Assembly (NCBI RefSeq): GCF_001650635.1
Contig: NZ_LWQU01000054.1
Span: 1-64,000 of the forward strand
Reading direction: 5' to 3'
Source of the DNA: Magnetospirillum moscoviense
GTDB lineage: Bacteria > Pseudomonadota > Alphaproteobacteria > Rhodospirillales > Magnetospirillaceae
Length of the DNA stretch: 64,000 nucleotides
Position 1 is the stretch's first letter; each line of letters starts with the position of its first letter. Made by a program: the position numbers and the translations under genes. This document shows positions 1-64,000 of the stretch, piece after piece. The notes beneath the pieces are model-generated. The model was not told the origin of the DNA, searched no databases, and saw nothing but the letters and a program-made list of their open reading frames with translations.

Positions 1-40
1 GCGGAAAGCTTGCTTGAGCACGGGGTTTCCAAACAAAATC

Positions 41-89
41 GGGGAAAAGTACACCGAGGCGAAGCCGAGGGACTTTTTCATGGGGAACG
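41..89. repeat. Dispersed 3'-end palindrome, copy A
   Basis: A hairpin-forming element with left arm GGGGAAAAGT, core CCGAGGCGAAGCCGAGG and right arm GACTTTTTC, followed by GGGGAACGG. It overlaps the stop codon of the minus-strand GGDEF-EAL gene (TGA at 80-78). Close copies lie at 13834-13883 and 14657-14704, each just after the stop codon of a gene. The A-tract, GC-rich stem and T-tract fit a two-way intrinsic terminator. The shared flanks suggest a repeat family rather than chance. Confidence 0.75.
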
Positions 90-2273
90 GTTCAGCAACC
101 GGCCGAATTCGGCGGCCGGTACCGCCTTGCTGTAGAGGAATCCCTGGGCCTCGATGCAACCCTCGGCCCGCAGGAAGTCGCGCTGGCGCTCGGTCTCGAC
201 CCCTTCGGCGATCACCGCCAGGTTCAAGGATTCCGCCAGGCCGATGATGGCGCGCACCACCGCCTCGGCGCCGTGGCCGGAATGCAGGTCCATGATGAAG
301 GACCGGTCGATCTTGATCATGTCGAAGGGGAAGGCGCGCAATTGGCCCAGGCTGGAATAGCCGGTGCCGAAATCGTCCATCGACAGCCGGACGCCCTGGT
401 CCTTCAGCCGGCTCAGGATGGCGGCGGCGGCGGCGGTGTCCTTCATCACCGTGCTTTCGGTCAGTTCCAGGTCGAAGGCCAGGGAATCGGTGCCCCAGCG
501 GGCCATCGCCGCTTGCACCTGCCGGACCAGGCCGGGGTCGTGGAACTGGCGGGCCGACAAATTGACCGAGATGCGCAGGCGCCGTCCGTCGGCGGTCCAG
601 TCCCGGCCCAGGCGGCAGGCCTGGTCGATGACCCAGCGGCCCAACGGCAGCACCAGACCGGTTTCCTCGGCGACCGGGATGAAGCGGTCCGGCGACACCA
701 TGCCCAAGGTCGGGTGGTGCCAGCGCAACAGGCCTTCGGCGCCGATGATGGTGTCGGTGAATAAATTGACCTGCGGCTGGAAGAACAGTTCGAACTCGTC
801 GTTCTCCAGGGCGCGGCGCAGGTCGCGTTCGACGGTCATGCGCTCGCAGGCCTGGTCGTTCATCTCGCGGGTGAAGAACTGGAAGGTCGAGCGCCCGGAT
901 TCCTTGGCCCGGTACATCGCGGCGTCGGCATGCATCAGCAGGTCCTGGCCCGAGGTGCCGTCGCGGGGCGACAGCGCCGCGCCGATGCTGCAGCCGACCA
1001 CCAGCTCCTGGCCATCGACCTCGATGGGCGCGCTGACATCGACGATCAGGCGCCCGATGATGTCGGCGACGACGTTTTCCGATTCGGGGGCGACCAGCAA
1101 GATGGCGAATTCGTCGCCGCCCAGACGGGCGACGGTATCGCCGGCCCGCACCGCCTTGGCGATGCGCTGGGCCGTGGTCTGCACCACCTTGTCGCCGGCC
1201 GCATGGCCCAGCGTGTCGTTGATCACCTTGAAATGGTCGAGATCGATGAACAGCAGGCCGATCAGGGTTTCGGTGCGCCTGGACTGCGCCAGGGCCTGGG
1301 TCAGGCGGTCCTCGAACAGGAAGCGGTTGGCCAGGCCGGTCAGGGAATCGTGGGTGGCCTGGTGTTCCAGCTGCCGCTCATAATTCTTCTGGGCGCTGAT
1401 GTCTTGCAGCGTCTCGACGGCGCCGACCACGCGCCCGTCCAACCCGCGCAAGGGGGCGGCGGTGAAGTAAAGCCAGCGGGCGCCGCCACGGCAATAGGGG
1501 AAATGGTCGATGGCTTCCCAGGCGCCGTCGATCAGCTCCGACGGCTTGTACTTGCCGTCGTAATGGGTGGCGACCTTGGATTCGGTGTCGGAAGCGACCA
1601 CCAGATCGGCCATCACCGGCCGGGCCTCGGGATAGAACGGCCGCCACTGGTCGCTGGTGCCGACCATCTGTTCCTTGGACAGGCCGATGATCGCCTCGCA
1701 GGCCTTGTTCCAATGGGTGACCTTGTGGTCCTCGTCGATGACGAACATCGGCACCGGGCTGCCCTCGACGATGGCGGCCAGGCGGTGTTCGCTTTCGCGC
1801 AGGGCCTGTGCGGCCCGCTTCTCGGCGGTGATGTCGCGCAAGGTCTCGATGGCGCCGACCACGGTGCCGTCGCAATCCGTCAGGGGCGCCGCCGTGAAGG
1901 ACAGCCATTTGCCGCCGCCGGGGAAATGGGCGAAGAAATCCTCGGCCTCCCAGGCGCCGGGGACGGTCACCGAGCGACGGCACTTGCCGCCGTAATAGGT
2001 ATCGACCTGCTCGGCCAGGATGCCATCGACGATCAGGTCGGCCATCACCGGGCGTTGCTTGGCGTAGAACGGCGCCCACGACCGGTCGGTGCCGATGACC
2101 GCCGAGGCCGGACACCCGGTCACCGCCTCGCAGGCGGGGTTCCAGTGGGTGACGCGGTGATTGGCATCGATGACGAAGGTCGGGACCGGCGTGCCGTGGA
2201 CAATCTGATGGACCCAGTCGTCGGACTGTTCCGGTACGGACAGGGGCACCCCGTCACCATGGGGCTGGATCAT
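78..2273 (-). CDS. PAS-PAS-GGDEF-EAL cyclic-di-GMP protein
   Basis: A cytoplasmic protein of 731 residues predicted to make and/or break down cyclic-di-GMP in response to PAS-sensed signals. Two very similar PAS domains (about 20-150 and 150-290) share VTHWN.ACE and RPVMADLIV/VV blocks, so they look like an internal duplication. The GGDEF domain carries intact RLGGDEF. The EAL domain has EGLLRW in place of EALLRW but keeps DDFGTGYSS, KIDRSF and AEGVET, so phosphodiesterase activity is plausible. No membrane segment is seen. The chosen ATG at 2273 has GGAG 11 bases upstream; the frame stays open to 2372 with weaker starts there. It lies downstream of the RND pump genes on the same strand. Confidence 0.9.
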   Translation of the reverse strand: MIQPHGDGVPLSVPEQSDDWVHQIVHGTPVPTFVIDANHRVTHWNPACEAVTGCPASAVIGTDRSWAPFYAKQRPVMADLIVDGILAEQVDTYYGGKCRRSVTVPGAWEAEDFFAHFPGGGKWLSFTAAPLTDCDGTVVGAIETLRDITAEKRAAQALRESEHRLAAIVEGSPVPMFVIDEDHKVTHWNKACEAIIGLSKEQMVGTSDQWRPFYPEARPVMADLVVASDTESKVATHYDGKYKPSELIDGAWEAIDHFPYCRGGARWLYFTAAPLRGLDGRVVGAVETLQDISAQKNYERQLEHQATHDSLTGLANRFLFEDRLTQALAQSRRTETLIGLLFIDLDHFKVINDTLGHAAGDKVVQTTAQRIAKAVRAGDTVARLGGDEFAILLVAPESENVVADIIGRLIVDVSAPIEVDGQELVVGCSIGAALSPRDGTSGQDLLMHADAAMYRAKESGRSTFQFFTREMNDQACERMTVERDLRRALENDEFELFFQPQVNLFTDTIIGAEGLLRWHHPTLGMVSPDRFIPVAEETGLVLPLGRWVIDQACRLGRDWTADGRRLRISVNLSARQFHDPGLVRQVQAAMARWGTDSLAFDLELTESTVMKDTAAAAAILSRLKDQGVRLSMDDFGTGYSSLGQLRAFPFDMIKIDRSFIMDLHSGHGAEAVVRAIIGLAESLNLAVIAEGVETERQRDFLRAEGCIEAQGFLYSKAVPAAEFGRLLNRSP

Positions 2274-2396
2274 GCAGTCATTTGCTCCGGGATCGCCGCG
2301 GGTGCCGGCGACTGTGCTCATCGCCGGGAGCATACGGTGATGACCCGATGGGATGCAACATTTACAAGGCATTCACCCCGGTTAATTCCCGTCCGA

Positions 2397-5300
2397 TCAG
2401 GCCGGCGGTAGAGCCCGGCCGTCGTCGCGCAACCAAACATAAAGGGCCGGTATGACCAGCAATGTCAGCGCGGTTGACGAGGCCAGGCCGAACACCAGAC
2501 TGATGGCCAGACCCTGGAAGATCGGATCGGCCAGGATGAAGGCGGCTCCGATCATGGCGGCGGCGGCGGTCAGGGCGATGGGCTTGAAGCGGGTGGCCCC
2601 GGAATCCAGCACCGCCTGGCGGATCGAGGCGCCCTCGGCCAGCCGGTGACGGATGAAATCGACCAGCAGGATCGAGTTGCGCACGATGATGCCGGCCAGG
2701 GCGATGAAGCCGATCATCGAGGTGGCGGTGAAGGGCGCACCGAACAGCATGTGGCCGATGACGATGCCGATCAGGGTCAGGGGCACCGGCACCAGGATCA
2801 CCAGCGGCAGGCGGAAGCTGCCGAATTGGGCGACCACCAGCAGATAGATCCCTAGGATCGCCACCCCGAAGGCGGCCCCCATGTCGCGGAAGGTGACATA
2901 GGTGATTTCCCATTCGCCGTCCCACAGCAGGGTCGGCTTCGATTCGTCGGCCGGCTGGCCGTGATATTTGATGGTGATGTCGCCTGCCAGTTTGTCCTCG
3001 ACGGCGAACATGCCGTAGATCGGCGCCTCGGTGCGGCCGGCCAGCTCGGCGGTGACCATTTCGGCGAAGCGGCCGTCACGGCGGAAGATCGGCGGGCTGG
3101 CGGCTTCATAGCTGACCTCGACCACGTCGCCCAGTTCGACAGTGCCCTTGCGGGCAGGGACCGGGGTGTTGGCCAGCAATTCGCCGGGATGCTTGTCGCC
3201 CGGGGCCAGGGCGATGACGATGTCCTTGGGCACCGCCCCTTCGCCGCGATGGGAATAGCCGACACGGATGCCGCCCATCAGGGCCTGGATGGTGTCATAG
3301 ACCGCCTGCTGTTCGACCCCGAAGAATTCCAGCCGTTCCTGATCGATCGAGACGTGCAGGCGCAGCCACGGCGCCGCCAGCGAATCATCGACATCGACGA
3401 CGAAATCGACCTGGCGAAAGGCGTCGCGGACCTTGGCGGCGGCGGCGCGCCGGGTCTCGGCATCGGGGCCGTAGATCTCGGCCAGCAAGGTGGCGAGAAC
3501 CGGCGGGCCGGGCGGGACCTCGACCACCTTGACCGAGGTGCCTTCGGGGACGTCCAGGCCCTGCAGGCGGGCGCGGACATCCAGCGCGATGGCGTGGCTG
3601 GCCCGGTCGCGGTCGTGGCGGCTGGTCAGGTTCAGTTGCAGGTCGCCCAGCTCGGGGCTGGCCCGCAGGAAGGAATGGCGGACCAGGCCGTTGAAGTTGA
3701 ACGGCGCGGCGGTGCCGGCATAGGACTGGATCGACACCAGCTCGGGCAGGGATGCCAGGCGTCCTGCTGCGGCCAGCAGGGCGCGGTCGGTGTCCTCGAA
3801 GGTGGCGCCCTCGGGCAGGTCGATCACCACCTGCAGCTCGCTTTTGTTGTCGAACGGCAAAAGCTTCACCGTCACCGCCTTCAGCGGGAACATGGTCATG
3901 GCCAGCACGGTGGCGATGGTGACCCCGGCCAGCAGCTTCTTGGACGGCGAGCGGCCGTTCAGCAGCGGCCGGGCCAGGCGGCGATAGAAGCCTTCCAGCC
4001 GGTCGGCATGGCCGTGATGGGTGGGCGCGCTGGCGCGGCCAGCGATCTTCAGCAACAGCCACGGCGTGATGATGACGGCGACGAAGAACGAGAACATCAT
4101 CGCCGACGAGGCGTTGGCCGGGATCGGGCTCATGTACGGCCCCATCAGGCCCGAGACGAACATCATCGGCAACAGGGCGGCGATGATGGTCAGCGTGGCG
4201 ACGATGGTGGGGTTGCCGACCTCGGCGACGGCGGCGATGGCGGTGTCGGCACGGTCGGCGCCCGGTTTCAGGCCCCAATGGCGGACGATGTTTTCCACCA
4301 CCACGATGGCGTCGTCCACCAGGATGCCGATCGAGAAGATCAGGGCGAACAGCGACACCCGGTTGATGGTGTAGCCCAACAGCCACGAGGCGAACAGGGT
4401 CAGCAGGATGGTCGAGGGGACCACCAGGGCGACCACCAGTCCCTCGCGCCAGCCCAAGGCCCAGGTGATCAGCACGACGATGGAAAGCGTGGCCAGGCCC
4501 AGATGGAACAGCAGCTCGTCGGCCTTGTCCGACGCGGTCTCGCCGTAATTGCGGGTGGTCTTGATGGCGATCTCGGCCGGCACCACCCGGCCCTGGATGG
4601 CGGTCAGGCGTTCGGTGATCTGGTCGGCCACCAGCACGGCGTTGGCCCCGGCCCGCTTGGCGATGGCCAGGCTGACCGCCGGCACCCGGGTCAGCGTGCC
4701 GTCGGCCGCCCTTTCCAGGTGCCAGGCGCGCTGCTCGCGGTGTTCGGGGCCGATCACCACGCGGGCGACGTCCTTGACATAGACCGGGCGGCCGTCACGG
4801 GCCAGCAGCAGCAAATTGGCGATTTCCGGCACGCCCTTCAGGGTCTGGCCGCCGACCACCGGCAGGAAGCGACCGGCCTCGCGCACGGCTCCTGCCACGA
4901 ACGAGCGGTTGGCTGCCTCGATCTTGGTGACCAGCTGGTTCAAGGTGATGCCGTAAAGGGCCAAGGCCTCGGGGTCGGGCTCGATCCGGATCTGGTCCTT
5001 GCGGCCGCCGACCACATAGGTCAGGCCGACATCCTCGACCTTGACCAGTTCCGAGCGCAATTCCTCGGCGATGCGGAACAGGGCGGAATCGTCCCAGCGG
5101 TCGGCCGCCTCGGGCTTGGCCGACAAGGTCAGGACGATGATGGCGACGTCGTTGATGCCGCGGCCGACGATCAGCGGCTCGCGGATGCCGGTGGGCAGGC
5201 CGGTCAGATTGGCGCGCACCTGTTCGTGCACCCGCAAGATGGCGGCATCTTCCGAGGTGCCGACCTTGAAGCGGGTGGTCACCACCACGCGGTCGTCCCA

Positions 5301-5567
5301 GGTCTGGGAATAGACATGCTCGACGGCGTCGATGCCCTTGACGATGGTCTCCAGCGGCTTGGTGACCAGCTCGGCGGCGTCGGCGGCCTTCAGGCCGCCG
5401 GCCTCGATGATGATGTCGACCATCGGCACGCTGATCTGCGGCTCTTCCTCACGCGGCAGCGCGGTCAGGGCGATCAGGCCGACCGCCAGCGCCGCCAGCA
5501 GCAGCAGGGGCGTCATCGGCGAGCGGATGAAGGCGCGGGCAAGCTGCCCCGACAGGCCCAGCTTCAT
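2397..5567 (-). CDS. RND efflux pump permease (HAE1/AcrB-like)
   Basis: An inner-membrane proton-driven exporter of 1056 residues, the usual size for AcrB/MdtB-type permeases. Near the N-terminus are a membrane helix and the PREEEPQISVP block typical of this group. The fourth membrane segment holds VDDAIVVVENI (about residue 417), with the paired aspartates that relay protons. Two periplasmic domains lie between membrane helix clusters in each half. The ATG at 5567 is preferred; a GTG at 5579 overlaps the stop of the upstream adaptor gene (5573), so the two are translationally coupled. No outer-membrane factor gene is beside it. The substrate cannot be told from sequence; the divergent YgaP-like gene hints at a sulfur or redox signal, which is inference. 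Confidence 0.92.
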   Translation of the reverse strand: MKLGLSGQLARAFIRSPMTPLLLLAALAVGLIALTALPREEEPQISVPMVDIIIEAGGLKAADAAELVTKPLETIVKGIDAVEHVYSQTWDDRVVVTTRFKVGTSEDAAILRVHEQVRANLTGLPTGIREPLIVGRGINDVAIIVLTLSAKPEAADRWDDSALFRIAEELRSELVKVEDVGLTYVVGGRKDQIRIEPDPEALALYGITLNQLVTKIEAANRSFVAGAVREAGRFLPVVGGQTLKGVPEIANLLLLARDGRPVYVKDVARVVIGPEHREQRAWHLERAADGTLTRVPAVSLAIAKRAGANAVLVADQITERLTAIQGRVVPAEIAIKTTRNYGETASDKADELLFHLGLATLSIVVLITWALGWREGLVVALVVPSTILLTLFASWLLGYTINRVSLFALIFSIGILVDDAIVVVENIVRHWGLKPGADRADTAIAAVAEVGNPTIVATLTIIAALLPMMFVSGLMGPYMSPIPANASSAMMFSFFVAVIITPWLLLKIAGRASAPTHHGHADRLEGFYRRLARPLLNGRSPSKKLLAGVTIATVLAMTMFPLKAVTVKLLPFDNKSELQVVIDLPEGATFEDTDRALLAAAGRLASLPELVSIQSYAGTAAPFNFNGLVRHSFLRASPELGDLQLNLTSRHDRDRASHAIALDVRARLQGLDVPEGTSVKVVEVPPGPPVLATLLAEIYGPDAETRRAAAAKVRDAFRQVDFVVDVDDSLAAPWLRLHVSIDQERLEFFGVEQQAVYDTIQALMGGIRVGYSHRGEGAVPKDIVIALAPGDKHPGELLANTPVPARKGTVELGDVVEVSYEAASPPIFRRDGRFAEMVTAELAGRTEAPIYGMFAVEDKLAGDITIKYHGQPADESKPTLLWDGEWEITYVTFRDMGAAFGVAILGIYLLVVAQFGSFRLPLVILVPVPLTLIGIVIGHMLFGAPFTATSMIGFIALAGIIVRNSILLVDFIRHRLAEGASIRQAVLDSGATRFKPIALTAAAAMIGAAFILADPIFQGLAISLVFGLASSTALTLLVIPALYVWLRDDGRALPPA

Positions 5568-5572
5568 GGCGC

Positions 5573-6538
5573 TCACCACGTCACCACATCGCCGGATTTC
5601 AGGCCGCTCATCACCTCGATCCCGTCGGCGGTGGGGGCACCCAATTGCACGGCGACGGCGCCGACACCCTTGACGGTGACCAGATCGACGCCCATGCGCC
5701 GGCTGATCGCTTCACGCGGCACGATGATGGCCGGGCGCTTGCCGGTGGAAATGTGGACCGGCACCCGTTCACCGACGAAGAAGCTGTCCAACCCCTCGAC
5801 GGCGACATCGGCGAAGACCCTTCCGTCCTCGATGCGGGGATAGACCTGGCGCACGGTGCCGGGGCGCAGGGCGGCGTCGGCGGCGCCCAGGGCGCGGGCG
5901 CCGACCTCGACGGAATCGCCTTGCTTGATGAAGCGGGCGTGGCGTTCCGGCAGGGCCAGACGCAGCACGTAATTCTCGGCGGCGATGGTGGCGATGGTCT
6001 CGCCGGGCAGCACGACGCTGCCCTCGGTGACGTGGACCTTCAAGACCCGGCCGGCCTTGGGCGCCAGCACCGCGCCCTCGCCCGAACGCTCGGCCGAGAC
6101 CTGGACCTCGGCGCGGATGGCGGCGATGGCCCGGTTGGCCACTTCCAGGCGCGTCGCGGCGTCCTCGACTCGGGCCTTGGTGGCGGCCCCCTTGGCTAAC
6201 AGGTCCTGGGCCCGGCGATGCTCGATGGCGGCCAGGTCGCGCTCGGCCTCGGACGCCTTCAGCTTGGCGGCGATGCCGGCGGTGGTCAAAGCCAGCTTGG
6301 GGTCGCCCACGGCGGCGATGCGCTCGCCGGCCTTGACCTGCGTTCCCTCGTCCACCAGCAGGGCCGACACCGTTCCGCCGATGCGGGCGCGGGCCAGCAC
6401 CTCATCGACGCTTTCGACGGTGGCGAACACCGCCTTGACATCGTCCAGGGGCCGAACCTCGATGGTCGCCTCGCCGGCCAGGACGGGGCTTGCGGCGCAC
6501 AGCAGCACCAGGGCGGAAAGACGGGCGAGGGCGGGCAT
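5573..6538 (-). CDS. RND efflux periplasmic adaptor (membrane fusion protein)
   Basis: The adaptor (321 residues) that links the RND permease to an outer-membrane channel. It starts with a signal peptide (MPALARLSALVLLCAASPVLA), followed by a split lipoyl/barrel-sandwich domain, a short helical hairpin rich in Ala, Glu and Arg (about residues 85-130), and a beta-barrel region ending in a GLKSGDVVTW-type close. ATG 6538 is chosen because it gives a clean signal peptide; an in-frame ATG at 6571 would put the operator at 6576-6591 almost against the start. It is the first gene of a two-gene operon with the permease and is read from a divergent promoter shared with the small membrane protein at 6634. 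Confidence 0.9.
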   Translation of the reverse strand: MPALARLSALVLLCAASPVLAGEATIEVRPLDDVKAVFATVESVDEVLARARIGGTVSALLVDEGTQVKAGERIAAVGDPKLALTTAGIAAKLKASEAERDLAAIEHRRAQDLLAKGAATKARVEDAATRLEVANRAIAAIRAEVQVSAERSGEGAVLAPKAGRVLKVHVTEGSVVLPGETIATIAAENYVLRLALPERHARFIKQGDSVEVGARALGAADAALRPGTVRQVYPRIEDGRVFADVAVEGLDSFFVGERVPVHISTGKRPAIIVPREAISRRMGVDLVTVKGVGAVAVQLGAPTADGIEVMSGLKSGDVVTW

Positions 6539-6564
6539 GGCGGACTCTTTCGCGAAGGGTTCCC

Positions 6565-6600
6565 TTGACATATATATTAGCTTGCGCTAATTTTCAAGCA
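6565..6600. promoter_or_regulatory. Divergent promoters with a central operator
   Basis: On the plus strand TTGACA (6565-6570), a 17-base spacer and TAATTT (6588-6593) form a good sigma70 promoter toward 6634. On the minus strand TTGAAA (6597-6592), 17 bases, then TATATG (6574-6569) points at the RND genes. A perfect inverted repeat ATTAGC-TTGC-GCTAAT (6576-6591) fills the spacer and touches both -10 regions. A dimeric repressor bound there should block both directions. The operator style (6+4+6) would suit an ArsR or TetR-type protein, but no such gene is in the window. Confidence 0.72.
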
Positions 6601-6633
6601 ATACACGACCCATTTGGCAAATAAGGATAAACC

Positions 6634-6837
6634 ATGAGCATCGATCGCGTCGTCTTCGCTTTTGCCGGCACCGTCATCCTGATCAGCCTGGGTTTGAGCC
6701 AGGTTCATTCGGTCTATTGGCTGCTGATGGTGGCCTTCGTCGGCGCCAACCTGCTGCAGGCGGCCTTCACCGGCTTCTGCCCGCTGGCGATGATCCTGAA
6801 GAAGTTCGGCGTCAAGCCGGGCTGTGCCTTCGAGTAA
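6634..6837 (+). CDS. Small YgaP-like (DUF2892) membrane protein
   Basis: A 67-residue protein with two hydrophobic helices (about 7-25 and 27-47) and the conserved tail [19 protein letters not shown], which identifies it as the DUF2892 family, the membrane part of the E. coli rhodanese YgaP. Free-standing versions often sit beside sulfide- or redox-responsive regulators and sulfur genes. Two cysteines in the tail could react with sulfane sulfur, but this is not shown. AAGGA lies 6 bases before the ATG. It is divergent from the RND pump genes and shares their operator, so the two units are probably co-repressed. Confidence 0.85.
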
Positions 6838-6845
6838 GGGTCTAA

Positions 6846-6878
6846 CGCGGGGGTGATTTGGCCAAATCACGCCCCGCG
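6846..6878. terminator. Strong hairpin between convergent genes
   Basis: CGCGGGGGTGATTTGG pairs with CCAAATCACGCCCCGCG with a single bulged base, and its centre (6853-6870) is a perfect 18-base palindrome. A second hairpin, GCCGCC-GGA-GGCGGC, follows at about 6903-6917. It lies between the convergent DUF2892 and carboxypeptidase genes, so a two-way terminator is likely, although neither side has a clear T-tract. Confidence 0.55.
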
Positions 6879-6937
6879 CGGCGGCCATTGCGGCCGCAGC
6901 CAAGCCGCCGGAGGCGGCGCCCGGCGAGGGGCATGAT

Positions 6938-8146
6938 TTAGCGCGCCGCGTACATCCGCCAACGGCGCTCGGTGTCGATGGCGCCTTCGACGGCGGTGGG
7001 CGACAGGGTCAGGCAGCGTTCCTCGCCGTGCTGGCGCAGGCGCAGGCAGGCGGGGACGGCCTTTTCCTCTTTCAGCCCGGTGATCAGGCCGCGATAGCGC
7101 AAGCCGCCATCGAACGGACGAACCGTCACGATCGGGGTGCCGCCGGCCAGTTCCGCCCGCAGGGCCTTGGCCTCGCGCGCCAATTCACGAGCCACCGTGG
7201 CGCGGTCGCGTCCGAACGCCACCTCGATGGCCCAGCCGGCCGGCGCCTTGGGCAGGGCAAAGCTGTCGCCCGGCACGCCGCCCCGGCAGGAATCCGACGA
7301 CAAATCGGGGGCCGGTCCCGGCAGGTTGGCCAATTGCACCAGCGCCGTGCCTTCCGTCGCGCCATTGAAGGCGCGGTCCATCAGCCGGGCGGCCAGGGCC
7401 AGGCGCTGTTCCTTGCTGGCCGCGCCCATCACCACGGCGATGGCCTGGCGACCGCCCCGGCTGGCGGCGGCGGTCAGGTTATAGCCGGCCGGACAGGTGA
7501 AGCCGGTCTTCATGCCCTCGGCGCCTTGATAGGCGGTCAGGAAGCCGTTGAGTGTGGGCAGGCGGTTCTTGCGCCATTCGACCTCGCGGGCGGAAAACAG
7601 CGACCAGCGGTCGGGGAAATCGCGCTTCAAAGCCAGGGCCAGCAGGGCCATGTCGCGGGCGGTGGTCAGGTGGCCGGCGGCGGTCAGGCCGGTGGCGTTG
7701 GCGAAGCGGGTGGCGTTCATGCCCAGGCGGGCCGCCTCGCGGGTCATGCGGGTGGCGAAAGCCGGTTCGGACCCGGCCAGATGCTCGGCCACCGCCACCG
7801 CCGCGTCGTTGGCGGAACGGACCACCACGGCGCGCAGCGCCTCGGCCAGGGTCAGCGTCTGGCCGGCCTTCAGTCCCAGCACCGAGCCGCCCTGGGCGGC
7901 GGCGGCGTCCGAAACCGTCAGACGGGTGTCGGGCGATACTCTTCCGGCGGCAAGCTCGGTGAAGGCGACATAGACGGTCATCAGCTTGGTCAGCGACGCC
8001 GGGTGACGGGGCTGGCCGGCCCGGTCCTCAAGCAGCACCCGTCCGCTGCCCGCGTCGATGACCAGGGTGGCGGGCGAATGCTGCTCGGCGGCGCGGGCGG
8101 GCGTCAGCCACAGGGCGATCAGGGCAAGGGCGGCAAGCTGTCTCAT
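6938..8146 (-). CDS. D-alanyl-D-alanine carboxypeptidase (peptidase S11)
   Basis: A periplasmic penicillin-binding protein of the DacA/DacC type that trims the terminal D-Ala from peptidoglycan stem peptides. A signal peptide (MRQLAALALIALWLTPARA) is followed by the three serine-hydrolase motifs: SLTK with nucleophile S51 and K54, SAN in the VVRSANDAAV block, and KTG in EGMKTGFT. The C-terminal part (after about residue 280) is not a standard PBP5 C-domain and has two cysteines late in the chain. Length 402 residues fits the family. It is monocistronic as far as can be seen, with the hemerythrin gene upstream on the same strand after a 43-base gap. Confidence 0.93.
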   Translation of the reverse strand: MRQLAALALIALWLTPARAAEQHSPATLVIDAGSGRVLLEDRAGQPRHPASLTKLMTVYVAFTELAAGRVSPDTRLTVSDAAAAQGGSVLGLKAGQTLTLAEALRAVVVRSANDAAVAVAEHLAGSEPAFATRMTREAARLGMNATRFANATGLTAAGHLTTARDMALLALALKRDFPDRWSLFSAREVEWRKNRLPTLNGFLTAYQGAEGMKTGFTCPAGYNLTAAASRGGRQAIAVVMGAASKEQRLALAARLMDRAFNGATEGTALVQLANLPGPAPDLSSDSCRGGVPGDSFALPKAPAGWAIEVAFGRDRATVARELAREAKALRAELAGGTPIVTVRPFDGGLRYRGLITGLKEEKAVPACLRLRQHGEERCLTLSPTAVEGAIDTERRWRMYAAR

Positions 8147-8189
8147 GGGGGGCGGATGACACCATCTTCGCCCCCATAAGGCAAGGGGA

Positions 8190-8609
8190 TCAGGCGGCCT
8201 TGTCGACCAGGGCGTAAAATTCGGCCTCTTCGCGGGCGACCCGCGCCTTCAACCGGGTCAGCATGTCGCGGCTGGCGGTGACGAAGCCCACGGGGTCGCG
8301 GGCGATGGCCAGCGGGCCGGGCCACGCCTTCTTGTAGGTGTCGAAATCCTGGCCCAGATCGCCCATCTCGGCCTGGAAGCGCCGCGCGGTGTCGCGCACC
8401 TTCAGGTCGGCGTGGGCCAGGCAACTGGGGTAAAGGGTGTTGTCCTCGATGGCCAGGTGGACCGAGAATTTGCCGAACAATTCGCGCACCACCGTCGCGA
8501 CGGCGGCGGGATTGTCGGCGATGGCCGCAGCGTCCAGGTGGGTTTCCAGCCGGGCGGCGATGGCGCGCAAATCGTCGTGATGCTTGCGGTAGGTGTCGGT
8601 CTTGGGCAT
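8190..8609 (-). CDS. Hemerythrin-domain (HHE) protein
   Basis: A 139-residue four-helix protein of the HHE/hemerythrin family, which binds a di-iron centre and handles oxygen, nitric oxide or iron. Likely ligands include H10/H11, H24 and the HxxxE pair H51/E55 in SVHLAIEDNTLYP. The second half is less canonical: REEAEFYAL stands where an HxxxE motif is usual. One cysteine (C63) is present. GAGG lies 6 bases before the ATG. The upstream region has a textbook class II Crp/Fnr-type promoter (8639-8680), so expression probably follows oxygen or nitric oxide, as for known hemerythrins and YtfE/ScdA relatives. Confidence 0.85.
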   Translation of the reverse strand: MPKTDTYRKHHDDLRAIAARLETHLDAAAIADNPAAVATVVRELFGKFSVHLAIEDNTLYPSCLAHADLKVRDTARRFQAEMGDLGQDFDTYKKAWPGPLAIARDPVGFVTASRDMLTRLKARVAREEAEFYALVDKAA

Positions 8610-8638
8610 GGCGGACCTCGTTTCGTTGTGGTTCGCCG

Positions 8639-8680
8639 TTAATATCCGACAACGCAGCTGCGATAATTGACGCCAGTCAA
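8639..8680 (-). promoter_or_regulatory. Class II Crp/Fnr-type promoter of the hemerythrin gene
   Basis: A perfect palindrome TTGAC-GCCA-GTCAA (8667-8680) lies upstream of a TATTAA -10 box (8644-8639 on the minus strand). If the -10 box is read as -12 to -7, the start site falls at 8632 and the palindrome is centred at exactly -41.5, the class II activator position. The same half-sites recur at 32106-32119 beside a Crp/Fnr gene. Confidence 0.75.
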
Positions 8681-8720
8681 GCGGACTGGTGCCGATAAAG
8701 CCGCATCAATCCGCTTGGCT

Positions 8721-9239
8721 TTAGAAGCGATAACCCACACTGACCATGGTCAGCCAGTTGTCCAGGCTGTCGGCCTCGGTCCATTGATAGCGGGTCTCGA
8801 TCCCGAAGATCGCGTTGCCGACATAGGAATGGGCCGAACCGCCCAATTGCAGGCCCAGCGTATCGTCGAGATTTTTGCCGTCGGCCCACACCCAGCCCAG
8901 GCCGGGACCCAGTCCGATCCACAGATTGGGCCTGGCTTCCACCATCCAATGGACATTCCACTCGGCGCTGTTCAGTTCCAGCCCGTCCTGGTCGGAATGG
9001 TTCCACGAGAACATGTGGTGCAGTTTGCCGTAGGTGGGGGCGAAGCCCAGATTGTCGATGGCGAATTCCGCGCCGAAGGCCGGTCGGCCGTTGGTGCCGG
9101 AATTGTCGATTTCCCACCAGCCGCCCTTGGCGGCGACCGACGGGTTGGCGTTGGTGCCGATATCGTCTTGGGCGATGGCCGGACCGGCAGCCGTCAAGGC
9201 GATCAGGGCGGCGATCAAAGCTTGAAATAAGCGGCGCAT
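8721..9239 (-). CDS. Putative small outer-membrane beta-barrel protein
   Basis: A 172-residue secreted protein with a signal peptide ending near AAGPAIAQ and a C-terminal phenylalanine (SVGYRF), the usual signal for BAM-dependent insertion. The body alternates aromatic and polar residues (WWEI, WNVHW, LGWVWADG, RYQW), consistent with about eight short strands. I do not recognise a named family. It resembles acyloxyhydrolase/PagL-size barrels, but no catalytic motif could be assigned. It stands alone, with the hemerythrin promoter beyond its 3' end. Confidence 0.7.
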   Translation of the reverse strand: MRRLFQALIAALIALTAAGPAIAQDDIGTNANPSVAAKGGWWEIDNSGTNGRPAFGAEFAIDNLGFAPTYGKLHHMFSWNHSDQDGLELNSAEWNVHWMVEARPNLWIGLGPGLGWVWADGKNLDDTLGLQLGGSAHSYVGNAIFGIETRYQWTEADSLDNWLTMVSVGYRF

Positions 9240-9380
9240 GGCATCCTCCCTCGGAAGATGGCCGTCTATCCCATATGGTACTCCGATCGCCGGATTTCAG
9301 GCCGGCAGCCTTTGCATTCCAGCCCTGTCGGTTCGTTATTGGACTGCCGGGCCAAGGGCGTTCGTGCTATCAGCGAAACC

Positions 9381-10250
9381 ATGGAAACCACATCGTCCCG
9401 GTTGGGCTTCGCCGCGCTGATCTTTGGGGCTGGCTGCATCGGCTTCGCGCCGATTCTGGTGCGGCTGTCCGAGATCGGACCGGTCGCCACCGGCTTTCAT
9501 CGCCTGCTGTGGTCGCTGCCGGTGTTCGCCCTGGTGGTGGCGTGGCAACGCCGGCCCCTGCCGGGCGAGGCCACGGCCTGGGGTGGCATGGCGGCGTCGG
9601 GATTCTTCTTCGCCGCCGACCTGACGGTGTGGCACCTGGGGATCTGGCTGACCACCATCGCCAATGCCACCTTGTTTTCCAATACCGCGCCGGTCTTCGT
9701 GGCGATCGGCGCCTGGCTGGTCTGGGGCCAGGCCCCCAACCGCCGCTTCCTGGCAGCCCTGGTGGTGGCGATGGCCGGCGCCGCCTTGCTGGTCGGCTCG
9801 AGTTTTCGCCTCTCGCTCGACCGCGTCGCCGGTGACGGGCTGTCCCTGCTGTCGGGGGCCTTCTATGGCGCCTATATCCTGAGCGTCGGGCGCCTGCGGG
9901 CCAGGCTGTCGATGCCGCTGGTCATGCTGGCCGGCGGGGCGGCCGGCTCGGTGGTGGCTTTCGCCGCCGCCCTGGCGCTGGGCGAGTCCATCTGGCCCGA
10001 GACGGCGCGCGGGTGGGCGGTGGTGGTCGGGCTGGCACTTCTGGGCCAGGTGGCCGGGCAGGGATTGATCGCCTGGGGGCTGGCCCATGTGCCCTCGACC
10101 CTGGGGGCGGTGGTCCTGCTGGTCCAGCCGGTGGTCGCCGCCGCCGTCGCCTGGATCTTGTTCGGCGAACGGCTGGGGGCGATGGAACTGACCGGCGGCC
10201 TGGTGGTCCTGTTCGGCATTCATCTGGCCCGAAGGTCCCTGCGGGCTTGA
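9381..10250 (+). CDS. EamA-family DMT permease
   Basis: A drug/metabolite transporter (289 residues) with ten predicted membrane helices made of two EamA repeats. The first repeat carries FAPILVRLSEIGPVATGFHR and the second ends in QPVVAAAVAWILFGERLG, a classic EamA signature. Such proteins export metabolites or amino acids; the substrate is unknown. ATG 9381 is chosen because the helices start right after it; the frame is open from 9258 but that stretch is polar and unlike the family. The GntR regulator starts 33 bases downstream on the same strand, so both may be transcribed together. Confidence 0.88.
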   Translation: METTSSRLGFAALIFGAGCIGFAPILVRLSEIGPVATGFHRLLWSLPVFALVVAWQRRPLPGEATAWGGMAASGFFFAADLTVWHLGIWLTTIANATLFSNTAPVFVAIGAWLVWGQAPNRRFLAALVVAMAGAALLVGSSFRLSLDRVAGDGLSLLSGAFYGAYILSVGRLRARLSMPLVMLAGGAAGSVVAFAAALALGESIWPETARGWAVVVGLALLGQVAGQGLIAWGLAHVPSTLGAVVLLVQPVVAAAVAWILFGERLGAMELTGGLVVLFGIHLARRSLRA

Positions 10251-10283
10251 CAGTCGGGCGCCTGCGTCGGCACCATCAATGGT

Positions 10284-11021
10284 ATGACCAGAACCAATGC
10301 TGCCACCGCCGAGGCCCGCGTCCGTATCTCGGATCGTGTCGCCGATCAGATCCTGGCCCGCATCGCCTCGGGCGAGTGGGCGCCCGGCCAACGCCTGCCG
10401 GGCGAGCGCCAGTTGGCCGAGGAGATGGAGGTGTCGCGCGTGTCGGTGCGCGCCGCCCTGCAGGGGTTGAAGACCCAGGGCTTTCTGGCCGCCGTCCAAG
10501 GTGGCGGGACCCGGGTGGTGTCGAACGCCGCCAGCATGGACCCCAGCCTGGCCGAGTTGATCCGGGTCAACCACCAGAACCTGGCCGACCTGGCCGAACT
10601 GCGCTGCATCATCGAGGTGTGGGGCGCCGGCCGCGCCGCCAGCAACGCCACGGCGGCGCAGCGGGCCGAGCTGTCGGCGATCATGGACAAGATGGAAGCC
10701 GACATCGCCGCCGGTAAGCACAAGACCGAGAACGACATCCGCTTCCACCTGGCCATCGCCAAGGCCGCGGGCTCGGCGGTGCTGATGCATGTGATGGGGA
10801 CCTTCCGCGGCATCTTGCAAAAGATGCTGGACGTCCATCGTTACGAGATGTTCCCGACCCAGGCCGACGACCAGACCATCCTGACCCATCACCGCGCCGT
10901 CCATGACGCCATTCTGGCCGGCGACAGCGAACGGGCGAATGCGGCGATGCGGACCCATCTGGATTGGGTGGTCGCCGCCTATCGCGACGAACAGGTCCGC
11001 AAAGGCAGCGATCCGTCGTGA
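10284..11021 (+). CDS. GntR-family regulator with FCD domain
   Basis: A 245-residue transcription factor of the FadR subfamily. The N-terminal winged helix (about 14-80) contains LPGERQLAEEMEVSRVSVR, the GntR recognition region, and the C-terminal all-helical FCD domain (about 90-225) holds the usual metal-ligand histidines (RFHLAIA, LTHHRAVHDAI). FCD regulators sense small organic acids. Its stop codon overlaps the GTG start of the MFS transporter gene by four bases, so the regulator probably controls that transporter and responds to its substrate. No clear operator was identified. Confidence 0.9.
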   Translation: MTRTNAATAEARVRISDRVADQILARIASGEWAPGQRLPGERQLAEEMEVSRVSVRAALQGLKTQGFLAAVQGGGTRVVSNAASMDPSLAELIRVNHQNLADLAELRCIIEVWGAGRAASNATAAQRAELSAIMDKMEADIAAGKHKTENDIRFHLAIAKAAGSAVLMHVMGTFRGILQKMLDVHRYEMFPTQADDQTILTHHRAVHDAILAGDSERANAAMRTHLDWVVAAYRDEQVRKGSDPS

Positions 11022-12265
11022 CCGCGCCTCGCGCGTTGCCCTGGGCGATGTGGGCCCTGGGTGCCGGCTATTACTGCTATGGCTTCTTCCAGCGGGTGGC
11101 GCCCGCGGTGATGGTCGACCAGATGATGGCCGAGTTCCAGGTCGGCGCCGCCATCGCCGGCATGCTGTCGGGCCTTTATTTCTACACCTACGCGCCGATG
11201 CAGATTCCCATCGGCCTGCTGTTGGACCGCTTCGGACCCCGGCGGATGCTGGCGGTGTTCGCCGCCTTTTCATGCGTCGGCAGCGCCCTGTTCGCCAGCG
11301 CCGACAGTGTGACCGCCGCCTATCTCGGGCGCGGCCTGGTCGGGGTCGGCGCCGCCGTCACCTGGGTCGGCGCCCTGAAGCTGGCCTCGCTGTGGTTCCC
11401 CGCCGACCGTTTCGCCATGATCACCGGCCTGACCCTGGCCATGGGCATGGCCGGTGCCGTCGGCGCCCAGGCGCCCCTGGCGGCGGCGGTCGCTTCGGTG
11501 GGGTGGCGCGGCACCATGTGGGGGGCGGCGGTGGTCGCCGGACTGCTGGCATTGGTGCTGGCCCTGTTCGTGCGCGACGGTCCCAACGGCCGGCGCTCTG
11601 CCGCCGGGGCGCCGTCGCTGCTTGACGGTCTGCGCCGGGTGCTGGCCTTGGGCCAGACTTGGCTGCTGGGGCTTTATTCGCTGACCATGGCCGCGCCGAT
11701 GCTGTCCTTCGCCGGCCTGTGGGGCGTGCCGTTCCTGATGCAGGTGCATGGCACCAGCCGGGCCGAGGCCGCCTTCACCACCTCGGCGATGCTGGTGTCG
11801 TGGGGGATCGGCTCGCCGCTGACCGGCTGGATTTCCGACCGCATGGGCCGTCGCAAGCCGGCCCTGGTGGCGGCCGCTGGCCTGTCGCTGGTCTTCACCA
11901 TCGCCGCCCTGTACCTGCCGGGGCTGCCGATGCTGGTCCGCCAAGGGCTGCTGTGTCTGTTGGGCATGGCCTCGTCGGGCTTCGTGCTGTCCTTTGCCAC
12001 GGGGCGCGAGAACGTGCCGGTGTGGGCCTCGGGGGCCGCCTTGGGGGTGATCAACACCGCCTCGATGAGTTCGGGCGCCATCTTCCAGCCCTTGATCGGC
12101 TGGCTGCTCGACCTTAGGTGGGAAGGAATGGTGATCGCCGGCAGCCGCGTCTATGGCGCCGCCGCCTGGGAGATGGCGTTGGCGACCCTGCCGGCCTGTC
12201 AGGCGGTGGCGCTGGTGGCCGCCCTGGCCACGCGCGAGACCTGGTGCCGGCACCCCGAACGCTGA
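11018..12265 (+). CDS. MFS transporter
   Basis: A 415-residue major-facilitator permease with twelve predicted helices. The loop 2-3 signature is DRFGPRRM and the repeat in the second half is DRMGRRKP. GTG at 11018 is the likely start: it overlaps the stop of the GntR gene (GTGA), giving translational coupling, and the first helix begins soon after. The substrate is unknown; coupling to an FCD regulator suggests an organic acid or sugar acid. The gene ends before the pyruvate kinase promoter region. Confidence 0.9.
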   Translation: MTAPRALPWAMWALGAGYYCYGFFQRVAPAVMVDQMMAEFQVGAAIAGMLSGLYFYTYAPMQIPIGLLLDRFGPRRMLAVFAAFSCVGSALFASADSVTAAYLGRGLVGVGAAVTWVGALKLASLWFPADRFAMITGLTLAMGMAGAVGAQAPLAAAVASVGWRGTMWGAAVVAGLLALVLALFVRDGPNGRRSAAGAPSLLDGLRRVLALGQTWLLGLYSLTMAAPMLSFAGLWGVPFLMQVHGTSRAEAAFTTSAMLVSWGIGSPLTGWISDRMGRRKPALVAAAGLSLVFTIAALYLPGLPMLVRQGLLCLLGMASSGFVLSFATGRENVPVWASGAALGVINTASMSSGAIFQPLIGWLLDLRWEGMVIAGSRVYGAAAWEMALATLPACQAVALVAALATRETWCRHPER

Positions 12266-12309
12266 CCCACCCCGTGGGGGATGGGGGAAAACCGTCATAC
12301 CGGGGCGGT

Positions 12310-12337
12310 TTGCCGGGGGCGCCGGCTCTGCTATGGT
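12310..12337 (+). promoter_or_regulatory. Candidate sigma70 promoter of pyk
   Basis: TTGCCG (12310-12315), a 16-base spacer and TATGGT (12332-12337) lie about 40-50 bases before the pyruvate kinase ATG. Match to consensus is moderate, so this is a candidate only. Confidence 0.4.
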
Positions 12338-12382
12338 GCCGCGCGACAACAAGATGGCCCTGAAACGACTACGGATATCGTC

Positions 12383-13828
12383 ATGCGCAGGTCACGAAAC
12401 GCCAAAATCATTGCCACCCTGGGGCCGGCCAGTTCGACCCCGCAGGCCATCGAGGGGCTGTTCATCGCCGGCGCCGATGTCTTTCGGCTGAATTTCAGCC
12501 ACGGCAGCCACGCCGATCACCAGGAACGCTACAACGCCATCCGCGCGCTGGAAAAGGAACGCGGGCGCCCGATCGGGGTGCTGGCCGACCTGCAGGGGCC
12601 GAAGCTGCGCGTCGGCAATTTCGCCGATGGCAAGATCCGGCTGGAAAACGGCGACGCCTTCCGCTTCGACCTGTCGTCCGAACTGGGCACCCAGGAGCGG
12701 GTGTCGTTGCCGCACCCGGAAGTTTTCGCCGCCCTGACCGTCGGCACCGACCTGCTGCTGGACGACGGCCGCTTGCGCATGCGGGTCGAACATCACGGTT
12801 CGGATTTCGCCGAGATGCGGGTGCTGGTGGGCGGCGACCTGTCCAACCACAAGGGCGTCAACGTCCCCAATGTCATCTTGCCGATCTCGCCCTTGACCGA
12901 TAAGGACAAGCTGGATCTGGACTTCGCCGTCGACATGGGCGCCGACTGGATCGCGCTGTCGTTCGTGCAGCGCCCGTCCGACGTCCTGGAAGCGCGCAAG
13001 CTGATCAACCGCAAGGTCGGCAATCGGGTCCGCCTGCTGTCGAAGCTGGAAAAGCCGTCGGCGATCGAGCACCTGGCCGAGATCATCGACCTGTCCGACG
13101 CGGTGATGGTGGCGCGCGGCGATCTGGGCGTCGAATGCCCGGCCGAGACCGTGCCGATCCTGCAAAAGAAGATCGTCAAGGCCGGTCGCTGCGCCGGCAA
13201 GCCGGTGGTGGTCGCCACCCAGATGCTGGACAGCATGGTCCACGCCCCCACCCCGACCCGGGCCGAGGCGTCCGACGTCGCCACCGCCGTCTATGACGGC
13301 GCCGACGCCGTGATGCTGTCGGGGGAAACGGCGGCGGGCGATTACCCCATCGACGCCGTGACCATGATGCACCGGATCATCGTCCAGGTGGAAAAGGACG
13401 ACCATTACCGCCTGATCACCGACGCCTCGCGCTCGCTGCCCAACGCCACCACCCGCGACGCCATCTCGGCCGCCGCCCGTCAGGTCGCCCACACCCTGGG
13501 GGCCGCCTGCATCATCACCTATACCGCGTCGGGCTCGACCACGCTGCGCGCCGCCCGTGAACGGCCGGAACAGCCGATCGTGTCCCTGACCCCCAACATC
13601 GAGGTGGCCCGCCAGATGGCTTTGGTGTGGGGCGCGCATTGCGTGCTGGGGCCGGAAGTGCGCAATGTCGGCGAGATGCTGGAACGTGCCGCCAAGGCGG
13701 TGCAGAAGGACGGCTTCGCCGGCCCGGGCGACAGCATCGTCATCACCGCCGGCGTGCCGTTCGGCTGTTCGGGCACCACCAACCTGCTGCGGGTGGCCGA
13801 GATCGACGATACCGGCGAAGGAGTCTAA
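12383..13828 (+). CDS. pyk: Pyruvate kinase
   Basis: Catalyses phosphoenolpyruvate plus ADP to pyruvate plus ATP, the last step of glycolysis. The chain (481 residues) starts with MRRSRNAKIIATLGPAS, the typical N-terminus. Motifs include FRLNFSHG, the catalytic stretch LSKLEKPSAIEHL, the Mg/PEP motif VMVARGDLGVECP and ATQMLDSM. The C-terminal domain, with the allosteric site in the enzyme family, is complete. ATG 12383 is favoured because the conserved N-terminus begins there, although the frame opens earlier. A copy of the palindromic 3' element follows the stop codon within ten bases and is probably its terminator. Confidence 0.97.
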   Translation: MRRSRNAKIIATLGPASSTPQAIEGLFIAGADVFRLNFSHGSHADHQERYNAIRALEKERGRPIGVLADLQGPKLRVGNFADGKIRLENGDAFRFDLSSELGTQERVSLPHPEVFAALTVGTDLLLDDGRLRMRVEHHGSDFAEMRVLVGGDLSNHKGVNVPNVILPISPLTDKDKLDLDFAVDMGADWIALSFVQRPSDVLEARKLINRKVGNRVRLLSKLEKPSAIEHLAEIIDLSDAVMVARGDLGVECPAETVPILQKKIVKAGRCAGKPVVVATQMLDSMVHAPTPTRAEASDVATAVYDGADAVMLSGETAAGDYPIDAVTMMHRIIVQVEKDDHYRLITDASRSLPNATTRDAISAAARQVAHTLGAACIITYTASGSTTLRAARERPEQPIVSLTPNIEVARQMALVWGAHCVLGPEVRNVGEMLERAAKAVQKDGFAGPGDSIVITAGVPFGCSGTTNLLRVAEIDDTGEGV

Positions 13829-13833
13829 ATCTC

Positions 13834-13883
13834 GGGGGAAAGGTCACCGAGGCGAAGCCGAGGGACTTTTTCCCGAACAACGG
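13834..13883. repeat. Dispersed 3'-end palindrome, copy B
   Basis: GGGGAAAGGTC pairs (with two G-U pairs in RNA) with GACTTTTTCCC around the same CCGAGGCGAAGCCGAGG core as copy A, followed by GAACAACGG. It begins six bases after the pyk stop codon and ends the stem in a T-tract, as in an intrinsic terminator. Confidence 0.8.
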
Positions 13884-13963
13884 TATGGCCGCCCTGCGTT
13901 GATGCCGCTTCCTGCACCCCAGGCCCAGGCGTATGATGGGCTTGTCAGGTGAGGGAGGCGAAT

Positions 13964-14650
13964 ATGTCCAATATCCTCTCTGTTATATCGGCCATGGCCG
14001 AGGTGGCGACGGTCACCCACGAGGAACCGACCACCCGCAAACCGAAGCAACCGGTCGTCACCATCTCGCGCGACTATGGGTCGGGCGGCGACATCATCGC
14101 TACCCGTCTGGCTCAGCGCCTGAGCATTCCCCTGTATGACGAGACGGTCTTGAAGGAAATCGCCGTCCGTTTGAACGACGATCCGGCCATCGTCAAACTG
14201 CTGGACGAAGGGTTCGGCAAGGCCAAGGACATGTGGCTGTACCGCCTGTTCTCGGGCAAGGATGTCGGCCCCGACGCTTATCGCGACACCTTGATCAAGG
14301 TGGTGATGAGCCTGGGCCGCATGGGCGGCATCCTGGTCGGGCGCGGCGCCCACGTCATTTTGACCGACGCCTGCGCGCTCAGGGTCCGGATCACCGGCTC
14401 GCCCGAAGTGTGCGCGCGCCGCATGGCCGCCTCGGGGCACGGCTCGTTCTCCGAGCAATTGGCCAAGGCCAAGGAAATCGACCATCAGCGCGGCAAGTTC
14501 GTGTGGGAGGTCTTCCACTCGCGTCTGTCGGATTCCAGCGCCTTCGACATCAACATCAACACCGACCGCATGGGCGATTTCGAGGATGTGGTCGACATGC
14601 TGATGGGCATGGCCAAGGCCATCCATTCCGGCCGGGTGTTGGCGTTATAG
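13964..14650 (+). CDS. Cytidylate-kinase-like family protein
   Basis: A 228-residue P-loop protein of the AAA_26/cytidylate-kinase-like family. The N-terminal loop ISRDYGSGGDIIATRLAQRL matches the SREFGSGG-type nucleotide-binding motif of this family, and later blocks (GILVGRGAHVIL, RVRITGSPEVCARRM, DININTDRM) also fit. It is not canonical CMP kinase, which is part of other operons, so its phosphate acceptor is unknown. GGAGG five bases before ATG 13964 fixes the start. It lies between two copies of the 3' palindrome and is probably transcribed alone. Confidence 0.85.
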   Translation: MSNILSVISAMAEVATVTHEEPTTRKPKQPVVTISRDYGSGGDIIATRLAQRLSIPLYDETVLKEIAVRLNDDPAIVKLLDEGFGKAKDMWLYRLFSGKDVGPDAYRDTLIKVVMSLGRMGGILVGRGAHVILTDACALRVRITGSPEVCARRMAASGHGSFSEQLAKAKEIDHQRGKFVWEVFHSRLSDSSAFDININTDRMGDFEDVVDMLMGMAKAIHSGRVLAL

Positions 14651-14656
14651 GCGTCC

Positions 14657-14704
14657 GTGCAAAAGTCCTTCGCTTCGCTCAGCGTACTTTTGCACGGGGA
14701 ACGG
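14657..14704. repeat. Dispersed 3'-end palindrome, copy C
   Basis: Perfect arms GTGCAAAAGT (14657-14666) and ACTTTTGCAC (14686-14695) flank a GCTTCGCTC-type core, followed by GGGGAACGG exactly as in copy A. Read on the minus strand it aligns with copies A and B (AAAAGTAC, GAGCGAAGC, GGACTTTT). It separates two convergent genes. Confidence 0.75.
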
Positions 14705-14705
14705 C

Positions 14706-17135
14706 CTAACCGATCCGTCCCAGGGCCTGGCCCCCGCCGGGGGGCTGGCCCGGCGGCAATTGCGGCGCGGCTGCCGCTGCGGCAATCTTCATCAGCTTGT
14801 CGATCTCCTCCAGCATCTTCGAGGCCGTCTCGACGATGGGGGCGAATCCGTTGGGGTCGGCCAGACGTTCCAGCAGGGCCTTGTAATGGGCCAGCATCAG
14901 CAAGGCCTGCTGGTGCCCGGCCGGCAACATCGCGTTGACCTCTTTGCGCAGGCGCGAGGGAATGCGCCGGATCAGGCCCATGCGTCGGTTCGACAGCACC
15001 TTGAAATTCATCACCGACGCCATCTGGTCAAGGTCGGTGGCCGGGTCCAGCGACTCGAACAGGAACTCGATCAGCTCGATCTCGCCATGTTCGAGAATCA
15101 GGAAGGTCTTCTGGGTCTTCTGCCAATCGGCGATGAAATTGGCGATCCGGCTGAGCTGGTTCGAGATGTCGGCGCGAAACAGGCGGGCATCCAGCATCCG
15201 CCATGCCCGCGACGACGCCATCGGCAGTTTGCCGGGCAGCCCGAAATTGCGGCAGAGATTGTAGGCGGTGGCCAACAGGGCGCGTCGATCCGATCCCGCC
15301 GTCGCCTTGCCCCAGGTGGCGGTCAGCAGGTCCAGCGCGGCGAAGTCGGTGGCGGGCGGCGGATCGGCCAGCAACGCCTCGAGCCCTTCCTGATTGGGCG
15401 GCAACTCGCCTGATCCCACGCGGGGGATGGGGGCGCCGAACGCGTCGCGGTTGGCGGCGATGATCGCCTCGGCCCAGGCGGCCAGGCCCGATTCCGGCTG
15501 ATCCGAAGGGGAGGCGACCGGTTCGGGCGCCGCTTCGGGCGCGGCTGGATCGAGCGCCACTTCGGGCGCGGCGGGTTCCGGTGCTGGTTGCGGGGCTTGT
15601 GCCGCCGGTTGCGGAGCGGGCTCGACCACTGGCGGCGCAGCCGCCTCGACCACTGGCGGCGCAGCCGGCTCGACAACCGGCGGCGCAGCCGGCTCGACAA
15701 CCGGCGGCGCTGCCGCTGGGATAACAGGCAGCGGAACGGGTGCCTCGACCACCCGCGCGGGGGGCGGCTCGGGCTTGTCCTGCAGGGCGACGGCAGGCGC
15801 CAATGCCGCAGGCGGCGGCGCGACGACGACCGGCACCGGTGCTGCTGCCGGAACTGGGGGCGGGGATTGTGCCGGCTTCGCCGCGGCGGCTTTGGGCGCG
15901 TGGGGGCGCTTGGACGGCTTCAGGCTGGCCTTGATGGACGGTGGCGGCGCAGGTGCCTTCGCCGGTTCCAAAGGCGGCGCGGCCTCCGCCACCGCCGGGC
16001 TGGGGGCGGGCGGTTCGACCGGCGGCGACGGTGTCGCCTGGGACAGCGATGGTGCAGGCGGCCGACCAGCGGCCGGCTTCGCCGCGACGGTCCTTTTGCG
16101 TGTTCGCACCGGCGAGGCCACCATCTCGATCGTGGTGGGCGGGGCCGGGGGTGGCGGCGGGGGCGCCTCGACGGGCTCGGCGGAAACCGGTTCCACCGCC
16201 GGGGGGCGCCGCAGCGGCTTGCGCGGGGGGCTGGCCAAAGCGGGCCGAGGCGGCGTGACCAAGGTCGTCGACAGCGACGGTGGCGTTTCCGCGTCGCTCT
16301 GTCCTGCGGCACCCGTCTCCCCCGCCGCCACATTCGTCAACAAGTCGAGGTCGGGGCCGGACTGGCCGGGTCGGGTCGGCGGTGGGCGCCGGACCGGGTG
16401 CACGCTGCGGCCTTCGGGGCGTAAGTCGCTTCCCGGCGCCAGCAGGTCCATATCGGCGGGCTTGGCCGCCGGGATGAAGGCTGCGGCCTCCGGGGCGACG
16501 GATTCAAGCGCGGCTTCCAGGGACACCGGGTATTCGGTCGGGGGCGCGTCGGGGAAGTCGAGCGTGCCGGGGCCGTCGGTCGCGGCCGTCCACCCCCCGG
16601 GGGCGGTCAGGGGCCGGCTTCCGACCTCGGCCAGCACGAGGGCCGCCTCTGCTTCCTGCGCCAGATTGATGGCGAGCGGCGGCGGTGGTGGTGGTGGCGA
16701 TAGCTCTGCCGTCGGAGCCGGCTCGGCCTGAGTCGCCTTCTTGCGGCGGGCGAAACGTGCCGGCGGAGGCGCTGGGCGGTTCCATTGGGGGGCTTCGACC
16801 AGGATGGTGCCGGCGTTGGCGCCCGTGCCGTCGATCAGATCGGGATTGGACAGGACCGCGTGGGCGATCCGCAATTGTGGCAACAGGTCGGAATCGATGT
16901 CGGGCACAGACGGGAGGGAATCGTCGTCGGGAAACTTGTCGGGCAGGTTTTGCGCAGCCGCCTCGGCGACCGCAAGCAATCCGCTGGATGACGGGCGCGG
17001 GCGCGCCGGCTCGTCCTCGGCCAGAACCTGGTCAAGGAGTTCCGTCAAATGGTCTGCCGGCATGCCGACGATATCGGCAGGCGGCAAGTTCCCGGTTCGG
17101 TCGGGCTTTCCGCGCATTGCCAAATGATAGCCCAT
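14706..17135 (-). CDS. Large Pro/Ala-rich protein of unknown function
   Basis: An 809-residue protein I cannot assign to a family. Three parts are visible: an acidic, ordered-looking N-terminus (about 1-120), a long low-complexity Pro/Ala/Val linker (about 125-590), and a helical C-terminal domain (about 590-780) with many charged residues and a conserved-looking stretch LARADISNQLSRIANFIADW-like. The linker contains four tandem 8-residue PAAPPVVE units. No signal peptide or membrane helix is seen, so it is probably cytoplasmic. AGGGG lies five bases before ATG 17135. The reading frame is real by its codon bias and by its ordered ends. It could act as a scaffold between partners, but this is only inference. 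Confidence 0.75.
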   Translation of the reverse strand: MGYHLAMRGKPDRTGNLPPADIVGMPADHLTELLDQVLAEDEPARPRPSSSGLLAVAEAAAQNLPDKFPDDDSLPSVPDIDSDLLPQLRIAHAVLSNPDLIDGTGANAGTILVEAPQWNRPAPPPARFARRKKATQAEPAPTAELSPPPPPPPLAINLAQEAEAALVLAEVGSRPLTAPGGWTAATDGPGTLDFPDAPPTEYPVSLEAALESVAPEAAAFIPAAKPADMDLLAPGSDLRPEGRSVHPVRRPPPTRPGQSGPDLDLLTNVAAGETGAAGQSDAETPPSLSTTLVTPPRPALASPPRKPLRRPPAVEPVSAEPVEAPPPPPPAPPTTIEMVASPVRTRKRTVAAKPAAGRPPAPSLSQATPSPPVEPPAPSPAVAEAAPPLEPAKAPAPPPSIKASLKPSKRPHAPKAAAAKPAQSPPPVPAAAPVPVVVAPPPAALAPAVALQDKPEPPPARVVEAPVPLPVIPAAAPPVVEPAAPPVVEPAAPPVVEAAAPPVVEPAPQPAAQAPQPAPEPAAPEVALDPAAPEAAPEPVASPSDQPESGLAAWAEAIIAANRDAFGAPIPRVGSGELPPNQEGLEALLADPPPATDFAALDLLTATWGKATAGSDRRALLATAYNLCRNFGLPGKLPMASSRAWRMLDARLFRADISNQLSRIANFIADWQKTQKTFLILEHGEIELIEFLFESLDPATDLDQMASVMNFKVLSNRRMGLIRRIPSRLRKEVNAMLPAGHQQALLMLAHYKALLERLADPNGFAPIVETASKMLEEIDKLMKIAAAAAAPQLPPGQPPGGGQALGRIG
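15621..15716 (-). repeat. Four tandem 24-base repeats in the Pro/Ala-rich gene
   Basis: Four consecutive 24-base units beginning CTCGACNACNGGCGGCG encode PAAPPVVE-type octapeptides. The units differ at only a few positions, so slippage has probably changed copy number recently. Confidence 0.85.
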
Positions 17136-17187
17136 TGGTCCCCTTACTCCCTATGGACTATTAGCCCAGGGTCGGTTACCGGAAAGT

Positions 17188-18009
17188 TTATGACCCAACA
17201 ACTTGCGCGATTGTGCAGAACTCGGCGACGCTCAATTCTTCGGCCCGGCGCGTCGGGGGGATTGCCGCAGCGGCCAAGATCGCCTCGGCGTCGCCCAGTG
17301 CTTTCAGGCTGGACCGCAGCATTTTGCGGCGTTGTCCGAAGGCGGCGGCGGTGACCCGTTCCAGGACCTCCAGCCGGGCCGGGGCCAACGGTTCCGGGCG
17401 TGGAATCAATTGGACCACCGTCGATATCACGTTGGGCGGCGGCGTGAAGGCGCGCCGGTCGATGTTGAACAAGGGCCGGACCTCGCACAGCCACTGGGTG
17501 ATCACCGACAGGCGGCCGTAATCGGGCGAACGCGGAGCCGCCGCCAGGCGGTCCACCACCTCTTTCTGGAACATCAAGGTCAGGCTTTCGAAGGCGCGGG
17601 CCTGACGCAGCCATTGCAGCAGCAGCACAGTCGAGATGTTGTAGGGCAGATTGGCGACGATACGCCGTGGCGCCTCGCCCAGGCTGGCGGCGTCGATTTC
17701 CAGCGCGTCGCCGGCGATGATCTCCAACTGCCCGGGATAGGCCTCGGCGATCTCGGACTGAATGGCGATAGCGCGGTCGTCGCGCTCGATGACGATCAGG
17801 CGACGGGTCCCGGCGTCCAGCAGCGCGCGGGTCAGGCCGCCGGGACCGGGGCCGATCTCGATGGTGGTGCCCAAGGCCAGGTCGCCGGCCGCCCGCGCGA
17901 TGCGACCGGTCAGATTGAGGTCGAGCAGGAAGTGCTGCCCCAGCGACTTGCGCGCCGCCAGCCCATGGGCGGCGATCACCTCGCGCAACGGAGGAAGCCG
18001 GTCGGTCAT
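17188..18009 (-). CDS. rsmA: 16S rRNA dimethyladenosine transferase
   Basis: RsmA/KsgA methylates two adenosines near the 3' end of 16S rRNA using S-adenosylmethionine, a late step in small-subunit assembly. The 273-residue chain has the KSLGQHFLLD start motif, the SAM-binding loop IEIGPGPGGLTRALL and the catalytic NLPYNIST motif. Its ATG overlaps the pdxA stop codon (ATGA), so it is the last gene of the lptF-lptD-surA-pdxA-rsmA operon, a common proteobacterial order. The frame is open further upstream but this start fits the family length. Confidence 0.96.
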   Translation of the reverse strand: MTDRLPPLREVIAAHGLAARKSLGQHFLLDLNLTGRIARAAGDLALGTTIEIGPGPGGLTRALLDAGTRRLIVIERDDRAIAIQSEIAEAYPGQLEIIAGDALEIDAASLGEAPRRIVANLPYNISTVLLLQWLRQARAFESLTLMFQKEVVDRLAAAPRSPDYGRLSVITQWLCEVRPLFNIDRRAFTPPPNVISTVVQLIPRPEPLAPARLEVLERVTAAAFGQRRKMLRSSLKALGDAEAILAAAAIPPTRRAEELSVAEFCTIAQVVGS

Positions 18010-19010
18010 GACAAGGCAACGGCCCGGTTGGCCGCGATATCGGCGGCGGTCCGGATGGCCGCCATCAGGCTGGTCTCGACCGCCTGGCCGGTTCCGGCCA
18101 GCGCGAAAGCGGTGCCGTGATCGGGCGAGGTGCGCACGAACGGCAAGCCCAGGGTGATGTTGACGCCGCCGTCGAAATCGATGGTCTTGATGGGGATCAG
18201 CGCCTGGTCGTGATACATGCACAGCACCGCGTCATAGGTCTGGCGGGCGCGGGCGTGGAACAAGGTGTCGGATGGCAACGGCCCGAACGCGTCGATGCCG
18301 GCGGCCCGCAGGTCGGCGATGGCCGGGGCGACGATGTCGATGTCCTCGCGCCCCATTGTGCCATCCTCGCCGGCGTGGGGGTTGAGCCCGGCAACCGCCA
18401 GACGCGGGCGGGCCAGGCCGAAATCGACCCGGAGCGCGCGGGCGGTCTGGGTGCCGACCGAGACGATCAGTTCGCGGTTCAGCATGCGGATCGCCTCGGT
18501 CAGGGCGACATGGATGGTCACCGGCACCACCCGCAAGCCGGGGCAGGCCAGCATCATCACCTCGTGGCCGTCCAGACCGGCCAGATGGGCCAGATATTCG
18601 GTGTGGCCGGGAAAGGTGAAGCCACCCCGGGTCATCACCGCCTTGTGAATCGGGTTGGTGACCAGTGCCGACGCCTGGCCCTTGGTGCACAATTCGACCG
18701 CCCAACTGATGGCGCGGGCGACGGCGCCGGCATTGGCCGGATCGGGATGTCCGGGGGCGACCATGACCGGCAGGTCAAGCGCCAGCACCGGCAGGGCCTT
18801 GGGGAAGATGGCGGCGGCCTGGGCCGGGTCGGCGATGGTGACGATCGGGCAGTCCAGGCCCAGCCGGGCCGCCAGCGCCCGCAGACGGTCGGGCTGGTCG
18901 ATCATGAAGAAGGGGGGCAAACCCTCGCTTCGCCGCAGCCAGGCCTTCAGGGCGATGTCGCCGCCGATGCCGGCGGGCTCGCCCATGGTCACGGCCAGCG
19001 GGGCGATCAT
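18006..19010 (-). CDS. pdxA: 4-hydroxythreonine-4-phosphate dehydrogenase
   Basis: PdxA oxidises 4-phosphohydroxy-L-threonine in the pyridoxal phosphate pathway. The 334-residue chain begins MIAPLAVTMGEPAGIGGDIA, the family N-terminus, and contains the metal-ligand histidine regions FPGHTEYLAH and CMYHDQALIPIKT. The start codon shares one base with the surA stop (TGATG) and the end overlaps rsmA by four bases, so translation is tightly coupled to both neighbours. Confidence 0.96.
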   Translation of the reverse strand: MIAPLAVTMGEPAGIGGDIALKAWLRRSEGLPPFFMIDQPDRLRALAARLGLDCPIVTIADPAQAAAIFPKALPVLALDLPVMVAPGHPDPANAGAVARAISWAVELCTKGQASALVTNPIHKAVMTRGGFTFPGHTEYLAHLAGLDGHEVMMLACPGLRVVPVTIHVALTEAIRMLNRELIVSVGTQTARALRVDFGLARPRLAVAGLNPHAGEDGTMGREDIDIVAPAIADLRAAGIDAFGPLPSDTLFHARARQTYDAVLCMYHDQALIPIKTIDFDGGVNITLGLPFVRTSPDHGTAFALAGTGQAVETSLMAAIRTAADIAANRAVALS

Positions 19011-20278
19011 CACAGGCGGACGTCGATGAAGGCCTGGCGGCGCAGATCGCGCAGATAGCGGCGCGACAGCATGTCCAGGCGCTCGTCCTCGATGGTCCGG
19101 CGGACCTGATCGCGGGTCAGGCCGGCGACCTTGGTCGCCTCGTCGCGCGAACAGACCATCATCACCTGGATGCCGTCGGTCGTCAGGTTGGGCTGGGAAA
19201 CCTGGTTGACCGTGACCGGCATCAGGATCTGGCGGGTTTCGGCGTTCAGCGCCGACAAGGTGGACGGACCGATCCGTTCGACCTTGAGGGCGCCGATCCG
19301 GTGGGCGTTGGTGTCGAACTCGGCGCAGCTCTTGGTTCCGGCCGAGACCTTGGCGGCTTGGGCCAGCAATTGCTGGCGCGGCGGCGCGCCCGGCCCCTGC
19401 GGCATCGGCAGGATCATACGCGAATAGGTGACGGTGCTGGCCTCGGGATCGACGAACTGGCCGGCGATCCGTTGGTCGATCAGGGCGATGATGTGAAAGC
19501 CGCTGGAGGTGCGGGTCAAGGGCGACACCTGTCCCTTGGTCAGCTTGGCGGCGATGGCGGCCACTTCGTCGTCCAGGCCGGTCTCGTTCATCCACCCCAT
19601 GGTGCCGCCATTGGCGGCGGTCGGCGCGCGCGAGAATTGCCTTGCCAGGACCGCGAAAGGGGTGCCGGCGCGCAACTGATCAACCAGACCTTCGCCCAGT
19701 CGCTTGGCCTCGTCCTCGGCGGCGGCGGAATCGACCGGCAGGTAGATTTCGGCCAGCAGCGATTCCGGCTGCCCCTGGCGGGCGCGCATGATCTCGAACC
19801 GGTCGGTGATTTCTTCCTCGCCGATGCGGATCTGCGGCTGGATCGCCCGGGTCATCAGCCGCATCCAGGTCAGGTCGGCGCGAATCTGTTCGCGGATGGT
19901 GCTGGCCTCGATCCCCTGCCGCGTCAGGTTGGGTATCAATGTGCCCTTGGGCATGCGGTTTTGCTGCTCGATCATGCCGATGCCGGTGTCGATGTCGCCG
20001 GCGGTGATCGATATCTTCAGGCGACTGGCTTCCTGCATCTGCAGGCGTTCGTCGATCATCTTGCGCACGACCTGCGGCACGACGCGGCGGCGGTTGTCGA
20101 CATTGTCGGGGATGTTGGCCGAAACCAGCGACAGCCTGACCCGGGCGATGACATCGTGAAGCGAGATCGCCTCGTCGTTCACCACGGCGGCGACGCGGTC
20201 GAAGTCTTGCGCGCCGGCCGAGGCGGCAAAGGCCAGCGGCGCCAACAATGTCAAGGACAGGATCAAGCGGCGGAACAT
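19010..20278 (-). CDS. surA: Periplasmic chaperone/peptidyl-prolyl isomerase SurA
   Basis: SurA escorts outer-membrane proteins, notably LptD, across the periplasm. A signal peptide (cleavage after about FAASAGAQ) is followed by the VAAVVNDEAIS block, an N-terminal helical chaperone domain and one parvulin-type PPIC domain (about residues 165-280, with RQFSRAPTAANGGTMGWMNE). At 422 residues it is close to the family size; only one isomerase domain is convincing, as in many alphaproteobacterial SurA proteins. AAGGGTG precedes the ATG. It sits between its main client gene lptD and pdxA. Confidence 0.93.
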   Translation of the reverse strand: MFRRLILSLTLLAPLAFAASAGAQDFDRVAAVVNDEAISLHDVIARVRLSLVSANIPDNVDNRRRVVPQVVRKMIDERLQMQEASRLKISITAGDIDTGIGMIEQQNRMPKGTLIPNLTRQGIEASTIREQIRADLTWMRLMTRAIQPQIRIGEEEITDRFEIMRARQGQPESLLAEIYLPVDSAAAEDEAKRLGEGLVDQLRAGTPFAVLARQFSRAPTAANGGTMGWMNETGLDDEVAAIAAKLTKGQVSPLTRTSSGFHIIALIDQRIAGQFVDPEASTVTYSRMILPMPQGPGAPPRQQLLAQAAKVSAGTKSCAEFDTNAHRIGALKVERIGPSTLSALNAETRQILMPVTVNQVSQPNLTTDGIQVMMVCSRDEATKVAGLTRDQVRRTIEDERLDMLSRRYLRDLRRQAFIDVRL

Positions 20279-20324
20279 GGGTCACCCTTACCTTGGCGCA
20301 CCGTCGATTGCGACGGTCCGATCA

Positions 20325-23144
20325 TCAAAATACGTTGAACGGCACGTCGCCCAAAGTCCTGAAGACGACGTTGAAGGTCAATTCATAGCCGGCCAGGATG
20401 TCGCGGTCATGAATGTAGGATCGGCGGAAATTGGTGACGAAGGCGAAGCACTCGTCTGAATAGATCAACCTGGTCGTCCATCCGAGCGGGCCGCCATTGT
20501 CGGACAGGTTCGAGGCCGAGCTGGCCTGCGCCGCCCAATGCCGGGTCATTTGCGAGCTCAGGGTGTAGGACACCACCTGTCTGGACGGGAATATCAGGTT
20601 CTCGCTTTCGGAAGTGTCGAAGCGGTAGTAGCTGACATCGGCCCGCAAAATCGGGCTGCCGATGCTGAACCGCGTTTCGTTGCGGCGCACCTCGGCGGTG
20701 TCCTTGTCCAACCGAACGCGATTGAGGAATGAGATGTTGCCGGTCGGCGCATAATCGAAGCGGGCGACATAGTCGGAAAGGTTGTCGCCGAAACCGGACC
20801 GCTCCGAGTAGGTCGAGTCGGCGTGCGCCCGCCAGCCTTGCGCGACCTGGGCGGCGACATAGCCCAGCCGGCGCGGATGGGCGCTCCAGCGCAGCCCGTA
20901 GCCGCCGCGCAGACCGCCCTCGACCCGGTCCAGCCCGGTCTTGCGGTTGGCACGCAGGATGTTGACGTCGTCCAACTCGCTGTCCAGCGAATCCTCGTTG
21001 GGAATCGAGCGCGGATTGTTGCCGTTGGGGCTGGCCGCGACCATCACCATCGGTTCGATGATCTGCGGCATCGTGGCGCTGTCGCGGACAAAGGGGTAGC
21101 GCCAGTTCGCCGCCACCTGCGGGACGACACGCCCCGCGGTCGCCGAGCCCCGGTTCTCGTTCAGATGGTCGGAATGATAGCCGTCGCCTCGTAGCGACAC
21201 CGACACGTCGGTCAGGTCGCCTTGCTTGCCCCGGAACGGGCGGTTCCAGGCGACATTGGACGACAGGCGCCGGGCGGAAACGCCATCCAGCCTGTTGTAG
21301 GCCAGCATGTCGCTATCGACAGTCCAATAGGCGCCTCGCGAATTGGGGTGCGACTGGTGGCTGAACACCGCGTGGGGCAGGACCATCGGCGAAGTGTCGT
21401 CGTCGTCGGTTGGGCGCAGCCCCTGGAACGCCATCGCCTCGACCATGGCGTAGTTGCGGCGCCCCAAACCTTCCAGATAGGGGCGAGTAGTCAGCCACGG
21501 ACGGTTGCTGTTGATCGGGTAGCCGTAAAGGTTGTTGTAGGTGCCGTCCGACGTCCGCTGCAGCTGATAACCGGCCCTCCATGTGTTGTCGAGGTCGAAC
21601 CGGCCTTCGGCCTCGATATGGCCTCGGGTCTCGGCGGTGTGGCGATCCTGGGTGAACGACCCGGAGGTCTTGGTTTCGCCGGAATAGCCGGTCCAGCGGT
21701 GGTTGGCGGCCAGCACGACGCGCTGCAGCAGGCTGTCTTGGGCGTCGTCCAGCGTCGCGGGCGTGTTGACCCTGGTCGCCGTCGCACTGGGGAACAGGAA
21801 ACGCGGCGAGAACGTGACGTCCTGATTGTCGGCGACCGCCCAGAAATAGGGGACGGTGATGTTGGCGCCCAGGGTTGATGACAAGCCCATGGTCGGAGCC
21901 AGCAGGCCGCTTTTGCGCTTCACCGTCGGATCCGGGTGCGACAGATAGGGGGTGTAGGCGACCGGGATGCCGGCCAATTCCAGCCAGGCGTCACGATATT
22001 CGATGACCTGGGCTTCCTGGTCGTGGGTGATGCGGACCGCCTTGGCTTCCCACAGCGGGCGGCGGTCGGGCTTGTTCCGGCACGGCTCGCAGGCGGTGTA
22101 GACCGCCTTGTCGAAGTCGGTGCGGTTGCCGCCCGAGCGGATGCCGCTGGCCGCCGCCATGCGCGAGCGATCGGACAACAGCACGCGCAATTCCTTGCCG
22201 ACGCCATCCTTCAGGTCCCCGGTCATCTCGAAATATTCGGCGAACATGGTGTCGCCGGTCGGTTCGACCAGGGTGACGTTGCCGGACGCCGTCATCACGT
22301 CGTGCTTCAGGTTGTAGCTTAAGGTATCGGCGATCAGGGTCCGGCCGGTCTGCCCCACCTCGACCCGGCCCTTGGCGGTGACGATGCCCAATTCGCGGTC
22401 ATGGATGATCTGGTCGGCGGTCAGGCGGACCGGCTCCTCGGCCTCGTCGCCATCGACGCTGTCCTGCGTCGCCGGCGGCATTGGCCGCGGCGCCTTGGCG
22501 GCGGTCTCGGGCTCGGCGGCGGCCGGCTGAGCCGAGGCCGGACGCATCACCGGGCGGTTGGTCTGCCCGGGTTCGGCCGGGGTGTCATCGTTCCAGGCGT
22601 CGCCCCATCCGCGAATGTCCGAAGCCGACGCGGCCGGCATTCTTGGCGCGGCGACGACCGGTGTCGATGCCGTCGGAAATGTCGGCGCCGTCGCCGGCAT
22701 CGTCGCCCGGCGCGGCTGTGGCGGTTCCGGAACCGCGTCGTCCCCCCAGGCCTGGCCCCAGCCGCCAGGCTGGGCCGGTGCGGGTGCGGCGATCGGGGCC
22801 GGCACCATGGGCGCGGTCGGCGCGACCGGTCTGGCTGCCGGAATCGCTGCGCGGGAACGGGCCGGAGCAGGGGCGGGACCGGACTCCTCGCCCCAGGCCT
22901 GCCCCCATCCGCCGGGTTGAACCGGGGCTGGCGACGGGGCTGGCGACGGGGTGGCGACCGGAGCGGCCGGTTGGGCGGTCGGGATGGTCGCACGGGGGCG
23001 GGACGGCGGTGCCGGGTTGGGCGCCTGGTCTTCGCCCCAGGCGTCGCCCCAGCCGCCGATCTCGCCGGCGCCGACGGCCAAGGCTGGGACGGCTGTCACG
23101 GTCAGCGGCGTGGTCAGGACGGCGATCAAGGCAAGACGGCGCAT
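20325..23144 (-). CDS. lptD: LPS-assembly protein LptD with repeated N-terminal extension
   Basis: LptD forms the outer-membrane plug-and-barrel that inserts lipopolysaccharide on the cell surface. After a signal peptide (MRRLALIAVLTTPLTVTAVPA-like) comes an unusual extension of about 200 residues made of four tandem units of about 49 residues, each with GWGxAWG(E/D)(D/E) at about residues 30, 78, 127 and 178, joined by Pro/Ala/Arg-rich linkers. Then follow the OstA/LptA-like domain (from about ADQIIHDRELGIVTAKGRVE), a CEPC cysteine pair and the C-terminal barrel ending in VPFNVF. GAGG eight bases before ATG 23144 supports that start. Length 939 residues exceeds many LptD proteins mainly because of the extension. 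Confidence 0.93.
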   Translation of the reverse strand: MRRLALIAVLTTPLTVTAVPALAVGAGEIGGWGDAWGEDQAPNPAPPSRPRATIPTAQPAAPVATPSPAPSPAPVQPGGWGQAWGEESGPAPAPARSRAAIPAARPVAPTAPMVPAPIAAPAPAQPGGWGQAWGDDAVPEPPQPRRATMPATAPTFPTASTPVVAAPRMPAASASDIRGWGDAWNDDTPAEPGQTNRPVMRPASAQPAAAEPETAAKAPRPMPPATQDSVDGDEAEEPVRLTADQIIHDRELGIVTAKGRVEVGQTGRTLIADTLSYNLKHDVMTASGNVTLVEPTGDTMFAEYFEMTGDLKDGVGKELRVLLSDRSRMAAASGIRSGGNRTDFDKAVYTACEPCRNKPDRRPLWEAKAVRITHDQEAQVIEYRDAWLELAGIPVAYTPYLSHPDPTVKRKSGLLAPTMGLSSTLGANITVPYFWAVADNQDVTFSPRFLFPSATATRVNTPATLDDAQDSLLQRVVLAANHRWTGYSGETKTSGSFTQDRHTAETRGHIEAEGRFDLDNTWRAGYQLQRTSDGTYNNLYGYPINSNRPWLTTRPYLEGLGRRNYAMVEAMAFQGLRPTDDDDTSPMVLPHAVFSHQSHPNSRGAYWTVDSDMLAYNRLDGVSARRLSSNVAWNRPFRGKQGDLTDVSVSLRGDGYHSDHLNENRGSATAGRVVPQVAANWRYPFVRDSATMPQIIEPMVMVAASPNGNNPRSIPNEDSLDSELDDVNILRANRKTGLDRVEGGLRGGYGLRWSAHPRRLGYVAAQVAQGWRAHADSTYSERSGFGDNLSDYVARFDYAPTGNISFLNRVRLDKDTAEVRRNETRFSIGSPILRADVSYYRFDTSESENLIFPSRQVVSYTLSSQMTRHWAAQASSASNLSDNGGPLGWTTRLIYSDECFAFVTNFRRSYIHDRDILAGYELTFNVVFRTLGDVPFNVF
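22470..23057 (-). repeat. Four repeats of about 49 codons in lptD
   Basis: Residues about 30-225 of LptD contain four units, each GGWGxAWG(E/D) followed by an acidic/Pro stretch and a RA(T/A)(I/M)P block. The first three are close copies; the fourth (RGWGDAWNDD) has diverged. Confidence 0.85.
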
Positions 23145-23161
23145 CGGCAAGGCCTCGCGGA

Positions 23162-24289
23162 TCAACCGGCAAGACCGGCGAAACCGCCGATCCTGCGCCG
23201 ACGGGGCCGGCCCGTCGGGTGTTGGATGAACCACAGGCCGCCAGCGATGGGAATGGCGGCGGCGACGTAAAGCAAGGGAATGAAGGCCAGAGACGAGGTC
23301 GCCAGATTGGCCACGCCCAAGGCCATGGCCTGGGCGGCGATCATCAAGCCGACCGCGGTCAGGATCGCCGGTGTCTGGCCGCGGCGGTCGAAGCCGGCGC
23401 CCAGCAGGCAGGCCAGGGCGATCACCGCGAAGCCCAGATTGTAGAACGGCGAGGAAAAACGCTGGTGCAGCTCGACCTTGGCGCGGCGGTACTCGGACCG
23501 GCCCAGCTCGGACTCGTTGACCGTCAGCAATTCGGCGATCGAGCGCTCGCGGGCGTCGCGGTAGCGGTCGCCGCCCTTGCCGGTCGCCGTGGCCAGATCG
23601 ACGGTGTAGGAATCGAAATGCAGCACCGACAATTGTCCGGTTCCACGCGGCAGGCTTTGCCTGTTGCCATTGACCATCAGCACGCGTGGGCCGGTCGCGG
23701 TGAAGACCAGGGCGCCGCGTTCGGCCATCATGGTCATCGGCTTGTCGGGATTACGCTTGTCGTGCACCAAGATCCCCAAAAGCTCGCCATCGGGGCTGCG
23801 CGCCCCGACATAAACGGTCAGGCCGTCCCCGAACTTGTTGAACGCCCCTTCCTGCAGCAACACGTTGGTAATGTCGTTGCGGATCGACCATTGCAATTCG
23901 CGGAAGTGCTGGACCGAGGCGGGGATGATCCACAGCGACAAAGCCAGGCCGACAGCGGTCGTCATTGCCGCCAACAGCAAGGTCGGCTGTGCCAAAGCCC
24001 AATTGGACACCCCGGCCGAGCGCAACACCACCAATTCGCGGTCGGAATTGAGCTTGTTGTAGGTGAAAAGCGCCACTGCGAAAAGGGAAATCGGCAGGAT
24101 CACCACCAGGAAGGTGGGCATCAGCATCATGGTCAACTTCAGGAAGGTCGCCGCCGAAATGCCCTTGGTGACGATCAATTCGATGAAGCGTAGCGACTGG
24201 GTCAGCCACAGCACACACGACAGGGCCAGGGAGACGAAGATCATCCCCACCCCGAGCTGCCGCAGTATGTATCGCGTGATCCCCGTCAT
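23162..24289 (-). CDS. lptF: LPS export permease LptF
   Basis: An inner-membrane permease of the LptB2FG transporter that pulls lipopolysaccharide into the Lpt bridge. The 375-residue chain has the family plan: three N-terminal helices, a periplasmic beta-jellyroll and three C-terminal helices. ALSCVLWLTQSLRFIELIV and LFTYNKLNSDRELVVLRSAG are LptF hallmarks. It is the first gene of the lptD-surA-pdxA-rsmA operon, 17 bases before lptD. In most alphaproteobacteria lptG lies between lptF and lptD; here there is no room for it. A TATAAT box almost touches the start codon. Confidence 0.9.
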   Translation of the reverse strand: MTGITRYILRQLGVGMIFVSLALSCVLWLTQSLRFIELIVTKGISAATFLKLTMMLMPTFLVVILPISLFAVALFTYNKLNSDRELVVLRSAGVSNWALAQPTLLLAAMTTAVGLALSLWIIPASVQHFRELQWSIRNDITNVLLQEGAFNKFGDGLTVYVGARSPDGELLGILVHDKRNPDKPMTMMAERGALVFTATGPRVLMVNGNRQSLPRGTGQLSVLHFDSYTVDLATATGKGGDRYRDARERSIAELLTVNESELGRSEYRRAKVELHQRFSSPFYNLGFAVIALACLLGAGFDRRGQTPAILTAVGLMIAAQAMALGVANLATSSLAFIPLLYVAAAIPIAGGLWFIQHPTGRPRRRRIGGFAGLAG

Positions 24290-24297
24290 GGCGGCGG

Positions 24298-24327
24298 ATT
24301 ATAGACAGGCCTTCGCCCGGCGGCCAA
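24298..24327 (-). promoter_or_regulatory. Promoter of the lptF operon, giving a near-leaderless mRNA
   Basis: On the minus strand TTGGCC (24327-24322), an 18-base spacer and a perfect TATAAT (24303-24298) place the start site near 24291, two bases before the lptF ATG at 24289. No ribosome-binding site precedes that ATG, which agrees with a leaderless or near-leaderless transcript. Confidence 0.55.
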
Positions 24328-24365
24328 AGGGAATCAGAAGGGGCGCGGGAACGAATCCGGCGGGG

Positions 24366-26042
24366 CTATATGACGGTTTGCTTTCGTGCCGCCAGCGGCA
24401 AGGTGAAGCGGAAGCAGCACCCACCCTGCGGCGAGTCCGAGATGTGCACGCGGCCGCCATAATGATCGATCACCCGACTGCACAAGGTCAGGCCGATGCC
24501 GGTGCCCTCGGGCACCGACAGCGGGTCCAGACGCTGAAACATGGTGAAGACCTTCTCGCGGTATTCGGGGGCGATGCCCTTGCCGTTGTCGCAGACCCAG
24601 AACTCGGCGTCGGGGCCGGTTCCGTCGCAGCCGATGTGGATCGAGGGGCGGCGGTCGGGATGGTGGTGGCGCAGCGCGTTCTCGATCATCTGCCTGAACA
24701 AGATGTCGAGATGGCCGTCGCGGATGTTGAGCTCCGGCAAGGTGTGGTCGATGGTGATTTCGGCGTGAAGCCGTTCGACCAGGGGGGCCAGATCCTCGAC
24801 GATGCGATTGATCGTCTGTTCCGGCCGGATCTGCCCCAGCGGGTCGTCTATTCGTGAAATGCGGATGTAATCCAGCAACGCCAGCACCAGTTCGTTCATC
24901 CGCTTGGCACCGTCGCGGGCAAAGCCGATGAAGGCGCGGCCGTCATCGTCCAACTGCCCGCCATAGCGGCGTTCCAGCATCGAAACATAGGTGGCCACCG
25001 CCCGCGACGGCTCGCGCAGATCATGCGAGGCGACCCAGGTCAGCGTCTCTAATTCCTGGGCCGAGCGAGCCAGGCGCAGGTTGGCCTCGCTCAGTTCCCG
25101 GGTACGCGATTCGACCGCGTGCTCAAGGCCGACCAGATGACGGAACTCGCGCGCGGCCAGCCACAAGCCGACCATCGCCAGGACCACCGCCGGCGGCAAC
25201 AATTGGAACAATAGCGGCGTGTCGCGCAGATATTCCAGGATGCCGTAGGGCGCGGGATGCATCGCCACCACCGTCCAGCCGGCGCTGGCGATGGTTTCGC
25301 GGTGATACTGCCACTGGCGGCCGGCCAGGGTGGCAAGTCCCGACCCGCTGCTCAGACTTTCCACGAAAGCCGGGCCGGCGTCGCGCGGCAATGCCGGAAC
25401 GGCCGCAGCGGCCGGGTAGGAATGGATCAGGCGGCCGGCGCGATCGAACACCAGGGCCGGCATGTCCTTCGGCCCGGGCAATAGCCGCCACCGATCGTCA
25501 AGTTCGGCAAATTCCAGCGACAGGCCCAGTATGCCGGAAAACTTGCCGGATGTGTCGCGCAGCGGGACCGCCAGTCCGGTCACCATCTGGCCGCTGACCG
25601 GGCCGGTGTGCGGGTCCATGACCTCGAACAGGCTTCCCTTGACGGCCAAGTTGTTGAAGAACGGCGCTTGCGAGACATTCGGGGCTTTGCTGCCCGAGAA
25701 GGGCCTGCCGCTGGCGATGAATGCCCCGACGGAATCGGTGGCGGCGAAGTTGACCGCGGCGGGGAAACGCTGGTTCAGCCGTGCGAACAAGGCCCCGCAG
25801 GACGTTCCATCCCGATTCTTGACGCAATCGGTTTCGGCGATGGCGGTCAGGACCAACCGATAGCCGGCGATGAAATCCTCGGCGGCCTTTTGGTGGTCCT
25901 GGGCGATTTGCTCGATCTGGCTGTGCAGGGTGTCGCGACGAACGGTATAGTCCGAGACCACGATGGCGCCGCCATAGGCCAGTGCCATGGTAACGGCCGC
26001 AACCATGGCCATGGTCAGCTGGTGATGGACCAAGCGCACCAT
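24366..26042 (-). CDS. Membrane sensor histidine kinase with periplasmic Cache-type sensor
   Basis: A 558-residue kinase. One membrane helix near residue 10-30 and a second near 275-300 enclose a periplasmic sensor of about 245 residues that looks like a Cache domain (DYTVRRDTLHSQIEQIAQDH entry helix, LAVPLRDTSGKFSGILGLSL strand core). The cytoplasmic part has a phytochrome-kinase-type HisKA with H340 in VASHDLREP, then an HATPase domain with NALRHH (N box), DNGKGI (G1) and GTGIGLTL (G2). No response-regulator gene is adjacent, so its partner is unknown. GGAGAG before ATG 26042 fixes the start. Confidence 0.9.
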   Translation of the reverse strand: MVRLVHHQLTMAMVAAVTMALAYGGAIVVSDYTVRRDTLHSQIEQIAQDHQKAAEDFIAGYRLVLTAIAETDCVKNRDGTSCGALFARLNQRFPAAVNFAATDSVGAFIASGRPFSGSKAPNVSQAPFFNNLAVKGSLFEVMDPHTGPVSGQMVTGLAVPLRDTSGKFSGILGLSLEFAELDDRWRLLPGPKDMPALVFDRAGRLIHSYPAAAAVPALPRDAGPAFVESLSSGSGLATLAGRQWQYHRETIASAGWTVVAMHPAPYGILEYLRDTPLLFQLLPPAVVLAMVGLWLAAREFRHLVGLEHAVESRTRELSEANLRLARSAQELETLTWVASHDLREPSRAVATYVSMLERRYGGQLDDDGRAFIGFARDGAKRMNELVLALLDYIRISRIDDPLGQIRPEQTINRIVEDLAPLVERLHAEITIDHTLPELNIRDGHLDILFRQMIENALRHHHPDRRPSIHIGCDGTGPDAEFWVCDNGKGIAPEYREKVFTMFQRLDPLSVPEGTGIGLTLCSRVIDHYGGRVHISDSPQGGCCFRFTLPLAARKQTVI

Positions 26043-26132
26043 GGAACACTCTCCGCCGATTGCCGCGGCCACCGCAACCCAACCGCACATACTTAAGTAA
26101 CGCTGCGGTGCGCGGCAATCAAGGGGCTATCG

Positions 26133-27830
26133 TTACTGTCGCATGCCGGTCAGGAAGGCCCCCACTTCGGTCCGCAAGGTTTCGGCCTCGCTCAGCAGAT
26201 CGTTGGCGGCGAGGAACATGGTCTGGGCCATCGAGCCGGTTTCCCCCGCCGCCCGCGACACGTCGGCGATGTTGCGGGTGATTTCGCCGGTTCCGTCCGA
26301 GGCCTGCTGAACGCTGCGCACGATTTCCTGGGTGGCAGCCGACTGTTCCTCGACCGCCGACGCGATCGAGGCGACGATGCCGCTGACCTTGTCGATGGTG
26401 TCGCCGACGGCGCGGATGATGGACACCGCATCGTGGGTGGCCGACTGAACGGCGCTGATCTGGGCGGAAATCTCCTGCGTTGCCTTCGAGGTCTGATTGG
26501 CCAGGCTTTTCACCTCGTTGGCGACGACGGCAAAGCCTTTGCCGGCCTCGCCGGCACGGGCCGCCTCGATGGTGGCATTCAGCGCTAACAGGTTGGTCTG
26601 GCTGGCGATGGTGTTGATCAGGCTGACCACCTCGCCGATGCGCCTCGCACTTTCGTCCAGGCTGGACATGGTGGCATTGGCGTTCTTGGCCCCTTCCACC
26701 GCTTCCGCGGTGGCTTCGACGGTGGTGGTGATCTGCCGGGCGATTTCCTGGACCGACGAGCCCAATTGCTCGGCGGCGACGGCGACGGTCTCGACGTTGG
26801 CGGCGGCCTGTTCCGCCGCCTGGGCGACGGCGGCGCCCTGTTCGCTGGCCCGGCTGGCGGTGTTTTGCAGGCCGTCCGAGTTGGTATGGACCTGGCGCAC
26901 GGTTTCCATCACCGTCTCCAGGACGTGCTCCATCGCCTCGTTGAAGCCTTCGGTCAACTTCTCGCGCCGCTGGGCGCGCGCGGCGCTGGCGGTGGCCGCC
27001 GCCTGCTTTTCCTGCTCCAGCAGATTGGTCCGCTCGATATTGTCGCGAAACACGGCGACGGCCTGGGCCATCTCGCCGATTTCGTCGGTCTGGCCCAGCG
27101 ACGGCACCGCCACCGAGGTGTCGCCGCGCGACAGGCGTTCCATCACCGAGGTCATCTCGTGTACCGGCCGGGCGATCAGTCGGCCGGTGACGATGACGAC
27201 GGCGATGCCCAACAGCGCGAAGAGGCCGAAGGTGCCGTAGAATTGGACCTGTGCCGCGGCCGCGGTGTCTTGCGCCATGGCATAGACCTCGCCAGTCTTG
27301 GCGTCGGTCACCTCGGCCAGCCGGCGGATGCCGCCTTGCAGGCGGTCGAAGGTCTGTTCGGTCGAGGTCATCAGGATCAGGCCGGTGGTGGCGTCGATGG
27401 CGGCCATCTCGACCACCTCGCTCGCCGAGCGGCCGTACTCCTGCACCGCCATCGCCACCGCCTTCATCATGGTGGCTTCGTCGCCTTCGGCCATCTTGGC
27501 GGCGAAGTCGCGGGTCTCGGTGCCCAGCATGGCGATGTCGGCCCTGATCCGCTCTTCCAGCGTCTTGATCTTGGCCTTGTCGATGCCGGCATTGGTCCAG
27601 CCCAACAGGCGGTAGGTGTTGGACTGGACGCGGGTGCTGACCGTCTCGATCTTCGAGACGAAGCGGTTGTTGGCGAACGAGACGTCGTGCAATTCGGTCA
27701 GGGCCGCCGTTTCGCGGGTCAGGCCGACCTGGAAGATGACGGCCAGGACCAGCATGCTGGCGAACAGGATCAGGGGCGCGAACAACACCTTGACGGCGAT
27801 GCGCGTGTTGGCGAGGCGGTTTGCGAGCAT
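26133..27830 (-). CDS. Methyl-accepting chemotaxis protein (membrane)
   Basis: A chemoreceptor of 565 residues. Helix TM1 (about 13-33) and TM2 (about 190-212) enclose a mostly helical periplasmic domain of about 155 residues, probably a four-helix bundle. A HAMP domain follows, then a long coiled coil with the CheA/CheW-contacting tip region [20 protein letters not shown] and the [18 protein letters not shown] block. ATG 27830 is preferred because AGGAG lies nine bases upstream and it avoids overlap with the upstream Cache gene. It is co-directional with that gene, separated by 25 bases, so the two are likely one transcription unit. Confidence 0.93.
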
Positions 27831-27855
27831 GAGGGGCGGCTCCTGACCGAGTACC

Positions 27856-28320
27856 TTAGGGCTTGTAGATGCCGGCGCCGACATATGCGTCGCCGCCCGC
27901 CGTTTCGACATAGCTGGATTTCGGTTCGATCTTCTTGGTCTGGGTGTTGGTCCATTTGTAATCGACCCAGCCCGAGCCCTTGCCCTTCACCACTTGGTTC
28001 ATTTCGGCGATGAATGTCTTGCCGTCGGAATCCTTGAGCCCGGACATGTCCTTCCCGGCAAAGGCGGGGTTCTTGCCGTGGCACTGCACCACCCCGGCCG
28101 TGTCCTGGACAAACACGTAAAGGTCCTTCACCTGGAAGCCGCCGTTGGGATCGGCGAAGGCGGCGCAGGCCTTTTCGCGGCCGGCGGACTTGTAGTGCGC
28201 GACGGCCTTCTTGACCAGCGCGACCGCTTCGTCGGCGGTGCCATGCTCCTGGGCCAGGGCCGGCTGGACGATCAGGGCGCCGACCGCCAGGGTGGCGATA
28301 CGCAGAAAAGCTTTGGACAT
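27856..28320 (-). CDS. Secreted single-Cache-domain protein
   Basis: A periplasmic protein of 154 residues: signal peptide [24 protein letters not shown], then one Cache-like domain ([17 protein letters not shown] and [19 protein letters not shown] are typical strands of the Cache_2 fold). AGGAGG six bases before ATG 28320 is an ideal ribosome site. Free-standing Cache proteins are thought to bind small ligands. Being the first gene of a unit with a chemoreceptor whose own periplasmic domain is helical, it could present ligand to that receptor; this is inference. No membrane anchor or kinase domain is attached. Confidence 0.82.
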
Positions 28321-28443
28321 AGATGGCCTCCTGTGTGGTCTCACTTTAGTATTTGCTTAAATTGGTACCGGAATACCTATTTAGCGCAGATACGCACCGG
28401 CCCGGTCAAGGCGTAGATGGCATTCATCTTCGGTATGAGATTA

Positions 28444-29841
28444 CTAAGGGAGGATTTTGCCGGGATTCAAGCGGCCGTCGGGATCAATGGCGTTCTTGAT
28501 CCGGCGCATCAGCTCCAGTTCGGTCGCCGACTTGTAGCGGGCCATTTCGTGCCGCTTCAGCATGCCGATGCCATGTTCGGCCGACACCGATCCGCCCATG
28601 TCGGCGACGATGTCGTGAACGATGCGATTCATGCGCTCCCAGTGGGCGATGAACCACGCCTTGTCGGCGCCGACCGGCTGGCTCAGGTTGAAATGGATGT
28701 TGCCGTCGCCGATATGGCCGAAGGCGACCACCCGCACGCCCGGCAGGGCCGCTTCGACCGCCGGGGTGCAGCGGGCGATCATCTCGGGCACCCGGCTGGT
28801 GGCGACCGCCACGTCGTGCTTGATGGACCCGCCTTCCTTCTTCTGGGCCTCGGGCACGCCCTCGCGGATCTTCCACAGGGCGCGCCGCTGATCTTCCGAT
28901 TGGGCCAGCACCGCGTCATGGGCGGTGCCGCTCTCCAGGGCCTCGGTCAGCACCGATTCCAGGGCGTCCTTCAGTCCGCCGGGCCTGGATGACGACAGCT
29001 CGACCAGCAGGACCCACGGATGGGGGGCGTCGAACGGATCGCGCACGCCGGGGACGTGGGCGATGCCGATCTCCAGGCCGATCCTGGGCACCAGTTCGCA
29101 GGCGGTCACCGCATCGCCCGAGGCGCGCCGGGCGGCGCCCAGGATGGCCAGGGCGGCCGCCGGGTCGGGCAGGGCGACCAGGGCGGTGGCGGTTTCGCGC
29201 GGGGCCGGGAACAGCTTGACCACGCAGGCGGTGATGATGCCCAGCGTGCCCTCGGCCCCGACGAACAGATGCTTGAGGTCGTAGCCGGTATTGTCCTTTC
29301 TGAGCGCGCGCAAGCCGTTCCACACCTGGCCGTCGGGCAGCACCACCTCGAGGCCCAGGACCAGGTCGCGGGTGTTGCCATAGCGCAGCACGCCGACGCC
29401 GCCGGCATTGGTCGACAGGTTGCCGCCGATCCGGCACGAGCCCTCGGCGCCCAGCGACAGCGGGAACAGGCAGCCGACCTCGGCGGCGGCGTCCTGCACG
29501 GATGCCAGCACGCAGCCGGCCTCGGCGGTCAGGGTGAAATCGACCGGATCGACGGCGCGAATGCGGTTCAGCCGCTCGGTCGAGATCACCAAGGCGCCGT
29601 CCGACGGCACCGCTCCGCCACACAGGCCGGTATTGCCGCCCTGGGGCACGATGGCGATGCTGTCCTGGACGCAGGCCTTGACCAGTTCGGCCACCTCGGC
29701 GGTGGTGCCGGGGCGGGCCACGGCGACGGCGCTGCCGTGGTAAAGGCCCCGTTCCTCGACCAGATAGGGGGCCATGTCGGCGGCCGTATTCAGCAGGTTA
29801 CCCGGGCCGACGATGGCGGCCAATTGATCCAGCAGGCTCAT
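28444..29841 (-). CDS. FAD-binding oxidoreductase (D-2-hydroxyacid dehydrogenase type)
   Basis: A 465-residue flavoprotein of the GlcD/D2HGDH/DLD family that oxidises D-2-hydroxy acids such as D-lactate, D-2-hydroxyglutarate or glycolate. The N-terminal FAD domain has PQGGNTGLCGGAVP and GNLSTNAGGVGVLRYGNTRDL; the C-terminal cap contains AFGHIGDGNIHFN with conserved metal-site histidines and the ending AEHGIGMLKR plus IDPDGRLNPGKIL. No GlcE/GlcF partners are adjacent, so a D2HGDH or D-lactate role is more likely than glycolate oxidase. Its ATG overlaps the stop of the TsaC gene by four bases. Confidence 0.88.
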   Translation of the reverse strand: MSLLDQLAAIVGPGNLLNTAADMAPYLVEERGLYHGSAVAVARPGTTAEVAELVKACVQDSIAIVPQGGNTGLCGGAVPSDGALVISTERLNRIRAVDPVDFTLTAEAGCVLASVQDAAAEVGCLFPLSLGAEGSCRIGGNLSTNAGGVGVLRYGNTRDLVLGLEVVLPDGQVWNGLRALRKDNTGYDLKHLFVGAEGTLGIITACVVKLFPAPRETATALVALPDPAAALAILGAARRASGDAVTACELVPRIGLEIGIAHVPGVRDPFDAPHPWVLLVELSSSRPGGLKDALESVLTEALESGTAHDAVLAQSEDQRRALWKIREGVPEAQKKEGGSIKHDVAVATSRVPEMIARCTPAVEAALPGVRVVAFGHIGDGNIHFNLSQPVGADKAWFIAHWERMNRIVHDIVADMGGSVSAEHGIGMLKRHEMARYKSATELELMRRIKNAIDPDGRLNPGKILP

Positions 29842-30806
29842 GGTTGGCCTCGTGGCGCGGCGGCGCGGCGCAGCCGGTCGTTGATGGCCAGGCCCAGCCC
29901 GTGTTCCGGGATCGGGGCGACCGCGATGGCCCGATGGGGACCGCCATCCAGCAGGCGCAGCATGGCGAACAGGTTGGCCGCCGCCTCTTGCAGGTCGCCG
30001 GCCGCCGACAGGGTCAAGGTCCCCACGATATCGCCGAAGCCCAGCAACGCTTCGTCCTGTTCGGCCGTCGTGGCGTTCAGGCGCACCGGCAGGCCGGGGG
30101 CGTAATGGCTTTCCAGCATGCCCGGGCTTTTGGGGGCATGGGGGTCGATGGCGGCACGCGCCAGCGGCGAGCCCAGCGCCGCCTCGATCTCCTCGGCGGC
30201 GATGCCGCCCGGGCGCAACAGGCAGGCGGTGGCGGTCGACAGGTCCAGCACGGTCGATTCGACGCCGACCCGGCATGGTCCGCCATCCAGCACCAGCGCC
30301 ACCCGAGCCCCCAGTGAATCGACCACATGCAGGGCCAGCGTCGGGCTGACCGCACCCGAGCGGTTGGCCGACGGCGCCGCCAGCGGCCGGCCGGCGGCGC
30401 GGATCAGATCCAGGGCCACCGGATGGTCGGGCATGCGTACGGCGATGGTGTCCAGGCCGGCGCTGGCCAGCAGGGAAACGGGCGAGCCGGCCCGGCGGGG
30501 CAGCACCAGGGTCAGCGGCCCGGGCCAGAAGCGGGCCGTCAGCAGGCGGGCGCGGTCGTCAAGTTCGACCAGCGCCTCGGCTTCGGCGGCATCGGCGACA
30601 TGGACGATCAGCGGGTTGAAACTGGGGCGTCCCTTGGCCTCGAAGATGGCGGCGACGGCGCGGTCGCAGGTGGCGTCGGCGCCCAGGCCATAGACGGTCT
30701 CGGTGGGAAAGGCCACCAGGCGGCCCTCGCGCAGCAGGCGCCCGGCCTCGGCCAGGGACAGCGCGCAGGCCGGCTCGATCAGGGCGGGAAGCGGAACCGG
30801 GTTCAT
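29838..30806 (-). CDS. L-threonylcarbamoyladenylate synthase (Sua5/YwlC type)
   Basis: Makes threonylcarbamoyl-AMP from threonine, bicarbonate and ATP, the first step of the t6A modification in tRNAs that read ANN codons. The 322-residue chain has the YrdC domain (FPTETVYGLGADA, GRPSFNPLIVHV, APSANRSGAVSPT) and the C-terminal Sua5 domain (MLESHYAPGLPVRL), so it is the long two-domain form. ATG 30806 is chosen by family alignment; ATG 30818 is possible. It ends in a four-base overlap with the FAD oxidase gene. Confidence 0.92.
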   Translation of the reverse strand: MNPVPLPALIEPACALSLAEAGRLLREGRLVAFPTETVYGLGADATCDRAVAAIFEAKGRPSFNPLIVHVADAAEAEALVELDDRARLLTARFWPGPLTLVLPRRAGSPVSLLASAGLDTIAVRMPDHPVALDLIRAAGRPLAAPSANRSGAVSPTLALHVVDSLGARVALVLDGGPCRVGVESTVLDLSTATACLLRPGGIAAEEIEAALGSPLARAAIDPHAPKSPGMLESHYAPGLPVRLNATTAEQDEALLGFGDIVGTLTLSAAGDLQEAAANLFAMLRLLDGGPHRAIAVAPIPEHGLGLAINDRLRRAAAPRGQP

Positions 30807-30852
30807 GGCGGTCACCATAACCGCTTTGCCCGCCGATGGGGAGAGGTCAGCT

Positions 30853-31617
30853 TCAGCCCTTGGCGCGCGCCAGGAAATCGCCGTTCCTGAAGCCCGGCTT
30901 GCCATAGACCAGCGGGCTTTGATCGTCGAAATTGACCACCTCCCCGCCGGCGGCGGCCAGCACGGCGTGGGCGGCGGCGGTATCCCACTCGCTGGTCGGG
31001 CCGAAACGCGGATAGAAGTCGGCCGAGCCTTCGGCGACCAGGCAGAATTTCAGGGACGAGCCGGCATTGTGCATGACCGGCTGGGCCAGCGTGGACAGGA
31101 AGGCGTTCAGTCGGTCCGGAGCCCGGTGCGAGCGCGAATCCAGCACGACGGCGCCGCTGGCCGGCAAGGGGCGGCAGCGTGCCGGCTGGCGGATGCCGTC
31201 CTTATCGACCACCGATGCGGCGCCATCGGCGCCCGACCACAGCCGGTTCAGCACCGGGGCGAACACCACCCCGGCCACTGCGCGGCCATCTTCGACCAGG
31301 CCGATATTGACGGTGAACTCGCCGTTCTTCTTGACGAATTCCTTGGTGCCGTCCAGCGGATCGACCAGCCAGAAGCGTCGGCCGACGGTGGGGATGCGGC
31401 CGGCCGCGGCCTCTTCCTCGGCGACGATGGGGATATCCGGGGTCAGGGTGCGCAATACCGGCAAGATCACCGCCTCGGCCTCGCGGTCGGCTGCGGTGAC
31501 CGGGTCGTTGGTCCCTTTCATCTCGACGGCGAAATCCTGGGCGTAGATGGCCAGGATGGCGTCACCGGCCTGGCGGGCCACCGCCTCGAGGGCCGGCAAA
31601 AGGGACGAGTAGGTCAT
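30853..31617 (-). CDS. cysQ: 3'(2'),5'-bisphosphate nucleotidase CysQ
   Basis: A 254-residue inositol-monophosphatase-fold enzyme that removes the 3' phosphate from PAP/PAPS, a by-product of sulfate assimilation and sulfotransfer. The metal sites are clear: VAEEEAA (E67-E69) and WLVDPLDGTKEF with D86 and D89, plus a C-terminal WDTAAAHA. GGAG six bases before ATG 31617 supports the start. The TsaC gene follows after 46 bases and the DsrC-like gene precedes it by 66 bases, so sulfur metabolism may link CysQ to the latter. Confidence 0.93.
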   Translation of the reverse strand: MTYSSLLPALEAVARQAGDAILAIYAQDFAVEMKGTNDPVTAADREAEAVILPVLRTLTPDIPIVAEEEAAAGRIPTVGRRFWLVDPLDGTKEFVKKNGEFTVNIGLVEDGRAVAGVVFAPVLNRLWSGADGAASVVDKDGIRQPARCRPLPASGAVVLDSRSHRAPDRLNAFLSTLAQPVMHNAGSSLKFCLVAEGSADFYPRFGPTSEWDTAAAHAVLAAAGGEVVNFDDQSPLVYGKPGFRNGDFLARAKG

Positions 31618-31683
31618 GGGGCGCTCCGAATGGGTGGGGTGGTTCTAACGGACCATCCACTCGCAGCCAAGCACAATGAACGC

Positions 31684-31989
31684 TTACCCGGTGCTCCAGG
31701 CGCGCGGGCGCTTCATGCCGGCGATCTTGCAGGCCTGCTGGACATAGCCATAGGGAAACAGCTCGAACAGGCGGTTGCGGCCGGCGCCGGTCGCGTCGGT
31801 CAGGTGCTTCATGACGTGGCGGACGTCGGGGGCGACCTGCTTTTCCTCCAGCCAGGCCCGCATGAAGGCGATCACCCGCCAATGATCCTCGGTCAATTCG
31901 ATGGCTTCGGCTTGGGCGGCCAAGCGGGCGAAATCCTCGGTCCAGTCGGCGGGGTCGACAAGGTAACCTTCGGCATCGGTGGCGGTCAT
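31684..31989 (-). CDS. DsrC/TusE-family sulfur-carrier-like protein lacking the terminal cysteine
   Basis: A 101-residue protein of the DsrC/TusE/RspA family, which carries sulfur as a persulfide or trisulfide. It shows the family core WTEDFARLAAQAEAIELTE, HWRVIAFMR and the C-terminal QACKIAGMKRPRAWSTG. The inner cysteine (C87, position CysB) is present, but the penultimate cysteine (CysA) of true DsrC is missing, since the chain ends WSTG. One-cysteine homologues are thought to be regulatory or accessory rather than sulfite-reductase partners. No dsrAB or tusBCD genes are in the window. Upstream it shares an intergenic region with a Crp/Fnr gene and two Crp/Fnr-type boxes. Confidence 0.85.
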   Translation of the reverse strand: MTATDAEGYLVDPADWTEDFARLAAQAEAIELTEDHWRVIAFMRAWLEEKQVAPDVRHVMKHLTDATGAGRNRLFELFPYGYVQQACKIAGMKRPRAWSTG

Positions 31990-32058
31990 ATCCGTCTCGC
32001 TTGTTTATGCGTTAGAACTAATTTAAACCGAGTGGGCCCCAGGTCAATCCCCGCCGTC

Positions 32059-32072
32059 TTGACGATGATCAA
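32059..32072. promoter_or_regulatory. FNR-like box TTGAC-GATG-ATCAA
   Basis: Matches the FNR/FixK consensus TTGAT-N4-ATCAA with one mismatch. Centre to centre it lies 47 bases from the second box and about 77 bases upstream of the DsrC-like start codon. Confidence 0.6.
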
Positions 32073-32088
32073 GAATTGTCGCGCTTCT

Positions 32089-32141
32089 GGGATTCTTTAC
32101 TTCGATTGACGGAAGTCAAAGTAAAGTAGTCGGGAAATCCC
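32089..32141. promoter_or_regulatory. Nested dyad with TTGAC-GGAA-GTCAA core
   Basis: The inner palindrome TTGAC-GGAA-GTCAA (32106-32119) has the same half-sites as the hemerythrin promoter box. Around it are CTTTACTT (32095-32102) with AAGTAAAG (32119-32126), and GGGATT (32089-32094) with AATCCC (32136-32141). The arms are not equally spaced, so this is an imperfect nested palindrome rather than one continuous stem. Confidence 0.65.
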
Positions 32142-32359
32142 CACATTGCCTTCTATCCTATGCGCTCTGCCGAACGCGCCGGGACCGGCCGGGTCCGATC
32201 ATCCCCCCTCAAAATATCGGACCCGGCCACCACCCTCGAATTGCCCCCTTTGCACCATCGCCTCGTCCCAATGAGCGGCAGGCCTCTTGACCGCCGTCAC
32301 ACCACCCGATGCGGGGGGTGCCGACAATGGTTGAAACGCACGACTTCCGGGGGTTAACC

Positions 32360-33091
32360 ATGGAAATCTCGACGACGCCATCTGGCGAGGCCAGGCGCAT
32401 CCATGGCGATGATTTGCAGATCATGGCGCGGGTGCCGTTGTTTGCTGGCCTGACGCCCGAGGCGCTGGTCGATATCGCCGGTCAGTCGCAGGTTTCCCGG
32501 GTTCCGCGCGGCGCCACGCTGTTTCGCCAGGGCGACGCCGCCAAGGTGCTGCATGTCCTGCTCGAGGGGCAGGTGGCGTTGATGGCCGGGGTCGAGGGCG
32601 GCGGCGAGCAGACCATGCTGGAGATTCTGGATTCAGGCGAATCCTTCATCGCCGCCGCGCTGCTGACCGGCAAGCCCTATCTGATGAGCGCCATGGCCCT
32701 GGCGCCGTGCCGGCTGATGGAAATACCGCGCGATGCGCTGCTGACCCGGCTCAGGGCCAATCCCGATCTGGCCTTGGCCATGCTGGCGTCGCTGTCGCGG
32801 CATTTCCGGCTGCTGATCCAAGAGGTCAAGGACCTCAAGCTGAAATCGGCCAGCCAGCGTCTGGCCCTTTACCTGATGGGCCTGACCCAACGTCGGCGCG
32901 GCTCGGTCACCCTGCGCCTGCCCCATAACAAAGGCCTAATCGCCGCCCGCGTCGGCGTGCGGCCGGAAACCCTGTCGCGCGCCTTCGCGCACCTGAAAGG
33001 GCAAGGCGTTGGCGTTGATGGCCAGATGGTTACCATCGCCGACCTGGCCCGATTGGGGCGCTATTGTCACGAGGGGCGTGAAATAGTCTGA
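32360..33091 (+). CDS. Crp/Fnr-family transcription regulator
   Basis: A 243-residue regulator with an N-terminal cyclic-nucleotide-binding-type domain (ARVPLFAGLTPEALVDIAGQ, FRQGDAAKVLHVLLEGQVAL), a long dimer helix and a C-terminal Crp-type winged helix (SQRLALYLMGL, then GLIAARVGVRPETLSRAFAHL). It lacks the N-terminal cysteine cluster of Fnr, so it is not a classical iron-sulfur oxygen sensor; an NNR/Dnr-like (haem, nitric oxide) or HcpR-like role is possible. ATG 32360 follows GGGGG by six bases; ATG 32327 with its own GGGGGG is an alternative. The matching TTGAC box in its upstream region suggests autoregulation. Confidence 0.9.
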   Translation: MEISTTPSGEARRIHGDDLQIMARVPLFAGLTPEALVDIAGQSQVSRVPRGATLFRQGDAAKVLHVLLEGQVALMAGVEGGGEQTMLEILDSGESFIAAALLTGKPYLMSAMALAPCRLMEIPRDALLTRLRANPDLALAMLASLSRHFRLLIQEVKDLKLKSASQRLALYLMGLTQRRRGSVTLRLPHNKGLIAARVGVRPETLSRAFAHLKGQGVGVDGQMVTIADLARLGRYCHEGREIV

Positions 33092-33195
33092 CGCTTATCC
33101 ATACGAAATGATTAAAGGCGGTTTGCAAGCTGGTCTCTCCGTTTTATAGTGGGAATCCGCGAGCCCACCCGATCGGGCAAATCAGGAGCCGCTTC

Positions 33196-33642
33196 GTGAC
33201 CCTGCGTAACTCACCCGAGACATTCGAGATCCTGCTGGTCGAGGACAATCCCGGCGACGCCCGCTTGGCCCAGGAAGCCCTGAAGGAGGGGCGGATGGCG
33301 AGCCGTCTCAAGGTGGTGGTCGACGGTGTCGAGGCCATGACCTATCTGCGCCGCGAGGGCTCGTTCGGTGACGCGCCGCGCCCGCATCTGGTGCTGCTGG
33401 ATCTGAATCTGCCCCGCAAGGACGGCCGCCAGGTGCTGGCCGAAATGAAGGCCGACCCTGAATTGCGCCGGATTCCGGTGGTGGTCCTGACCACCTCGCA
33501 GGCCGAGCAGGATGTTGGGCGTTCCTACGATCTTCACGCCAATTGCTATATCACCAAGCCGGTGGATCTCGACCGGTTCATTTCCGTCGTGCGCTCCATC
33601 GAGGAATATTGGTGCTCGGTGGTGACTTTGCCGCCCCGGTAA
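33196..33642 (+). CDS. CheY-like single-domain response regulator
   Basis: A 148-residue receiver domain of the Rcp1 type found with phytochrome-like kinases. The acidic pocket is E16/D17, the phosphorylated residue is D69 in [12 protein letters not shown], and K121 lies in CYITKPVD. There is no output domain. GTG 33196 with AGGAG seven bases upstream is the start. It is followed by the REC-PAS-PAS-GGDEF-EAL gene after a few bases (or with overlap if a GTG at 33612 is used), so both probably work in one pathway. Confidence 0.93.
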
Positions 33643-33650
33643 GCCCAAAG

Positions 33651-36131
33651 ATGGGCGACCGCACCCCGTCGAGGACGGTCCTGGTTGTCGAAGACAATCC
33701 CGGTGATGCCCGCCTTGTCGAACTTTTCCTGATCGAGGATCCGTCGCGGCCGTTTCTGGTCTTCAAGGCCGAGACCTTGGCCGGTGCGCTGGAATCCCTG
33801 GCGGCCCGGCCGGTCGATGTGGTCCTGCTGGACCTGTCGCTTCCCGATTCCTTCGGGTTGGACACCCTGGCCCGGCTGCGCGGCGCCTTCCCGCTGATTC
33901 CGGTGGTGGTGCTGACCGGCACCGACAACGAGGCCCTGGCCCTGGAAGCCCTGCGCCAGGGCGCGCAGGATTACCTGGTCAAGGGCCAGGGCGATGGCGA
34001 TCTGGTTCGCCGCTCGATCGGCTATGCCATGGAGCGCTTTCGCGGCGAATTGGCGCTGAGATCCTCGGAAGCGCGCTTTCGTGCGGTGTTCGAAAGTGCC
34101 GGCATCGGGGTGGTGACCAGCACGCCGGACGGCCAGATCAACAGCGCCAACCCCGCCTTTTGCGAAATGCTCGGCTATGACGAGGCCGAGCTGCGCACCT
34201 TTTCGGCGGTCGACATCACCCATCCCGACGACCGCGCCGCCAGCCGCGAGCTTTACCGCGAACTGGTCGAAGGCACCCGCGACCGTTATCACTTCACCAA
34301 GCGCTATGTCGCCAAGGATGGCCGCCACGTCTGGGTGCGCCTGACGGTGACGGCGGTCAAGCTGACCTCGGGGCAGCTTGATTTCTCGATCGCGGTGATC
34401 GAGGACATCACCGAGAAGAAGCGCCTGGAAGACCATATGCGGCTTGCCGCCACGGTGTTCGAGAATTCCGGCGAAGGCCTGTTCGTCACCGATTCCGACA
34501 GCCTGGTCATCCATGTCAACGCCGCCTTCAGCGACATCACCGGCTATCAGGCCGCCGAGGTGATCGGCAAGAACCCCCGGATTTTGGCTTCGGGCCGTCA
34601 CGACCTGGCCTTCTACGAGAAGATGTGGTCCGACCTGACCAATCAGGGCCGCTGGCAGGGCGAGATCTGGGATCGTCGCAAGGATGGCGAGATGTTCGCC
34701 AGTTGGGAAAACATCGCCGCCGTGCGCGATTCGGAAGGCGTGTTGACCAATTACGTCGCGGTGATCAGCGACATCACCACCCGAAAGCAGGTCGAGGAGC
34801 GGTTGTCCTATGCCGCCAACCACGATCCGCTGACCCGCCTGCCCAACCGCACCCTGTTCCAGGAACGCCTGGGCCGGGCGATGGCGCGCGCCCAGCGCAA
34901 CCAGGCGCTGGTCGCCTTGCTGTTCATCGATCTCGACCGCTTCAAGCAGGTCAACGACAGCATGGGCCACCTGGCCGGCGACATGCTGCTGCAGCAGGTG
35001 GCCGAGCGGTTGACCGGCTGCACCCGCCAGGGTGACACGGTGGCGCGCTTGGCCGGCGACGAGTTCACGGTGATCTTGGAAGACATCGACGAGCCGCGCG
35101 ACGCCGCCATCGTCGCCCACAAGATCCTGCACCGTCTGGTCGAGCCGTTCGACCTGGGTGGCGAAGGGGCGCAGATCAGTTCGTCGATCGGCGTCGCCCT
35201 TTACCCATCGGATGCCGCCGACGCGCAAGGCCTGATCAAGCTGGCCGACGAGGCGATGTACCGGGCCAAGCATATGGGCCGCAACCGTTGCCAGTTCCAT
35301 TCCCTGCAGGTCAACGCCCAGGCCTTCGAGCGCCTGGCCCTGGAAGCCTCGCTGCGCCACGCCATGGAGCGCGACGAGTTCGAACTGGTCTATCAGCCGA
35401 TCTTCGACTTGGCCAGCGGCCGGGTGGCGGCGGTCGAGGCGCTGTTGCGCTGGCGTCACCCGGAAGTGGGTACTCTGGTTCCCGCCCAGTTCCTGCCGCT
35501 GGCCGAGGAAACCGGCCTGGTGCTGGACATCGGCGCATGGGCGCTGACACTGGCCTGCGGCCATGCCGTGGCCTGGCGCAAGGCCGGCTATCCCGACATG
35601 GAACTGCATATCAACCTGTCGGGACGGCAATTGCGCGAGGGCCAGTTGCTGGCCGGGGTCGCCCTGGCGCTGGAAGATTCGGCGCTGCCGCCGCAGGCCT
35701 TGGTGCTGGAAGTGCCGGAAACCCAGGTGGTCGATCGCGGCCCCGAGGTCCAGGCCCTGTTCCAGCGCATCGCCGCCCTGAATCTCGGGCTGTCGATCGA
35801 TGAATTCGGTTCGGGCTATTCCTCGTTCGCCTTCCTGCGCGGTCTGGGGGCCAGCTCGGTCAAGGTGGCGCAGGCCTATGTCCGCAGTGCCGCCTCGGTC
35901 GGCGACGATGCCGAGATCGTGTCGGCCATCGTCGCCTTGGCGCGCGGGCTGCACATGGCAGCCACGGCGCCCGGGATCGAAACCGCCGAGCAACTGGATT
36001 TCGTCATCCGTTCGGGCTGCAGTCGCGGCCAGGGTTTCCTGCTGGCGCGGCCGATGACCGTCGATGAGATGGCGGACTTCCTGGCCAAGGGCGATCTGCC
36101 GGTCGCCCTGAAGAAAAGGCTGGAAGCATGA
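33651..36131 (+). CDS. REC-PAS-PAS-GGDEF-EAL response regulator
   Basis: An 826-residue hybrid regulator of cyclic-di-GMP. The receiver has D61 and K111. Two PAS domains follow (about 130-250 and 260-380). The GGDEF domain reads LAGDEF, with Ala for the first Gly. The EAL domain keeps EALLRW and NLSGRQL but has DEFGSGYSS in place of DDFGTGYSS, KVAQAY in place of KIDRSF, and APGIET in place of AEGVET, so several metal or catalytic residues are lost and it is probably inactive or a sensor. A GTG at 33612 preceded by GAGGA is a possible earlier start. The stop overlaps the next gene's start (ATGA). Confidence 0.9.
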   Translation: MGDRTPSRTVLVVEDNPGDARLVELFLIEDPSRPFLVFKAETLAGALESLAARPVDVVLLDLSLPDSFGLDTLARLRGAFPLIPVVVLTGTDNEALALEALRQGAQDYLVKGQGDGDLVRRSIGYAMERFRGELALRSSEARFRAVFESAGIGVVTSTPDGQINSANPAFCEMLGYDEAELRTFSAVDITHPDDRAASRELYRELVEGTRDRYHFTKRYVAKDGRHVWVRLTVTAVKLTSGQLDFSIAVIEDITEKKRLEDHMRLAATVFENSGEGLFVTDSDSLVIHVNAAFSDITGYQAAEVIGKNPRILASGRHDLAFYEKMWSDLTNQGRWQGEIWDRRKDGEMFASWENIAAVRDSEGVLTNYVAVISDITTRKQVEERLSYAANHDPLTRLPNRTLFQERLGRAMARAQRNQALVALLFIDLDRFKQVNDSMGHLAGDMLLQQVAERLTGCTRQGDTVARLAGDEFTVILEDIDEPRDAAIVAHKILHRLVEPFDLGGEGAQISSSIGVALYPSDAADAQGLIKLADEAMYRAKHMGRNRCQFHSLQVNAQAFERLALEASLRHAMERDEFELVYQPIFDLASGRVAAVEALLRWRHPEVGTLVPAQFLPLAEETGLVLDIGAWALTLACGHAVAWRKAGYPDMELHINLSGRQLREGQLLAGVALALEDSALPPQALVLEVPETQVVDRGPEVQALFQRIAALNLGLSIDEFGSGYSSFAFLRGLGASSVKVAQAYVRSAASVGDDAEIVSAIVALARGLHMAATAPGIETAEQLDFVIRSGCSRGQGFLLARPMTVDEMADFLAKGDLPVALKKRLEA

Positions 36132-36958
36132 AGCTGGCGCGGTGGGGGGCACGAGGCGCCGAGCGGCCCGGCCTGATCGACGCCAAGGGAAATCTGCGCG
36201 ACCTGTCCGGCCATTGCACCGACCTGACCCCCGACATGCTGGCCGCCGACCGGCTGTCCCGTCTGGCCGCCCTTGATCCGGCCAGCCTGCCCCTGGTCCC
36301 AGGCGAGCCCCGCCTGGGGGTGCCGCTGGACGGCATCGGATCGATCATCGCCATCGGCCTCAATTACCGTGACCATGCCGCCGAAACCGGCCTGGCCCTG
36401 CCGGCCGAACCGGTGGTGTTCTCGAAGCACCGCAGCTCGCTGGCCGGGCCGTACGATCCCCTGGCGATCCCGCCCGGAACCGAGAAGCTGGATTGGGAAG
36501 TCGAACTGGGGGTGGTGATCGGCAATGCCGCCTGGCAGGTATCCGAGGATCAGGCCCTGGATCACGTCGCCGGTTACTGCACCGCCAACGACGTCTCGGC
36601 GCGCGACTGGCAGATCGAGCGCGGCGGCCAATGGATCAAGGGCAAATCCGGTCCCGGCTTTTGCCCCTTGGGTCCGTGGCTGGTGACCAAAGACGAGGTG
36701 GCGGACCCGCAGGCGCTTTCGCTGTCGACCCACGTTGATGGTCGGCGCAAGCAGAACGGCACCACCGCCGACATGGTGTTTCCGGTGCGCGCCCTGGTCG
36801 CCTATCTGTCGCGTTTCATGGTTCTGGAAGCCGGCGACGTCATCGTGACCGGCACCCCGGCCGGGGTGGGACTGGCCACCGGCCGTTACCTTTATCCCGG
36901 CGCGGTGATGGAGGTCGAGGTCGCCGGCCTGGGCCGCCAGCGGGTGGTGGTGGGTTAA
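36128..36958 (+). CDS. Fumarylacetoacetate hydrolase family protein
   Basis: A 276-residue FAH-fold enzyme that acts on beta-diketo or oxo acids, as in 2-hydroxyhepta-2,4-dienedioate isomerase or acylpyruvate hydrolase. Typical metal-binding features are IIAIGLNYRDHA, the acidic pair WEVELGVVIG and GYCTANDVSARDWQ, with the closing VIVTGTPAGVG block. The specific substrate cannot be told. The ATG overlaps the stop of the signalling gene upstream (ATGA), and its end overlaps the rppH stop by four bases in a convergent arrangement. Confidence 0.9.
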   Translation: MKLARWGARGAERPGLIDAKGNLRDLSGHCTDLTPDMLAADRLSRLAALDPASLPLVPGEPRLGVPLDGIGSIIAIGLNYRDHAAETGLALPAEPVVFSKHRSSLAGPYDPLAIPPGTEKLDWEVELGVVIGNAAWQVSEDQALDHVAGYCTANDVSARDWQIERGGQWIKGKSGPGFCPLGPWLVTKDEVADPQALSLSTHVDGRRKQNGTTADMVFPVRALVAYLSRFMVLEAGDVIVTGTPAGVGLATGRYLYPGAVMEVEVAGLGRQRVVVG

Positions 36959-37437
36959 ACTCCGATCCCGGCGAACTCGGCCACCACCTGATCATAAAGC
37001 GAGCGCTTGAACGGCACGATCAGGGCCGGCACCTCGGCCAGCTTCATCCACCGCCATTCGGAAAATTCCGGATGCTCGGTGTCGATGTCGATGTCGGAAT
37101 CCGCGCCCAGGAATTTCAGGGCGTACCATTTCTGCCTCTGGCCGCGAAAGCGACCCTTCCACACCTTGTCGGCCAGATCGGGCGGCAGGTCATAGGATAT
37201 CCAGTCGCGGCTTTCGGCGATCACTTCGGCCTTGTCGGTGCCGATTTCTTCCTTCATCTCGCGCAACGCCGCCGCCAGCGGTTCCTCGTCCTCGTCGATG
37301 CCGCCTTGCGGGAATTGCCAGGCCGGTTCCTTGGTGTCGATGCGCCTGGCGGTGAAGACCAGGCCTTCGGCGTTGAACAGCACCAGGCCGACACCCAGGC
37401 GATAGGGGCGCTTGTGCAACGGCAAGGGTTTGCTCAT
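36955..37437 (-). CDS. rppH: RNA 5'-pyrophosphohydrolase RppH
   Basis: A Nudix hydrolase of 160 residues that removes pyrophosphate from mRNA 5' ends and so triggers RNase E decay. PYRLGVGLVLFNAEGLVFTA, WQFPQGGIDEDEEP and the Nudix core with LREMKEEIG are typical. The FPQGG element is characteristic of RppH. GAGGA seven bases before ATG 37437 supports the start. It is the last gene of the gpmI-envC-ctpA-yibQ-rppH operon, 12 bases after yibQ. Confidence 0.95.
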   Translation of the reverse strand: MSKPLPLHKRPYRLGVGLVLFNAEGLVFTARRIDTKEPAWQFPQGGIDEDEEPLAAALREMKEEIGTDKAEVIAESRDWISYDLPPDLADKVWKGRFRGQRQKWYALKFLGADSDIDIDTEHPEFSEWRWMKLAEVPALIVPFKRSLYDQVVAEFAGIGV

Positions 37438-37449
37438 GGGGCCGTCCTC

Positions 37450-38859
37450 TTATGGTTTGACCACCGAGCTGACCGGAGCCAGGACGATGTTGTGGTCGGG
37501 GAACTTGTCCATCCAGCCGAGCAGGCGGTCGAAGCTGACCGGGCGGGCGTTGATGGCCACTACCGCCCGGCCCATTTCCTTGGCCGCTTCGCTGGCCTGG
37601 ATCTGGCGGGCCTCGATGGCGTTGCGGTATGGCTCGGCATCCAGCTGGCCGGCCAAGGCCGCCATCGGCGGCTTGGGCTCGCCATTGCCGCCGTCGCCGA
37701 CATAAAGCAGGCCACGATCCTTCAAGGCGGTCAGCACCAGACCGATCTGCTTGGACCGGGTGAACGGGCCGTCGGCGGCCCACACGCCCACCGCGCCCGG
37801 CGCGCGGGCCAGCACCTTTTCCAGCCGGGCGATGATTTCTTCCGGCGGCGTGGTGACCATCAGACCCAGTGGGCCGGGGTCGCGGGCCGGAAAGCCCGAC
37901 ATCTCGACCGGCAGGGCCACCATCACCTCGTGGCCGGCATCGCGGGCGCGCTTGATCAGCTTGTCCAGGCCCGACGCATAGGGGCTGAACACCAGGGTCA
38001 TGTCGGCCGGGGTCTTGGTGATGGCGGCGTCGGTGCCTTCCTTGTCCATGCCCAGGCCGACCACCATCACCGCCATGCGGATCTTGTCGGAGGCCGCGTC
38101 CCACGGCCGCGCATAAACCTTCCAGGCCTGCTTGCCGTCCTGGCCGATCACCGGCAGCGGCCCGTTGGGGCTTTGGCGCAGCAAGGTCTCGACCGGCGCG
38201 GGCGGCAGCGCTACCGGCTTGGCCGCCGGCACCGGCAACGAGGCGAAGGTCGGCAATTGGTCGGCCGGGCGGGGCGTCGGCGCGGCAGGGGTCAGGCTGG
38301 CCAACGGCGGCGCCGGGGCGGCGACCACCGGCGGTGGCGGGGCAGGCGGCGCGGCATGGCCGTTGGCCTTACCGTTGGTGCCGTTGACGGGGGCAGGGGG
38401 CGGGGCCACGACCGGCGGCGGCACCGCCGGCAGCTCGACCACCGGGGCGACGGGCGGCGCGGGCACTGGCGGCGGCGGCGGTGTGAGGGCGGGCGCTGCG
38501 GGCGGCTCGGGGGGCGGAAGTGCCGCGATCCCGCCCGGCGGGGTCAGAAGGCCGCCGGGATTGGTCGGGCCGCTGGGCGCCGGTTCGGGTGGTTTGCCGT
38601 CAGGGCCGGGGCCGTCGCGACCGGGCAATTGAATCGACAATTGCGGCCGGTCGGCGACGTCCAGGGCGGCGATGACGTCCCTGGTATCCATGTTCGAGAC
38701 GAAGTAACCGACGGTTCCCAAGCCGCCACCCAGGACCAGGATGAGAAGGACCATGACCAGCCGGCGCCAGCGAATGGGCCGGCTGGGCGGCGCCTCGTCG
38801 ATTCCGACCGGGCGAGCCGCGATAAAGCGGTCGATCTGGTCCTCGTCCAGGGTGTCCAT
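37450..38859 (-). CDS. yibQ: Divergent polysaccharide deacetylase (YibQ family)
   Basis: A 469-residue envelope protein. A membrane anchor (about residues 30-50) is followed by a long Pro/Ala/Gly-rich linker (about 90-230) and a C-terminal divergent polysaccharide deacetylase domain (about 240-460, MAVMVVGLGMDKEGTDAAI onward). YibQ homologues regularly sit next to ctpA and envC, which points to cell-wall processing, although enzyme activity is unproven. The linker is longer than in small YibQ proteins and may span the periplasm. Confidence 0.9.
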   Translation of the reverse strand: MDTLDEDQIDRFIAARPVGIDEAPPSRPIRWRRLVMVLLILVLGGGLGTVGYFVSNMDTRDVIAALDVADRPQLSIQLPGRDGPGPDGKPPEPAPSGPTNPGGLLTPPGGIAALPPPEPPAAPALTPPPPPVPAPPVAPVVELPAVPPPVVAPPPAPVNGTNGKANGHAAPPAPPPPVVAAPAPPLASLTPAAPTPRPADQLPTFASLPVPAAKPVALPPAPVETLLRQSPNGPLPVIGQDGKQAWKVYARPWDAASDKIRMAVMVVGLGMDKEGTDAAITKTPADMTLVFSPYASGLDKLIKRARDAGHEVMVALPVEMSGFPARDPGPLGLMVTTPPEEIIARLEKVLARAPGAVGVWAADGPFTRSKQIGLVLTALKDRGLLYVGDGGNGEPKPPMAALAGQLDAEPYRNAIEARQIQASEAAKEMGRAVVAINARPVSFDRLLGWMDKFPDHNIVLAPVSSVVKP

Positions 38860-38866
38860 GGAGCGA

Positions 38867-40222
38867 TCAGTTGCCCTGTGGACGATAGAGCGACAGGCCG
38901 CGGATCAGATCCAGGGCGCGGGCCAACTGGTAATCCTGGGCCGGGTCGCCCATCTTGATCACCGCAGGCGCCCCGCCCTTTTCCTTTTCCTTCTCGGGTT
39001 CGGGCTGCGGCGCCGGCTTGGCGGCACCCTCGGCCGGTTTGGCATCGGGGGCTTCCTTGCCGTTCTTGGCCGGGTTCTGCAGGGCGTTCCTGAGGTTGGC
39101 CTCGGACCGGCGCTCGCGTTCGGGCACGTTGATCGGCTCGACCTTGGACTGCAGGACCTTGATGTCGGGTTCGATGCCGACCGCCTGGATCGAGCGGCCC
39201 GACGGCGTGTAATAGCGCGCGGTGGTCAGGCGCATCGAGCCATGGCCGGGCAACGGGATCAGCGTCTGCACCGAGCCCTTGCCGAACGAGCGGGTGCCCA
39301 GCACCAGGGCACGGCGATGATCCTGCAAGGCGCCGGCGACGATTTCCGAGGCCGAGGCCGAACCGTCATTGACCAGCAGCACAAGCGGCAGGCCATCGAC
39401 GATGTCGCCCTGCTTGGCATTGAAGCGCTGTGTGTCCTCGGCCCGGCGCGAGCGGGTCGAGACGATCTCGCCCTTGTCCAGGAAGTCGTCGGACACCGCG
39501 ATGGCCTGATCCAACAGGCCGCCCGGATTGTTGCGCAGGTCGATGACGAAGCCCGACAGCCCCTTGCCGATGTCCTTCTTCAGCTGGCCGACGTGCTTCC
39601 TGAGATCGGCATCGGTGGTCTGCGAGAATTGGGTGATGCGGACATAGCCGATATTGCCCTCGGCATGGGACCGCACCGTCTGGATCTTGATGACGGCGCG
39701 GGTCAGCTTGACGTCGAACGGCTCGACCGAGGCGCGGCGCACCGTCAGCTTGATGTCGGTATTGACCAGGCCGCGCATGCGATCGACCGCTTCCGACAGG
39801 GTCAGGCCCTGCACCGGCTCGCCGTCGAGATGGGTGATGAAGTCGCCCGGCTGCAGGCCGGCCCGATAGGCCGGGGTGTCGTCGATGGGCGACACCACCT
39901 TGACCCAGCCGCTTTCCATGGTGACTTCGATGCCCAGACCGCCGAACTCGCCCTTGGTGCTGACTTCCATGTCGCGGGCGTTCTTGGCGTTCAGATAGCT
40001 GGAATGCGGGTCCAGCGACGACAGCATGCCGTTCAGGGCCGCCTCGACCAGATCCTCGTCCTTGACCGGCTCGACATAGTCCGAGCGGACCTTTTCGAAC
40101 ACCTCGGCGAACAATTCCATCAGCCGATAGGTTTCCTTGCGCTCGGCGGCATGGGCCGGGACCAGGGACGACGTCGCCAGCCAGGCAGTGGTGCCGGCGG
40201 CCAGAAGCACTTTGCGAATCAT
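38867..40222 (-). CDS. ctpA: C-terminal processing peptidase CtpA (S41)
   Basis: A 451-residue periplasmic serine protease with a signal peptide (VLLAAGTTAWLATSSLVPAHA), a PDZ domain (about 90-170) and an S41 domain. The catalytic serine lies in GSASASE (288-292) and the general-base lysine K315 in SFGKGSVQT. CtpA proteases cut C-termini of envelope proteins, including peptidoglycan hydrolases. The C-terminal tail beyond about 370 is rich in Lys/Glu/Pro. Its ATG overlaps the envC stop codon (ATGA), tying it to the EnvC murein regulator. Confidence 0.95.
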   Translation of the reverse strand: MIRKVLLAAGTTAWLATSSLVPAHAAERKETYRLMELFAEVFEKVRSDYVEPVKDEDLVEAALNGMLSSLDPHSSYLNAKNARDMEVSTKGEFGGLGIEVTMESGWVKVVSPIDDTPAYRAGLQPGDFITHLDGEPVQGLTLSEAVDRMRGLVNTDIKLTVRRASVEPFDVKLTRAVIKIQTVRSHAEGNIGYVRITQFSQTTDADLRKHVGQLKKDIGKGLSGFVIDLRNNPGGLLDQAIAVSDDFLDKGEIVSTRSRRAEDTQRFNAKQGDIVDGLPLVLLVNDGSASASEIVAGALQDHRRALVLGTRSFGKGSVQTLIPLPGHGSMRLTTARYYTPSGRSIQAVGIEPDIKVLQSKVEPINVPERERRSEANLRNALQNPAKNGKEAPDAKPAEGAAKPAPQPEPEKEKEKGGAPAVIKMGDPAQDYQLARALDLIRGLSLYRPQGN

Positions 40223-41667
40223 CCGCTACCCTTATTCTTTTGTGCCGTGAGCCAAGGCAACGGGTTGACCGGCTGCCCCTGGCGGCGCAGCTCGACATAT
40301 AAAGCGGGTCTGGCCTCGTCCTGCCCCATGACGCCGACGGGCTCACCCGCAGCCAGACGCTGGCCGACGGTTGCGTCGATTCGGGCCATCCCCGCAAGGA
40401 GCGTATGATAGCCCTCGCCGTGTTCGATGATCAAGAGCAGCCCATAGCCGCGGAACGGACCGGAAAAAGCGACTTGGCCGTCATGGGGGGCGATGACCTG
40501 GGCGCCCTGGCGGGTGCCGATGGTCAGGCCCTTGGAAATCACGCCGACCTCGTTGGGCTGGCCGAAGCGGCCGACCACCGTACCGCGCGCCGGAAACGGC
40601 ATCTTGCCTTGGGCGGCGCCGAAGGACGGCATGGTCTGCGGGCGGGCGGCGGCGGCCTCGCGGGCGGCGGCTTCGGCGGCGGCCACCGCCTTGTGGGCGG
40701 CCAGTTCGGCGGCGCGCGCCTCGGCCTGGGCACGGATCTCCGCCTCGCGGGCGGCCCTCGCTGCGGCCATTTCGCGTTCCTGGCGTTCCTTTTCGGCGCG
40801 CCGGGCGGCGGCCTCGGCCTCGCGGGCGGCCTTCTGTGCGGCGATTTCCGCCTCGCGGGCGGCCTTTTGCGCGGCGATCTCGGCCTCGCGCGCGGCCTTT
40901 TCGGCGGCGACCTTGGCGGCGGCCTCGGCCAGACGGCGCTGGCGTTCCTCTTCCAGGCGGATCAGCAATTCGCGCAGATCCTCGGCCTCGCCGGCCAATT
41001 TGCGCATGCGCGCTTCCGACGCCTCGGTCTCGGCCAGGGCGACGAACTGGATGGCGCTTTTTCTCTCCCACAGGCTCTTCAGGCGCTTGTGCTCGCCGTC
41101 CAGGCGGATGGCGGTGTTGCCGATGCGGGCCTTCTGGTCGTGGATGTCGGCCCGCAATCGGCCCAGCATGTCGATCTCGCCCTTGAGGTCCTGGACCGAG
41201 CGTTCGATCTGCGGCACCGCTGCGCGCAGCAAGATGGCCGACCGCACGGTGTCGGCCGGGCTTTGCGGCTGGGCGATCAGGGCGTCGGTGGGGCGCCAGG
41301 CCAGGCGCTGCAGCGCGGTCAGCACGCCGGTCATCTGGCTAGCTCGGCGCTGCAGGGCGCCGGCGCGGTCGATCTCGGTGACCTTCAGTTCTTCCAGCTG
41401 GCTTTCCAGCTCGGACAGCAATTCCTCGCTTTCCTGGGCGGCGCGGGCGGCGGCGACCATGTCCGAGCGGATGCGGCCCAGCTCTTCCGAGATTTCGCGG
41501 GCCTTCTTCTTGATCTCGTCATGCTCGGTCCGGCTTTTGCGCAACTGGTCTTCCAGCTCGCGCAGGCGGCGGTCGGCGGCGATGGGATCGGGGCTGGACT
41601 GGGCAAGCACGGGGCTTGCCCCGCCCGCCAGCAGGATCAGGATGGCAAGGGCGAGCCTAGCCGCCAA
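40219..41667 (-). CDS. envC: EnvC-like murein hydrolase activator (M23)
   Basis: A 482-residue protein with a signal peptide (ILILLAGGASPVLAQ), a very long coiled coil (about 25-345, rich in Ala/Glu/Arg with a run of AAREAE-type repeats), and a C-terminal LytM domain. The usual HxH of active M23 peptidases is replaced (YVELRRQG), so it should activate amidases rather than cut peptidoglycan. The start is TTG at 41667, overlapping the gpmI stop by 11 bases; no ATG fits. The long coiled coil fits binding to FtsEX-type partners, which are not in the window. Confidence 0.9.
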   Translation of the reverse strand: MAARLALAILILLAGGASPVLAQSSPDPIAADRRLRELEDQLRKSRTEHDEIKKKAREISEELGRIRSDMVAAARAAQESEELLSELESQLEELKVTEIDRAGALQRRASQMTGVLTALQRLAWRPTDALIAQPQSPADTVRSAILLRAAVPQIERSVQDLKGEIDMLGRLRADIHDQKARIGNTAIRLDGEHKRLKSLWERKSAIQFVALAETEASEARMRKLAGEAEDLRELLIRLEEERQRRLAEAAAKVAAEKAAREAEIAAQKAAREAEIAAQKAAREAEAAARRAEKERQEREMAAARAAREAEIRAQAEARAAELAAHKAVAAAEAAAREAAAARPQTMPSFGAAQGKMPFPARGTVVGRFGQPNEVGVISKGLTIGTRQGAQVIAPHDGQVAFSGPFRGYGLLLIIEHGEGYHTLLAGMARIDATVGQRLAAGEPVGVMGQDEARPALYVELRRQGQPVNPLPWLTAQKNKGSG

Positions 41668-43195
41668 GCAGGGACGTCCCGGTCATGTCGGCCGGCTGGG
41701 GCAGGCCCAGCAGGGCCAGCAGCGTCGGCGCCACGTCGGCCAGGCGACCGTCCTTCAGCCCGCCCACGCCTGGGGGCGGGTTGACCAGCAGCGCGTCCAC
41801 CGGCCCGGTGGTGTGGGCGGTGTGGGGCTGGTGGGTCAAGGGGTCGGTCATCTGCTCGGCGTTGCCGTGGTCGGCGGTGACCAGCATGGTGCCGCCGGCC
41901 GCCTTGATGGCCGTTTCCAGCTTGGCCAGGCAGGCATCGACGGTCTGGGCCGCCTGCATCGCCGCCGCCAGGATGCCGGTATGGCCGACCATGTCGCCAT
42001 TGGCGAAATTGGCGACGATCAGGTCGTACTTGCCCGATCCGATCGCCTCGGCCATGCGGTCGGCGACCTCGGGCGCGCTCATTTCCGGCTGCAGGTCGTA
42101 GGTGGCGACCTTGGGGCTGGGCACCAGGATGCGGTCCTCGCCGGGATAGACCTGCTCGCGCCCGCCATTGAAGAAGAAGGTGACGTGGGCGTACTTCTCG
42201 GTCTCGGCGATGCGCAGCTGGGTCAGGCCGGCGTTGGACGCCACCTCGCCCAGCAGGTTGGTCAGCGTCTCGGCCGGGAACAGGCAGGCCAGGAACGCGT
42301 TCAGATCCTTGGAATATTCGGTCAGGCCCAGGCGGGCGGCGAAGCTTGCCAGCCGCTCGCGGGCGAAGCCGTCGAAAGCAGGATCGACCAGGGCGTGCAG
42401 GATCTCGCGGGCGCGGTCGGCGCGGAAATTGCCCATCAGCAGGCCGTCGCCATCCTTCATGCCGCCAAAGCTGCCGATGGTCACCGGCAGCATGAATTCG
42501 TCGGTCTTGCCGGCATCATAGGAAGCCTGGATCGCCGCCAGCGGGTCGGCGGCGTTGGGGGCCCGGCCCAGCATCATGGTGTCGAAGGCCAGTTGCACGC
42601 GGTCCCAGCGCTTGTCGCGGTCCATGGCGTAGTAACGCCCGGCCACAGTGGCGACGCAGACGTCGTGGCCGGCGATATCGGCCAGGAACCTGGCCATGAA
42701 ATCCTTGGCCGAGGAAGGCGGCGTGTCGCGGCCATCCAGGAAGGCGTGCACCTTGACCGGGACGCCCTGGCCAGCGATGGCCTTGGCCAGGCCGGCCAGA
42801 TGATCCTGGTGCGAATGGACGCCGCCGGGGCTCATCAGCCCCATCAGGTGAAAGGCGCCGCCCTTGGCCTTGACGGCGGCCACGGCGGCCTGGAACACCG
42901 GATTGGCCACCGCCGAGCCGTCGGCGATGGCGGCATCGATGCGCGGCAGGTCCTGCATCACCACCCGTCCGGCCCCCAGGTTCATGTGGCCCACTTCCGA
43001 ATTGCCCATCTGGCCTTCGGGCAGGCCGACCTGCAGCCCCGACGTCGCCAGCAGGGCGCGCGGGCAGGTGGCCATCAGGCGGTCCCAGGTGGGCGTATCG
43101 GCCAGGGCGATGGCGTTGTCGGTGGGATCGTCGCGATGGCCCCAGCCATCCAGGATGCACAGGACGACGGGGCGGGGGGCGTGGGTCTTGCTCAT
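41657..43195 (-). CDS. gpmI: 2,3-bisphosphoglycerate-independent phosphoglycerate mutase
   Basis: A 512-residue metalloenzyme that interconverts 3- and 2-phosphoglycerate. D16 in LCILDGWGH and the phosphoserine nucleophile S66 in GNSEVGHMNLG are the active site; the phosphatase domain ends with VTADHGNAEQM. Position at the head of the envC-ctpA-yibQ-rppH operon is standard for alphaproteobacteria. AGG lies five bases before ATG 43195. Confidence 0.97.
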   Translation of the reverse strand: MSKTHAPRPVVLCILDGWGHRDDPTDNAIALADTPTWDRLMATCPRALLATSGLQVGLPEGQMGNSEVGHMNLGAGRVVMQDLPRIDAAIADGSAVANPVFQAAVAAVKAKGGAFHLMGLMSPGGVHSHQDHLAGLAKAIAGQGVPVKVHAFLDGRDTPPSSAKDFMARFLADIAGHDVCVATVAGRYYAMDRDKRWDRVQLAFDTMMLGRAPNAADPLAAIQASYDAGKTDEFMLPVTIGSFGGMKDGDGLLMGNFRADRAREILHALVDPAFDGFARERLASFAARLGLTEYSKDLNAFLACLFPAETLTNLLGEVASNAGLTQLRIAETEKYAHVTFFFNGGREQVYPGEDRILVPSPKVATYDLQPEMSAPEVADRMAEAIGSGKYDLIVANFANGDMVGHTGILAAAMQAAQTVDACLAKLETAIKAAGGTMLVTADHGNAEQMTDPLTHQPHTAHTTGPVDALLVNPPPGVGGLKDGRLADVAPTLLALLGLPQPADMTGTSLLGG

Positions 43196-43223
43196 GGAAA
43201 CCTAGTGTACTGGATGTGGCGAT

Positions 43224-43805
43224 TTATCTCCACCCCACCTCGTGGGCGAAGTCGGCCAGGGCGTGCTGGCGATGCAGCCACTCGGCGGCGGGATGTTCCT
43301 GGCTGGCGGCGGCCTCGGCCTCGGCCTGGGCCAGAGCCTGGGCCAGCGGCGGCAGTCCGACCTTGGCGCGGCGCTGGTCGACGCTTTCCTCGGCATCGAT
43401 GGGCAGGGGGGCCAGGTGGCCGTCCTCGTCCCAGTCGAGCTGGGTGCCATAGATCTGCGGGCGGCCTTCCAGCACGCGGATGCGGTCTTCCAGCATGGCG
43501 GCGTGGCGGGCCGGAATCTCGCCCCGGTTGGCGGCCATCTTCATATGGGTCAGGCAGCGGCGCTGAAAGGACGGCCGCGACATGGCGTTCAAGGCGATCA
43601 GGAAGGCGGCTTCCAGGGCGTCGTCACCGATCTCGTCGGCGGTGGGCCAGCCCTCGTCGTCGATGGCCAGTTCAAGCTCGCGGGCGTTGGCTTCGTGGAT
43701 GGCCCGGATTTCCGGGTGATAGCCTTCGAGCAATTCGCCCGACAGCGCCAGCCGATGGCGCAGTTTGCTCTCCTGCTCGGCCAGTTGCAGCAGATGGTCC
43801 CGCAA
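43224..43805 (-). CDS. DUF6624-like protein
   Basis: A 193-residue soluble protein with the family features GWPTADEIG, FLIALNAMSRPSFQRRCL, DRIRVLEGRPQIYGTQ and a C-terminal PLPIDAEESVDQRRAKVGLPPL. The DUF6624 family has no known function. A TTG at 43805 is the most likely start because AGGAGG lies nine bases upstream, inside what would be the coding region if GTG 43823 were used. No signal peptide or membrane helix. It is upstream of gpmI on the same strand. Confidence 0.8.
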   Translation of the reverse strand: MRDHLLQLAEQESKLRHRLALSGELLEGYHPEIRAIHEANARELELAIDDEGWPTADEIGDDALEAAFLIALNAMSRPSFQRRCLTHMKMAANRGEIPARHAAMLEDRIRVLEGRPQIYGTQLDWDEDGHLAPLPIDAEESVDQRRAKVGLPPLAQALAQAEAEAAASQEHPAAEWLHRQHALADFAHEVGWR

Positions 43806-43839
43806 GGTGGTTCGCCTCCTCACCGCGGTAGGGTCGCAC

Positions 43840-43855
43840 CCGCCCGAAAGGGCGG
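43840..43855. terminator. Hairpin CCGCCC-GAAA-GGGCGG
   Basis: A perfect six-pair stem with a GNRA-type loop between the stop of the dioxygenase gene (43904) and the start of the DUF6624 gene, followed to the right by GCGC-TTTA-GCGC and TTTT. It could end the dioxygenase transcript, but no clean T-tract follows on the minus strand. Confidence 0.35.
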
Positions 43856-43903
43856 TATGTGCGCTTTAGCGCTTTTCGCGCCCGCCGTCCACGAAGAAGT
43901 TGG

Positions 43904-44677
43904 TCAATCCCACTGGAAGCAATCCAGCCGCAGCACCGGGCCGTCGGATTCGGCGAACAGCCGCCGTCCGCGTCCGCCGCCGGCCGCCATTGCCACCGGA
44001 AGCGGCAGGAAATGCTCGTCGGTCGGGTGGCAGCGGTCGGCGAAGGGGGCCTTGCCCCAATCGGCCATGGCGGCCAGATCGCCGGCCTTGATGCGTTCGC
44101 CCACCCACTCGGCGAACAGGTCGGCATAGCCGAACGGCATGTCCAGCGGCATGGTGCTGTAATCGCTGAGATTATGGGTGATGCCGCCGCTGCCGATGAT
44201 CAGCGCACCCTGGTCGCGCAAGGGGGCCAGCGCGCGGCCGACGGCTAAGTGGTGATAGGCGTCGCGGCCCGGCTGCACCGAGATCTCGATGACCGGAATT
44301 TCGGCCTCGGGCCACATCAGTGCCAACGGGCACCAGGTGCCGTGATCGAGATGGGGGCGGTCCTCGGTCTGGACGGTCAGGCCGGCGGTGCGCAGCAAGG
44401 CGGCGGCGCGGGCGGCCATCGGCGGGTGGCCGGGGGCCGAATAGGCGATGTCGTACAATTCCTTGGGAAAGCCGAAGAAATCCCGCAGCGTCGCCGGCTT
44501 GGCGGCGGTCGAGACCCGCACCTCGGGCGTGGTCCAATGGGCGGTGACCGACACGATGATGTCGGGCCGGGTCAGGCTTTGCCCCAATTGCTGCAGAAAG
44601 GTCCGGTGCGGGCTGTCCTCGATCAACACCAAGGGCGAGCCGTGCGACAGGAACAGGACCGGTTGGCGGAAGGTCAT
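43904..44677 (-). CDS. Extradiol ring-cleavage dioxygenase (4,5-DOPA/LigB family)
   Basis: A 257-residue enzyme of the YgiD/LigB class that opens catechol-type rings with a non-haem metal. FLSHGSPLVLIEDSP, VTAHWTTPEVRVS, DHGTWCPLALM and GSGGITHNL supply the metal-ligand histidines. The natural substrate may be DOPA or another catechol. ATG 44677 is preferred to the upstream ATG because it avoids overlap with the MarR gene (stop at 44700). Pairing with a MarR regulator suggests induction by an aromatic compound. Confidence 0.9.
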   Translation of the reverse strand: MTFRQPVLFLSHGSPLVLIEDSPHRTFLQQLGQSLTRPDIIVSVTAHWTTPEVRVSTAAKPATLRDFFGFPKELYDIAYSAPGHPPMAARAAALLRTAGLTVQTEDRPHLDHGTWCPLALMWPEAEIPVIEISVQPGRDAYHHLAVGRALAPLRDQGALIIGSGGITHNLSDYSTMPLDMPFGYADLFAEWVGERIKAGDLAAMADWGKAPFADRCHPTDEHFLPLPVAMAAGGGRGRRLFAESDGPVLRLDCFQWD

Positions 44678-44699
44678 GATGGCCCGCCCGTTATGGCGC

Positions 44700-45065
44700 T
44701 CAGGTCTGGGCTTCTTCGTCACCGGCGGTCGCGGCGGCGGTGACGATCATGTCGCCGAACTCGCGCAGATAGACCGAGCCCTTGACGGTGCGCTGCACCA
44801 AGACCGAGCGGCGATCCGTCTCGTCGATCTTACGCTTGATCAGCCCCAATTCCGAGAGCCGATCGAGCGCGCGGGTGATGGCCGGCTTCGAAACGTTCAA
44901 GGTGATGGCCAGGCCCCGCACGGTGTGCGGCGGCGGCGTCAGATAAACGGTCAGCAGCAGGGCCATCTGGCGCGCCGAAAGATCGGGGCCGTCGCGGCGC
45001 ACGCTCTCGACGATCGCGCCTCGCCACAGATCAAGCGCCTGTACTGCCTTCAACTGGAAGCCCAT
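44700..45065 (-). CDS. MarR-family transcription regulator
   Basis: A 121-residue winged-helix regulator (LSARQMALLLTVYLTPPPHTVRGLAITLNVSKPAITRALDRL, then a DETDRRSV wing). It is shorter than classic MarR but has the full DNA-binding domain. It is directly upstream of the dioxygenase gene on the same strand, 22 bases apart, and probably controls it. No palindromic operator was clear in the upstream gap. Confidence 0.85.
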   Translation of the reverse strand: MGFQLKAVQALDLWRGAIVESVRRDGPDLSARQMALLLTVYLTPPPHTVRGLAITLNVSKPAITRALDRLSELGLIKRKIDETDRRSVLVQRTVKGSVYLREFGDMIVTAAATAGDEEAQT

Positions 45066-45155
45066 GACCCTGCCTGTTCATTCCGCCGACGAAACTTCTA
45101 CCCGAGGAAACCCGCGCCGACAATGGCCCTCGTGAGGATTGATGCGGGAATTTGG

Positions 45156-46553
<1,398 letters not shown>

Positions 46554-46664
46554 GGCTTTGTGTCCCGTTCGGCAGGTGGTGTCCTGGAAGATGGCGAAAA
46601 CGGTTGCGCTTGGAAAGGGCCGCTGGTCAGATTGTGCGTTCGTCGTTCGAAAAAAGGCAGACCC

Positions 46665-47297
46665 ATGAGCGCGCGCCCGACCCTGATCATCGGCACCAAG
46701 CAATTTTCCTCGTGGTCGCTGCGGCCGTGGCTGGCGGCCAAGATGGCCGGCATCGCTTTCGACGAAGTGGTGATCGCCCTGCGCCAGCCCGACACCAAGG
46801 CCAACATCATGCAGCACTCGCCATCGGGCAAGGTGCCGTGCCTGATCGATGGTGACCTGGCGGTGTGGGACAGCCTGGCCATCTGCGAATATCTGGCCGA
46901 GCAAGTGCCGTCCTTGTGGCCCGAGGACCGGGCCGCCCGGGCGGTGGCGCGCGCGGTGTCGGCCGAGATGCATTCCGGCTTCCAGAACCTGCGCAATTTG
47001 TGTTCGATGGACGTGCTGTCCGATCTTCCGATGGCCGAGATCGCCCCCGAACTGGCCCCGGAAGTCGCCCGGATCAACGCCATGTGGACCGATTGCCGCA
47101 CCCGTTTCGGGCTCAGTGGGCCGTTCCTGTTCGGCCGTTTCTCGGTGGCCGACGCGATGTATGCGCCGGTGGTCACCCGCTTCAAGACCTATTATCTGCC
47201 GCTCGAGCCGGTGCCGGCGGCCTATGCCGACGCGGTGATGGCCCTGCCGGCCATGGCGGAATGGATCAAGGGGGCTACAACCAGCCCTTCCGTTTGA
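46665..47297 (+). CDS. Glutathione S-transferase family protein
   Basis: A 210-residue GST with a thioredoxin-like N-domain (LIIGTKQFSSWSLRPWLAA, with the catalytic serine in SSWS; SGKVPCLIDGDLAVWDSLAI supplies the cis-Pro and the glutathione-binding Asp-Ser) and an all-helical C-domain with GRFSVADAMYAPV. It detoxifies electrophiles or acts as a reductase; the substrate is unknown. AAGG seven bases before ATG 46665 supports the start. Its end overlaps the CorA gene by 23 bases in opposite orientation. Confidence 0.92.
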   Translation: MSARPTLIIGTKQFSSWSLRPWLAAKMAGIAFDEVVIALRQPDTKANIMQHSPSGKVPCLIDGDLAVWDSLAICEYLAEQVPSLWPEDRAARAVARAVSAEMHSGFQNLRNLCSMDVLSDLPMAEIAPELAPEVARINAMWTDCRTRFGLSGPFLFGRFSVADAMYAPVVTRFKTYYLPLEPVPAAYADAVMALPAMAEWIKGATTSPSV

Positions 47298-48267
47298 AGA
47301 TCCAATAGGGCAGGACGGCCGCCGCCACCATCAGGGCCAGGGCGAGGGGATAGCCCCAGGGCTTGTCCAGTTCCGGCATGAAATGGAAGTTCATGCCGTA
47401 GATGCTGGCCACCAGGGTCGGCGGCAGGAACAGCACCGCCACCACCGAGAACAGCTTGATGATGTGGTTCTGCTGGATCGAGATCATCCCCAGCGTCGCA
47501 TCCAGCAAAAAGCCGATCTTGCCGTTCAGGAAGTCGGAATATTCCGACAGGGATTGCAGGTCGCGGGCGATGGTCTTGACCCGGGTGGTGGCGTCCTTGC
47601 CGCCCAGCACGTCGCTGGCCGAGGCCAGATACGACACAACCCGGCGCAGGCCCAGGATGGTGTCGCGGGACTTCGACTGCAAATCGCCGCCGCGGCCGAT
47701 GGTCCTGAGCATCACTTCCAACTCGCGCGCCGACGAGCGGCGGCGGCTGCGCACCGGGGTCGGCTGGTGGAAGATGCGGTGCGAGAAGCCGTCCAGTTCC
47801 AGCGCGATCCGTTCCAGCACGTCGGCCATGCGATCGACCAGGGCTTCCATGATCTGCAGCATCAGGTCGCCGGCCCCGGCCGGGCCGGGTTTGGCGCGTT
47901 CCAGTCGGCCCATGAAGCCGGCCACCGCCTGGGGTGTGGCGTAACGCACGGTGATCAACCGCTTGGGCATCAGCACGAAGGTCAGCGAGATGTTTTCCGG
48001 GTTGAAGCCGGTGGAATTGGTCAGGACCGGGGTGGTCAGATAGATCACCTCGCCCTGGCGCGAGATACGGCTGGACACCTCGATCTCGGCCATTTCCTCG
48101 CGGGTCGGCACCTCGATGCCGGTCAGCCGCTCGACGGCGGCCTCTTCCTCGGGGGTGGGGGCCAGCAGGTCGATCCACAGGGCGTCGTCCGCCCCTTGCT
48201 CGGCGGTCAGGACTTCCGGCCCGCCACGGCTCAGGCGGGCTTGGCCGCTGTGGTAGACGGTCAGCAC
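47275..48267 (-). CDS. CorA-family divalent metal transporter
   Basis: A 330-residue CorA/ZntB-type channel for magnesium, cobalt or zinc. The large cytoplasmic domain is followed by two C-terminal helices and the selectivity signature GMN (SIYGMNFHFMPEL). GTG 48267 lies immediately after the TAG of the upstream lipoprotein gene, so the two are probably translationally coupled. The last helix is followed by a basic tail (FKRKGWL), typical of the family. Confidence 0.93.
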   Translation of the reverse strand: MLTVYHSGQARLSRGGPEVLTAEQGADDALWIDLLAPTPEEEAAVERLTGIEVPTREEMAEIEVSSRISRQGEVIYLTTPVLTNSTGFNPENISLTFVLMPKRLITVRYATPQAVAGFMGRLERAKPGPAGAGDLMLQIMEALVDRMADVLERIALELDGFSHRIFHQPTPVRSRRRSSARELEVMLRTIGRGGDLQSKSRDTILGLRRVVSYLASASDVLGGKDATTRVKTIARDLQSLSEYSDFLNGKIGFLLDATLGMISIQQNHIIKLFSVVAVLFLPPTLVASIYGMNFHFMPELDKPWGYPLALALMVAAAVLPYWIFKRKGWL

Positions 48268-48861
48268 CTACTCGGCGACCCAGCGGCTGAGATAGGACTT
48301 GATCAGCCCTTCCATCTGGGAATCGATGTCGCGGATCAGGGCGTCGGTGACTTCAAGCATCACGCGGTCGCGTTCGTTGAGGCTGACCCCTTCCGGCACG
48401 GTGCGCGAGCGGGTGGCGCGGGCCAGCACGTCGGCGATGGGGAAGTGGCGGTCGTCAAGAATCTGGATGGCGACATCCAGCACGGCGTCGTAACGTTCGG
48501 CCTGCTCTTCCTTGAACATGCCGGTGAAGCTCTTGTCGGTCTTCAAGGCGACCTCGACCACGCGGGCGTCCTTGATCAAAACGCGCGCAGCCCCGGTGCG
48601 GCCCATCGGCCGGATGCGGTCTTGCGCCCAGCGCACGGTAGCCGCCTCGGGACTGATCGGCATGAGATGCTCGACATTGGGGCGCTTGCCCGGGCTTTGA
48701 TATTCCGGAACGATTTCCAGTTGGCCGACATTCAGCGTGATCGGCCGTTTGTCGGCAAAGCTGATCTCCGGCAGCTTCTGGACGGTCGGCTTGGTTTCGC
48801 AAGCCGACAGCGCGAACAGGGCGAGGGCGGCGATCATCAGGCGCGAGCCACGGACGAACAT
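48268..48861 (-). CDS. Conserved lipoprotein of unknown function
   Basis: A 197-residue lipoprotein with a type II signal peptide whose lipobox is LSAC (MFVRGSRLMIAALALFALSAC). The mature part has strand-like segments (RVLIKDARVVEVALKTD) and an acidic C-terminal helix. I do not recognise a named domain. It is upstream of and coupled to the CorA gene. ATG 48861 is chosen because it starts the signal peptide. Confidence 0.8.
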   Translation of the reverse strand: MFVRGSRLMIAALALFALSACETKPTVQKLPEISFADKRPITLNVGQLEIVPEYQSPGKRPNVEHLMPISPEAATVRWAQDRIRPMGRTGAARVLIKDARVVEVALKTDKSFTGMFKEEQAERYDAVLDVAIQILDDRHFPIADVLARATRSRTVPEGVSLNERDRVMLEVTDALIRDIDSQMEGLIKSYLSRWVAE

Positions 48862-48933
48862 GCTGGAACATTCCCGGCTAGGGTGGTGAATGCGCCATTC
48901 TGGCAAAGCTTGGCCGGCTTGGCGATGATGATT

Positions 48934-49851
48934 TTAAGGCGTCTTGCCTTTGGTCGGCGGCATGTAGGCCTGTTCCAGCTCGCCGTCGCCGAAGGCATAG
49001 TCGGTGCGGCAGAATTCGCAGGTGATCACCACCTTGCCGGACTCGTCCTTCAGGGATTCGATTTCGACCCGGGGGATCGAGCGCAGCATGCGCGCCACCG
49101 CCGCTTCCGAGCAGCGGCAGCGGGCGTGCAGTTCCTTGGATTCCCACACCTGCAGGCCTTCGGCATGGAACAGGCGATGGACCAGTTGGGCCGGGGGCAG
49201 CGCCTCGTCCAGCAGTTCGGCGCGGGTCAGGCTTTTCATCAAGATGGTGGCGGTGCGCCACGCCTCACGCGAATCGTCGGCGGTCAGGATCGGCGCGCCG
49301 GGCTGGTCGCCGGGCATGCGCTGGATCATCAGAACGGCGGCCAGCCAGCCCTTTCCGTCGGTGCCGGGCCGGGTCTCGACCCGGACCTCGGTGTCCAACT
49401 GCTCGGACTGGGTGAAATATTCCTTGGCGCAGTCGGCCAGGCTGGCGCCCGACAGTTCGACGATGCCCTGATAGCGCTCGATCTTCAGGCCCTGATCGAC
49501 GGTGAAGGCCAGATAGCCCTTGCCCAGCAGGGCGCCGATGCTGGAGTCGGGGGCGCTGTCCAGTCGCTCGGGATCGAAGCGGGCATAGCCGCGCAGGTCG
49601 CCGGTGCTGGTGACGTCGGCCACCACCAGCGACACCGGGCCGTCGCCCTGGGCCTGCAGGGTGAACAGCCCGTCATATTTCAGCGAGCCGGCCAGGATGG
49701 CGGCCAAAGCCAGGGTCTCGGCCAGCAAGGCGGCGACCCGGTCGGGATAATGGTGGCCCTCCAGGGCCTTGTCGATGGCTGTGCCCAGCCGGACCAGGCG
49801 GCCGCGAACCGCGCCCGCCCCTACCGCGAACGGCAGGATCAGATCGGTCAC
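48934..49851 (-). CDS. hslO: Redox-regulated chaperonin Hsp33
   Basis: Hsp33 binds unfolded proteins when its zinc centre is oxidised, protecting cells from hypochlorous acid and heat plus oxidant. The 305-residue chain ends in the zinc motif C245-x-C247 and C278-x-x-C281 (CRCSE and CEFC). The GTG start at 49851 overlaps the argF stop (GTGA), so hslO is coupled to the arginine operon, a known alphaproteobacterial arrangement. Confidence 0.93.
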
Positions 49852-50779
49852 AGAAGGCACCAGGACATGATGCCCTTCTGGACGTGCAGCCGGTTCTCGG
49901 CCTCGTCCCACACCACCGATTGCGGGCCGTCCATCACCGGGTCGGTGACTTCCTCGCCGCGATGGGCCGGCAGGCAATGCATGAACAGGGCGTCGGGGGC
50001 GGCCTGGGCCATCAGCGCCTCGTTGACCTGGTAAGGCGCCAGTAATTGGTGACGGTTGCCGTCGGTGCAGCCCATGCTGACCCAGGTGTCGGTCAGCACC
50101 AGATGCGCGCCCTGGGCGGCGGCCTTGGGATCGGCGCCCAGCACGACGTTGCCGCCATTGTCCCGGGCCCAGGCGACGACGTCCCCATTGGGGGTCAGCT
50201 CCGGCGGGCAGGCCAGGCGGATCTCGAAGCCGAAATGGGCCGAGGCCTGAATCCAGCTGGCGGCGACGTTGTTGCCGTCGCCGACCCACGCCACCACCTT
50301 GCCGTCCAGCGAGCCGCGATGCTCCTCGAAGGTCATGATGTCGGCCATCACCTGGCAGGGATGGGTGTCGTCGGTCAGGCCGTTGATCACCGGCACGGTG
50401 GCGTACTGGGCCAGATCGTGCAGCTTCTGGGCATCGTCGGTGCGGATCATGATGGCATCGACATAGCGCGACAGCACGCGGGCGGTGTCGGCGACGGTCT
50501 CGCCCCGGCCCAATTGCGAATCGCCGCGGGCCAGCACGATGACGTCGCCGCCCAGTTGCTTCATGCCGGCCTCGAACGACACGCGAGTGCGGGTCGACGG
50601 CTTCTCGAAGATCATCGCCAACAGGCGGCCGGCCAGCGGCTTGTCCTTGCCGAAGGTCTTCTCGCCCCGCTTGTAGGCGGCACCCAGATCAAGGATGCGG
50701 CGCAGGGTCTCGGTGTCGAAGCGGTCCAGATCCAGGAAATGCCGGGTCTGTCCGGCGCGCGGCCGGCCAGGGGTCACGG

Positions 50780-50783
<4 letters not shown>
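49848..50783 (-). CDS. argF: Ornithine carbamoyltransferase
   Basis: Joins ornithine and carbamoyl phosphate to make citrulline, the sixth step of arginine biosynthesis. The 311-residue chain has the carbamoyl-phosphate site STRTR (63-67), HPCQ, and the ornithine loop [17 protein letters not shown] seven bases before ATG 50783; the ATG overlaps the argD stop (ATGA). It ends in overlap with hslO. Confidence 0.96.
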
Positions 50784-51937
<1,154 letters not shown>

Positions 51938-52033
51938 GACGACTGGTATCAAGGTCCCTCTCCCCAACAGCAAAGCCGAAACCCTTCGTCTCAACTGACG
52001 ATCTGGGCCGGCGCGTTGAAAAGGAAAGGCGCG

Positions 52034-52062
52034 AATATCCTCTTAACACCCCGGTCTGTCAA
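52034..52062 (-). promoter_or_regulatory. Sigma70 promoter of the argD operon
   Basis: On the minus strand a perfect TTGACA (52062-52057), a 17-base spacer and GATATT (52039-52034) place the start near 52027, leaving about a 90-base leader to argD. No ArgR-type dyad was obvious. Confidence 0.6.
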
Positions 52063-52155
52063 CAGTTTGGGCAAGCGATCGTCACCTAAACGTCACTGGC
52101 GATTGCCGCCCACTCGGCCTAGCCATGTCCTGGTTCAACCATCCGGGCAAGGGTC

Positions 52156-53181
52156 ATGCGGATCTGTATCGTTTCCGACGCTTGGGCGCCGCAGCGCAAC
52201 GGCGTGGTGCGCGTGCTGGAAAGTCTGGCGGCGACCCTTACCAGCCATGGCCACCGGATCGACATCATCCATCCCGGCCTGTTCGTCCAGGTCCCCTGTC
52301 CCAGCTATCCGGAAATCCCCCTGGCGCTGTTTCCGTCGCGCAAGCTTGGGCGCCTGCTGCACCAGATCGCCCCCGACGCCATCCACATCGCCACCGAGGG
52401 ACCGCTGGGCTGGGCGGCCCGGCGTTGGTGCCTGGCTGGCGGATATCCCTTCACCACCGCCTATCACACCAAGTTCCCCCATTATGTCCGCGCCCGCACT
52501 GGGGTGCCGCTGTCTTGGCCCTATGCCCTGATCCGGCGGTTCCACGCCCCGTCGCGGGCGGTGCTGTGCCCGTCGGATTCGGTGCGGCGCGAACTGGGCG
52601 AATGGGGCTTTGCCAACGCGGTGCCGTGGGCGCATGGGGTCGATGCCTGCCGCTTCCGCCCCCAGCCCAAGGACTTCGTCAAGGTGGCGCGCCCGCTGTT
52701 CCTTTATGTCGGCCGGGTGGCGGTGGAAAAGAACCTGCCGGCCTTCCTGGGCCTGGACCTGCCCGGCACAAAGATGGTGGTGGGCGACGGGCCGGCCCGC
52801 GCCGGCCTGATGCGCCGTTTCCCCGACATCGACTGGCGCATCGCCAATGGCGACCAGGAATTGTCGCGCTATTTCGCCGCCGCCGATTGCTTCGTCTTTC
52901 CGTCTCGCACCGACACATTTGGCCTGGTGATGCTGGAAGCCCTGGCCTCGGGCGTGCCGGTGGCCGCCTTTCCGGTGCCGGGGCCGCAGGATGTGCTGGG
53001 GAACGCCCCGGTGGGCGTGATGAAGGAAGACCTGAAGACCGCGGCCCTGGAGGCCCTGACCATATCGCCAGAACGCTGCCGGGCCTATGCGCAGACCTTC
53101 TCGTGGGACCGGGTGGCGACGGAATTTCTCACCAGGCTGTGCGTAATTGCGCCATTGTCTTGCAACCCGGCTGCGGAATAA
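52156..53181 (+). CDS. Glycosyltransferase (GT4-like)
   Basis: A 341-residue GT-B enzyme. The N-terminal domain begins ICIVSDAWAPQRNGVVRVLE, the acceptor-side signature of SqdX/mannosyltransferase-type GT4 proteins, and the C-domain has FLYVGRVAVEKNLPAFL, then FVFPSRTDTFGLVMLEALA with the nucleotide-sugar EX7E region. It probably adds a sugar to a lipid or polysaccharide. AAGGG lies three to four bases before the ATG. It is divergent from argD and stands alone. Confidence 0.9.
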   Translation: MRICIVSDAWAPQRNGVVRVLESLAATLTSHGHRIDIIHPGLFVQVPCPSYPEIPLALFPSRKLGRLLHQIAPDAIHIATEGPLGWAARRWCLAGGYPFTTAYHTKFPHYVRARTGVPLSWPYALIRRFHAPSRAVLCPSDSVRRELGEWGFANAVPWAHGVDACRFRPQPKDFVKVARPLFLYVGRVAVEKNLPAFLGLDLPGTKMVVGDGPARAGLMRRFPDIDWRIANGDQELSRYFAAADCFVFPSRTDTFGLVMLEALASGVPVAAFPVPGPQDVLGNAPVGVMKEDLKTAALEALTISPERCRAYAQTFSWDRVATEFLTRLCVIAPLSCNPAAE

Positions 53182-53230
53182 GCGACACTGCGCGGGCTTC
53201 AAAAAACCAGTACCACAGGGGGGGCTGCCT

Positions 53231-53809
53231 TTGCGCCGTATCACCACCAGCGCCGCGCTTGCGGTTGCGATGTCCGCCGTCCTCGTCGCTCCGGCCCTGG
53301 CCAAGCCGCAATGCTATTCGGCGCAGGAAATCCGCGCGATGCAGCTGCGTCAGGTGCAGGTCGAACTGATGGTCGGCGCCCTGAAGTGCCAAGACCCGCA
53401 AATGGGGATGCGCGACAAGTATTCAACCTTCGTCAACCGCTTCAACGCCAACATCAATTCCAACGCCAAGGAATTGCGGGCGATGTTTTCTCGTCAGGGC
53501 ACGGGCGAGCGGGGGTTGGACCGGTACATGACCGGCCTGTCCAACGACGCCTCGATGCGGGCGCTCCATGTCGAGGATTATTGCGGCGAGATCGGCGAGA
53601 TGTTCGACAAGGCCTTGTCGATGAAGCCGACGGAATTGGGCACCTGGGCCGCCGATACGGTGGCCAAGCCGGTGGCGGCGGTGTCGTGCTCGGCTCCGGA
53701 AAAAGCCAAGCCGGTGCAGCAGGCCAAGGCCGAGGTGGCGCCGCAGAAGGCCAAGGCGGCCGGTCCCGACAAGAAGGTCGAGAAGAAGAAGACCGACGGC
53801 AAGAGCTGA
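53231..53809 (+). CDS. Secreted hypothetical protein
   Basis: A 192-residue protein with a signal peptide (LRRITTSAALAVAMSAVLVAPALA) and a mature domain with four or five cysteines (CYSAQE, LKCQDP, DYCGEI, VSCSAP) that could form disulfides, followed by a Lys-rich tail. I do not recognise the family. A TTG at 53231 preceded by a G-rich ribosome site is the likely start; ATG 53147 would give a non-hydrophobic extension that breaks the signal peptide. It follows the glycosyltransferase on the same strand. Confidence 0.75.
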   Translation: MRRITTSAALAVAMSAVLVAPALAKPQCYSAQEIRAMQLRQVQVELMVGALKCQDPQMGMRDKYSTFVNRFNANINSNAKELRAMFSRQGTGERGLDRYMTGLSNDASMRALHVEDYCGEIGEMFDKALSMKPTELGTWAADTVAKPVAAVSCSAPEKAKPVQQAKAEVAPQKAKAAGPDKKVEKKKTDGKS

Positions 53810-53842
53810 CGGGCGCCCCTCCCGCAGGGTGTAACGCCGCGC

Positions 53843-53965
53843 TAGTGTCCTGCCCCCGAAATTCGCATAGCGAATTACGGAGAAAAGCAGGCCACCAACT
53901 TTTTGAATTGTGTGGTGATTCCGATGTCCGCATTCTGATGCGAACTTCGGAATCACCACACTACG
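53843..53965. repeat. AT-richer palindromic insert
   Basis: Two inverted repeats lie side by side in DNA visibly poorer in GC than its surroundings. The first is AATTCGC-ATA-GCGAATT (53860-53876). The second has perfect 15-base arms GTGTGGTGATTCCGA (53910-53924) and TCGGAATCACCACAC (53947-53961) with a further inner stem CGCAT...ATGCG. The right arm runs into the YnfA stop codon. It looks like a MITE-like or other palindromic repeat. Confidence 0.7.
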
Positions 53966-54308
53966 CCCCACCGCGCGGCCCCCAGACGATGACCATGGCC
54001 CCGGCGATGCAGATCGCCGCGCCAAGGGCGTCCCAGCGATCCGGGCGCGCCCCTTCGATCGCCCACATCCACGCCAGCGACGCCAAGATATAGACGCCGC
54101 CATAGGCGGCAAAGGCGCGCCCGGCGAAATCAGCCTCGACCCGGGTCAGAACCCAGGCGAATAGGGCTAGGCTGGCCAAACCCGGGGCCAGCCACCAGAC
54201 CGGCTTTCCCAGCCGCAGCCAGGCCCAGAAGGCGAAGCAGCCGGCGATCTCGGCGAAGGCCGCCACGATATAGGCTGGAATGGGACCCATGCGGCCATAG
54301 TCCACCAT
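53961..54308 (-). CDS. YnfA-family (UPF0060) inner-membrane protein
   Basis: A 115-residue protein with four membrane helices, matching UPF0060: [20 protein letters not shown], then [19 protein letters not shown] and [13 protein letters not shown]. Some members act as small-multidrug-resistance-like exporters. ATG 54308 is used; ATG 54293 is possible. It lies between a terminator and the palindromic insert. Confidence 0.93.
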
Positions 54309-54319
54309 TGTTCAGACAG

Positions 54320-54346
54320 AAAAAAACCCCCGGCCGAAGCCGGGGG
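54320..54346 (-). terminator. Rho-independent terminator of the OmpA gene
   Basis: On the minus strand CCCCCGGC pairs with GCCGGGGG across CTTCGG-type loop bases, followed directly by a T-run (54326-54320). It sits 28 bases after the OmpA-family stop codon. Confidence 0.92.
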
Positions 54347-54373
54347 TAATTTCATGCGAACCGTTTCTGCCGA

Positions 54374-55336
54374 TTAGGGCAGGACGATCTCGACGCGGCG
54401 GTTCTGCGGCTCGCGCACGCCGTCGGCGGTGCTGACCAGCGGAGCGCTCTCGCCCTTGGCGACGACCGAGATCTGGTTGGCCGGGATACCCTGCTTGACC
54501 AGGGCGTCCTTGACCGCGTTGCCGCGCTTCAGGGACAGGGCCTGGTTGTACTTGTCCGAGCCCGAGCGGTCGGCGTGACCGGTCAGATCGACCTTGGTGG
54601 CGTTGCCGGCCTTGGTGGCGGCGGCGGCCTGGGTGATCACCTTCGAAGCTTCGGGGGTGATGTCGGCCTTGTTGAAGTCGAAGAACACGATGAAGTTCTT
54701 CAGCGGAGCCGGGGCCGGCTTGGCGACCGGGGCCGGAGCTGGGGCAGCGACCGGGGCCGGAGCCGGGGCCGGAGCGACGACCGGGGCCGGCTTGGCGAAC
54801 TTGTAGGTGAAGCCGACCAGGATCGAGTGGTTGTCGTAGTCGGATTCGCCGGCATTGGCGGTGCCGACATCGGCGTCCAGCGAAGCGAAGTAGCGATACT
54901 GCGCCTTCAGGGCCCAGTTGGCGTCGACGTCGTAGGCGACACCGGCGATGCCCTGGTAGGCGAAGGAATTGTCCGAGTTGCGGGCGTTGTTGCCGGTGAA
55001 GTCACCGTCCAGCCAGGCCCAGCCGATACCGGCGCCCAGGAAGGGGTGCCACTTGCTGTTCGGCATGAACTCGTAGATGCCATTGATCATGGTGCTCCAC
55101 GAGTCGATCGAGTCGTTGGCGCGGTAGCCGCCTTCGAATTCGACCTTCGGGCCGCCGAAATTGTAGCCGACCTGAGCCAGACCAACCCAACCCCAATCGG
55201 AATCGGCGCCGGTCGACGAACCCGGGTCCTGCATGTAGTTGGTGCCGGCGTCAGCGCCGACATACCACTGGGCGTTGGCGGCGACCGGCAGAGCGGCCAG
55301 CACGCCGGCGACGAGAAGCGACTTCATGGTGCGCAT
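54374..55336 (-). CDS. OmpA-family outer-membrane protein
   Basis: A 320-residue porin-like protein: signal peptide (MRTMKSLLVAGVLAALPVAANA), an eight-strand barrel (about 22-185), a Pro/Ala hinge (about 185-215, VAPAPAPAPVAAPAPAPV) and a C-terminal OmpA/MotB peptidoglycan-binding domain with TGHADRSGSDKYNQALSLKR and PQNRRVEI. It tethers the outer membrane to the wall. AGGAAGG nine bases before ATG 55336 sets the start. A strong terminator follows. Confidence 0.95.
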   Translation of the reverse strand: MRTMKSLLVAGVLAALPVAANAQWYVGADAGTNYMQDPGSSTGADSDWGWVGLAQVGYNFGGPKVEFEGGYRANDSIDSWSTMINGIYEFMPNSKWHPFLGAGIGWAWLDGDFTGNNARNSDNSFAYQGIAGVAYDVDANWALKAQYRYFASLDADVGTANAGESDYDNHSILVGFTYKFAKPAPVVAPAPAPAPVAAPAPAPVAKPAPAPLKNFIVFFDFNKADITPEASKVITQAAAATKAGNATKVDLTGHADRSGSDKYNQALSLKRGNAVKDALVKQGIPANQISVVAKGESAPLVSTADGVREPQNRRVEIVLP

Positions 55337-55489
55337 GGACTATAGCCTTCCTTTAAAAGAACGGGGCTGATTCAAAACTATTGCAGGCGTTCTACCTGAG
55401 GTCAGGAGCGCAAGCAAGCGGGCAAACGAACCAGCGGACTGTTTCACGGCTTACCGTGGCATTTTGGCAACGCTGTTGCGAGTCGCCGA

Positions 55490-56335
55490 TTAGGAATTCG
55501 ATGTCGGTTGGTCATCGGGGGGTTCGGCGGCGGCCTCGGCCACTTTTTCGGCCTCGCGCTTCAGGCGATGGAAGGCGCGGATGCTGAGCGGAATCAGGCC
55601 GATATAGCCGATTCCGATCACCGTCAGGGTCAGCCACGGCTCGGTGACCAGGAAGGCCGCCAGCGCGCCGACCACGATCAGCATCGGCAGCACCCAGGCA
55701 TTGGGAACGCGGACCTTCTTGAACGAGAAGGTCGGGATGGTGCTGACCATCAAGAACGAGACGCCGGCCAGGAACACGGTCGCCACCGACGGGCCGGCGA
55801 ACAGGGCCGGCCCGAACTCGAAGCTGGCGACCATCGGCACCATCACCAGCCCGGCGGCGGCCGGTGCCGGGATGCCGGTGAAGAAGTTATAGGCATAGGG
55901 CGGCAGGTCGGCCTGGCCGATCATGGTGTTGAAGCGGGCCAGGCGCAGGCCGCAGCAGACGATGTACAGCAACACGATGGCCCAGCCCAGGCCGCCGGCG
56001 GTCTGCATGGTCCACAGATAAAGCAGGATGGCCGGGGCGACCCCGAAGCTGACGAAGTCCGACAAGGAATCCAGCTCGGCGCCGAATTTCGAGGTTCCCT
56101 GCAGCAGGCGGGCGACGCGGCCGTCAAGCCCGTCAAGGATGCCCGCCAAAAGGATCGAGGTCACCGCCTGCGGCCATTGCTCGTTCAGGCCGAAGCGGAT
56201 CGAGGTCAGGCCGGCGCACAGCGCCAACAGGGTCAGGATATTGGGGATCAACCGGTTGATCGACAGGCCGGGAATCCGCGGCGGGCGCAGCCGGTGGGCG
56301 CGCTTGCGGCGGCCTGGCTGGCGCGAGGCGAACAT
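55490..56335 (-). CDS. pssA: Phosphatidylserine synthase
   Basis: CDP-diacylglycerol-serine O-phosphatidyltransferase, 281 residues, with multiple membrane helices and the CDP-alcohol phosphotransferase motif DGLDGRVARLLQ...GAELDSLSD (DGx2ARx8Gx3Dx3D). It supplies phosphatidylserine for Psd. The ATG shares a base with the psd stop (TGATG). A charged Arg-rich N-terminus and an acidic C-tail flank the membrane core. Confidence 0.95.
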   Translation of the reverse strand: MFASRQPGRRKRAHRLRPPRIPGLSINRLIPNILTLLALCAGLTSIRFGLNEQWPQAVTSILLAGILDGLDGRVARLLQGTSKFGAELDSLSDFVSFGVAPAILLYLWTMQTAGGLGWAIVLLYIVCCGLRLARFNTMIGQADLPPYAYNFFTGIPAPAAAGLVMVPMVASFEFGPALFAGPSVATVFLAGVSFLMVSTIPTFSFKKVRVPNAWVLPMLIVVGALAAFLVTEPWLTLTVIGIGYIGLIPLSIRAFHRLKREAEKVAEAAAEPPDDQPTSNS

Positions 56336-57021
56336 CAGCGGACCTCGCCGGCCCGGTCAGGCTCGACCGAGTCGAGGTCGGCCAGCACCGTCTCGCCGGC
56401 GATGCAGCGTTGGCCCGGGGCCACCAGGGAATGGGTGCCCGGCGGCAGATAGACATCGACGCGCGAGCCGAAGCGGATCAGTCCGAAGCGCTCGCCGGCC
56501 TTCAAGGTGAAGCCTTCCGAGACGTCGCACTTGATGCGACGGGCCACCAGGCCGGCGATCTGCACGAAGGCGACCGGGCGGCCATCCTCCATATCGACGC
56601 GCAGCGCCATGCGCTCGTTTTCCAGCGCCGCCTTGTCCAGCGCAGCGTTGACGAACTTGCCGGCGTGATAGGCCAGCTTGACGACGCGGCCGGCGACGGG
56701 CGAGCGGTTGATGTGAACGTCGAACACGCTCATGAAGACGCAGACGCGGGTGCGCGGCTCGTCGCCCATCTCCAGTTCCGGCGGGGCCTGCACCTGATCG
56801 ACGGCGCAGACCACGCCGTCGGCCGGGCTGATCACCAGGCCGGGGCGGGTGGGGGTGACGCGGTCGGGATCACGGAAGAAATAGGCGCACCACAAGGTGG
56901 CGGCGCCGCCCAGCCAGCCCAGCGGTCCCCACAGCAGGCCCAACAGCACCGCGGCCAGGGCGAACAGGGCGACGAAGGGCCAACCCTCCTTGTGGATCCG
57001 AACCAGGATGTAGCTGGCCAT
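56335..57021 (-). CDS. psd: Phosphatidylserine decarboxylase proenzyme
   Basis: A 228-residue membrane enzyme (two helices at about 14-50) that turns phosphatidylserine into phosphatidylethanolamine. The self-cleavage site that makes the pyruvoyl cofactor lies in [13 protein letters not shown] near the C-terminus, and [13 protein letters not shown] is typical of the short form. ATG 57021 is preferred; the frame opens at 57072. It is the first gene of psd-pssA, and a large hairpin lies just upstream (57073-57104). Confidence 0.93.
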
Positions 57022-57072
57022 CGATATGGTTTTGGGTTGCACGAAGAACCTCGTCCCTGTCACGTATTTCAT

Positions 57073-57104
57073 GGTGCGCGCGCCAGCAGGCTGGCGCGCG
57101 CACC
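57073..57104. repeat. Near-perfect 32-base palindrome upstream of psd
   Basis: GGTGCGCGCGCCAGC and GCTGGCGCGCGCACC are exact inverted repeats separated by only two bases. A second dyad, AACTCGG-ATCGCGC-CCGAGTT (57107-57127), follows, then seven Ts (from about 57132) on the plus strand. Confidence 0.85.
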
Positions 57105-57191
57105 TTAACTCGGATCGCGCCCGAGTTCGCGGTTTTTTTCCGACCGGCCGTCGTGTTACTGTCGTGGCTTCGTGAAACAGCCGTGACGCCC

Positions 57192-57680
57192 ATGTCGGAA
57201 ATCAAGCATGTCGTGATCGGCGGAATGTATCTGCCGCTGGATGTCGAGGCCCTCGAATCCCTGCCCATCAATCCTGGTGGGGTCATCCAGTTCACCTTCC
57301 TTTACGCCAATATCAGTTTCGCCGCCCGCTACGACGAAGGCGAGCATGGCGGCCGTCTGCGGCTGGTCGGCGATGTCGGGCCGCTGCCCTATTCGGCGGA
57401 ATCGCCCGAGGCCCGGGCCGGGTTGGCGCAGATCATCCGCGCCGCCAACGACGTGCTGGGTCCGTGTTTCCGCACCGCGCAGGGGCGGATCCTCTTGGGC
57501 GCCGACGCGTCGATCGCCCGTCCGGTCACGGCGGTCAGCCTGATCGCCCAGGTGGCGGCCAGCCTGATCCCGGCCAAGCCGTATCTGGACGTGATTTCGG
57601 TTTACGTTCGCCCGCCATTGGAAATGGCCCGGCCCGGCACCAGCTCGGTCCGCCCGGAATGGCGGCGCCGCCGGGCATAG
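57192..57680 (+). CDS. Hypothetical protein (YbjN/chaperone-like size)
   Basis: A 162-residue soluble protein without a signal peptide. Alternating strands and helices ([44 protein letters not shown]) resemble the general build of YbjN- or type III chaperone-like proteins, but no family signature was recognised. ATG 57192 is used; the frame opens at 57153. Divergent from psd and convergent with the soluble chemoreceptor, with a terminator between. Confidence 0.65.
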
Positions 57681-57692
57681 GGGATAGGCGGG

Positions 57693-57723
57693 TTTTCCGA
57701 TCCGACGCGGTCGGATCGGAAAA
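57693..57723. terminator. Two-way terminator
   Basis: TTTTCCGATCCGAC pairs perfectly with GTCGGATCGGAAAA around a GCG loop. It has T/A tracts on both outer edges and lies between the convergent genes ending at 57680 and 57730. Confidence 0.93.
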
Positions 57724-57729
57724 TACTCT

Positions 57730-59148
57730 CTAGCTGGTGATGCGATAGCCGATGCGCACGCCGCCCCAATGGCGGCCCCGCACACTGATCGGCGCCGAGA
57801 CATCCTTCATCATCACGAACTGCCCACCGCCCATGTCGCGGCGATAGGTCTGCAGCAGGAAGCTCTTGGTGTTGCGCCCCGCCGACAAGCCGGTGCGGTC
57901 ATTGAACAGGCGACGGTTGCGGCAATTGGCGTTGTTCCACACCGGGTCGCTGCCCTGGGGCTGCGAGAACTTCTTGTTGTGGGTCGGCAGGAAACCGTTG
58001 CGGTCGACGGCGGCGCAGAAGGCGACGCGGGGGTCGAACGTCAGCACCGGCTCTTGCAGCTCGGGCATGATGGAATCGGTGAAGTGCACGAACCGGGTCA
58101 TGAATTGCTGCGGGTTGGTGCCGGGGATTTCCTGGTAGTTCTCGTCGAACAGGTCATCCATGGTGACGCGACCGCTGGTCAGGCCTTCCTCGAAACGGAT
58201 GGCGGCTTTGCCCGCCACCTCCTTGACCAGCTCGATGAAGGCGGTGTCGCCGGTGCGATAGCCCGAATCGGCGATGAAGCCGATCAGTTCCTCGGAATTG
58301 GCCAGCAGCGAGGCGATACGCTCGTCGGCCCGGCGCAACGATTCCGAGGTCATCGAGATGCCCTCGAAGAACTTGTCGATCTCGATGATGACGTCCGAGC
58401 ATTGGCTGAGCGAGGTCGAGGCCGCGATGGAAATATCGGCGACACGCTCTTCGACGGTGCCGATGGCCTGGCCGAACACCGCCACGGCGTCGTTGATGAC
58501 GCCGACGCCGGAATTGACCGAGTCGGCCATTTTCAAGGTGTCGGTCGACGAGGTGATCAGGTCGGTCACCGATCCCGACAGCTTGCCGACGGTATCGTCG
58601 ATGCCGGTGGTGACGTCGGCGGTCTGGCGGGCCAGTCCCTTGACCTCGGTGGCGACCACGGCGAAGCCTTTGCCGGCATCGCCCGCACGGGCCGCTTCAA
58701 TGGTGGCGTTGAGCGCCAGAAGGTTGGTCTGGCGGGCGATCTTCTGGATGTCGCGCGACATCGTCGAGACCTCGCCCAGCGCGCCCTCAAGCTCTTCCAG
58801 GCGCTCCTCGATGCCCTGAACCGCGCCGACCAGCAAGTTGATGTCCGACAGCGCCGACGAGATGGTTTCCAGCGAATCGGCCGATTGGCGGCCGGCGGCC
58901 TCGGTGACGTCCTGGGTCTCGCGTCCGGCGGTATCGATGCGACGGATGGCCTCGGCCATCGTATGGGCGATGGTCTTCAGGTGGGCGAACAGGTCTTCTT
59001 GGTGTTTGACGAACTTGGCCAAGCCGTCGATGGTCCCGGCGACGTCGGCGACCTCAAGGCTCAAGGCCTCGATCTTCTCGAGAACCTCGGACGCAAAGTG
59101 GTCGCCCTTGGCCTGGTCCGGGCGCACCTCGCCCTCGGTTCCTGCCAT
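57730..59148 (-). CDS. Soluble methyl-accepting chemotaxis protein with C-terminal sensor-like domain
   Basis: A 472-residue cytoplasmic chemoreceptor: no membrane helix is visible. The signalling tip lies at about 125-180 ([38 protein letters not shown]). The C-terminal part (about 295-472) is an additional domain with [33 protein letters not shown] and [11 protein letters not shown] blocks, probably Cache-like and a sensor. Soluble receptors often report energy state, oxygen or redox. GGGAG about eight bases before ATG 59148. Confidence 0.9.
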
Positions 59149-59463
59149 CCTGCTTCTCCCTGATGAAATCTGGGTTTCTTATTTCGGTCCGTTTGACGGA
59201 CCCCGTTTATCCCGTCAGTAAAGCAAATCCAAAGGGGGGTGGTCAATCGCGGCCGTCGCGCGAAAAACTTTCGCTAACCCCTGGATTTAAGTGGAGATTT
59301 TTCGGGACGCCGCTGTGCGCAGGTGCAGCATCCCGTAATAAGGGACTGCCTGTTGGGGTGGCAAGCCAATCGCTGGTGGTCGGGGCGTGGGTTCGGGCGG
59401 GCTTCAACCGGGCCGTTGTCGAGGGTAGACTGGCTCCACAGCTTGATTCGGAGGGTGGATTTG
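59149..59463. other. Regulatory gap upstream of the soluble chemoreceptor
   Basis: A 315-base non-coding stretch. It contains a perfect dyad GGTCCGT-TTG-ACGGACC (59186-59202), a candidate minus-strand promoter (TTGACC, 18 bases, TTTACT, about 59245-59216) and hairpins GCGAAA-AAC-TTTCGC (59260-59274). The rest, to 59450, shows no convincing gene. Confidence 0.5.
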
Positions 59464-59643
59464 ATGAGCGGTTGGGGGTGCCCGCATGAGATCAAGGGGC
59501 AGTGCGGCCGGGTGGCCGGTCGCCCGTGCGACCCCGGCATGAAGGGGTGCATCCTGGCCGGGCGATTCCGCTTTTCGAACGACGACAAGAACCGCCCGCC
59601 CAAGCCGCCGAAGGCGTCGGGCGACGAAAACGATCAATCCTGA
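59464..59643 (+). CDS. Small four-cysteine protein
   Basis: A 59-residue microprotein starting MSGWGCPHE, with cysteines at about 6, 14, 22 and 29 (CPHE...C...C...GC) and a Lys/Pro-rich tail. Similar short proteins with the WGCPHE start occur in other proteobacteria, but their function is unknown to me. Four cysteines may bind zinc or iron-sulfur. GGAGGGTGGA shortly before ATG 59464 is a strong ribosome site. The last ten bases overlap the dedA stop in opposite orientation. Confidence 0.75.
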   Translation: MSGWGCPHEIKGQCGRVAGRPCDPGMKGCILAGRFRFSNDDKNRPPKPPKASGDENDQS

Positions 59644-60350
59644 GTGGGGGCGGCCGGCTCGGGTGTGGGTTCGGCGGCGCGCATCTTGCGCTTCTGGCTC
59701 AGGTAGCCCAGGCCGCCGATGATCAGTGCCGCCAGCACGAAGCCGCCCAGCATGGTCCATTTGTGGTCGCCCAGCCAGGTTTCCAGCGCCTGGCCCAGCC
59801 AATAGCCGCCCCAGGCGAAGGAATGCGCCCAGATCGCGGCGGCGATCAGGTTCAGTATGAAATAGCGCAGCCGCGGCACCCCGGAAATGCCGATGACGAA
59901 CGGGGCGATGTTGCGGATGCCGTAGATGAAGCGGAACGACAAGATGAACAGGACCGGGTGGGTCTTGACCAGATGAAAGGCCCAATCGACCTTCTTACCC
60001 AGGGTCGGCCAGCGGGCCAGCAAGGGCGTGCCGTAGCGGCGTCCGATATAGTAATACAATTGGTCGCCGCAGAAGCTGCCGGTCAGCGCCGACAGGGCAA
60101 TCAGCTCGACATTGATGTGATAACGCCCTTCCGAGGCGATGATGCCGGCAATCAGCACCACCGTCTCGCCTTCGATGAAGGTCCAGACCAGGATGGTCGG
60201 ATACAGCAGGTAACCGTACTGGGTCAGGATCAGTTCCAGCACCTCGCCCGGAGAGCCGAGGCGGTGAAAGGTCATGATCATGGCAACGATGCCCCCCAAC
60301 CCGGCCAGGGCGACAACGGCCAGCAGAATACGGCGCAAGGTGGGAGACAT
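59634..60350 (-). CDS. DedA-family membrane protein
   Basis: A 238-residue inner-membrane protein of the DedA/SNARE-associated superfamily with hallmark E.TxPVxP-like region (FIEGETVVLIAG), GSFCGDQLYYYIGRRYG and RFIYGIRNIAPFVIG. DedA proteins are linked to lipid-carrier recycling (undecaprenyl phosphate) and proton-motive-force homeostasis. It lies downstream of purK and a small open frame on the same strand. Confidence 0.92.
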   Translation of the reverse strand: MSPTLRRILLAVVALAGLGGIVAMIMTFHRLGSPGEVLELILTQYGYLLYPTILVWTFIEGETVVLIAGIIASEGRYHINVELIALSALTGSFCGDQLYYYIGRRYGTPLLARWPTLGKKVDWAFHLVKTHPVLFILSFRFIYGIRNIAPFVIGISGVPRLRYFILNLIAAAIWAHSFAWGGYWLGQALETWLGDHKWTMLGGFVLAALIIGGLGYLSQKRKMRAAEPTPEPAAPTQD

Positions 60351-60456
60351 TCAGTCCGTCGGTCTTTCTCGTGCGAGCAGGGCAACCTTCCGGTATCGGC
60401 AGGAAGACGTCAACGACGAACTGCCGATGTTACCGGATCGTCATCGAACCCGCGTG

Positions 60457-60609
60457 TCAGCGCAGGATTTCGGTCAGCATTTCCTTCTTTTCAATGTCCC
60501 TGAGCAGGCTGACCAATTCGAAATCCAGGGCGTCGCGCACCGTCGCGGTGGCGGGCATGGTGGCCACCGACTGGCTTTGAATGACATCCTTGATCAAACG
60601 CTGGCTCAT
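60457..60609 (-). CDS. 50-residue protein resembling half a CBS domain
   Basis: A short open frame of 50 residues starting MSQRLIKDVIQ and ending EMLTEILR. GGGGA lies six bases before ATG 60609. The first 25 residues (LIKDVIQSQSVATMPATATV) look like the start of a CBS domain, which usually continues much longer. It lies between purK and dedA on the same strand. It could be a remnant, a truncated sensor or a chance ORF; the ribosome site and codon use favour a real gene. Confidence 0.5.
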   Translation of the reverse strand: MSQRLIKDVIQSQSVATMPATATVRDALDFELVSLLRDIEKKEMLTEILR

Positions 60610-60678
60610 GGCCATTCCCCGACTTTGTTGGTTGCCGTCAAGAATTCCGCACCGGCGGGGGCTCCGTCAACCCACTGG

Positions 60679-61764
60679 TCAGCCGAAACGGCGCGGCGCG
60701 ATGCGGGTGACGTGGCCCATCTTGCGACCCAAGCGGGCTTCGGCCTTGCCGTAAAGATGCAGCTTGGCGTCGGGATCGGACAGGATGGCCAGCCAGTCAT
60801 TCACGTCGTCGCCGATCAAATTCTTCATCACCGCGTCGGAATGGCGGATCGGGTCGCCCAGCGGCAGGCCGCAGACGGCGCGGATGAATTGCTCGAACTG
60901 GTCGGTCACGCAGGCATCGATGGTCCAGTGGCCGGAATTGTGCGGCCGGGGCGCCATCTCGTTGGCCAGGATATGGCCGTCCTTGGTGACGAACATCTCG
61001 ACCGCCAGCAGGCCGACCAGATCCAGCGCCTCGGCCGCCTTGCGCGCCACCTCGATGGCGCCTTGCGCCAAGGAATCGTCGATGGGGGCGGGGACGGTGG
61101 TGGTGTCCAGGATGTGGTTGGTGTGGACGTTCCAGGCCGGCTCGAAGGCTTGGGTCTTGCCGTCCAGGCCGCGGGCGACGATCACCGACACTTCGCCGGC
61201 GAAGTCGATGAAGCCTTCCAGCACGCTGGTCGCGCCGGCCATGGCGGCCCAGGCCCGGTCCAGGTCGGTGTCGGGGCCGATCTTGGTCTGGCCCTTGCCG
61301 TCATAGCCCAGCCGGGTGGTTTTCAGCACCGCCGGCCGGCCGATGCGGGCCACCGCCTGCCTTAGGTCGTCGGCCGAATTGATTTCGGCCCACGGCGCCG
61401 TCTCGATGCCGATCTCGTTGAAGAAGCGCTTTTCCGAGATGCGGTCCTGCGCCACGTCCAGCACCCGCCAGCCGGGGCGGACCGGAACCAGGCCGGTCAG
61501 CAGACGGACGCTGTCGGCGGGGATGTTCTCGAACTCGAAGGTGACCACATCGACGGCGCGGGCAAAGGCTTCCAGCGCCGCGAGGTCGGTATAGGCCGCC
61601 ACCGTCGCGGCGGCGGCGACCTGTTCGGTCGGGCTGTCGGGCTCGGGGCCATAGACATGGACGCGATAGCCCAGGCGGGCGGCGGCCAGGGCGGCCATGC
61701 GGCCCAACTGGCCGCTGCCGATGATGCCGACGGTCGAGCCGGGGGGCAGGGGGGTGCCAGCCAT
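60679..61764 (-). CDS. purK: 5-(carboxyamino)imidazole ribonucleotide synthase
   Basis: An ATP-grasp enzyme of 361 residues that carboxylates AIR to N5-CAIR in purine synthesis. The N-terminus GSTVGIIGSGQLGRMAALAA and the ATP-grasp blocks GRPAVLKTTRLGYDGKGQ and EVSVIVARG are typical. One base separates its ATG from the purE stop, so it is coupled to purE. Confidence 0.96.
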   Translation of the reverse strand: MAGTPLPPGSTVGIIGSGQLGRMAALAAARLGYRVHVYGPEPDSPTEQVAAAATVAAYTDLAALEAFARAVDVVTFEFENIPADSVRLLTGLVPVRPGWRVLDVAQDRISEKRFFNEIGIETAPWAEINSADDLRQAVARIGRPAVLKTTRLGYDGKGQTKIGPDTDLDRAWAAMAGATSVLEGFIDFAGEVSVIVARGLDGKTQAFEPAWNVHTNHILDTTTVPAPIDDSLAQGAIEVARKAAEALDLVGLLAVEMFVTKDGHILANEMAPRPHNSGHWTIDACVTDQFEQFIRAVCGLPLGDPIRHSDAVMKNLIGDDVNDWLAILSDPDAKLHLYGKAEARLGRKMGHVTRIAPRRFG

Positions 61765-61765
61765 C

Positions 61766-62281
61766 TCAGGCAATCAGTTCGGGGCGGTCGGGATCGACCG
61801 GCAGTTCGGCCACCGCCTCGGTCTGGCGGGCGCGCCAGGCTTCCAGGCGGGCCGCCAGGGCATTATCGCCCAAGGCCAGGATCGAGGCGGCCAGCAGGCC
61901 GGCATTGATGGCCCCGGCCTTGCCGATGGCCAGGGTGCCGACCGGCACGCCGCCCGGCATCTGCACGATGGAATAAAGCGAATCGACGCCCTTCAGGGTG
62001 CGGCTTTCGACCGGCACGCCCAGCACCGGCAGGGTGGTCATGCTGGCGGCCATGCCCGGCAGGTGGGCGGCGCCGCCGGCTCCGGCGATGATGACGGAAA
62101 GGCCGCGGCCCTTGGCGCCGGTGGCGTACTCGACCAGGCGCTTGGGGGTGCGGTGGGCCGACACCACCCGGGTCTCGAAGGGAACCTGCAACTCGGCCAG
62201 CACCTCGGCGGCGTGTCGCATGGTCTCCCAGTCCGACTGGCTGCCCATGATGATTCCGACCTGCGGCTTGGCCTTGCTCAT
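61766..62281 (-). CDS. purE: N5-CAIR mutase, class I PurE
   Basis: Moves the carboxylate of N5-CAIR to give CAIR. The 171-residue chain has [34 protein letters not shown] and [10 protein letters not shown], with the catalytic histidine in SAHR. GAGGA seven bases before ATG 62281. A perfect TATAAT promoter lies upstream. Confidence 0.97.
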
Positions 62282-62325
62282 TGGATATTCCTCTTCCGAC
62301 GGGGATGGTCCCGGGAAAAGCGGCG

Positions 62326-62353
62326 ATTATAGAAATCGCGGCAGCCGGTGCAA
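62326..62353 (-). promoter_or_regulatory. Promoter of purEK
   Basis: On the minus strand TTGCAC (62353-62348), a 16-base spacer and a perfect TATAAT (62331-62326). The start would be near 62319, leaving a leader of about 38 bases. Confidence 0.65.
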
Positions 62354-62410
62354 GAAGCTTGTGAAGTGTGATAACATAAAGGCTCGAACGGAAGAAAACC
62401 GCGTCCCATC

Positions 62411-63142
62411 ATGGCCGACGAGTATCGCACAGAACGTGTCTTCCGCCTGACGGCGATCAACGAGTTCGCGCGCGAGCATGAACCGTATCGCCGGCATTTG
62501 CCCCCCGGCGCCTATGTTTCGACCGAACCCAAACCCAAGCCCGATGCCGCCGACATCTCGTCTGTGCTGGGATTGCCGGCCGAGCAGGTGACGCCTGAAT
62601 TGCTGGAAGCCCTGGTCCCGCTATTGAGCGAGCTCGAGCATCTGCGGGTCAATGCCGACCATTTCAGCCGGCGCGAGCAATGGATGGAGCGCCAGGCCGA
62701 CCGCCATTCGGTGGTGCCGTGCCTGAACCGCCGCGCCTTCATCCGCGAGGTCGAGGCCTTCCTGGCCAGCGGCGACGCCCACGGCATCATCGGCACCCTT
62801 CAGGTCGCGGGCGTCGAGGCGCTGCGCCAGCTGCACGGGCTGGCCGCCGGCGAGGGGGCGTTGCGCCACATCGCCGCCAACATCCTGGGCTCGTTGCGCG
62901 GCAGCGATCTGGTCGCCTGCATCGGCGGCTCGGACTTCGCCATCTTGCTGGCCGGGTCCGACGACAACCAGGCCCGGGCCAAGCTGGCCGACATCGTCAT
63001 CCGCATCAAGAGCCCGCCCTATACCTGGCTGGGCCAAGCGATCCCGCTGACCCCGGCCTTCGGCCTAGCGGTGCTGAGTCGCGGCGAGGGGGCTGAACAG
63101 GCCCTGGCGGCGGCCGATCGCAACCGGCGGGGGTTGGGGTAA
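62411..63142 (+). CDS. Degenerate GGDEF-domain protein
   Basis: A 243-residue protein. The first 100 residues are helical and of unknown role (LPAEQVTPELLEALVPLLSE). The C-terminal GGDEF-like domain (about 100-240) has the shape of the family but reads GGSDF where GGDEF is required, so diguanylate cyclase activity is unlikely. It may bind a nucleotide or act as a partner. ATG 62411 has no clear ribosome site. No EAL domain follows. Confidence 0.8.
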   Translation: MADEYRTERVFRLTAINEFAREHEPYRRHLPPGAYVSTEPKPKPDAADISSVLGLPAEQVTPELLEALVPLLSELEHLRVNADHFSRREQWMERQADRHSVVPCLNRRAFIREVEAFLASGDAHGIIGTLQVAGVEALRQLHGLAAGEGALRHIAANILGSLRGSDLVACIGGSDFAILLAGSDDNQARAKLADIVIRIKSPPYTWLGQAIPLTPAFGLAVLSRGEGAEQALAAADRNRRGLG

Positions 63143-63176
63143 GCTAGGGCTGGATAAGCCGCACGTAAAAATTATA

Positions 63177-64000
63177 ATGACCGCGAATGCATCTTGCAAG
63201 AGTGGTCCCTTGCCCGATTCCGCCGCCCCCGTCTTCGCCCCCATCACCATCACCCCGTTCGGCAGCCCCAAGCCGATCCGCTTCACCAGTCTGGAGGAGG
63301 TGGAAGCGTGGGTGGATGCCGAGATCGCCGGGTGGGAACCGATGTATCGGTACAATGGGAATTTTACGCAATTTCAAGAACATGCCGCTTCGATCGAGTC
63401 GGTGAGGGCCGCTGTTAAATCGGCCAAGGTCAAACAATCAGAACCGGCCTTTGCTTTCGTCCTGGAACGTGTGCGAAGGCTGGAAGCTCCACCCTATCTC
63501 GCCCTGGATTGCCCAGGTTCCAATCTGATCCTTACGGAGGTGGGACGGGACCGCGCGACGGCGGCGGTGTTACTCAAGCTGTGGTTGGGATCGCGGGCAA
63601 GCAACGAATTCAGGCAATTCGACCTAAATATCGTGGCGCTGCTGCGTGCGGCAACCATCTGGGGGGTAACCGACGGCGGGCGCAGCGATGCCGTTGCCCA
63701 ACAGCGCAATACCGTCAGCTTACGGCTGGGCAAATGGGATTCCGACCTCAAGAATCGCGCCAATCGTGCCGAGGAAGCCTTCGGCCGGTTCGAGGCCAAA
63801 GCCACCGAACAGGTGGCGCGCCAGCAGCAGATTGCCGCCGATCAGGAACAATTGCTCGCCAGCCAGCGCGAAAACCTGGACGCGCTGGCTGCCCATCATC
63901 GCGATACGCTGTCGCGCTTGCACGATCACCACAAATCCGAATTGACCACCTTGCACCGTGACGCGAAGGATGCCTTCGATGGCCTGATCCGCACCTTCAC
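63177..64000 (+). CDS. Partial coiled-coil protein at the right edge (DUF6161-like?)
   Basis: An open frame of at least 274 codons that runs off the window, so the C-terminus is missing. The N-terminal part has FTSLEEVEAWVDAEIAGW and a middle globular block (LLKLWLGSRASNEFRQFDL); residues about 195-270 form a strong coiled coil (RAEEAFGRFEAKATEQ, QLLASQRENLDALAAHH). This looks like the DUF6161 plan, but I am not sure of the match. A TATAAT overlaps the ATG at 63177, so a later TTG at 63210 is possible. Codon use and GC look lower than in neighbours. Confidence 0.6.
   Translation, partial: MTANASCKSGPLPDSAAPVFAPITITPFGSPKPIRFTSLEEVEAWVDAEIAGWEPMYRYNGNFTQFQEHAASIESVRAAVKSAKVKQSEPAFAFVLERVRRLEAPPYLALDCPGSNLILTEVGRDRATAAVLLKLWLGSRASNEFRQFDLNIVALLRAATIWGVTDGGRSDAVAQQRNTVSLRLGKWDSDLKNRANRAEEAFGRFEAKATEQVARQQQIAADQEQLLASQRENLDALAAHHRDTLSRLHDHHKSELTTLHRDAKDAFDGLIRTF

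Follow-up and report, generated by a model that had tools for sequence, protein, structure and literature searches.

The intergenic region between a divergent gene for a DsrC/TusE-like protein (31684-31989, minus strand; PF04358, TIGR03342) and a gene for a Crp/Fnr-family regulator (crp; 32360-33091, plus strand; Pfam PF00027 and PF13545, nearest to the DNR/FtrB-like branch) in Magnetospirillum moscoviense carries closely spaced Fnr/Dnr-type operators, and the question is which transcription unit these serve. A preliminary description of the window, the whole 64,000-nucleotide stretch of DNA analysed here, had placed TTGAC-GGAA-GTCAA at 32106-32119 between these two genes, with an FNR-like box 47 bases away and half-sites identical to those of a box near a hemerythrin gene. 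All of this is borne out. Box B (TTGACGGAAGTCAA, 32106-32119, plus strand) and box A (TTGACGATGATCAA, 32059-32072, plus strand) are exact matches 47 bp apart, are, as judged from their sequence, real Fnr/Dnr-type boxes and are predicted to act as operators, and the same half-sites recur at 8667-8680, about 64 bp upstream of the hemerythrin gene. A third box upstream of crp, box C (TTGACCGCCGTCAC, 32287-32300, plus strand), has one mismatch, and all three palindromic TTGA-N6-TCAA operators of the FNR/DNR type lie within 242 bp; box C, like the hairpin element at about 32154-32235 discussed below, had been overlooked. Allowing at most one mismatch, TTGACNNNNGTCAA has six matches in the window against 0.65 expected, and three or fewer in any of 100 shuffles. 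The window does contain the two outer inverted pairs that had been described as forming a nested dyad around box B, CTTTACTT/AAGTAAAG and GGGATT/AATCCC, but neither is kept in the aligned relatives, the comparison that the preliminary description had itself proposed, and the dyad was rejected as a regulatory unit.

The genome scan for TTGAC-N4-GTCAA that had likewise been proposed was run on the host assembly (4,164,497 bases in 207 contigs) with the reversed motif as control. Exact TTGACNNNNGTCAA sites number 7 against 1 for the control, and TTGAYNNNNRTCAA (TTGAY-N4-RTCAA) sites 18 against 1. Genes that have a site upstream or alongside include napD/napA, nnrS, the hemerythrin gene (8190-8609) and the gene for subunit I of a cbb3-type oxidase, further sites adjoin multihaem and nos-linked cytochrome c genes, and a related site with one mismatch is found upstream of nirS. 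TTGAY-N4-RTCAA is therefore both enriched and placed at anaerobic and NO-related genes and, because its sites adjoin genes of denitrification and microaerobic metabolism, the operator reads as one of the anaerobic/NO type, consistent with TTGAN6TCAA, the site used for MgFnr at the denitrification operons of M. gryphiswaldense (PMC4065386). Of the small oxygen/NO/sulfur regulon that had been suggested, the oxygen/NO part with its common operator holds in outline; control of the DsrC-like gene as the purpose of the sites is not supported.

Upstream regions were compared for 11 crp orthologues, namely that of the window and those of 10 other genomes (55-83% identity). In 7 of these 10, all of the same genus (genomes G001-G012 belong to the genus of the window's genome), the full set of boxes A, B and C recurs. 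A covariance model of the segment from box B to box C was then used with strict filters to search 297 genomes sampled from the order, and matched a single place in each of 11 genomes, comprising 10 of the 13 searched genomes of the genus, the window's included, and G038, from another genus. The remaining genomes of the 297 gave no match under these filters; weak matches in G032, G042, G043 and G050 were rejected, as they came with no box and a poor or partial fit.

In all 11 genomes box B stands at the same place before the matched element, and its central four bases read [GT]GAA in 10 of them, while the centres of boxes A and C vary. An ungapped alignment anchored on box B reveals just two fully invariant columns between the box and the predicted start of transcription, A(-11) and T(-7), in a register that places the centre of box B (32112.5) at -41.5 and that of box A at about -88.5. 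Both are the key positions of a -10 element of the sigma-70 type, which in the window reads CACATT (32142-32147, plus strand; positions -12 to -7). The 11 genomes share no -35 hexamer besides box B, as would be expected of an activator-dependent promoter. Operator at -41.5 and -10 element in register with it fit a class II Fnr-dependent promoter with a predicted start; FNR-activated promoters typically have their site at -41.5, and the tabulated cases include Escherichia coli fnrS at -42.5 (PMC3688515).

Downstream of this promoter lies a predicted small RNA of about 80 nt (32154-32235, plus strand), delimited by conservation across the 11 genomes and by its fold, with an approximate 3' end. 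In G007 the corresponding locus, which precedes the crp orthologue, is at about 2161395-2161477 of contig C1 (minus strand). Over eight genomes, mean pairwise identity is 78% in the element, 71% in the crp coding sequence and, in the flanks, 43% between boxes A and B, 48% from box B to the -10 element and 35% from the element to crp. Its terminator-like hairpin (32187-32228) has 13 bp, with arms at 32187-32199 and 32216-32228 and a C-rich loop, CATCCCCCCTCAAAAT, at 32200-32215. When the stem was aligned by hand, pairs 1-12 were standard in 11/11 genomes, and pairs 2, 7 and 12 showed compensatory changes on both sides; pair 13 is U-A in place of A-U in two genomes and does not form in G003 and G038. 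That compensation is limited to three of the 13 pairs and one A-U/U-A swap reflects the close relationship of the 11 genomes and counts against the small-RNA reading. Folding is more stable than that of shuffled sequences (z = -4.67 for the element, and -3.5 to -5.3 in four divergent members). In every genome the loop contains at least four consecutive C followed closely by U. Upstream of the hairpin, a conserved unpaired segment, TGCCGAACG, occupies 32168-32176 (plus strand); TGCCGAAC, which the folds leave unpaired or pair only weakly, is invariant across the genomes. Most relatives have a U-rich tail 3' of the hairpin, for example TTATTTTTT in G004 and G007; the window's own hairpin is followed by ACCACCC instead of a U-run, so that termination in this genome may be weak and the RNA could run into crp. 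A small protein encoded in the element was considered and rejected, since no start codon or frame is common to the genomes and several contain stops. The element is a conserved intergenic structure with a predicted promoter and terminator of its own and no reading frame, the U-run of the terminator being absent in the window. Rfam returned no match up to E = 1 over 31000-33500, with the FnrS covariance model included, and none at gathering score in the 7.5-kb region of G007.

Promoter and element do not depend on the genes at either side. The DsrC-like gene adjoins the element in 7 of the 11 genomes, and the element is kept without it in G009, G006, G003 and G038; in two of the latter, G003 and G038, box B, the -10 element and the predicted RNA are also kept without an adjacent crp, and a response-regulator gene follows directly. 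Box B, the -10 element and the predicted RNA are the constant unit of the locus. The response-regulator gene, which in the window lies downstream of crp (33196-33642, plus strand; PF00072), was rejected as an obligate partner, as in G004 it is on a different contig from the RNA; moreover, its upstream region shows neither a box nor a hairpin like that of the element in eight further genomes inspected (three of the same genus, five from another genus in the family). In G005 the contig ends 178 nt past the RNA, and the best crp match of that genome is just 38% identical.

We consider it probable, at roughly three chances in four, that box B serves, as a class II activator site, the promoter for a trans-acting small RNA of about 80 nt (about 32154-32235, plus strand). 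Falling oxygen or NO would cause an Fnr- or Dnr-type protein to bind box B at -41.5, from where the bound activator would recruit RNA polymerase to a -10 element that lacks a good -35. The transcript would end at the GC-rich 13-bp hairpin and would probably base-pair through its C-rich loop, through the conserved unpaired 5' segment, or through both. In this reading crp would be a separate unit, served by box C. A second dimer, bound at box A some 88 bp upstream of the start, may modulate the RNA promoter; in E. coli, tandem FNR sites in upstream positions can either assist or repress. Counting against this role, the distance between boxes A and B amounts to about 4.3-4.5 helical turns, which is not an obvious phase for co-activation.

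The alternative that box A mainly serves to activate or repress the DsrC-like gene, from a position about 52-53 bp upstream of its predicted start, survives best of those considered, although we regard it as rather doubtful. A consensus scan places a possible sigma-70 promoter of this gene, TTGACC-16-TAAATT, at 32020-32047 (minus strand) with box A just upstream, and TTGACC is kept at a similar place in relatives; in G004, G005 and G007 (loci L011, L067 and L013) this -35-like TTGACC even lies within a full TTGAC-N4-GTCAA box. A position of -52, however, is not usual for an activator, and the spacing between boxes A and B also speaks against this alternative: it is 45-47 bp in 9 of the 11 genomes (69 bp in G005, with no box A found in G038), and in G009, G006 and G003, none of which has dsrC beside it, box A still lies 47 bp from box B, at odds with the control of the DsrC-like gene that had been proposed. 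In two genomes the divergent neighbour is a small DUF2795 gene and not dsrC (L048, 1751-1975, plus strand; G006, L010). The DsrC-like protein itself keeps the cysteine in QQACKIAG and ends in RAWSTG, as it does in all seven genomes in which it is encoded beside the RNA; DsrC and TusE use a penultimate cysteine, which this ending lacks.

An unlikely reading is that the element is the 5' leader of a crp mRNA starting from box B, carrying an attenuator or regulatory hairpin, with no separate small RNA. In 8 of the 11 genomes crp does follow the element on the same strand, and the lack of a U-run in the window would suit it. Against it stand the two genomes that keep the element without an adjacent crp, the U-rich tails of most relatives, and the poorly conserved stretch between element and crp, 85 to 148 nt long, in which box C precedes the crp start in 8/8 genomes that have both. 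Box C would rather make crp a unit of its own: each of the 11 crp orthologues examined has a box of this type 65-135 bp upstream of where the protein match begins, including those of G018, G013 and G021, where the RNA was not found next to crp. For this reason autoregulation of crp, as the preliminary description had it, is plausible through box C and not through box B. As a separate observation, the GGGGG at 32350-32354, at the ribosome-binding position of crp and G-rich in most genomes, is complementary to the C-rich loop of the RNA.

Similarly improbable is the scheme put forward at the outset, in which the adjacent Crp/Fnr protein binds box B and regulates both itself and the DsrC-like gene. 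In its favour are the adjacency, the presence of a box near crp orthologues and the Crp-type helix-turn-helix of the protein; yet box B and the RNA persist where crp or dsrC is missing, which removes the ground for naming the adjacent gene as the probable regulator, and box B is placed for the RNA as box C is for crp. The protein scores below cut-off with the NCBIfam FtrB model and well below it with the FNR model. It matches the DNR structure 3dkw with 100 bits over nearly its full length, compared with 38 bits for FNR, no DNR family model being reached, and it has no N-terminal cysteines and so no [4Fe-4S] cluster motif of an FNR-type oxygen sensor. Other candidates are at hand in the same genome, which encodes two tandem pairs of Dnr/FtrB-like Crp/Fnr genes (L063, 2384-3996, and L062, 1486-3042, both minus strand), one of them directly adjoining nirS. 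A further protein, Fnr-like and with a CxxC at its N-terminus, is encoded next to a ccoG-like gene. The number of NO-type regulators in this genome is unusual. Finally, that the hairpin is an untranscribed DNA-level element or repeat is very improbable, since, for all that it is a strong inverted repeat, it occurs as a single copy per genome (on which ground a repeat element was rejected), conservation of its 5' part beyond the inverted repeat matches that of the stem, its distance from the invariant promoter hardly varies, and U-rich tails follow it.

In place of the nested dyad with its own regulator and dsrC as target, the locus is best described as a class II promoter that drives a conserved small RNA, and the element is best read as a previously undescribed RNA of about 80 bases, strongly conserved in Magnetospirillum and activated anaerobically or by NO. 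Beyond this, it is a tentative possibility that the element represents a new family of small RNAs, at genus level, in magnetic bacteria, which a Crp/Fnr protein that senses NO or oxygen would switch on via tandem boxes and which would repress, by way of the C-rich loop, G-rich ribosome-binding sites, possibly including that of crp; GGGG(G) precedes the crp start in the genomes seen. A crude seed search for targets with the complement of the conserved unpaired segment (CGTTCGGCAG) gave matches not above control, and duplex folding of the RNA with the crp leader gave long unspecific pairings only and was discarded. If true, a new RNA family would bring denitrification and metabolism at low oxygen, which magnetite formation requires, under post-transcriptional control.

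Low oxygen is a requirement for magnetosome formation, which MgFnr connects with denitrification (PMC4065386), and in the searchable Magnetospirillum literature regulation is described at the level of transcription factors; a genome-wide study of start sites reports one small RNA, BjrC80, identified through Rfam (PMC9549626). A conserved small RNA under Fnr/Dnr control would add a post-transcriptional arm to the low-oxygen and denitrification network, and the reading is directly testable in M. gryphiswaldense. Several known systems invite comparison. C-rich pairing motifs are known from RoxS/RsaE of the Firmicutes. This NO-regulated small RNA controls redox genes (PMC4409812) but belongs to another phylum with other regulators and offers an analogy only. 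The sRNA-29 of Paracoccus denitrificans is, like the present candidate, an alphaproteobacterial small RNA tied to denitrification (PMC6686037); unlike it, sRNA-29 represses NirS and acts via a GntR-type regulator, and the two are likened by description and not by promoter or sequence. Closer in design is the FnrS-like RNA of gonococci, a short non-coding transcript preceded by an FNR class II box and a -10 element and described as probably equivalent to FnrS in function (PMC3032703); expression is documented for the gonococcal RNA, whereas the Magnetospirillum RNA is predicted, and no sequence relation is claimed. FnrS of E. coli and the Enterobacteriaceae shares with our element the small intergenic RNA and the class II FNR-type box at about -41.5 (PMC3032703, PMC3688515), while the Magnetospirillum element is set apart by the lack of an Rfam match, a second box about 47 bp upstream, the C-rich terminal loop and an activator that may be of the Dnr type. 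On these comparisons the predicted RNA resembles FnrS in promoter design and not in sequence, and is not a member of the FnrS sequence family; if the reading is true, the FnrS design would have a further independent example, in a different bacterial class.
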